The position numbers were made by a program, and so were the translations under genes. From positions 1-29,810 of IMG/VR virus record IMGVR_UViG_3300025127_000172: a stretch of 29,810 bases of DNA; one strand, written 5' to 3'. Below, piece by piece: positions 1 to 29,810 of this stretch. This DNA is from a virus. The notes beneath the pieces are model-generated. The model searched no databases. It was given only the letters and a program-made list of their open reading frames with translations, and was not told where the DNA came from. Positions within the stretch are counted from its first letter, which is position 1, and each line of letters opens with the position of its first letter.

Positions 1-50
1 GAAAGGCTAATTATTACCAAGAGAAGGCTATCAACAAGGTGCACCTTTGA
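1..50 (+). CDS. Possible C-terminal end of a rightward gene (partial)
   Basis: The third frame is open from the window edge and ends in TGA at 48-50, giving about 15 residues (KANYYQEKAINKVHL) that look like the amphipathic helical end of a protein. The gene would be convergent with the leftward operon that ends at 182. Frame 1 is also open to 75, so the choice rests only on residue composition. Nothing can be said about function. Confidence 0.3.
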   Translation, partial: KANYYQEKAINKVHL

Positions 51-140
51 CAACATCCATTTTATAATCTGCTAAGAAGGTATACTAAACCTACTACAAA
101 TGAGGTACGACTCTTGGTTTTTGATAGGTGCGACCTATCC

Positions 141-172
141 GAAAAATAAAGCCCAGCTTGTGCTAACTGGGC
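141..172 (-). terminator. Rho-independent terminator of the leftward operon
   Basis: Read on the minus strand, GCCCAG (172-167) pairs with CTGGGC (156-151) around a 10-nt loop and is followed at once by the T-rich run TTTATTTTT (150-141 region). It sits about 10 nt past the stop of the last leftward gene. On the plus strand the same hairpin lacks a T-run. A second perfect hairpin, GATAGGT/ACCTATC with a 3-nt loop (123-139), lies just beyond. It has no T-run on either side and may be a backup or processing structure. Confidence 0.75.
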
Positions 173-181
173 TGAATAAAC

Positions 182-268
182 TTATACTAACCACCATAAG
201 AATCGTACTATCAGTAAAATAAAGACTATGCACAAATAGCCTGTTAGGACATCTTCTAAGAAGTCCAT
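182..268 (-). CDS. 28-residue single-span membrane protein
   Basis: ATG at 268-266, TAA at 184-182. The protein begins with an acidic stretch (MDFLEDVLTGY) followed by about 16 strongly hydrophobic residues (CIVFILLIVRFLWWLV), so it is predicted to be a one-pass membrane peptide. Its start overlaps the end of the upstream 46-codon gene by 13 nt in another frame, which suggests translational coupling. A weak AAGGCGA lies about 9 nt upstream. The terminator follows directly, so it would be the last gene of the leftward operon. Function is unknown. Phage micro-membrane proteins of this kind include inhibitors of host functions and accessory lysis factors, but nothing here assigns either role. 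Main doubt: the short length means an open frame could arise by chance. Confidence 0.5.
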   Translation of the reverse strand: MDFLEDVLTGYLCIVFILLIVRFLWWLV

Positions 269-396
269 GTTCTTCGCCTTGCCTCATGCAAAGCCATCTT
301 TTCCGTTGGGAACTCGTCCCTACTAATTCCTATCGTACAACCAGACAAATTTACTTTAAAGACATACCACTCAGTTGTTGTCATTAATAGTGTCAT
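256..396 (-). CDS. 46-residue hypothetical protein
   Basis: I start it at ATG 396-394 because AAGGAG lies 6 nt upstream, inside the end of the preceding gene. A second in-frame ATG at 384 gives 42 residues but has a poorly placed ribosome site. It ends in TAG at 258-256. The protein is basic at the C-terminus (EARRRTWTS) and has a plausible globular N-terminus (TEWYVFKVNLSG). It overlaps the 75-codon gene by 26 nt and the 28-codon gene by 13 nt, so the three are probably translated as a coupled unit. I do not recognise a family. The good ribosome site, overlap pattern and normal amino-acid composition support a real gene. Confidence 0.6.
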   Translation of the reverse strand: MTLLMTTTEWYVFKVNLSGCTIGISRDEFPTEKMALHEARRRTWTS

Positions 397-598
397 CACT
401 TACTCCTTGTTCTTTTAATAGTTTAATTACATCACTATAACCTTCTTCAACTCCTCGTAGGAATCCAAGATGGTTCATGTCCTCTAAAGAGTATCTATCA
501 AATCCCCATCCATCTCCATCGCCTTCCATATTGAACCTGTTATACTCTTTGTTAGCCTTTTCTTTTAGCTCTACTAACGCTTTTAATAAACTTTCCAT
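371..598 (-). CDS. 75-residue acidic hypothetical protein
   Basis: Starts at ATG 598 with AAGGAG 5 nt upstream and ends at TGA 373-371. The N-terminal half is charged and helical (LLKALVELKEKANKEYNRF), the middle is a Gly/Asp-rich turn (EGDGDGWGF), and the C-terminal part is again helical. The residues from YNRFNMEGDGDGW to GFLRGVEEGY resemble many small uncharacterised phage proteins, but I cannot name a family. It is the second gene of the leftward operon, 103 nt after the 123-residue gene, with a weak hairpin between them. No catalytic motif, signal peptide or membrane segment is visible. Confidence 0.75.
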   Translation of the reverse strand: MESLLKALVELKEKANKEYNRFNMEGDGDGWGFDRYSLEDMNHLGFLRGVEEGYSDVIKLLKEQGVSDDTINDNN

Positions 599-659
599 TT
601 TATCTCCTTAACTCTTAAAGTTTTCATGTTTTAGGTACAGTAACACAAAGGCAATGCAT

Positions 660-693
660 GGATTAAAGGGAACTCATGTGAGTCCCCTTATCC
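660..693 (-). terminator. Hairpin between leftward genes; weak terminator or processing site
   Basis: GGAT (660-663) and ATCC (690-693) flank a second stem of GGGAACTC against GAGTCCCC with one mismatch and a 4-nt loop. It lies just after the stop of the 702-1073 gene. On the minus strand it is followed by a broken T-stretch (TTTAATCC), not a real U-run. It may therefore only attenuate transcription or protect an RNA end, setting a different level for the downstream genes. Confidence 0.4.
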
Positions 694-701
694 ATTACCG
701 A

Positions 702-1073
702 TTAGTTGGAGTTATGCTGTGCCTCCATGATTGCCTTGAATCGACCTCTTGCGATGCTGGAACGCTCAACTGTAGTCAATGCATCCTCCTTATCCTTATG
801 GACAATGTATTTGACCTGTGGGCTGTATGCATCGCTGTTGTTAGCATTCCCAACGACTGGCTCTGAACGATTAGTCCATTGCATATCATCAGCCCAAGCA
901 GTAAGCTCTTGTTTCACAGCAGTCTCTAGCTGAAGATTGCCCTCTGGTGCATAACCAGTGATACGAGTACACTTAGGTAACTCTTTGAGCTGTTCATCAG
1001 TAATGGCATCTGCTGTACCATTTAGCTTAACAATAGGTTTCTCACTACCTTTCTTATAAAACATTAGTGTCAT
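702..1073 (-). CDS. 123-residue hypothetical protein
   Basis: ATG at 1073 is preceded by AAGGAG 7 nt upstream, and the gene ends at TAA 704-702. It is the first gene of the leftward operon. The protein is mixed alpha/beta in composition, with a charged C-terminal segment (HKDKEDALTTVERSSIARGR) likely to be helical. No signal peptide, membrane segment or recognisable enzyme motif is present. It is transcribed away from the packaging and structural genes, so it is probably expressed at another time, but its role is unknown. The region 1074-1310 upstream holds repeats and hairpins that could control it. Confidence 0.75.
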   Translation of the reverse strand: MTLMFYKKGSEKPIVKLNGTADAITDEQLKELPKCTRITGYAPEGNLQLETAVKQELTAWADDMQWTNRSEPVVGNANNSDAYSPQVKYIVHKDKEDALTTVERSSIARGRFKAIMEAQHNSN

Positions 1074-1102
1074 TATTCACTCCTTATTAGTTATTTAATG
1101 TG

Positions 1103-1124
1103 TTAACTGTTATCTATTAACTGT
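1103..1124. repeat. Direct repeat TTAACTGT in the leader of the leftward operon
   Basis: Two exact copies of TTAACTGT occur at 1103-1110 and 1117-1124, a 14-bp period, about 30-50 nt upstream of the leftward start at 1073. A related ACAGTTGAG lies at 1132-1140. Such tandem 8-mers one and a third turns apart could be regulator half-sites, or may just be AT-rich chance. No convincing -10/-35 pair could be placed here. Confidence 0.35.
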
Positions 1125-1139
1125 AAGGGACACAGTTGA

Positions 1140-1215
1140 GTTGGTAGCTGTGCTGGGTGCAACCAAACGAGTTTTTTCAACGAGTTTGCACCCCACAGCC
1201 AACCAACCTGTGGGG
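1140..1215. promoter_or_regulatory. Nested, mutually exclusive GC-rich hairpins in the divergent intergenic region
   Basis: Hairpin A is long and slightly imperfect: GTTGG, CTGTG and GGGTGCAA (1140-1162) pair with TTGCACCC, CACAG and CCAAC (1186-1203), with a loop that contains AACTCGTT-type repeats in inverted and direct form. Hairpin B is perfect: CCCCACAG (1191-1198) pairs with CTGTGGGG (1208-1215) over a 9-nt loop. The segment 1191-1198 is shared, so only one can form at a time. A third G-rich/C-rich pairing (GGGTG near 1215 with CACCC near 1235) is possible. No T-run follows on either strand, so this is not a simple terminator. It may be an RNA switch, a DNA binding site or a replication or packaging structure. 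Confidence 0.5.
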
Positions 1216-1274
1216 GGTGGCAAGTGGATATATCACCCACACCCATTCTAAGCCTAATTTTCAAAATTCCCCCA

Positions 1275-1303
1275 TTGTGATACCCCCATACGCCTGTTTT
1301 AGT
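1275..1303 (+). promoter_or_regulatory. Weak candidate promoter for a leaderless transcript
   Basis: TTGTGA (1275-1280) and TTTAGT (1298-1303) are spaced by 17 bp and each match 4 of 6 sigma70 consensus bases. Transcription from here would begin almost exactly at ATG 1311, and that gene has no ribosome binding site, which fits a leaderless mRNA. The match is weak and could be chance. Confidence 0.25.
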
Positions 1304-1310
1304 ATTGCCT

Positions 1311-1505
1311 ATGAAGTTTGAACGATGGAATAAGGATACAAATAAGTTTGAACTGGTTGAATTATCACCAGAAGAGTTTGAAGAACTCCTGGCTGGTTTT
1401 TCTATTGCAGAATGTGAATGCCTTATCGAAGACAGAATAGAGGCTATGGTAACGGAAGTAAGGCTTATTTTAGACGAAAACAAATTTTTTTACAAATATG
1501 ATTAA
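1311..1505 (+). CDS. 64-residue acidic hypothetical protein
   Basis: I use ATG 1311; an upstream in-frame TTG at 1305 adds two residues. No Shine-Dalgarno sequence is visible before either. The protein is strongly acidic and helical in its middle (ELSPEEFEELLAGF) and ends in an aromatic, charged tail (ENKFFYKYD). No family is recognised. It is flanked upstream by the hairpin region and downstream by the CTACAGTA repeat cluster. It could be a small regulator acting on these sites, but that is only suggested by position. The opposite strand is also open here, but that frame has a Ser/Pro-rich, unlikely product. Confidence 0.6.
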   Translation: MKFERWNKDTNKFELVELSPEEFEELLAGFSIAECECLIEDRIEAMVTEVRLILDENKFFYKYD

Positions 1506-1512
1506 AAAAGTG

Positions 1513-1543
1513 TTGACAAACCCCCTATTACAGTTGTTTTTTA
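1513..1543 (+). promoter_or_regulatory. Consensus -35 box upstream of the late operon
   Basis: A perfect TTGACA occurs at 1513-1518, just after the stop of the 64-residue gene. The expected -10 position (about 1536-1542) holds only GTTTTTT, so the -10 is poor. The initiation point would fall on the first palindrome of the repeat cluster. This could be a promoter that needs an activator or is blocked by a repressor bound to the repeats. Confidence 0.35.
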
Positions 1544-1629
1544 ACAGTAGTAGTACTACTACAGTAATGTTAGACTGTTATATATATATACACTACTGTA
1601 ATGTAGACTACAGTAGTAGTACTACAGTA
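1544..1629. repeat. CTACAGTA palindrome/direct-repeat cluster with TA-rich core
   Basis: The 16-bp perfect palindrome GTAGTAGTACTACTAC lies at 1547-1562. A shorter version, GTAGTACTAC, lies at 1616-1625. The 16-mer ACAGTAGTAGTACTAC occurs at both 1544 and 1610, 66 bp apart. ACTACAGTAATGTTAGACT (1557-1576 region) recurs as ACTACTGTAATGTAGACT at 1592-1609. ACTACTGTA (1592-1600) and TACAGTAGT (1609-1617) form an inverted repeat. CTACAGTA occurs three times, the last ending on the A of the ATG at 1629. Between the two halves lies an alternating TA tract (1579-1590). The layout resembles an operator array or replication origin. It could also be the small-terminase recognition site, since terS is about 450 bp downstream. 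Confidence 0.75.
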
Positions 1630-1916
1630 TGAAGGTCACCTTCAAACAGGGAAGAAAACACCCCAAAGACAAGATAGTCTTGTATAATAATGTCCCCATG
1701 ACGTTTTATGACTGGATATTGATGGGATTACAGTTTTTTAAGAATGAGGACAACATTTATCCCCCACCAGCACAAGGTGGTAAGTATTTATTAAAAGCTT
1801 TAATAGAGATATGCCTTAAAGGACATATGGATACTGAAACCTTAAACCGATACAAGATACCAATACCACCCAATGAAAGCCATAGCCACCCTAATAAGCC
1901 TGTTAGTCCTCTCTGA
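1629..1916 (+). CDS. 95-residue hypothetical protein, first gene of the late operon
   Basis: ATG 1629 lies at the very edge of the repeat cluster and has no Shine-Dalgarno sequence, so a protein bound to the last repeat would cover the start codon. The N-terminus is basic (KQGRKHPKDK). The middle is hydrophobic and aromatic (FYDWILMGLQFF) without being a clear membrane span, and the C-terminus is Pro/His-rich and looks disordered. No family is recognised. The last 44 nt overlap the next gene in another frame. Its position ahead of the terminase genes suggests a packaging-associated or regulatory role, which remains inference. Confidence 0.6.
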   Translation: MKVTFKQGRKHPKDKIVLYNNVPMTFYDWILMGLQFFKNEDNIYPPPAQGGKYLLKALIEICLKGHMDTETLNRYKIPIPPNESHSHPNKPVSPL

Positions 1917-2106
1917 ATGTAATGAATACACCATTGGAGGCTACGAATTTGACCAAGAAAGAGAGTTTATATCTATTTACGACCAAGATTCAACAATACA
2001 TACGTACAAATACATTGAACTGGGCGAAGAAAACTTCTGCCTAGAGCATTGGAAGTATGAAACAGTAACTAAAAATGGATTACATAACAAGAAAACTGAA
2101 GATTAA
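1873..2106 (+). CDS. 77-residue secreted or lipoprotein-like protein
   Basis: Starts at ATG 1873 inside the end of the preceding gene and overlaps the small-terminase gene by 32 nt. The N-terminus (MKAIATLISLLVLSEC) has one Lys, a hydrophobic stretch and a Cys at residue 16, like a lipoprotein signal, but Glu at -1 departs from the usual lipobox. The remainder is acidic and Tyr-rich (YTIGGYEFDQE, HTYKYIELGEE) and probably beta-rich. Small exported phage lipoproteins of families such as T5 Llp block receptors against superinfection. The resemblance here is only in overall form, and membrane retention without processing is equally possible. No ribosome binding site is evident, which suggests translation coupled to the upstream gene. 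Confidence 0.6.
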   Translation: MKAIATLISLLVLSECNEYTIGGYEFDQEREFISIYDQDSTIHTYKYIELGEENFCLEHWKYETVTKNGLHNKKTED

Positions 2107-2833
2107 CGATTGGCAAGATGTTACATACCTTGTTATGACGGAAAAAGAGGCAAAAGACAAGGATTTGGAATATGTTCATTGGAAAGATGCCCAAAAAGGG
2201 GATTTATGCCTTTCAGATGACGGATATGTAACCAATTGTATAGATAGAAAGCAATATAAGAATGCTGAACAGGTAATAACGCCATATGGTAGAATGTGGA
2301 TTAGTAAACGAGCTAAGCTTTTGTACGAACCTCATCGAAATACAGGCGAATATTCTCAATGTGGCACTCTGACATGGGAAGAACGAGAAAGTCGCACTAC
2401 ACGTACAAAAAACGCTGTAAATCTATATGTACAGATGATGATGCAGACTGGAAAAATAGACTGGTATCAATTAGGTAAAGTATATAGGGCTGACCAACAA
2501 TCCCCAGATGCAACAGTAAAAAGATTATTTAAAACAGAGAAGGTGAAATTAATGGTTGACCAGAAAATTCAAGACTATTTAGATGAAAGAGACATGAATC
2601 AAGGAGATGTGCTTGATATTATCTCTGAAGCTATTGAATTAGCCAAGAATAACGGAGACCCTAGCAATATGCTACGTGGTGCAGAGCAATATATACGAAT
2701 TATGGATATGTTGCCCTCTAAAAACACACAAACAGATACACTACAAATTGATGTAACAAAAAAGATACTAGACGAGATAGAAACAGAAGAATCACGTCAG
2801 TTAACGCTTGAAAGGAAAACGGATGAAGTATGA
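2075..2833 (+). CDS. terS: Putative terminase small subunit with an extra N-terminal module
   Basis: Small terminase recognises phage DNA and loads it onto the large subunit for packaging. Residues about 108-210 fit the family layout: a helical segment with a helix-turn-helix-like stretch (QLGKVYRADQQSPDATVKRLF), then a central oligomerisation helix ending in a pattern typical of these proteins (ISEAIELAKNNGD... LRGAEQYIRIM). The C-terminus (about 215-252) is charged and could contact TerL. The first 100 residues are a separate Trp/Asp-rich module (YVHWKDAQKGDLCLSDDGY) not normally part of small terminases. It lies two genes upstream of the large subunit, as expected. Identification rests on position and pattern rather than an invariant motif. 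Confidence 0.65.
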   Translation: MDYITRKLKINDWQDVTYLVMTEKEAKDKDLEYVHWKDAQKGDLCLSDDGYVTNCIDRKQYKNAEQVITPYGRMWISKRAKLLYEPHRNTGEYSQCGTLTWEERESRTTRTKNAVNLYVQMMMQTGKIDWYQLGKVYRADQQSPDATVKRLFKTEKVKLMVDQKIQDYLDERDMNQGDVLDIISEAIELAKNNGDPSNMLRGAEQYIRIMDMLPSKNTQTDTLQIDVTKKILDEIETEESRQLTLERKTDEV

Positions 2834-3021
2834 AGTTGGTAATCGAAAAAGAAAAGCAAAGACCAAACCCAAAAGAAAAAAGACACGTAATAGTCGAAGC
2901 AAATCCAAAAGATATTAAAAAGCTTGAGTCATTTATACGTGTAATGCAAGATGTGGCAGAAGATATGGGTTTACACGCCTATCCAGACACAACTGAGTAT
3001 TTAATGGGTGCAGACTATTGA
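2830..3021 (+). CDS. 63-residue basic hypothetical protein
   Basis: Starts at ATG 2830 with an ATGA overlap on the terS stop, so it is probably made by translational reinitiation. It is Lys-rich at the N-terminus (MKLVIEKEKQRPNPKEKRH), followed by a predicted beta strand and a helix (PKDIKKLESFIRVMQDVAEDMG). No signal or membrane segment is visible and no family is recognised. Its place between the two terminase subunits suggests a DNA-packaging accessory role, but the sequence does not show this directly. Confidence 0.65.
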   Translation: MKLVIEKEKQRPNPKEKRHVIVEANPKDIKKLESFIRVMQDVAEDMGLHAYPDTTEYLMGADY

Positions 3022-3338
3022 AAAAAGGCATTTATATATTTTTTGCCTTATCGCTGTTTACTTGCCAGGAAATAATTGTAGAAAAAGAAGAAATACCTTT
3101 TGAAATATATTATTCTTCAGTTAGTGTATGCGATTGCTATAAAAGTGGAATGTCTGTGTTAACTGGTCTTCTTAGAACAGAAAACAATAGTTATAGAACA
3201 TTGTTTCAAGAATTACGTATGAATTGTTTAACAAAGTATGGTACACAGTTATTTACCCCATCGTTATGCAATTTTCCAGATAGTCTTCAAATGCTACAAG
3301 ATAGTTTATATATGTTAGGAATTGATATTAATGGATAA
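3018..3338 (+). CDS. 106-residue lipoprotein-like exported protein
   Basis: Likely starts at TTG 3018, which overlaps the previous stop (TTGA). No good in-frame ATG exists before residue 45. The N-terminus (MKKGIYIFFALSLFTCQ) is a classic short signal: two Lys, ten hydrophobic residues, then Cys16. Leu at -3 fits a lipobox, but Thr at -1 is unusual. The mature part has six Cys including CDC and starts with an acidic stretch (VEKEEIPFEIYY). Several Cys suggest a disulphide-bonded exported protein. It is the second such protein in the packaging operon (see 1873-2106). A superinfection-exclusion or host-envelope role is possible but unproven; spanin subunits seem less likely given the distance from the lysis genes. 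Confidence 0.6.
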   Translation: MKKGIYIFFALSLFTCQEIIVEKEEIPFEIYYSSVSVCDCYKSGMSVLTGLLRTENNSYRTLFQELRMNCLTKYGTQLFTPSLCNFPDSLQMLQDSLYMLGIDING

Positions 3339-4815
3339 AAGAGAACATAAGGATATTCTTCAGAAGTTACGTGCAGATATGATGTTATTTGGAAAAGTAT
3401 GCATTCCCAATATGTTTTCTGCAAAATCACCAGACTTTCACTATGACTTAGCAAAACATATTACTGATTATAGCAATAAGCAGATAAATATTATTGCTCC
3501 AAGAGGTCATGCTAAATCTTCTATAGTAGGTGGTATTTTGCCTATGCATCATCTTATGTTTGGAGAAGGGAAAAAATTAATTGTTTTATGCTCCAGAACC
3601 CAAGACCACGCTGTTAAACTGTTAGGATTAATTAAAGATACGCTGGATTATAGCGAATCCATGAGACAGTTGTTTGGGTATTGGGGGTCTCATTCAGCTA
3701 AAAGCTGGGCAAAGACAGAAATTGAACTGAAGGATGGGTCTATGGTGCTGTGCAAAGGGACAGGTCAGCAGTTAAGAGGAATAAAAATAGGGAACCAGAG
3801 ACCTACGCTCATCATCGTAGATGACCCAGAGGATGAAAATAATACCAAAACAGCCGAGGCGATGGAGTCGAATTTAAGATGGTTGCTACAATCGGCTGTT
3901 CCTTCAGTAGACCCACGTAAAGGTAGATTGATTATCATTGGAACACCACAACATGAAAGATGTATGGTAGAAACCTTAAAAGAAATGAAGGGATGGAAGA
4001 ATCTGGAATACAAACCAGACATGAATAAGGGAGTTGCTTTATGGGAAGATTGGTGGTCTATTAAGAAATTAAAAGAAAAAATGGCTGAATTGGAGTCTAT
4101 TAACAGGTTATCTGTATTCTATCGAGAGTATATGTGTGAGATTGTTGGAGATGAAGACCAGTTGTTTAAAGCAGATGACTTTAGGTGGTATAAAGGGGAA
4201 GTGCATTTGGATAGTCAACGCCAAGCGTATATAAACATGACAGAACCAGAGCAAAGGCAAATCCCTATAAATATTTTCACAGGAGTAGACCCAGCGAGTT
4301 CTACGAAACAGACAGCAGATTATAGTGTGATATTCAATATTGGTGTGGATGCAGACGGAAATCGGTATGTATTGCCTTATTATAGGAAAAGGGCTACTCC
4401 TTTGAATTTAGCAGAGGCTATTGTAGATAACTTTAGAAAGTATCGTTCACAAAAAACTCGAATTGAAAGCGTAGGATATCAAGAGATGCTACGTGAATAT
4501 GTGATTAAAAGGTGCGAACAAGAGAATTTGTTCATTCCTGGCTTAAATGTAAAAGAAAATCCCAGAACCAATAAGTCACGTAGACTGGAATCACTTCAAC
4601 CTATCTTCGCAAGAGGTCAAGTCCACATGGACAGGAATATGCAAGATTTGGTTAATGAACTACTATTATTTCCAAGAGGAAAGCACGATGACCTTTTGGA
4701 TGGTTTTTATTACGCCAATAAAGGATGTTATGAACCTCATCACGAAACACAGGAAGAACAAAAACACGTATTAGGCATGAATATGAGAAAGGTTGTGGAT
4801 TGGATGACAGCTTAG
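3331..4815 (+). CDS. terL: Terminase large subunit (ATPase and nuclease)
   Basis: The packaging motor protein translocates DNA into the prohead and cuts it. I start at ATG 3331 with AGGA 10 nt upstream, rather than TTG 3322; this gives 494 residues, a normal length. The Walker A-type loop APRGHAKS lies at about 56-63, Walker B LIIVDDPED at 160-168 and the coupling motif IIIGTP at 201-206. The C-terminal RNase H-like nuclease shows GVDPAS (Asp320), RIES (Glu379) and HDD (453-454), the three acidic metal ligands. The family is that of phage terminases with a TIGR01630-type C-terminal domain. Its start overlaps the upstream gene by 8 nt, so it is part of the same transcript. Identification is secure from the motifs alone. 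Confidence 0.96.
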   Translation: MDKREHKDILQKLRADMMLFGKVCIPNMFSAKSPDFHYDLAKHITDYSNKQINIIAPRGHAKSSIVGGILPMHHLMFGEGKKLIVLCSRTQDHAVKLLGLIKDTLDYSESMRQLFGYWGSHSAKSWAKTEIELKDGSMVLCKGTGQQLRGIKIGNQRPTLIIVDDPEDENNTKTAEAMESNLRWLLQSAVPSVDPRKGRLIIIGTPQHERCMVETLKEMKGWKNLEYKPDMNKGVALWEDWWSIKKLKEKMAELESINRLSVFYREYMCEIVGDEDQLFKADDFRWYKGEVHLDSQRQAYINMTEPEQRQIPINIFTGVDPASSTKQTADYSVIFNIGVDADGNRYVLPYYRKRATPLNLAEAIVDNFRKYRSQKTRIESVGYQEMLREYVIKRCEQENLFIPGLNVKENPRTNKSRRLESLQPIFARGQVHMDRNMQDLVNELLLFPRGKHDDLLDGFYYANKGCYEPHHETQEEQKHVLGMNMRKVVDWMTA

Positions 4816-4860
4816 TGTTGCGACACCCCCTGTCCTCTGGGATATCTTTCGTGCAATTTT

Positions 4861-7074
4861 ATGCCTTTAGAAGTAAATCCAGAAGTAACAAAATCCGAAG
4901 ACCTTCTCCATGACTATCATGCTCAGCGTTCAGAATGGGCTTCACAAGCCATGGAAGACGATGAGTTTCGCAACAATTCCCAATGGACACCTACACAGGT
5001 AAAGGTATTAAAGGGCAGAGCACAAAGCCCTATTACAGATAATGTAGTTCATCCAGCAGTTGAACAAGCAAAAGCACTCTTAACTGCAAACAAACCCAAG
5101 TTTCAATCTACAGGAAGAGATGATAGTGATACAAAAGTTGGAAGGCTTTTTTCAGATATCATGTCGTATATATGGGATATCTCTAATGGAAACGGAGAAT
5201 TAAAACAGGTTATTGATGATTACTACGTAAAAGGGATGGGGGCTATGGTAGCCTATGTAGACCCAATGATGGATTTTGGCAGAGGAGAAGTCTGCATAAA
5301 GTCTATAGACCCATTTGATTTATTTATTGACCCAGCATCTAGGGATACATTTTGTAAAGATGCAAGTAACATTCTTATTTCTAAAGTTTTAACAGAGGAG
5401 CAAGTCAAAAATGCCTATCCACAAGTAATGCAACCAGATGAAGAAGGCAATACTCTTCTGCAATCTATGACAATGAGTTCAGATACAAACTATCCAATTT
5501 CTCAAAGAGATAGTACAACTCTTGACCAACAAATTGGGCCAACTCCTAACGAGTCTGATTCAAAAACATATCAAGTAATAGACCGATATGAAAAGGTTCA
5601 ATTACCTTTTTGGCATTGCATGGATACAACCAATGGGAATGAATTTATTCATTCAGATGAAGACTACGCTGAATTCTTACAGCAACCAGCAGTTATTGTT
5701 GAGTCTTCAAATGGTATTCAGCACGTTACGGACAAATACAAAGTCCAAGAAATATTACAAATGTATGAACAGTTAGGTTCTGTCTTCCATTTAAGACTAG
5801 ACCCCCAAACAGGTCAACCTACCCCTGTATCTGGTGCTGAGCCAGAAGGTGAAGATGAAACTGTTATACCAGAATCCACTACAGAAATAACGCCTATAAC
5901 TATCCAAGAATTAGAGGCAAAGGGAATTGTTGTTTGCAACAAGGTATTAGTAGATAGGATAAAACGTGTGCTTTCAGTTGGAAGGGCTTTATTGGCAATG
6001 CAGATAATGGATATAGACGAATATCCAATTGTTACGCTGATGAATAGGCATAATAGAAATCCATATCCCATGAGTGATGTGCGATTTATAAAGCCAATCC
6101 AAGAATATATAAATAAGATAACGTCACTTATTATTGCTCACGCTAGTTCTTCGACAAACACTAAGCTACTTATACCAAGAGGCTCAATGAACAGAAGGCA
6201 ACTCGAAGAAGAATGGTCAAGAGCTGGTACTGGCGTTATTGAATATGACCCAGAACTAGGACAACCTATTGTCGCTGGGCCAGTCCCTTTGCCTAACGAA
6301 TTATACAAGAACAGAGAAGATGCTAAACAATCTATTTATCACATACTTGGTATCCATCCACTTCAGAGTGGTGACCCAAGTTCTGCCCCAGCTACATACA
6401 AAGGTACTGTGGCTATTGACGAGTATGCACAACGTAGGATTAAATCTAAGCTGGATGATATTGATGGGATGCTTAACCAGATGGGGAAGGTAGTTGTAAA
6501 CCTAATCCAACAGACATACACAGATGAAAAAGTAATTCGTCTAATGAAGCCAGATGGTACTGAGACAGAACAAACATTAAATGGCCCTATATATGATGAT
6601 TTAACCAATGAGTTAATTGGAAGAGTGAATGATGTCACAATAGGGCAATATGATTTAATTGTAGTAAGTGGCTCCACATTGCCATCCAATAGATGGGCAA
6701 GATTTGATTATTACATGAACCTTTACGAAAAGGGAATAATTGACCAACAAGAAGTACTTAAACAGACAGAAGTTGCAGATACGGAAGGCGTTCTCAAGAG
6801 GACGAGCATTATTAACCAGTTACAAGCACAAGTTCAACAGCAAGAAGAACAAATCAAAGAACTGGAAGGAGACCTTCAAACAGCACAAAGAGAATCTGTC
6901 TCAGATAGGAAAAAAGTTGAAATTGAAAAATTCAAGACCAAGCTAACGAATTCAGCAAACAAAACGGAAAAAGCAAGTCAATTGTACGAAGCACGTTTGC
7001 AAGATGAACTTAGCAAAGTCAAAGATGAAAACAGGGAAATACAAGCACAACAAATAAACCCAGTTGCTGTCTAA
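4861..7074 (+). CDS. Portal protein
   Basis: The portal is a 12-fold ring at one capsid vertex through which DNA enters and leaves. The 737-residue protein has the usual portal flow: an N-terminal region with the SIDPFDLFIDP segment (near 150-160), a central stem-region stretch (YINKITSLIIAHASSSTN) followed by PRGSM, and a C-terminal Gln/Glu/Lys-rich coiled coil (about 655-725). Such long coiled-coil C-termini resemble the barrel extension of P22-type portals. It follows TerL and precedes the scaffold, as expected. No Shine-Dalgarno sequence is seen before ATG 4861, and the 45-nt gap upstream holds only a short GTGT/ACAC hairpin. The large size favours a podovirus portal. Confidence 0.88.
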   Translation: MPLEVNPEVTKSEDLLHDYHAQRSEWASQAMEDDEFRNNSQWTPTQVKVLKGRAQSPITDNVVHPAVEQAKALLTANKPKFQSTGRDDSDTKVGRLFSDIMSYIWDISNGNGELKQVIDDYYVKGMGAMVAYVDPMMDFGRGEVCIKSIDPFDLFIDPASRDTFCKDASNILISKVLTEEQVKNAYPQVMQPDEEGNTLLQSMTMSSDTNYPISQRDSTTLDQQIGPTPNESDSKTYQVIDRYEKVQLPFWHCMDTTNGNEFIHSDEDYAEFLQQPAVIVESSNGIQHVTDKYKVQEILQMYEQLGSVFHLRLDPQTGQPTPVSGAEPEGEDETVIPESTTEITPITIQELEAKGIVVCNKVLVDRIKRVLSVGRALLAMQIMDIDEYPIVTLMNRHNRNPYPMSDVRFIKPIQEYINKITSLIIAHASSSTNTKLLIPRGSMNRRQLEEEWSRAGTGVIEYDPELGQPIVAGPVPLPNELYKNREDAKQSIYHILGIHPLQSGDPSSAPATYKGTVAIDEYAQRRIKSKLDDIDGMLNQMGKVVVNLIQQTYTDEKVIRLMKPDGTETEQTLNGPIYDDLTNELIGRVNDVTIGQYDLIVVSGSTLPSNRWARFDYYMNLYEKGIIDQQEVLKQTEVADTEGVLKRTSIINQLQAQVQQQEEQIKELEGDLQTAQRESVSDRKKVEIEKFKTKLTNSANKTEKASQLYEARLQDELSKVKDENREIQAQQINPVAV

Positions 7075-7098
7075 TGACAAATTGGGAAGGAGATAAAA

Positions 7099-7992
7099 AT
7101 GGCTGATATAAATGACCCAAGCGTTGCTGATGTGCAAGACCCAAACGTAGCTGATGAAGCTATCGAGTATTGGGGAACGCCACCAAATGCAGAAGTCAAC
7201 CCAGAAACCGAGCAACAGCCTGTTGAACAAGCTGAAGCTCAGCCAGAAGGTGCTGGTGACGAACAACAACGTTATCAGTATTGGCAATCACGGTACGACC
7301 AAAAGGCAAGTGAATTTGATACCATGAGTAAGAAATTAGCTGAGTATGAGAAAGTAGCTCCAATAGCAGAGTACATTCAAGAAAACCCAGATATACTCAA
7401 AGGAGTAGCAAAGTCACTTTCTGGTGATACCCCAGAGGTTCCCTCGCAAGAGAAATCTATGGAATTACCAAAGAAACCGACACGTCCAACCAAACCAACT
7501 AACTACGATGCAACTGAAGCGTATATGGATGTAGATAGTGCCTCTTACAAATACAGAGCAGAGCTTGATGAGTATAGAGATGGAATGATTGATTATCAAG
7601 AAAGTATAGAACAACAAAGAATACAGCAGTTACAGGCAGAACAGCAGAAGGTTCAGCAAAGACAAGCTGAATATCAACAGCAACAAGCTGTTTCAGATAT
7701 GAAGTATCGTCTTGTAAACGAATATGGATACGAACAAGGTAAGGCTGATGAATTCTTGAATTTCTATAGTTCCCCAGATTCCGTTACCCTAGAAAATCTA
7801 GTCCAGCTTGACAAATTAAGACAAGCACCTACTCCAGAGCAAGTTGCAACTAAACAAAAAGTCCAGGCTATGCAAAATGCAAAAGAAAGAATGAAAGTTC
7901 CTACACCTACTGCTGTGCAGACAGGTAATGCAGAACCTCAATATTCTGAGCAAGATTTGTTTAACATGGGCTTAATGCTAAATAAAAAGTAA
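7099..7992 (+). CDS. Capsid scaffolding protein
   Basis: Scaffolds guide capsid assembly and leave before maturation. This 297-residue protein has the expected form: acidic, Pro-rich and disordered N-terminus (about 1-60), a segment with an ENPDILKG helix near 95, a Lys/Pro-rich linker (KKPTRPTKPTNY), a long Gln-rich coiled coil (about 165-205) and a short C-terminal helix (SEQDLFNMGLMLNKK). C-terminal helices of scaffolds usually bind the capsid protein. The ribosome site is strong (AAGGAG, 6 nt before ATG). It sits between portal and capsid genes. No Ser/His/Asp protease signature is visible, so it is not an obvious protease fusion. Confidence 0.82.
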   Translation: MADINDPSVADVQDPNVADEAIEYWGTPPNAEVNPETEQQPVEQAEAQPEGAGDEQQRYQYWQSRYDQKASEFDTMSKKLAEYEKVAPIAEYIQENPDILKGVAKSLSGDTPEVPSQEKSMELPKKPTRPTKPTNYDATEAYMDVDSASYKYRAELDEYRDGMIDYQESIEQQRIQQLQAEQQKVQQRQAEYQQQQAVSDMKYRLVNEYGYEQGKADEFLNFYSSPDSVTLENLVQLDKLRQAPTPEQVATKQKVQAMQNAKERMKVPTPTAVQTGNAEPQYSEQDLFNMGLMLNKK

Positions 7993-8011
7993 ATATCTCT
8001 AGGAGGATATA

Positions 8012-9328
8012 ATGGCTACAACAGATACTACAGTAGTAGGGGCTAAGAATCTTGGCTCAAGTGGCGTACTCTATGACGAAAGAAGAGACTTTTACATTAG
8101 CCCACAGGTTGTTAAAGAACTTTGGACGGATGTAGCACCTTTTCTTACTGTCGTTGCTAATCAAAACACGATTAGTGGTATGGCTGACCCTACTTTCAAA
8201 ATGTTTGAACACAGAAACCCATGGCAAAAGCAAGAGCTAACAGTCGATGCTACTCTTGCTGACAAAGTTGCTTCAGCAGAAGGATTAGTCGTTGGAAAAA
8301 ACCTAATTGGTTTAGAATGCGAAGTTTGGAGTGACTCAGTTGCAGAAGCAGAAGGTGAAGCTTTTGTAAATGACAACCTTAAAAATGAGGGTGTTATTTT
8401 GATTACTGGAATCAATGCTGATGGTACTGCTATGACTTACGAAACTCTATCTTCAGATGCAATAACAGTAAAGGTAGGCGATAAGCTTTCCGTTATTGGT
8501 AATGCACAGGCTGAAGGAAGTGGCTCACCAGTCGCTTGGAGCGATGATTTATCAGTCGTCTTCAACCAATGCCAGATTTTCAAAACACCAGTAGAAGTAA
8601 CTGGAACATTGTTACAGGCTTCTCTACGTGGAGAATCAAAGGAATTGGCTAGACTTCGTGACCAGAAGGCTTCTGAGCATAAGATTCAAAAAGAAAGAGC
8701 TTTTCTATTTGGGGCAAACCCAAAAGGAATTGAATCTGGATTTGCTCAATTGGAAGATGTTTCAATTGATGGAATGGCTGTTCGTACAACAATGGGTATC
8801 ATCCCAGCGTTGGAAAAGCACGGAGTTTCTGATGCTAACTCATATTCTCAGAATATCTTTGGCATAGATAGTTCTAGCAATGGTGGTTATGACTACAAAT
8901 CGTTTGTAGAGCAAATGGAAAAAGTATTCCAGTATGTACCAACTGCTGGAATGAAACGAGCCTTTGTAGGTGCTGGTGCTCTTGGGTACTGGTCTACACT
9001 TGGGCCAGACAACTCTTTCTCTAAGAATTCTGGCTGGGAAGTCGGTCTTTCTGATATGAAGAGAGATGCTCTTGGTTTTAACTACAGAATGCTTGAAACA
9101 CCTCATGGAATGTTGCAGTTGATTCCAACTCCAGCTTTACGTGGAAGGTACAACAAGTATATGCTAGTTGTAGATGACTCGAATCTGTTCCATGCTCAGT
9201 ATAGAGCACCACAGTTTCAAGCTTCTATCCAAGCAAATGATGCTGATATTGTGAAAGACCAGTATATGTCTGATGAAGGCATTGGTATTTCAATGATTGA
9301 ATCTCATTCATTGTTCAAAATATACTAA
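8012..9328 (+). CDS. Major capsid protein
   Basis: This 438-residue protein forms the head shell. It is assigned by place (after the scaffold), an excellent AGGAGG site 6 nt before ATG, and a composition typical of capsid proteins. It begins with a short arm, then a region rich in beta strands with an insertion of about 50 residues (near 110-165, GVILITGINADGTAMTYETL) that could be a surface domain. A conserved-looking core follows (PVEVTGTLLQASLRGESKE at about 195-215; RAFLFGANPKG at about 229-239). The opening codons contain ACTACAGTAGTAG, a 13-mer also found in the 1544-1629 cluster. A stable hairpin follows the gene. Confidence 0.88.
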   Translation: MATTDTTVVGAKNLGSSGVLYDERRDFYISPQVVKELWTDVAPFLTVVANQNTISGMADPTFKMFEHRNPWQKQELTVDATLADKVASAEGLVVGKNLIGLECEVWSDSVAEAEGEAFVNDNLKNEGVILITGINADGTAMTYETLSSDAITVKVGDKLSVIGNAQAEGSGSPVAWSDDLSVVFNQCQIFKTPVEVTGTLLQASLRGESKELARLRDQKASEHKIQKERAFLFGANPKGIESGFAQLEDVSIDGMAVRTTMGIIPALEKHGVSDANSYSQNIFGIDSSSNGGYDYKSFVEQMEKVFQYVPTAGMKRAFVGAGALGYWSTLGPDNSFSKNSGWEVGLSDMKRDALGFNYRMLETPHGMLQLIPTPALRGRYNKYMLVVDDSNLFHAQYRAPQFQASIQANDADIVKDQYMSDEGIGISMIESHSLFKIY

Positions 9329-9342
9329 TAAGTATGAGACAA

Positions 9343-9366
9343 GGGGGCTGTCTTCGGATAGCCCCC
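9343..9366 (+). terminator. UUCG-capped hairpin after the capsid gene
   Basis: GGGGGCTGTC (9343-9352) pairs with GATAGCCCCC (9357-9366) with one G-T wobble and a TTCG tetraloop closed by C-G, a very stable RNA form. The following bases (ACTTTGAA) lack a real T-run, and the next ATG is only 10 nt away. It is probably a partial terminator or an RNA-end stabiliser that keeps capsid mRNA abundant relative to downstream genes. Confidence 0.7.
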
Positions 9367-9376
9367 ACTTTGAAAT

Positions 9377-10048
9377 ATGGCAAACTTTAAAACACAAATA
9401 GAAAACATAGCTGGGAAAACAGCAACAGTTGGAGCAACTGGTCAGAATGCATACAACGAAATGATAAATAATTTCTTAAAGCAGTCTGCTAGAGCAGTTC
9501 TAAATCTAATGCCAGATGATGTCCTTATTAGGGATAGTATTAAAACAAATATTACAAGTGATTCTGGAATAACAGTTACGGATAAAAAAGTAGTTAAGGT
9601 AACTAGGGCTGGTCATGGTTGCATAGAAATGCCATTAGAAGAAAAAGCACATTTACAAGCCAATAGTGGCAGTATTAAAGAACCAACCAAAAGAAGTCCT
9701 GTTTATTACATTGAGGGTCAAATAACTACAGGTGGATTCTTATTTATAAAACCAGACCCTACTGCAACAGAGCAAGGTCAATTGGATTTTAATTTATATC
9801 CTTCTCCTTTATACAATGAAGACTCTATAGACAATTTTCCAGATAGAGCAGAATATGCTGTTGTAATTGGTTCAGCAATAAGATTGCTACAACATAAAAT
9901 TAATAAAATGATACATGAGGATGAGGATATTGAACTTACTTCTGTAGCTCAACAAGAACTGCAAACAGTTACCATGATGTATCAAGATGAAATTGCAAGG
10001 TTGAATGGTAGTGCTGGGATGGCACAGCCTCAACAGGGGGGTGAATAA
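9377..10048 (+). CDS. Head-associated structural or connector protein
   Basis: A 223-residue protein directly after the capsid gene. Its start ATG 9377 is close behind the hairpin, and no ribosome site is obvious. The middle is beta-rich (YYIEGQITTGGFLFIKP). The C-terminal part has the pattern FPDRAEYAVVIGSAIRLLQ followed by long helices (about 170-215), seen in phage neck or virion proteins that follow the capsid gene in many uncultured marine phages. A Gln/Gly-rich tail ends it. It overlaps the next gene by 1 nt (TAATG). A head-tail connector role is inferred from gene order. It could also be a minor capsid component. Confidence 0.6.
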   Translation: MANFKTQIENIAGKTATVGATGQNAYNEMINNFLKQSARAVLNLMPDDVLIRDSIKTNITSDSGITVTDKKVVKVTRAGHGCIEMPLEEKAHLQANSGSIKEPTKRSPVYYIEGQITTGGFLFIKPDPTATEQGQLDFNLYPSPLYNEDSIDNFPDRAEYAVVIGSAIRLLQHKINKMIHEDEDIELTSVAQQELQTVTMMYQDEIARLNGSAGMAQPQQGGE

Positions 10049-10407
10049 TGGCTCAAAGTAATCCAACAACTACAAATGCACCTACAGTTACCTATTTAGA
10101 TGAGAATGGAAATGAAATTACAGTTGCTTATGGATATGGTATTACCCAAGAGCAGATGGTTGAATTGGTTCGTACACATCATCCAGAAATGCTAGAAAAA
10201 GAAATTAGAGTGTATTTAAACCAAGCTTTACGTGAGTTTACTAAAAAAACAAAGATATTAAGAGGGGTATTCCAAAAAGCAATTACTGAGGGTGTTAGGT
10301 GGTATCAAATTGACGATGAAATTGTTTCTATTAATAAAGTGTTTTTTAATGGAAAGGCTATTCAAAGAAATCTTACCCCACCAGAAAATGAGGACTTAGA
10401 CGTATAA
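10048..10407 (+). CDS. Connector (adaptor) protein, N-terminal half
   Basis: This 119-residue protein starts at ATG 10048, overlapping the previous stop. After a disordered Thr/Pro-rich start, residues about 45-110 follow the layout of phage head-tail adaptors: RVYLNQALREFTKKT, then VRWYQIDDEIVSINKVFFNG. In such proteins an N-terminal helix is followed by an edge-strand segment and a long C-terminal helical part. Here the chain stops after ENEDLDV and the next gene supplies what looks like the rest. The two may associate as one fold. Assignment is from pattern and position and is not certain. Confidence 0.55.
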   Translation: MAQSNPTTTNAPTVTYLDENGNEITVAYGYGITQEQMVELVRTHHPEMLEKEIRVYLNQALREFTKKTKILRGVFQKAITEGVRWYQIDDEIVSINKVFFNGKAIQRNLTPPENEDLDV

Positions 10408-10793
10408 TGGCAAAAGTATATTGGATAGATAAAGATGCTATAGCTGTAGGAGATATTGATGCACAAGGTAATGTAACTGGGCCAACTGCTGGGACATTAT
10501 CTTTACATTGTTCTCGTCACGATGCACCATTTGTTGGCGTAGACATAGGAGTAAATAATTCTGCTGGTGTGCGAATAGAAATTGGAATGCTACAATCTCC
10601 AGTTGTCCCAGTTGAATACCATGAGGCTTTAACATATAAAGCCATAGCACATGGATATGAGAAAAAAGGTGAGTTAAAAACTGCTGATTATTTTCATCAA
10701 AAGTTTAATATGGCAATAAACGAGGGTAAACAAGAATCAAATTCTGCAAAATCTGAAGAAAGCCCTATTTCAATCATACCAAGGGATTATTAA
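10407..10793 (+). CDS. Connector (adaptor) protein, C-terminal half
   Basis: ATG 10407 overlaps the previous stop by 1 nt (TAATG). The N-terminal half is beta-rich (SLHCSRHDAPFVGVDIGV, RIEIGMLQSPV). The C-terminal half is the long helical pattern common at the end of adaptors: VPVEYHEALTYKAIAHGYEK followed by DYFHQKFNMAINEGKQ. A single adaptor of about 240 residues would normally contain this and the preceding protein in one chain. Alternatively the pair are two separate neck proteins. The tail SISIIPRDY-like end is short and basic. No cleavage site or frameshift signal is visible at the junction. Confidence 0.55.
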   Translation: MAKVYWIDKDAIAVGDIDAQGNVTGPTAGTLSLHCSRHDAPFVGVDIGVNNSAGVRIEIGMLQSPVVPVEYHEALTYKAIAHGYEKKGELKTADYFHQKFNMAINEGKQESNSAKSEESPISIIPRDY

Positions 10794-10981
10794 TGATAAA
10801 AGATATTGTGTCTACAAATCAAGGCATTAATACAAGGTGGGGGCAAACTCACCAAGGATGGGCAAGAGGAACAGAGAAATGGGCTAGTGCTACAACTAGA
10901 GAACTTAAAACTATTAAAGCAGAAGAAGCAGTTGTAAAGCAAACAGTAGCAGTTTCTCAATCAACATTAGGGGGATTATAA
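10793..10981 (+). CDS. 62-residue hypothetical protein
   Basis: ATG 10793 overlaps the previous stop (TAATG) and the end overlaps the following gene (TAATG). The protein is rich in Thr, Gln and Trp (TRWGQTHQGWARGTEKW), then a Lys/Glu helix (TTRELKTIKAEEAVVKQ). No membrane segment or signal is seen. It sits between connector and fibre genes, so it may be a small virion or fibre-attachment protein, but this is only context. The unbroken overlap chain supports a real gene. Confidence 0.65.
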   Translation: MIKDIVSTNQGINTRWGQTHQGWARGTEKWASATTRELKTIKAEEAVVKQTVAVSQSTLGGL

Positions 10982-11355
10982 TGGCTGGGTTAAGAGAATT
11001 TACAGTAGCGAATACTTATGCAGATTTATTGACAGTACTTGATAGAAACGCTCCAAATACTGGATTAGATGATAGGCCAAAAAGAGTATTTGATGGAGAG
11101 GGTATTTCAAGCCCTTTATTTTTAAGTACTACAGCAGTAGAGATAGCTGGGGGATTATCAGTTACTTCTGGCGTAACGATATCAAATGGCAATATTTCAT
11201 CGAATGGAAGCTTTTCTTTTAAAAGCAATGGAACAGAATTGTTAAACATCAAAAGTGATGGGACAATACGTGCTATTAATGTTAGCACAGCACCAACGAA
11301 TCCACAGGCTGGAGATTTGGTGAACTTGAATGGTCATTTATACATGGCAGTATAA
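10981..11355 (+). CDS. Small tail-fibre or adaptor protein
   Basis: A 124-residue protein with a helical start (FTVANTYADLLTVLDR) and a body of Gly/Ser/Asn-rich repeats of short strands (GLSVTSGVTISNGNISSNGSF), typical of trimeric beta-structured fibre proteins. The end (PTNPQAGDLVNLNGHLYMAV) is like the terminal segment that closes many such fibre modules. It lies before two larger fibre genes and is likely part of the same host-recognition structure, either a base-attachment piece or a short side fibre. No enzyme motif is visible. Confidence 0.65.
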   Translation: MAGLREFTVANTYADLLTVLDRNAPNTGLDDRPKRVFDGEGISSPLFLSTTAVEIAGGLSVTSGVTISNGNISSNGSFSFKSNGTELLNIKSDGTIRAINVSTAPTNPQAGDLVNLNGHLYMAV

Positions 11356-11385
11356 GGGCAAAATACAAAATAAGGAGACATATAT

Positions 11386-12384
11386 ATGGCAACATATAGT
11401 AAGGTGGTCGTCGAAGATTCGGCTGACCATATAGCACAAACTTCAGCCAAAGCTGATAAACTTGCTACAGCAAGAACATTAGGTGGCGTAAGCTTTGACG
11501 GAAGTGCAAATATAAATTTACCTGGAGTGAATGCTGGAGGTAATCAAGATACAACTGGTAATTCTGCTACTTCAACTAAACTAGCAACTGCAAGAGCTTT
11601 TTCTGCAAGTGGTGATGTAGGAACATCCTCTGGTGTAAACTTTGATGGTAGTGGAGCAGTTGCATTGGCATTGTCTATTGGAGCTGATAAAGTACTTAAC
11701 AGACATTTAGCAGATGCTTCTGTACAACCAGAGCAGTTCAACGATGGAAGAGGTAATTCAATAGGAAATGGTACAAATGGACAGTTTCTACAAACAAGTG
11801 GTGATGGTGGAATGGGATGGGCTACAATGCCTTCTCCAAATGATAACACTATTACATTATCTGCTGGTAATGGTTTATCTGGTGGGGGAGACTTTACAGT
11901 AGACCAATCTTCAGATGAGACTATTTCTTTTGCTTTGGATGCAAGTGTAGCTGGTACAGGTCTTGGACATAGTTCTGGTGTGCTATCTGTTAATGCAACA
12001 CAGGCAATTACAAACATATCTGGAGACCTAGCAATTGCTGGTGATTTAACAGTTAGTGGTGCAACAATTACTACAACTACTGAAACATTAGAAATTGCTG
12101 ATAATACTATGCTATTAAACTCTGATGCTACTAGAGCAGAAAGTGCTGGTTTAATGGTTGAAGTAGATAAAGATACTAGAAGTGCTAGTAAACCAGTAAT
12201 GTTTTATGATGCTGGTTCTTCATCATGGAAAATGGGTGTTACAGCAGATAGCTTTGCTAATGCTACAAAGACAGCCAGTATTTCATCAATTGTAAGCAAT
12301 AGTTCGTTAGATGCAAATGATACTTCTGTACCAGTTGGTGGTATTCAAGAAGTAAGTGGAGTGATGTACATAAGAACATCTTAA
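11386..12384 (+). CDS. Tail fibre protein with T4-type repeats
   Basis: A 332-residue protein with a good AAGGAG site. The N-terminal part has two or more copies of a repeat like KLATARTLGGVSFDGSAN (about 26-110) typical of T-even long-tail-fibre shafts. Next comes a Gly-rich linker with GGMGWATMP (about 143-151) and a segment GNGLSGGGDFTVDQ. A C-terminal domain (about 215-290: SGDLAIAGDLTVSG, TLEIADNTMLLNSD, SAGLMVEVD, VMFYDAGSSSWKMG) matches a widespread phage virion-fibre domain. It probably forms a trimer and contacts the larger fibre or the host surface. It has no chaperone or lytic domain. Confidence 0.82.
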   Translation: MATYSKVVVEDSADHIAQTSAKADKLATARTLGGVSFDGSANINLPGVNAGGNQDTTGNSATSTKLATARAFSASGDVGTSSGVNFDGSGAVALALSIGADKVLNRHLADASVQPEQFNDGRGNSIGNGTNGQFLQTSGDGGMGWATMPSPNDNTITLSAGNGLSGGGDFTVDQSSDETISFALDASVAGTGLGHSSGVLSVNATQAITNISGDLAIAGDLTVSGATITTTTETLEIADNTMLLNSDATRAESAGLMVEVDKDTRSASKPVMFYDAGSSSWKMGVTADSFANATKTASISSIVSNSSLDANDTSVPVGGIQEVSGVMYIRTS

Positions 12385-12569
12385 TGTCTAAGTACAATCA
12401 TAAAATGGACACAAATAATCCCAAGCCCCCAGTCAATCTGGGGGTTAGGGATACAGATTTTTTATTAAAATTGTTGGCAAAGTCAACATTTGAGGGGCAT
12501 GAAATTGAACAGGCATACGCTGTTATTCAAAAACTTGGAGAAATGCATAGGAGGAACCTTGAAAGTTGA
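12384..12569 (+). CDS. 61-residue phage protein, paralogue of the next gene
   Basis: ATG 12384 overlaps the fibre stop (TAATG). The C-terminal 40 residues (DTDFLLKLLAKSTFEGHEIEQAYAV) form two helices around a Gly turn, a layout seen in small proteins placed among structural genes in many phages. The following protein has the same layout (DTELNILVQAMASATIKGSN), suggesting tandem duplication. Codons about 15-21 lie in a strong hairpin. The stop overlaps the start of the next gene. It may be an assembly chaperone for the fibres, which is a guess from position. Confidence 0.65.
   Translation: MSKYNHKMDTNNPKPPVNLGVRDTDFLLKLLAKSTFEGHEIEQAYAVIQKLGEMHRRNLES
12426..12444 (+). promoter_or_regulatory. 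GC-rich hairpin inside a small gene
   Basis: CCCCCAG (12426-12432) pairs perfectly with CTGGGGG (12438-12444) over the 5-nt loop TCAAT. It is just past the end of the 332-residue fibre gene and inside the start of the 61-residue gene. No T-run follows directly, so termination is unlikely to be full. In such AT-rich sequence a perfect 7-bp stem, mainly G-C pairs, stands out. Confidence 0.5.
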
Positions 12570-12711
12570 TTTAGTAGATACAGAATTAAATATTTTAGTA
12601 CAAGCAATGGCAAGTGCTACCATAAAAGGGTCAAATGCTATTGAGTTTGGAAAGTTATTAGATAAACTGCAAAAAGCATTCGAGAAGGAAGTAGCTAAAC
12701 AAAATGGCTAG
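12559..12711 (+). CDS. 50-residue phage protein, paralogue of the previous gene
   Basis: I choose TTG 12559 because AGGAGG lies 4 nt upstream; a more upstream TTG (12490) in the same frame would give 73 residues with no ribosome site. The protein (DTELNILVQAMASATIKGSN, then KLLDKLQKAFEKEVAK) is two amphipathic helices. It shares the Asp-Thr-acidic start, the Ala-Ser pair, the central Gly and spacing with the C-terminal part of the preceding protein. It overlaps that gene by 11 nt and the giant fibre by 8 nt. It may help assemble the fibre made from the next gene, which is inference. Confidence 0.6.
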   Translation: MKVDLVDTELNILVQAMASATIKGSNAIEFGKLLDKLQKAFEKEVAKQNG

Positions 12712-15700
12712 TTATAAAAGAGTAATACTTAAATCAGATAATATATCTGAATTAACCAATGATGCTGGATATATCACATCAGTAGGTAGTGTATCATGGG
12801 GAGATATTAGTGGGAAGCCTAGTATCTTTATGCATGACTATGCTACTGTTACTGGTAATCCAACGTTTGCTGGTACAACCACATTTACTGGAGATATATA
12901 TACAAGTGGTCACATAAGACCAACAGATGGAGTTCTTACCTTATATGACAATACTAGTGGCTCATGGGGTAGATTATCTGCACAAGGAGTTAACCTTGGA
13001 GATTGGTATAGACAGCCTACTTATGGACAAATTGCTGTTGGTGCTTACACTTTTAGGGTATTTAAAGGAGATAGTAGTAGTTCTACAACATTAGTTAGCG
13101 TAAATCAATCTGGTGTTATGCAGTTAGGAGATGGTGGTAATTCTACTAATTGGAATACTGCATACAGTTGGGGAAACCATGCAAGTGCTGGATATTTAAC
13201 AGCAGTACCAAATGCCCTTGAACTAAAAACATCTAGTGGGCATATAAAGTTTTTTGATACAGACGAAGGTGATACAGCAGATTATTTTAGACTAGAAAAA
13301 GATGGTGGTAGACTGCGATTAGACTTCTACGATAATAGTGCTGGTGCATCAAGTAACAATATTTTTATGGTTGGAGATGATGGGCAAGTTAATGCTAAGT
13401 CATTTTTTGCAGATTCTCAAATGGCTATTGATGGAGTAGGGTTTAATAAAAGCAACCTACTGAATTGGAATACAGCGTATAGTTGGGGAGACCATAGAGA
13501 AGCTGGGTATTTAACTAGTCATCAAAGTTTATCCAATTATGCAACTTTAAATAGTACAAATACATTTACTGGAACAAATCTATTTAGAGACACAACAACA
13601 CAAATCCAAAACACTACAGCATGGAGTGGAAAAGCAACTTTAGGATTTAAAGTTACTGGAACTGGTAGTTCAGATTTTTATGGAGGTATTCAACTTACTA
13701 GGCAAGGTTCAAGTGGATATAACTCTCAGTTAGAATTTCAGACCTCTATATATAATAACAATTTAAGAACTGTTATGACTTTGAATTCTGCTGGTAGTTT
13801 GCATTTAGATGGAACTGTTTATGCCAATGGAGTAATTGGATTAAATAGTGGTGGATTTGCAATAGGTAGTATTGCGAGTTATAACAGAATAGATTTTCAA
13901 AGTGGTACATTTAGAACTCTATTTGCTAATGGTTCTATTGCACCCTTACAAACTGGTGACTTGAATGCATCAACGATTAATGCTTCTGAATCTACTTTTA
14001 CTACTAGAGTTAATACTGGACAAATACGATTTACAGATAGCAGTAAAACATCGTTTAATCATTTAAATGTAGCACAATGGGCAACAGCATATAACTGGGG
14101 CAATCACGCTGATGCTGGGTATTCAAAATTTAGTGGTTCATATGACGACCTAACTAATAAACCATCATTAGATGGAAACATAGTATACAATCAAAATATT
14201 CAACCATTAAGTATAAGACAGTATTGGGCAGATAGTACCCCTGCTGGAACACAATTTAACAATGCTTTTTCTGCACCTAATGGTTCTAGCACAAGGGCAG
14301 TTTATTTTGATGGTGGTGCTGGTACATCAGCTGTATCTACTTGGTATGGTGTAGCAAATAAGCCATATGGTGCAATAGATGTAAGTCAATCTTTTGTATC
14401 TATTTGGACAAACAATACTGCTGGTACTTGGAAAAGAATGCTTGATGCACTTGGTGATGGTTCTTTAGTTAGAGCCAATGTAAACTTTCAATCAACAGGT
14501 GTTATTACTGCAAATGGTGGAAATTCAGACCAATGGAACACAGCTTATGGTTGGGGCAATCATGCTGATGCTCGATATTTAACATCACACCAAAGTTTAG
14601 CTAATTACACAACTAAAGGCAGTAACATATCTCAGTTTGCAAATAACTCTGGATATTTAACCTCAAGTGACATTATTAATTGGTCTAGATATGCTGTAAT
14701 GAACGACACTAGAAGTACATTAATTGCACCTTATAGTGGTGGCAAACTTGCTAGATGGGATTTTAAATACAATAGTAAAGATGGATTAAATGATGGTGGT
14801 ACATATCATACAGTTTTACAAGTTAATCAATGGAGTGATAATAGTGGAGGTAAATGCCATCAACTAGGATTTACTGATAATAACAATGTATGGACAAGAG
14901 TTAATAGTAATGATTCTACATGGGGTTCATGGACTAGACTTGCTCTTGCTAGTGAAATACCTAGTTTATCTGGGTATGCAACTCAGTCTTGGGTAAACAG
15001 TCAAGGTTTCTTAAAGTCAGAAACAGATAGCCAGACTCTATCTATCTCTGGCAAGTCACTATCTATAAGTGGTGGTAATTCTGTAACATTACCATCTTAT
15101 AGCGATAGTGATGTTCGCAGTTTTATAGAAAGTGATGATGGTATTCGTGCTGTACGATTTGATTTCCAAAGTTATGACACATACTGGGATAGTGATGCTA
15201 CCAATTCAAAAGAAAACAATACCCCAATGTCTATTAAGTTATGGGATTCTTATAACAACCTAGCCAAAAGTGGAACAGACAGTTATGGTACAATACTAGA
15301 TATATATGGTCGTAGTGGGCATCAAAGAAATCAATTCTTTATGGGTAATAGTGGTTATATGTGGCATAGAAGTACATTTTATAATCAGGGTGGTTGGCAG
15401 AATTGGTACAAGTTTTGGTCAACAAAAAATTTAGAAGCAAATGTTGTAACCTCTCTTAGAGCAAACTACAATAAATGGCTAACAAGTCATCAAAGTTTGG
15501 CTAACTATGCCACTCTAAATGGTGTTCAAACTTTTTCAGCAAATAAAACTTTCAGTTCCAACCTATATGTAGGTGGCAATCTAGCAACAGATAGTATAAC
15601 AAATTACAGAGGTAGTCAACCAGTTACGCTAAATACTGATAAAGTAATTATTGGTAAAACTGGGATTCAATCTGTACCTAATAAACTTGTATTAAGAGGT

Positions 15701-18700
15701 CATTCTGTTCCATATAGTGGGGGTGGATATTTATCTGGAGAGGGTTGGTTAGAATTTGATAGCAATGTTTCTTGGACTGGTGCACAAAGAAGATGGGCAA
15801 TTACCAATGCTTATAATATGGGTGGTGGAGGAGCTGGAGAATTAGCGTTTCTAGTAGGAACTGATTCAGCTCAATATCCTACTTTGGGGACGAATGGTGC
15901 TTTATCATCTGTGGATGGAGAAAAGACAGTAGTAGGAATGAGGATAACTGGTGGTGGAGTTATTCATGCACGAACTGGTAATTCAGACAATTGGAACACA
16001 GCGTATGGTTGGGGCAATCATGCTAGTATTGGATATGCCACTTCATCAAATCCATATTTTACTGGTCACATAAGACTAACTGGTAGTGGTCGAATTATTG
16101 GTGGATTTGGTGCGGTAACTACTGCTGGAACTACAGATTGGAATCACGATACAAATGCAATTAGTGGTCAAGGATATACATTACTACTAGGTGGTGCTAC
16201 AAATGGTCATGGTTTTGATAATGATTACTACCATCCATTTAATTTTGAATATGCTAGAAATGATGGCTATGGTAACATGACTCAACTAGCTGTGCCTTAT
16301 AGTGGTAATGGGGCATTTGCTTTTAGGTCTCGTTATAATAATGTTTGGTCTAGTTGGAGAAGAATAATTGATACTGGCATCATATCTGCTTATGCTGATA
16401 AAACACCTTCATGGGTTCCAAGTTCAGACCCTGGTTATTTAACATCCTCTAGCACAATTAATGCAACGACATTAGGAAATATTGGCTTAAACCTAACTGG
16501 AGTTAATAATAATCCAAGTAAGGTTATGGCAACTGATGGAAATGGTTATGCAAACTTTGGCTGGATAAATACTACAAGTGGAAAATTTACTGGTACTCCA
16601 AATAGAATTTATGCATCAAGTGACCAGTACATGAGGTACATGACTCTTGAAGATTTTAGAGCTAGAATATTTGATGTATCTGGTGGTGGAGACAGTATAG
16701 GTACTACTGATGGTCAAAATTTTCATATTAAAACAAATGGTCAGTATAGAATATCTCTTACCAGTACTGGTGATATTGGTTTACTAGGCCCTACAATCCT
16801 TAAAACTAACAATACTAAATTACATGGAATAACAAGTGGTAGTGCAACTATAGGTTTAATAGGTGTTCGTTCAGACAATTGGATTGAGTTAGGAGAAAGT
16901 GGATTTAACCTAACAAGTAAAAGTCCTTTTTATGCTGAAGCTGATGCTTTTATACACAAAGCAACTCCTCAATTAGAGTTAAAAGATACTTCAAATAATG
17001 TTAGAGGATACATTGGAGTTAATAATGGTGTACTAAAAGTAGGTACTAAAGACAATGCTGGTTTTCATTTACAATCTAATGGAACTGATAGAGCAATTAT
17101 ATCAAATTCTGGTGATATTTCTTTAAAAGGTTATACAAGTATACAAAATCCTGGGAAAGGTTTATTTGTTCAAGCTGGTTATGAGTCTCCTTATACTCAA
17201 AATATTGCAGAGTTTAAATATGGTGGCAACAGTAACAGTATTATAATTAAAAATGTACTTGGTCAAGCAAGTATATCTACTAGTGGTACTAGTCTTCAAT
17301 TATCTGCAAATGATAATGTTGGTTTAACATTAAATACAAATAAAAGTGCAGTCTTTGGTGGTGCAGTTGAGTCTGGCAGTCATCATCCTAGTGGTGATAG
17401 TACTGTTGATTTAGGGCATTCTGGTGCTAGGTGGAGACAGATACACGCTACCTATATGTATACTACTAGTATTTCTGTAGATGGTAGGTCAGTTAGTGGT
17501 GCCACAATAGACAATATTGCTCTAGGTGTTGGTGCAAACAGTTGGGGTAATCATGCATCTGTTGGTTACTATAAGAATGGTAGTACAATCAATATTTCAA
17601 GCATGACAAATTCTGGCTCGTATGCAATGGCACACGATTTAGAAATGACCAAAAAATTATACATTGCATTTGACCATGGTACTGCCAATCAGAAAGCAAA
17701 TATATTCCTTGGTGGAGACAGATTTTGGGGAGAGATTATTGTAACTGTTGTTTCTGGTTACTCTCATCAAAATGCAAGTGGAGTTTTAAAAGTTTCTTAT
17801 GGTCTAGGATTAAATCAGAATGGTGGAGAATATTCTAATGGATATACTACTTTAGCTTGTTCTGGACAGACTCCAAGTAACTTTTCTTTAGATGATGCTT
17901 GGAGATATGATAGTGGTGCAAAGGCATGGTATTTGGTAATTAGCCATTTAAACGCTAATGGAAATCAAGCTTATATAACTTTAGAGGCTAAAGCAAGTGG
18001 AAATAGCAATCAATATATACATGATGCTATTAAAGGTTCATTTGCTGGTTCTGTTTATACCAATACTAATAACTACCCAAATAGAGGATTTCAATATAGC
18101 AATAGCTTTAACATTAAAGCACCTAACCTTTTATTAGGTAGTTATTTAAACGCTGATAAAACAACTAATGTTGGTTCAAATGCTAATGGTATAACGATTG
18201 TTGGAGAACACGCTCCTACATTAAGTCTTTGGGATACATCTAGTAGTGGATTTCATTCTCATGTTTACCAAGTAGGCTCAGATATGACATTACGTTCTAG
18301 TGGAACACTTAGCTTACAAGTGGCTGGTGGTACTAGGGCAATGAGACTTAACTCAGATAAGAGCGTAACCTTTGATGGTGAAATTACATCATCTATGTTT
18401 AGGCTTAATGGAACCTCTGGCTACCCTAGAATTAGACAAGATAGCGACAATTTTTATATAGATACTTATGCAAGAAGTTCAGCATTACAACTAACTAATG
18501 GGGGCAATCTTCAAGTAGAAGGTGGTAATGCTAGAATAATAGCAAAGGGCAGTAGTAATGGGTATGTAAATGGTGCTTTTGTTACTTCCTCTATTGACAT
18601 TAATAGAGGTGGTGGACTGTTCATGCACGATAGAGGCAATCAAAATGAATGGTTTTGTGGTAGACCTTATTCTAACAATGACCAATTTATTATTGCAAGA

Positions 18701-19387
18701 AATACTGGAGTAGCAGACCATTCTGGTGCAACAGCACAAGAAAGCAATGCAAGTTTTAAAATAGACAATAATGGTAATGTCTCTATTATTGCAAGTTCAC
18801 CTCAAACAAAATATGTAAATGCTAGTGGGACTACATTAGGGTATGTGTTTGGAAATTCAAATGGATTTGGCTTACTAGCAGATAGTGGACATTGGGCATA
18901 TAACATTACTGCAAATAGTACTCAGCATACTTGGAGTATAAGCAACGTTAATAAGTTGACGTTAACATCAACTGAACTAAGAATGGTTGGGCAAATTTCA
19001 GCTAGTGGTGGTAATAGTGCTAATTGGAATACAGCTTACGGATGGGGTGACCATTCTAAAGCTGGATACCAAACTGCTAGGTCTGATATAAGATTAAAAA
19101 CAAATATATCCACTATTGAGACACCCCTAGACAAGATTAGTAAACTTCGTGGCGTAACGTTTGATTGGAAAGAACATACCACTAAAAATACTGTTGATAC
19201 AGGTGGTGGTGTTATTGCACAAGAAGTTGAAAAAGTAATGCCAGAATTTGTCCATGATATTGGCAATGGTTCTGGAATGAAAACAGTAGACTATAACGGA
19301 TTGATAGGTGTGCTAATAGAATCTGTAAAAGAATTAAAAGAACAAGTTAATAATTGTAAATGCAACTGTAACTGTAAAGGAGATTAA
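12704..19387 (+). CDS. Giant tail fibre with Peptidase_S74 self-cleaving chaperone
   Basis: This 2227-residue protein is the main host-recognition fibre or spike. Seven copies of a repeat like NWNTAYxWGNHAxAGYL occur at about residues 148, 254, 458, 610, 1093, 1613 (degenerate) and 2106. Between them lie pyocin-knob-like modules with an aromatic end (for example TWGSWTRLALASE near 745, and NVWSSWRRIIDTG near 1215) and Gly/Ser/Asn-rich strands likely to form trimeric beta-helices. The C-terminal 101 residues are a Peptidase_S74 intramolecular chaperone. The expected self-cleavage is just before Ser2127 in SDIRLKTN (19082), with a Ser/Lys dyad, as in endosialidase tailspikes. Other chaperone landmarks are GVIAQEVEKVMPE and VDYNGLIGVLIESVKELK. 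The chain ends in a Cys/Asn/Lys tail, CKCNCNCK. Start ATG overlaps the preceding gene. Confidence 0.93.
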   Translation: MASYKRVILKSDNISELTNDAGYITSVGSVSWGDISGKPSIFMHDYATVTGNPTFAGTTTFTGDIYTSGHIRPTDGVLTLYDNTSGSWGRLSAQGVNLGDWYRQPTYGQIAVGAYTFRVFKGDSSSSTTLVSVNQSGVMQLGDGGNSTNWNTAYSWGNHASAGYLTAVPNALELKTSSGHIKFFDTDEGDTADYFRLEKDGGRLRLDFYDNSAGASSNNIFMVGDDGQVNAKSFFADSQMAIDGVGFNKSNLLNWNTAYSWGDHREAGYLTSHQSLSNYATLNSTNTFTGTNLFRDTTTQIQNTTAWSGKATLGFKVTGTGSSDFYGGIQLTRQGSSGYNSQLEFQTSIYNNNLRTVMTLNSAGSLHLDGTVYANGVIGLNSGGFAIGSIASYNRIDFQSGTFRTLFANGSIAPLQTGDLNASTINASESTFTTRVNTGQIRFTDSSKTSFNHLNVAQWATAYNWGNHADAGYSKFSGSYDDLTNKPSLDGNIVYNQNIQPLSIRQYWADSTPAGTQFNNAFSAPNGSSTRAVYFDGGAGTSAVSTWYGVANKPYGAIDVSQSFVSIWTNNTAGTWKRMLDALGDGSLVRANVNFQSTGVITANGGNSDQWNTAYGWGNHADARYLTSHQSLANYTTKGSNISQFANNSGYLTSSDIINWSRYAVMNDTRSTLIAPYSGGKLARWDFKYNSKDGLNDGGTYHTVLQVNQWSDNSGGKCHQLGFTDNNNVWTRVNSNDSTWGSWTRLALASEIPSLSGYATQSWVNSQGFLKSETDSQTLSISGKSLSISGGNSVTLPSYSDSDVRSFIESDDGIRAVRFDFQSYDTYWDSDATNSKENNTPMSIKLWDSYNNLAKSGTDSYGTILDIYGRSGHQRNQFFMGNSGYMWHRSTFYNQGGWQNWYKFWSTKNLEANVVTSLRANYNKWLTSHQSLANYATLNGVQTFSANKTFSSNLYVGGNLATDSITNYRGSQPVTLNTDKVIIGKTGIQSVPNKLVLRGHSVPYSGGGYLSGEGWLEFDSNVSWTGAQRRWAITNAYNMGGGGAGELAFLVGTDSAQYPTLGTNGALSSVDGEKTVVGMRITGGGVIHARTGNSDNWNTAYGWGNHASIGYATSSNPYFTGHIRLTGSGRIIGGFGAVTTAGTTDWNHDTNAISGQGYTLLLGGATNGHGFDNDYYHPFNFEYARNDGYGNMTQLAVPYSGNGAFAFRSRYNNVWSSWRRIIDTGIISAYADKTPSWVPSSDPGYLTSSSTINATTLGNIGLNLTGVNNNPSKVMATDGNGYANFGWINTTSGKFTGTPNRIYASSDQYMRYMTLEDFRARIFDVSGGGDSIGTTDGQNFHIKTNGQYRISLTSTGDIGLLGPTILKTNNTKLHGITSGSATIGLIGVRSDNWIELGESGFNLTSKSPFYAEADAFIHKATPQLELKDTSNNVRGYIGVNNGVLKVGTKDNAGFHLQSNGTDRAIISNSGDISLKGYTSIQNPGKGLFVQAGYESPYTQNIAEFKYGGNSNSIIIKNVLGQASISTSGTSLQLSANDNVGLTLNTNKSAVFGGAVESGSHHPSGDSTVDLGHSGARWRQIHATYMYTTSISVDGRSVSGATIDNIALGVGANSWGNHASVGYYKNGSTINISSMTNSGSYAMAHDLEMTKKLYIAFDHGTANQKANIFLGGDRFWGEIIVTVVSGYSHQNASGVLKVSYGLGLNQNGGEYSNGYTTLACSGQTPSNFSLDDAWRYDSGAKAWYLVISHLNANGNQAYITLEAKASGNSNQYIHDAIKGSFAGSVYTNTNNYPNRGFQYSNSFNIKAPNLLLGSYLNADKTTNVGSNANGITIVGEHAPTLSLWDTSSSGFHSHVYQVGSDMTLRSSGTLSLQVAGGTRAMRLNSDKSVTFDGEITSSMFRLNGTSGYPRIRQDSDNFYIDTYARSSALQLTNGGNLQVEGGNARIIAKGSSNGYVNGAFVTSSIDINRGGGLFMHDRGNQNEWFCGRPYSNNDQFIIARNTGVADHSGATAQESNASFKIDNNGNVSIIASSPQTKYVNASGTTLGYVFGNSNGFGLLADSGHWAYNITANSTQHTWSISNVNKLTLTSTELRMVGQISASGGNSANWNTAYGWGDHSKAGYQTARSDIRLKTNISTIETPLDKISKLRGVTFDWKEHTTKNTVDTGGGVIAQEVEKVMPEFVHDIGNGSGMKTVDYNGLIGVLIESVKELKEQVNNCKCNCNCKGD

Positions 19388-19388
19388 A

Positions 19389-19619
19389 GTGGCAGATAAA
19401 TACACAAAGAAACATGATGGTATCGGAGATGCTGAAGATAAGTGGAAAGATGCAATCGTGGAAAAAGAGTTTCAACCAGCTAAAGCTAAAATGGAATTGT
19501 CATACAGACAGCTCGAAAATGAGTTATCTATGATAGCTGGGATGGAAGAGGCTAATGCAAAGCGTAAAGCTGAAATAGAAGCTGAAATGGTAAAAGTAAA
19601 AAAGGCTGTTGAAGCGTAA
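19389..19619 (+). CDS. 76-residue charged helical protein
   Basis: Starts at GTG 19389 with AAAGGAG 7 nt upstream, the site lying inside the end of the giant fibre gene. The protein is almost entirely charged helix: a Lys/Asp start (DKYTKKHDGIGDAEDKWKD), then a probable coiled coil (KMELSYRQLENELSMIAGM, KRKAEIEAEMVKVKKAV). It has no signal or membrane segment. It sits between the fibre and the lysis module. Such small coiled-coil proteins are common there and may be fibre-assembly helpers, but no family is recognised. Confidence 0.7.
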   Translation: MADKYTKKHDGIGDAEDKWKDAIVEKEFQPAKAKMELSYRQLENELSMIAGMEEANAKRKAEIEAEMVKVKKAVEA

Positions 19620-19653
19620 ACACAAATCCCCAAAATGGGGAAAAGGAAGACAC

Positions 19654-19893
19654 ATGGCTAATCCCAAAAAAGAAAAAGAAAGGGTTATAACCATTGACGA
19701 TGTTGATTACAAGTTCGATGATATGACCGATGAAGCAAAAATGTTAGTAAATCATGTTGGTGATTTAGATAACAAAATCAATGGTGCAAAGTTCAATCTT
19801 GACCAGTTGGCTGGAGGAAGAGATTTCTTTATGTCAAAACTGAATGTAGCTCTTGGACATAAACCACCAGAAGAGGCAGAGGTCGTTAATTAG
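19654..19893 (+). CDS. Small phage protein of DUF6447-like type
   Basis: I start at ATG 19654 with AAGGAAG close upstream; an upstream TTG (19609) adds 15 residues that read through a TCCCC/GGGGA hairpin (19627-19641) and is less likely. The 79-residue product has the pattern VITIDDVDYKFDDMTDEAK, then NHVGDLDNKINGAKFNLDQL and a C-terminal helix. This short strand pair plus helical hairpin is common in marine phages and resembles what is called DUF6447; I recall this name and am not certain of it. Function is unknown. It lies just before the lysis cassette. Confidence 0.72.
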   Translation: MANPKKEKERVITIDDVDYKFDDMTDEAKMLVNHVGDLDNKINGAKFNLDQLAGGRDFFMSKLNVALGHKPPEEAEVVN

Positions 19894-19914
19894 GCTAATG
19901 CACAAATCAACTTC

Positions 19915-19943
19915 GGCTGTGTTTGGTGTCGCTGAACACAGCC
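19915..19943 (+). promoter_or_regulatory. Perfect 9-bp hairpin before the lysis genes
   Basis: GGCTGTGTT (19915-19923) pairs fully with AACACAGCC (19935-19943) over an 11-nt loop. It lies between the 79-residue gene and the membrane/coiled-coil gene, about 30 nt before its GTG start. No T-run follows, so a terminator is unlikely. It may mark an RNA processing site or tune expression of the lysis genes. Confidence 0.5.
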
Positions 19944-19973
19944 AGAGGTTACAAAAGAAGGGGGCAGTATATA

Positions 19974-20291
19974 GTGGATTTTATGGCTTTGTACGGAGAA
20001 GCTGGAATGATAGGGGTCGTAGGGGCAATGTTTGTCTATTTGGTAGTGTCTTTGTCTAATAAATCAGCAAAGCAACAAGAAACATTAAAAGAATTAGAAG
20101 TGGAAAACAAAGGTCAATCCGAGACATTAGAAAATATGGAAGGTATAGTTTTAAAGCTTATTGACAGGTGGAATAAATCAGATGAAAAACTAGATAGAAA
20201 ATTTGACGATTTAAATAGAAACATAAATGACCTGGATTCACAAATAAGTAGAGTAGAAGGTTCTCTCTCAAGAATTAATGGTAAACACTAA
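19974..20291 (+). CDS. Membrane-anchored coiled-coil protein of the lysis region
   Basis: I choose GTG 19974, 9 nt after AAGGGGG, giving 105 residues; ATG 19983 is the alternative, and a longer frame from 19923 runs through the hairpin. Residues about 8-26 (EAGMIGVVGAMFVYLVVSL) form one membrane span. The rest is a long charged coiled coil (QETLKELEVENKGQSETLEN; DRKFDDLNRNINDLDSQI). One span plus cytoplasmic coiled coil resembles haemolysin XhlA/BhlA-type lysis accessory proteins, although those usually have the span at the C-terminus. It overlaps the next gene by 1 nt (TAATG). It may be a holin partner or antiholin. It is not a spanin by form. Confidence 0.65.
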   Translation: MDFMALYGEAGMIGVVGAMFVYLVVSLSNKSAKQQETLKELEVENKGQSETLENMEGIVLKLIDRWNKSDEKLDRKFDDLNRNINDLDSQISRVEGSLSRINGKH

Positions 20292-20437
20292 TGGATAGTG
20301 TAAAAGTATCAGCGATATCGTTTGCCAATTATGGCATTCATTTAGCAGAAATAAATATGGTATTACAATTGATAGTGGCAATAATGACTATTGTCTATTT
20401 AGGAAATAAGATAAGATGGCAAAGGAGAAATAAATAA
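20291..20437 (+). CDS. Candidate holin, 48 residues, one membrane span
   Basis: ATG 20291 overlaps the previous stop and the TAA at 20435-20437 overlaps the next start. The product has a mildly polar N-terminus (MDSVKVSAISFANYGIHLAE), a single hydrophobic span (about 23-38: MVLQLIVAIMTIVYLG) and a basic C-terminus (KIRWQRRNK). This topology matches small T7-type holins that make the hole for endolysin release. It lies two genes before the M15 endolysin. At 48 residues it is shorter than T7 holin (67). The neighbouring 105-residue membrane protein could share or replace the role. Confidence 0.7.
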   Translation: MDSVKVSAISFANYGIHLAEINMVLQLIVAIMTIVYLGNKIRWQRRNK

Positions 20438-20613
20438 TGTTAGCAAAACTAATCGCAGACGATTTACTGTCAGATGAAAATGGAGCAGAGATTATCGCAG
20501 AAATTAACAAGGCTGTTGATATACCTATTATCTCAGAAAAGACAGAAGCAAAAATACTGGAAGCTCTATGGAAGGTTATTAAAAGTGTATTACTCAAAAA
20601 GATTGGTATATAG
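20437..20613 (+). CDS. 58-residue hypothetical protein between holin and endolysin
   Basis: ATG 20437 and TAG 20611-20613 both overlap neighbours by 1 nt (TAATG and TAGTG), and AAAGGAG lies about 10 nt upstream. The product is helical: an acidic first part (LIADDLLSDENGAEIIAEI) and a Lys-rich amphipathic end (EALWKVIKSVLLKKIGI), which could lie on a membrane surface. No family is recognised. Its place between holin and endolysin suggests a lysis accessory function. The reverse strand is also open here, but no ribosome site or gene context supports it. Confidence 0.7.
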   Translation: MLAKLIADDLLSDENGAEIIAEINKAVDIPIISEKTEAKILEALWKVIKSVLLKKIGI

Positions 20614-21011
20614 TGCCAAGATTAGGCAAAAGAAGTAAGTCACGTTTAGAAGGTGTTGATAAAAGGTTGGTTCATCTTCTTGAAGAAGTAGTTAAATACT
20701 TTGACATTACTGTTATAGAAGGATTAAGAAGCCAAGAAAGACAGAATCAACTTGTTGCTGAAGGAAAAAGTAAGACAAAGTTCGGAAAGCACGTACAAGG
20801 ACTTGCAGTAGACATAGCACCTTACCCAATAGATTGGAAAGCCAGAGATGACTTTCATTACCTAGGAGGATGGGTGTTATCTACAGCAAATAAATTAGGA
20901 TATAAGGTACGTTGGGGGGGCGACTGGAATGCCAGTTCGCAGTTCAAAGGGCAAAGAACCACTAAGGACAATCGTTTCGATGACTTAGTTCACTTTGAAT
21001 TATTAGACTAA
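20613..21011 (+). CDS. Endolysin, M15-family L-alanyl-D-glutamate-type peptidase
   Basis: This 132-residue zinc peptidase cuts the peptide stem of the host cell wall for lysis. Start GTG 20613 overlaps the previous stop. Zinc ligands are visible as His60 and Asp67 in GKHVQGLAVDI and His127 in DDLVHFELL, with Asp123/124 as likely catalytic partner. ITVIEGLRSQERQNQL is the typical helix leading to the active site. These are the M15C (T5 endopeptidase/VanY-like) landmarks. There is no signal peptide or wall-binding domain, so release needs the holin. Length fits the family. Confidence 0.92.
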   Translation: MPRLGKRSKSRLEGVDKRLVHLLEEVVKYFDITVIEGLRSQERQNQLVAEGKSKTKFGKHVQGLAVDIAPYPIDWKARDDFHYLGGWVLSTANKLGYKVRWGGDWNASSQFKGQRTTKDNRFDDLVHFELLD

Positions 21012-21020
21012 TGAGGAACT

Positions 21021-21782
21021 ATGAAGATAAAAGAAAGAGTAGTCGTCTTCCCAGATGTACATTACCCACATCAAGACGAAAAAGCATTTAGATGTGCATT
21101 AAATGTCATCAAGGAATTAAAGCCTACAGGCTTTTTACTGTTAGGAGATTTCGTTGAAGGGTCTTCTGTCAGTCATTGGCAATGGAGTAAGAAAAAACGC
21201 CCACCTCTTGAGTACCAACTTCCGTTTATTGATAAAGAAATTGAAGCTGGAAACGTTGGTCTCGATAGGATTGATGAGGTATTGGACAAAGTTAAGTGCA
21301 GAAAAAAACAGTACGCTCAAGGAAACCATGAAAAATGGTTCGACCACTTTGTCGAAGAAAACCCATACCTTGAAGATTACCACTCCAGAACTGCATTCAG
21401 ATTTGATGAACGTGGATACGAGTGGCATGACTATGGTGAAGTCTTTAAAGTGTTCGGAAGCAAGTTATACGCTTACCACGGAGGACACTTTATGGGAGTT
21501 GCCCATGCAAGAACTCACGCCTTACAAATGGGATGCAACATCATCTATGGTCACACACACGACAGCCAAAAAGCAGTCATCACCCACATTAGTGGGCCAC
21601 ACATGGCATATTCAATGGGATGTTTAGCCAATATGAAAAAGGATTTTCTTAAAGGCAGACCTACAAATTGGACTCATAATGTTGGATTGGTAGATATTTT
21701 TACCAATGGAAATTTTAATCTTGTAGTGTTAGATATAAATAATGGCATTACTTCGTATGGAGGAAAAGTAATAAGTGCCTAA
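21021..21782 (+). CDS. Calcineurin-like metallophosphoesterase
   Basis: This 253-residue enzyme has the full metal-binding set of calcineurin-type phosphoesterases: PDVH (Asp12, His14), LLGDF (Asp43), QGNHE (Asn102, His103), YHGGH (His153) and GHTH (His178, His180). It is expected to use two metal ions to hydrolyse a phosphoester; the substrate (nucleotide, RNA or DNA end) is not shown by the sequence. Ribosome site GAGGA is 5 nt before ATG. It lies between the endolysin and tail-nozzle genes, where a DNA-repair or RNA-processing function is unexpected; it may act on virion or host nucleotides late in infection. Confidence 0.92.
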   Translation: MKIKERVVVFPDVHYPHQDEKAFRCALNVIKELKPTGFLLLGDFVEGSSVSHWQWSKKKRPPLEYQLPFIDKEIEAGNVGLDRIDEVLDKVKCRKKQYAQGNHEKWFDHFVEENPYLEDYHSRTAFRFDERGYEWHDYGEVFKVFGSKLYAYHGGHFMGVAHARTHALQMGCNIIYGHTHDSQKAVITHISGPHMAYSMGCLANMKKDFLKGRPTNWTHNVGLVDIFTNGNFNLVVLDINNGITSYGGKVISA

Positions 21783-24700
21783 ACAGTCAAAAACAATGAA
21801 GGACTTTAGTGGAGGTATTGCTAAAGGAATTGATTCTTCATCTTTATTAGACAATCAGTTACAAGAATGTGAAAACTTTATAGCTGATGGTTTAGGTAAA
21901 ATGACTGTTATTCCAAATGAAGGAATTGCTACAGCTAATGAATTACAAACTGAACTGCCAGATGGATTTAAAAAGAATATCCATGCTTGGTCAGCAGATA
22001 TGAACTTAGCATCTAACATACAAGATACTACCAATATACAAGACCCTACAACTGAAGAAATACGTGAGCCTGTTAGAGCAACACTAGAGCTTTACTTTAG
22101 CCCTTTTCAATCAAGTTTAGCTTCTCCAGATACAGACCCTAGATGGTTAGTTATTAAAGATTCAGATAGAGATGAATATATTATTCAAACAGGAGTACCA
22201 AACTATAACATACAGTCATCCAGTTTGGCTATCTTTACAGCACAAAGCCCTAAAGCTTGTATTCAAGGATTAACATTAAATGCTCTAGAGCAAATGACGG
22301 ATAGGCATTATGAAGATTATCGTGATGTGAATTCTTCAGATTATTGGGAAGACTATATTCATTATTCAGATTATAAAAGCCCTAGTATTCCTTGGCATTT
22401 TAAAACCATAGACAATTCAGATGTTAGACCAAGTGGAGATGCAGTAATTCCTGTTTCTTTTGAGCCAATAGGGGACAATGGGTTTGAAACAGACAGTACT
22501 GAAGCTTATCAAACATCAAGAGATTTTGTTCCAGACCCAGGAGAAAGATTTCCAGCGATATCTAACTTTTGGATTAATGGCCCCAGTAGGTCTTTTGAAG
22601 GTACTGGTAATGTATATGAAGATAATTCTGGAAGCCATAATGCAAACTCTAGAGACATATATCTTATGGTTCCAAGTCCAAACCCAAACGATAATGGATT
22701 TACAAAAGAATACCCTAATAAACAAAGGAATGGTGGTAATTTTAAAATAGGGAAAGTATCTAATGGTGGTTCAAGCTCTGCTGGAAACAATACATTAGAG
22801 TTTGGTTTTCAGCCAGAGTCAAATGATGTAGAAGTAAAAGATGAATATATGTATAAGATGGTAATGGAATGGGACTATTGGGGTGAAATGAATATCAATT
22901 TTCCAAACGAAGCCCCAGATGGGTACGAAAATTATTGTCATCAACATGGATATTTTCCTCTTAATGTAGGTACACAGTTAGCACAATTTGGTCAGCCTCA
23001 TTTAAATATTGATGGAACAGATTTTACCTATTATCAATTAGCTGATTTATCTACACAACATGGATTAGAAAGACATCCTATTTGGAAAGGTGGTTTAGGT
23101 GCTGATGGAAAAAATTATACTGGTCAAGCTCCAGTAAAAAGGTCTGGTTCTTTTTATTTTATTAAACCTGTTACTAAAAGTTATGGTCAGTTTAGCAAGT
23201 GGAAATGGAGTTTATACAATATAAAATCTAATGAAACTGCTTTATACTCTGTAACTATTACGTATTATACAGACCCAGAACAAACAACAGAAGCTAGTAT
23301 TGTAAAAGAATTCCAAACTATGTTAGGCAATACTGCATCTGAAATTAAAACAGGGCTTTTCTATGAATCAGACAACATTATAACAGGGACAGGAGACCAC
23401 CAAATAAAGTTTGATGTGTTTGAAGATTCTGTTGAACTATACCAAGATACAGACACATTAAAAGCGTATGGTATTAAAAGCGTTGTACCAGCAAAAACAA
23501 ATATTCAAATGCATGAAAATGTTTCTTCTGGACAGCGTTATCAACATTTAGTTTCTATAGCCAATGAGGATTCTATGGCTACTGTTTACTCAATGGAAAA
23601 TGATGTATGGTTAGAGTATCAAATAGATTTAAAATTTATTGAAAGCGACTTTACTGTAGGGCAGTTTAATAGTGGCGTTACAGAAATACCTATCACTTCA
23701 AGTACTATACTTGCTCCAGTTGGTGACAATGTACTGGCTGGAAAGCAAATAAGAGGATATGGAATAGAACCTGGGACTAAAGTCGTATCTAATACTGATT
23801 CTACTGTTACAATTGATACTCCTACTACTCAAAATAACGAATCTAATAGTAATAAATATTATTACTGGTCAAATGACCAAAACGTAGATTTGTCTTTTGT
23901 GGATGCTGAAGGGTATTTATTTATAAGTGATTCAACATTTCATAATAATAATAAGCCACAATGGTTTGGATTTTTGGATTTAAACCACACCTATATGAAT
24001 GAACAATTTGATAGTGAATCTAATAATTACAATGGCAATAACCCACAGGTTGAAATGGCTGTTGGATTTCACACGGATGATTTATGTCCTTCTCCATATA
24101 GAGTAGACCAAAGTAGTGGTCTCTTGGAAGATAAAAACACTCACAGAGTACATGAGAATGAACATTTATTTGAATATTTAGATGGTACTGAAGATGAATC
24201 TATTGTTGCAGATAGTGTTAATATAATAGGAACTAAAATTACCCACCCTTTGGGAGTCAATGTTCAGTATTGTTGGATTGATGGAAGAAGTGGAACAGGG
24301 GAAAGGTTAGATGGCTCTTTTACAAAGAAAGAACTTACCGAGTTTTATTTTTCTTATAAATACGATGGAGGTTTTACAAGTCAGCCACAACCTTTTTATG
24401 ACGATGATGGCAATAGCTTTGCATCAGCTCCAACAGAAGATGCTTCAGCTTTAGGTATAAGTATTCAAATGGGCAACCAAATAGTAAGTGGTAAAGGTGA
24501 TAATGATAGTTGGTCTGGGTTGTCTAGTAAAGATACTGTTCTTAATACAAGGTTAAAAGGTATAGAGATATATGCTAGGTTTACTTATACAGATGCAAAC
24601 AATCTGTATTTAGTAGCTGAGATTGATTTAAATAAAGGTTGGAAGTCATTTGCTACTGGAACATGGAAACCATTTACTGTTAGAAACTCTAGTTCTGGAA

Positions 24701-25617
24701 CTGTTTATTCTACAACAGGAAGTAGTAATGGTGGTTATGTTAATATTTCAGATGTTATTATATACAAATCAATGCCAACCTTTCAAAGTTTCTTTAATAA
24801 ATACGAATTAGATTGGGATGCTCCTATTGGATTTACCAAAGTTGGCACAGGGTGGAAAACAGCCTGTGTATTTAATAGAAGAGCTTATTTTGGAAATGTT
24901 AGGATTGAAGGTAAAGATGGTTTACTGCATAACTATCCAGATGGAATATTAAAATCTTCATTAGGGAATTGGTCTACTGTTGGTGAGTCTAATTTAATTG
25001 AAGCAACTATTAATGATGGAGACGATATTATTGCCTTGCGAGTAGCTGGAAATAAACTGTGTCAATTTAAAAGGTACTCTCTAACTATAATGGGTGTTAA
25101 AACGCTTGAAAATGGTCAAAATCGTGAGGAAATAGAGCAAGTCATACATCATGTAGGCTTAGAGAATGATAACCAAATTTGCGACACTCCTTATGGTTTA
25201 TTTTGGGTAAGTAGAAGTGGTATGTATTTGTTTGATGGAAAGCAATTAACTAAGCTAACTGAAAACAAGCAAGGTAGTACCATAAGTAAAAAGTCATGGG
25301 AAAATTTCTATGGTCAGCGTACTCATGTAGGATACGATGCATACTGGAATCAAGTTCACATATGCAAAGATACAGTAAACAACAACAAAAGTTTAATATA
25401 CAGTTTTAATACCAGAGCTTTTACAGAAACAAACGAAATGTATGGTGGAAATAAAAAGACTGGATTTGTTACAGATAGAGAAGGGCATTTAATGTGGTGT
25501 GAACAAGTAGATGTTGGTACAAGAGGTTCTTCTTATTCGCCAAATCAAAACAGAAAGAAAACTAAAATGGCTGAGCAAACTGCTACTGCAATGCCACCAA
25601 ATGATGCAGTAACCTAA
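21775..25617 (+). CDS. Tail nozzle (stopper) protein, main part
   Basis: Start GTG 21775 overlaps the previous stop by 8 nt; GGAGG lies about 11 nt upstream. The 1280-residue chain begins in the style of T7 gp12/P22 gp10-type tail proteins (DFSGGIAKGIDSSSLLDNQL, then GLGKMTVIPNEG). The middle is long, Asn/Ser/Tyr-rich and probably inserted surface domains. The last third has propeller-like features: WKTACVFNRRAYFGNV, TINDGDDIIALRVAGNKLCQ, PYGLFWVSRSGMYLFDGKQL and DAYWNQVHI. A short Lys/Ala tail ends it. The usual C-terminal domain seems to be in the next gene. The protein is larger than T7 gp12 (about 790). Confidence 0.78.
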   Translation: MPKQSKTMKDFSGGIAKGIDSSSLLDNQLQECENFIADGLGKMTVIPNEGIATANELQTELPDGFKKNIHAWSADMNLASNIQDTTNIQDPTTEEIREPVRATLELYFSPFQSSLASPDTDPRWLVIKDSDRDEYIIQTGVPNYNIQSSSLAIFTAQSPKACIQGLTLNALEQMTDRHYEDYRDVNSSDYWEDYIHYSDYKSPSIPWHFKTIDNSDVRPSGDAVIPVSFEPIGDNGFETDSTEAYQTSRDFVPDPGERFPAISNFWINGPSRSFEGTGNVYEDNSGSHNANSRDIYLMVPSPNPNDNGFTKEYPNKQRNGGNFKIGKVSNGGSSSAGNNTLEFGFQPESNDVEVKDEYMYKMVMEWDYWGEMNINFPNEAPDGYENYCHQHGYFPLNVGTQLAQFGQPHLNIDGTDFTYYQLADLSTQHGLERHPIWKGGLGADGKNYTGQAPVKRSGSFYFIKPVTKSYGQFSKWKWSLYNIKSNETALYSVTITYYTDPEQTTEASIVKEFQTMLGNTASEIKTGLFYESDNIITGTGDHQIKFDVFEDSVELYQDTDTLKAYGIKSVVPAKTNIQMHENVSSGQRYQHLVSIANEDSMATVYSMENDVWLEYQIDLKFIESDFTVGQFNSGVTEIPITSSTILAPVGDNVLAGKQIRGYGIEPGTKVVSNTDSTVTIDTPTTQNNESNSNKYYYWSNDQNVDLSFVDAEGYLFISDSTFHNNNKPQWFGFLDLNHTYMNEQFDSESNNYNGNNPQVEMAVGFHTDDLCPSPYRVDQSSGLLEDKNTHRVHENEHLFEYLDGTEDESIVADSVNIIGTKITHPLGVNVQYCWIDGRSGTGERLDGSFTKKELTEFYFSYKYDGGFTSQPQPFYDDDGNSFASAPTEDASALGISIQMGNQIVSGKGDNDSWSGLSSKDTVLNTRLKGIEIYARFTYTDANNLYLVAEIDLNKGWKSFATGTWKPFTVRNSSSGTVYSTTGSSNGGYVNISDVIIYKSMPTFQSFFNKYELDWDAPIGFTKVGTGWKTACVFNRRAYFGNVRIEGKDGLLHNYPDGILKSSLGNWSTVGESNLIEATINDGDDIIALRVAGNKLCQFKRYSLTIMGVKTLENGQNREEIEQVIHHVGLENDNQICDTPYGLFWVSRSGMYLFDGKQLTKLTENKQGSTISKKSWENFYGQRTHVGYDAYWNQVHICKDTVNNNKSLIYSFNTRAFTETNEMYGGNKKTGFVTDREGHLMWCEQVDVGTRGSSYSPNQNRKKTKMAEQTATAMPPNDAVT

Positions 25618-26054
25618 TGTCAGTAATATTAAAAACAACAGGGTCTAATCAAAGAGATATAACCAATGGTCAAATTGTGACCAAGTTATATGATTTAGGA
25701 GATGTAAGTCTCGTAAAAAAGTTTAGCTCATGTTTGATTACTTACAGAATGTGGGGTGGAGGAGTAAGCCCATTAAAGGTAATGTATCGAATTGATGAGC
25801 GTGGGTCTTTTAAAAATTTTAATGTTAAACCAGAAAATGTTCATTCAGCGTATGACAATGGGGCTAGGCTTTGCAGAACTGGTAATAGATTTAAAACTGC
25901 TGAGTTTGAATTTGATAATGCCAAAAAAAAGGGGCAAAGAGTTCAGATAAAGATTCAGTACAATACAAATATGGAATCAAGTAGTGGAACGGAAATAGAA
26001 AGATTTGAATTATCTGATGTTACTTTCACATATAGACCAATAAATAGGGAGTAG
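25617..26054 (+). CDS. Tail nozzle C-terminal domain, separate gene
   Basis: ATG 25617 overlaps the nozzle stop (TAATG). The 145-residue product is beta-rich: LYDLGDVSLVKKFSSCLITY, SPLKVMYRIDERGSF, FKTAEFEFDNAKKKGQRVQI and the ending FELSDVTFTYRPINRE. This strand order, with a Tyr-Arg-Pro near the end, resembles the final domain of nozzle/stopper proteins, which is normally fused to the propeller. It may be that domain encoded separately, or an independent tail-tip protein. No enzyme residues are seen. Confidence 0.6.
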   Translation: MSVILKTTGSNQRDITNGQIVTKLYDLGDVSLVKKFSSCLITYRMWGGGVSPLKVMYRIDERGSFKNFNVKPENVHSAYDNGARLCRTGNRFKTAEFEFDNAKKKGQRVQIKIQYNTNMESSSGTEIERFELSDVTFTYRPINRE

Positions 26055-26056
26055 TT

Positions 26057-26746
26057 ATGTCTTACAGGGCAGATGTAGCAAGATATTATAAAGAAGAGGA
26101 AAAAGCAGATAGGAGATATCAGCAAATTAATAAGTACGTTGTAGACCCTATGATGGAACATTATGTTGCTCCTAAAATAATGGATGCTTTAAAAAAGAGA
26201 CAGAAAGGCAACACAGAAAAAGGTTTGTTGAAAGGTGAAATGGAAAAGGCTGTACCAAAGCCAGATGTTTCAGATGCTCCAAAATTTTTTGATGATACAG
26301 GTAAATACAATGTACCAGAAGGTATGAACCCATACAGGGCAAGTAACGCCATTGATGCTCCAATTGAAGCCCAAGAAGCTATGGCTGTTGCTGAAGAAGG
26401 TGGAGGTTTGTTAACAGGAGCTACTATGTCACAAACAGGTGGTGATTTAGTAGCTGGTCAAATTACAGGAAAACCAGAAGCTATTGGCAAGGGAATTACA
26501 TTTGCTGGAGACACTCTAGCTAAAGTAAAAGGATTTGGTGATATAGGTGCTGGTTTAAGTAAAGCTGGAGCTAGTGTTAGTGGTGCAAGTGCCAAGGCTG
26601 GTACAGCGATATCTACTGCCCTTGCTGGTATGGGGCCAATGGGCTGGGTAGGATTAGGTTTAGTTGGCTTAACTGCTTATGCTGGATATTCTGCAAATAA
26701 AGGTGGCAACTATCAAAGAGGTAGTGGCCCAAGGTATGGAGCGTAA
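26057..26746 (+). CDS. Internal virion (ejection-type) protein 1
   Basis: ATG 26057 has GGGAG 5 nt upstream. The 229-residue protein has a charged helical N-terminus (RADVARYYKEEEKADRRYQQ), then a Lys/Pro-rich linker. The Gly/Ala/Ser-rich C-terminal half (about 145-215: GKGITFAGDTL, SKAGASVSGASAKAGTA) ends in a hydrophobic patch (MGWVGLGLVGLTAYAGYSA) that could insert into a membrane. Podoviral ejection proteins stored under the portal have this mixture of helices and membrane-active segments. It is the first of four such genes in a row. The assignment depends on order and composition. Confidence 0.6.
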   Translation: MSYRADVARYYKEEEKADRRYQQINKYVVDPMMEHYVAPKIMDALKKRQKGNTEKGLLKGEMEKAVPKPDVSDAPKFFDDTGKYNVPEGMNPYRASNAIDAPIEAQEAMAVAEEGGGLLTGATMSQTGGDLVAGQITGKPEAIGKGITFAGDTLAKVKGFGDIGAGLSKAGASVSGASAKAGTAISTALAGMGPMGWVGLGLVGLTAYAGYSANKGGNYQRGSGPRYGA

Positions 26747-26747
26747 G

Positions 26748-27452
26748 ATGAGTTATATCAAAGACTTAGAGAAAAAAGGTCGTCTAGGAGATACTAAAAT
26801 AAGGCGTATAGATGGCGAACTTCAACACGTTAATAAACAAGAAGCTAGTTGGATTGACAACTATGGGTTATTAGGTGCAGAAATGACCAAAGCTCAAGGC
26901 TCACGAACTATTAACCCAGAAACAGGATTAAGAGAAAATATTGCTATACCTTGGTGGGTAGTACCAGCAATGATAGCTAGTGCTGGGGTAGCAACCTCAG
27001 ATAAAGATGGATGGGGTAGAATTAATCCTGGAAATTGGTTTGGAGGAGCTTTAGGTGAATCAAAACTAGGTAAAGGATGGGACAAGTACGTTGGTCGTGA
27101 TAGTGCCTTATTTGGTGGTAAATCAAAAGCAAAAAGAAAAGCTTTGTCTGCTATAGATAAACGAATAGCAGAAGTGGAAGGCAGAAAAGAAAATATATAC
27201 CCAGATGCTATGGACAGTTTTAATGCCTCTAATATGGCAGACTGGGGTCAATTACAAAGGTCTGGTACTGGTCAGTCATTAACAATGGCAAATGACAGCA
27301 GTAAAAATTCTAACTGGCAGAATATCATAGCTGGTAATATTCAAAAAACAAATGCCTCTTTTAAAAGTGATATTAACAGAGCTGAAGATAGACTTTGGAA
27401 GGCTGAAGACCAGATTGATGAATTAGAAGCAACAAGAGCAGATATAGCATAA
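26748..27452 (+). CDS. Internal virion (ejection-type) protein 2
   Basis: I start at ATG 26748, one base after the previous stop, with GGAG 7 nt upstream; an upstream TTG in frame lies inside the preceding gene and has no site. The 234-residue product begins with a charged region (MSYIKDLEKKGRLGDTKIRR) and has a short hydrophobic segment (IPWWVVPAMIASAGVA, about 69-84) followed by Gly/Trp-rich sequence (GWGRINPGNWFGGALG). The C-terminal part is charged coiled coil (KAEDQIDELEATRADIA). It probably joins its neighbours in the ejected tunnel. No lytic motif is visible. Confidence 0.6.
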   Translation: MSYIKDLEKKGRLGDTKIRRIDGELQHVNKQEASWIDNYGLLGAEMTKAQGSRTINPETGLRENIAIPWWVVPAMIASAGVATSDKDGWGRINPGNWFGGALGESKLGKGWDKYVGRDSALFGGKSKAKRKALSAIDKRIAEVEGRKENIYPDAMDSFNASNMADWGQLQRSGTGQSLTMANDSSKNSNWQNIIAGNIQKTNASFKSDINRAEDRLWKAEDQIDELEATRADIA

Positions 27453-27462
27453 AGGAATTATT

Positions 27463-28473
27463 ATGGCACAAACAGATGATGTAGGATTTGATTTAGGGTT
27501 ATCTTTAATAAATGGCTTATTAAAAGCTAGGGCTAATAAAGAAAGCAGAGAAGATAACCAACAACATGAGCTAGACAAGATAGCTTTGGCAGACAGTCTT
27601 AAAGGAATTAAAGATAAACAAAACATAGTAATGGCTGATTCTTTGCAAAGAGCTGGAAGTAAAGAAAACCTTATGTTAGAGGATTCTTTAAATACGGAAG
27701 GCATTAAGTTGGCAGATAGATTAGCTGGAGATAGACAAACTGTTAGAGACTCTACATTAAATGAATACAATGTATCTAATAGGGAAGATACTCAAAAATT
27801 CCAAAAAGGAAACCAAGCAATTTCGATTTTAACTGCTATGTTACCACAAATGGCTAACACTAAAAATGAAGAAATAGATATTAGCATAATGGAAGGTCAA
27901 GATAAATATGACCAAATTAGGTCAAAAGTGGGGCAGTTAGAAGAAGCTAAAAGACAAATGTATAACTGGACTCCAAATCTAAAGAAACTAAATAAACAAA
28001 CTTTGCAGTTTAGAACTGAAAAAGGGTTTCCGTTTAGTGAGTCTGATATGCTAACTGATTATGAAAATTCTAGAGATGAAATAGAAGGAACAGTTATAGA
28101 GGCTTTAAAGCTACCAATGAACAACAGAAAGAGAACAAGCGTAAAAGATTTTATTGACACCATGGTTAAGAGAGCTAATAATAAAGACTTTCTTGATGGA
28201 GACTGGGGATTCTTTGGTGGAGATGACCCAGATGGAGGACAAGCAAAGGCAATTAAAGAAGAGTTAGAGATTTGGCAAGACTTATTAAGCGATGAAAAAG
28301 GAAGTGCTCGATTTTTAGACGATATGTATGGTATTACACCAGAAGAAAGACTGTTTTATCAAACTTGGGGAAGGCAAAAAAGTGGATTTCGTGGTAACAA
28401 AATATTAAATACACAAAAAGCAGAAGCTGAGTTAAAGGAACAGTTAGACACATTAATAGAGCAATCACAATAA
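27463..28473 (+). CDS. Internal virion (ejection-type) protein 3
   Basis: ATG 27463 has AAAGGA 7 nt upstream. The 336-residue protein is mostly charged helices with heptad-like repeats in the first 120 residues, including a recurring ADSL/EDSL motif (LADSLKGI, MADSLQRA, LEDSLNTE at about 43-75). There is a middle part (QMANTKNEEIDISIMEGQ) and an acidic C-terminus. No membrane segment is obvious except a weak one near 123-132 (ISILTAMLPQ). Its position and helical nature fit the core proteins ejected with the DNA, but nothing identifies an exact role. Confidence 0.58.
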   Translation: MAQTDDVGFDLGLSLINGLLKARANKESREDNQQHELDKIALADSLKGIKDKQNIVMADSLQRAGSKENLMLEDSLNTEGIKLADRLAGDRQTVRDSTLNEYNVSNREDTQKFQKGNQAISILTAMLPQMANTKNEEIDISIMEGQDKYDQIRSKVGQLEEAKRQMYNWTPNLKKLNKQTLQFRTEKGFPFSESDMLTDYENSRDEIEGTVIEALKLPMNNRKRTSVKDFIDTMVKRANNKDFLDGDWGFFGGDDPDGGQAKAIKEELEIWQDLLSDEKGSARFLDDMYGITPEERLFYQTWGRQKSGFRGNKILNTQKAEAELKEQLDTLIEQSQ

Positions 28474-29810
28474 ATGACACCTTTCCAAACTAGGGAAAAA
28501 CTCAAACAATATCGCTTTAGACCTCAAAATTTCTCAGCAGAAGAAGAAAGAGAACTAGAGCAATATTCTAGACTGTATGGGTTCGTAAAAGACGACCAAG
28601 CCATGGAGCTACCAGATAGGGTAGTAAATAGTGGCATTCTATCTCAATTCACATCTGGATTAACTGAAGGTGCTTTGGGGCCAATTGCTATGGGTGGTTG
28701 GGCTGAAGACCCTCAAGATGAATTCCAACATATGGCGTATAGTGCTGGTCATTTACTTGGCTTTGCATTGCCTATGCTTGGTAGTGTAGTTACTGGTGGT
28801 GGCTCACTCGCATTAAGACTAGGTGCTGGTGCTAGTAAAATTGGTTTATCTAAAGTGGGAGCTGGTATAGGGGCAGTTGGAAAAGGAGCACAAGCAGTTG
28901 GTGGAGTAATTAAGAAAACCAAATCAGTTCCTTTGTACGCTGGTGATTTAGCTAGGGATAAAGCCAGAGATATAATGGCTAAAGCTGGATGGGAAGCTGG
29001 TAAATATTTACAAAAAAAGGGAGCACCTACTTTAAGTGCCAAGTTGTATGATTCTGCATGGCAAGGTGCTCATTTAGCTGTAGCTAGTGGCGTAAGTGGA
29101 TTGTGGAATGGAGTTGATGACGAACTAGATAACCTTATTTTTGGCATGGTATCTGGTGGTCTATTTGGTGGTCTAGGAAACTTTATCAATACTGGTAAAA
29201 TGTTGGTACATCCTAATCCTAAAATATCACAAGCTGGTAAATCTAGAATGTGGAAATACGCTCAAGAAGCTCAAGAAACTCTGTATAAAAACCAAGGAGC
29301 TATTATATCTGGAGCTTTAGGTGCTGGATTCCAAGGTGGATATGCACATTTACAAGGTGCTCCGACAGTTACTCAAATATATGAATTACTATTGGGTGGT
29401 TTCTTTGGAGCAACTACTCATGGCGTTGCACAGGCACAAGCATCAAAATACTTTAATAAATTCAACGAAAAAGACGAACATGGATTTAAGTATGACATAA
29501 CTGACATGAGAAAGATGGAAAAAGACGATGATTACATCAATATGTCTCCAGATGCTCAAGATTTAGTTAGAAAAGCTTTTGTAAATCATGTAGGTGAAAT
29601 GTGGGATAAGGATATTGTTAATAGAACAGTAGACCCAGAAAACGAAGAATCTATAGGTGCTTTATGGTTAGCAAGTAGAATTAGCAGAGGTTATGAAAAA
29701 GCTAGAGATAGACAATTTAAAGAAGCTGATAAAATTAAAAGTGCTGACCCATTTGAAGAAGCAAAATTAAAAGCTGAAGCCCTTGATGTGATACCTAAAA
29801 GACACAAAAG
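28474..29810 (+). CDS. Large internal virion (ejection-type) protein, partial
   Basis: Starts at ATG 28474 just after the previous stop (TAAATG) and stays open to the window edge, giving at least 445 residues; the rest lies outside. After a charged start (MTPFQTREKLKQYRFRPQNF), residues about 56-320 are dominated by Gly/Ala-rich hydrophobic segments (TSGLTEGALGPIAMGGWAE; HLLGFALPMLGSVVTGGGS; LIFGMVSGGLFGGLGNF; AIISGALGAGFQGGY; LLLGGFFGATTHG), several able to enter a membrane. Beyond about 335 it becomes charged and helical. This fits the largest ejection protein of a podovirus, which forms a channel across the host envelope. No lytic transglycosylase motif is visible in the part present. Confidence 0.72.
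   Translation, partial: MTPFQTREKLKQYRFRPQNFSAEEERELEQYSRLYGFVKDDQAMELPDRVVNSGILSQFTSGLTEGALGPIAMGGWAEDPQDEFQHMAYSAGHLLGFALPMLGSVVTGGGSLALRLGAGASKIGLSKVGAGIGAVGKGAQAVGGVIKKTKSVPLYAGDLARDKARDIMAKAGWEAGKYLQKKGAPTLSAKLYDSAWQGAHLAVASGVSGLWNGVDDELDNLIFGMVSGGLFGGLGNFINTGKMLVHPNPKISQAGKSRMWKYAQEAQETLYKNQGAIISGALGAGFQGGYAHLQGAPTVTQIYELLLGGFFGATTHGVAQAQASKYFNKFNEKDEHGFKYDITDMRKMEKDDDYINMSPDAQDLVRKAFVNHVGEMWDKDIVNRTVDPENEESIGALWLASRISRGYEKARDRQFKEADKIKSADPFEEAKLKAEALDVIPKRHK

Follow-up and report, generated by a model that had tools for sequence, protein, structure and literature searches.

A conserved repeat array at the start of the late genes of uncultured marine phages, a possible multi-site operator of the late promoter

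What is the role of the tightly packed repeats between positions 1544 and 1629 of the virus record IMGVR_UViG_3300025127_000172, just before the late genes? An earlier note on this DNA offered three options, namely, an operator array for a phage regulator, a replication origin, or the recognition site of the terminase. We analyzed the entire record (29,810 nt, hereafter the window) along with its relatives. Among these options, the operator fits best because the left edge of the array is locked to a promoter-like block, whereas the terminase-site option is weakened because a conserved element further upstream looks more like a packaging site and because the small terminase subunit (TerS) and the array show no clear joint change.

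This virus record of 29.8 kb encodes a portal of P22 type and a capsid protein of SU10 type, and represents a widespread group of uncultured, marine, bacterial viruses; the closest large terminase subunit (TerL) among phage isolates is about 25% identical, and no close isolate was found among the 50,697 phage records searched. Relatives were taken from IMG/VR, where we retained 80 loci whose TerL is about 69% identical or higher, and two further relatives came from genome records, a Flavobacteriales bin and a Prochlorococcus single-cell record. These TerL-carrying contigs (L128 from the Flavobacteriales MAG and L129 from the Prochlorococcus single cell) could be host hints or contamination, and are no proof of a host.

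In the longer relatives, the ORF layout shows minus-strand early genes and plus-strand late genes, running leftward and rightward, respectively, from the place of the array. The array itself opens the late side, with orf66 to its left and orf95 or terS to its right (Table 1). Many relatives are missing orf95, and there terS directly follows the array; in L057 (about 5020-5061), the array is followed by an apparent remnant of the orf95 start and then by terS, as if orf95 had been deleted. The early genes of the relatives encode a DnaB-like helicase and a Sak-like annealing protein, the others being without a known family. Structure prediction for the orf66 product gave a beta-hairpin and a long helix, and no DNA-binding fold was seen in the predicted structure. 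The probable TerS (orf252) has no Pfam family and no significant PHROG family, and its PDB matches are weak; likewise, the 63-residue protein encoded downstream (2830-3021) has no PHROGs family. The late operon also contains an ORF of 2227 aa (window 12704-19387).

Table 1 Features of the array region and the adjacent late genes in the window.
Feature	Position	Strand	Basis or remark
orf66, small acidic protein, 64 aa from ATG	1311..1505	+	Directly upstream of the promoter-like block; same place in relatives
Promoter-like block: TTGACA (1513-1518), 17-nt spacer, GTTTTT (1536-1541)	1513..1541	+	Consensus match
Site 1, inverted repeat AACAGTAGTAGTACTACTACAGTA	1543..1566	.	At the expected (predicted) transcript start
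Repeat ACTACAGTAATGT, overlapping the right arm of Site 1	1558..1570	.	Repeat family D6
(TA)6 tract, TATATATATATA, array centre	1579..1590	.	Read from the sequence
Repeat ACTACTGTAATGT, second copy, 34 bp from ACTACAGTAATGT	1592..1604	.	Repeat search
Site 2, ACTACAGTAGTAGTACTACAGTA, ending on the orf95 start codon	1607..1629	.	Repeat search and sequence
orf95, first gene after the array	1629..1916	+	ORF layout
Probable small terminase subunit (orf252), 252 aa	2075..2833	+	Position before terL; fold matches to viral small terminases
Large terminase subunit	3322..4815	+	phrog_38, E 1.2e-84; PF17289

No other 100-bp stretch of the window is as repetitive as the array: when the whole window was scanned for the density of repeated 8-mers, it scored 19 and the next region scored 5. 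As the earlier note had described, a 16-bp word, ACAGTAGTAGTACTAC, occurs twice, at 1544-1559 and at 1610-1625, 66 bp apart, in association with the perfect palindromes GTAGTAGTACTACTAC (1547-1562) and GTAGTACTAC (1616-1625); the central 12-bp TA tract, the TTGACA box upstream at 1513 and a last repeat ending on the start codon of the next gene, on the A of the ATG at 1629, are present as well. The two near-identical longer repeats, said to lie 35 bp apart, exist but are 13 nt long, that is, shorter than the 16-mer, with a spacing of 34 bp. The assertion that such ordered symmetry is unlikely by chance stands for the repeated word, with one of at least 16 nt seen in 3/2000 dinucleotide shuffles, but not for the single palindromes, given that one equal in length to the best was found in 151/2000; thus, it is the repetition that counts, whereas the single palindromes are unremarkable. 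A sequence resembling an array word, TACTACAGTAGTAG, is also found at about 8026-8039 of the window, inside the start of the capsid gene, and is probably a codon coincidence.

Conservation upstream of terS in related phages, the main check proposed for this array, was borne out: relatives that hold the region have inverted and direct repeats between orf66 and the next gene. Among 42 contigs selected on nothing but another DNA motif, situated some 300 bp 5' of the array, the most repetitive 100 bp falls at the array place in 33, and a score of at least 6 was reached at that place in 32, compared with 63 of 840 stretches drawn at random. These counts are not fully independent, given that each set includes contigs from related assemblies. 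The repeat score at the array place is low in a few relatives (e.g. L130, L149 and L179). In the recovered sequence of each genome, the array is present as a single copy.

The letters of the array drift by lineage and its palindromy is kept (GTAATGTATACATTAC, AGTATATATACT, ACATACTATAGTATGT, ACTGATGCGCATCAGT). The main clade is centred on GTARTGTAYAC, and other phages use AGTATATATACT, ACATACTATAGTATGT, TATAGTACTATA or ACTGATGCGCATCAGT. At the position of Site 1, relatives hold, for example, TACAGTAATGTATACATTACAGTA; at that of the second 13-nt repeat, main-clade relatives have a TATATACA[CT]TAC.GTA.TG-like sequence, and in place of the (TA)6 tract, many distant relatives have a near-perfect inverted repeat. 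Sites inside one phage resemble one another and hence change together; this joint change, combined with the kept palindromy, is how the sites of a single dimeric protein would behave.

The array begins immediately behind the promoter-like block, just 5' of which lies an A-tract (about 1504-1509). Most close relatives share a block of the form TTGNNN-N17/18-[GC]TTTTT, and in 32 of 32 loci with the block before the array, including the window, the first repeated array word starts no more than 5 nt from the end of the T-run (a match in L034, with a false T-run elsewhere, is left out of this count). Measured from the array, the next start codon is 63-207 nt away and the upstream conserved element 294-337 nt, both ranges being wider than that for the block. 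The block accompanies the array where orf95, orf77 or a longer gene (L013/L017) stands between the array and terS. From its consensus match, we predict that the block is a promoter, the [GC]TTTTT portion being a poor match to a -10 box; if so, the sites touch or overlap the promoter in all 32 loci, as in promoter-operator arrangements. Some distant relatives without the T-run block keep the array, in some cases directly after a TTGAAT-N17-19-TTATAT-like sequence, as judged by eye.

These features are compatible with the array serving the late promoter as an operator of several sites for a putative dimeric protein, a reading to which, judging from the sequence comparisons, we would give an even chance. 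Under this scenario, a dimeric DNA-binding protein, probably phage-encoded, would occupy the inverted repeats, which extend from the expected transcription start up to the first start codon, with possible cooperativity over the AT-rich or hairpin-like centre; it would thereby hold the late promoter, and with it the packaging and structural operon, off early in infection or time its use. Counting against this reading, Pfam and PHROGs searches recovered no known repressor or activator family among 53 early proteins of three relatives, most early proteins being without a known family. An early 68-aa protein (L091:15110-15316:+), kept in several relatives, appears histone-fold-like by eye and has no significant Pfam or PHROGs match.

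Phage operator arrays with several dimer sites resemble this one in having packed inverted-repeat sites at a promoter-like block near the early/late divergence; here, in contrast, no repressor or activator was identified, there is one array per recovered genome, and all sites lie downstream of the -35/-10-like block. The p4 sites of phi29 are also inverted repeats at the early/late divergence, are bound by a small phage DNA-binding protein, and are located between the early promoters and the late promoter A3 (PMC3100819), whereas the present sites follow the putative late promoter, and no protein resembling p4 was recognised. A literature search on the combined terms yielded no match. Two other kinds of site were considered and set aside. 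The LexA/SOS box has the form CTGT-N8-ACAG; judged by eye, CTGT and ACAG are spaced by 11-12 nt in the relatives, and the window array contains no CTGT-N8-ACAG. As to a site for a protelomerase or resolvase, neither gene was noticed among the genes looked at.

A more specific proposal, which we hold only tentatively, is that the array is a conserved late-switch element, with letters diverging by lineage within a held architecture, that would be read by an undescribed family of regulators. If this is true, the palindromic letters of the element would constitute a lineage-specific recognition code. The likely switch from early to late genes is thus located in a phage group without a close isolate among the phage records searched. 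The array also provides a defined 90-bp bait for finding the putative binding protein, and natural array variants with different letters allow tests of which protein reads them.

The terminase-site option takes its most developed form if the array is the binding region of TerS, analogous to the lambda cosB, and a non-coding element at about 1165-1275, some 300 bp before the array, is the cut or start site, analogous to cosN, such that TerS bound to the palindromes would position TerL on the upstream element. This element (TTTTCAACG...GGGGGTnGG...TATATCnCnCACnCnCATTCTA...AATTTT) is better conserved in sequence than the array, with its core found in 70 of 86 loci (at most 5 mismatches), nearly always once. 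It overlaps, in its left part, a long imperfect hairpin (window 1131-1212), and the 1130-1275 region folds better than shuffles (z = -3.4 for the plus strand and -4.1 for the minus strand); no covariation was detected in an alignment of 35 sequences of the element. There is a clustering of contig ends at the element, with 5 of 34 within 60 bp upstream of its core motif against 0.3 expected if the ends were uniform, an excess that is only suggestive, given that the collections favour late-gene contigs and that a GC-rich hairpin could break assemblies. We regard the element as a better candidate for the packaging site than the array. The relatives keep the order of conserved element, array and terS, and lambda-like phages show conservation of cosQ and of the nick site's left half, whereas cosB differs in structure and specificity (PMC4669245). 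Lambda-like cos regions (cosN-cosB-terS) share with this locus a conserved element, repeats with lineage-specific letters and terS (PMC4669245). Here, however, orf66 sits between the element and the repeats, the repeats keep a fixed place behind the promoter-like block, and most contigs extend through the array as well as the element.

Covariation of TerS and the array is not clear either. With TerL held constant, array divergence correlates with that of the TerS HTH region at 0.01 and with that of the TerS N-terminal region at 0.22; the latter weak partial correlation counts against the operator and may point to TerS, although linkage between the array and terS is a confounder, and permutation tests on distance matrices tend towards high values when the sequences are related. 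The comparison of L043 with L062 and L065, in which the N-terminal and HTH regions of TerS differ by 22-29% (71-78% identical) and the arrays are 89-93% identical, argues mildly against TerS as the binder. Pairs involving L008, L019 and L020 were invalid for such pairwise identities, as each of these contigs begins within orf95 or shortly before it and therefore lacks the array. The pair L004 and L057 (TerS 93% identical, letters different) was dropped as a strong case against TerS because both arrays share the core GTARTGTAYAC. Overall, we consider it unlikely that the array is the TerS binding region, although this is the foremost of the alternatives to the operator.

Somewhat less probable still is a replication origin, with initiator-bound repeats alongside an AT-rich tract for unwinding and perhaps with priming from the neighbouring promoter. 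The array is single-copy, has a TA tract or an AT-rich centre, and lies near the cumulative GC-skew minimum in the window and three relatives. The skew change anticipated at 1544-1629 was not found there, however: the turn is at 1294, about 250 bp before the array, nearer to the early/late divergence point and the upstream element, and is explained by the strand-biased gene order. The GC content of the array (29%) is only moderately below that of the window (37%). In comparison with iteron origins, the array includes direct and inverted repeats, mostly palindromic, and a TA tract, but no initiator was recognised; the putative recognition helix of a winged-helix-like early protein is identical in G018, G001 and G005, phages whose site letters differ.

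The array could also act as RNA, forming a hairpin leader that governs how the first late gene is translated or how stable its transcript is. Its place would be the 5' leader, and it reaches a start codon, that of orf95, that is not preceded by a Shine-Dalgarno sequence; in distant relatives the centre has complementary arms of 11-14 bp with changes on both sides. Nevertheless, the folding energy of the window array is no better than that of shuffles (z = +0.49), the best Rfam matches are far under the gathering scores, and the locally palindromic words fit double-stranded DNA sites better. We therefore find an RNA leader improbable and rank it last, after the late-promoter operator, the TerS site and the origin, leaving the remainder to other explanations. 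In the Flavobacteriales-binned contig (L128, about 5100-5170), an inverted repeat with 12-bp arms, ACAAACGTAATG...CATTACGTTTGT, replaces the multi-copy array.
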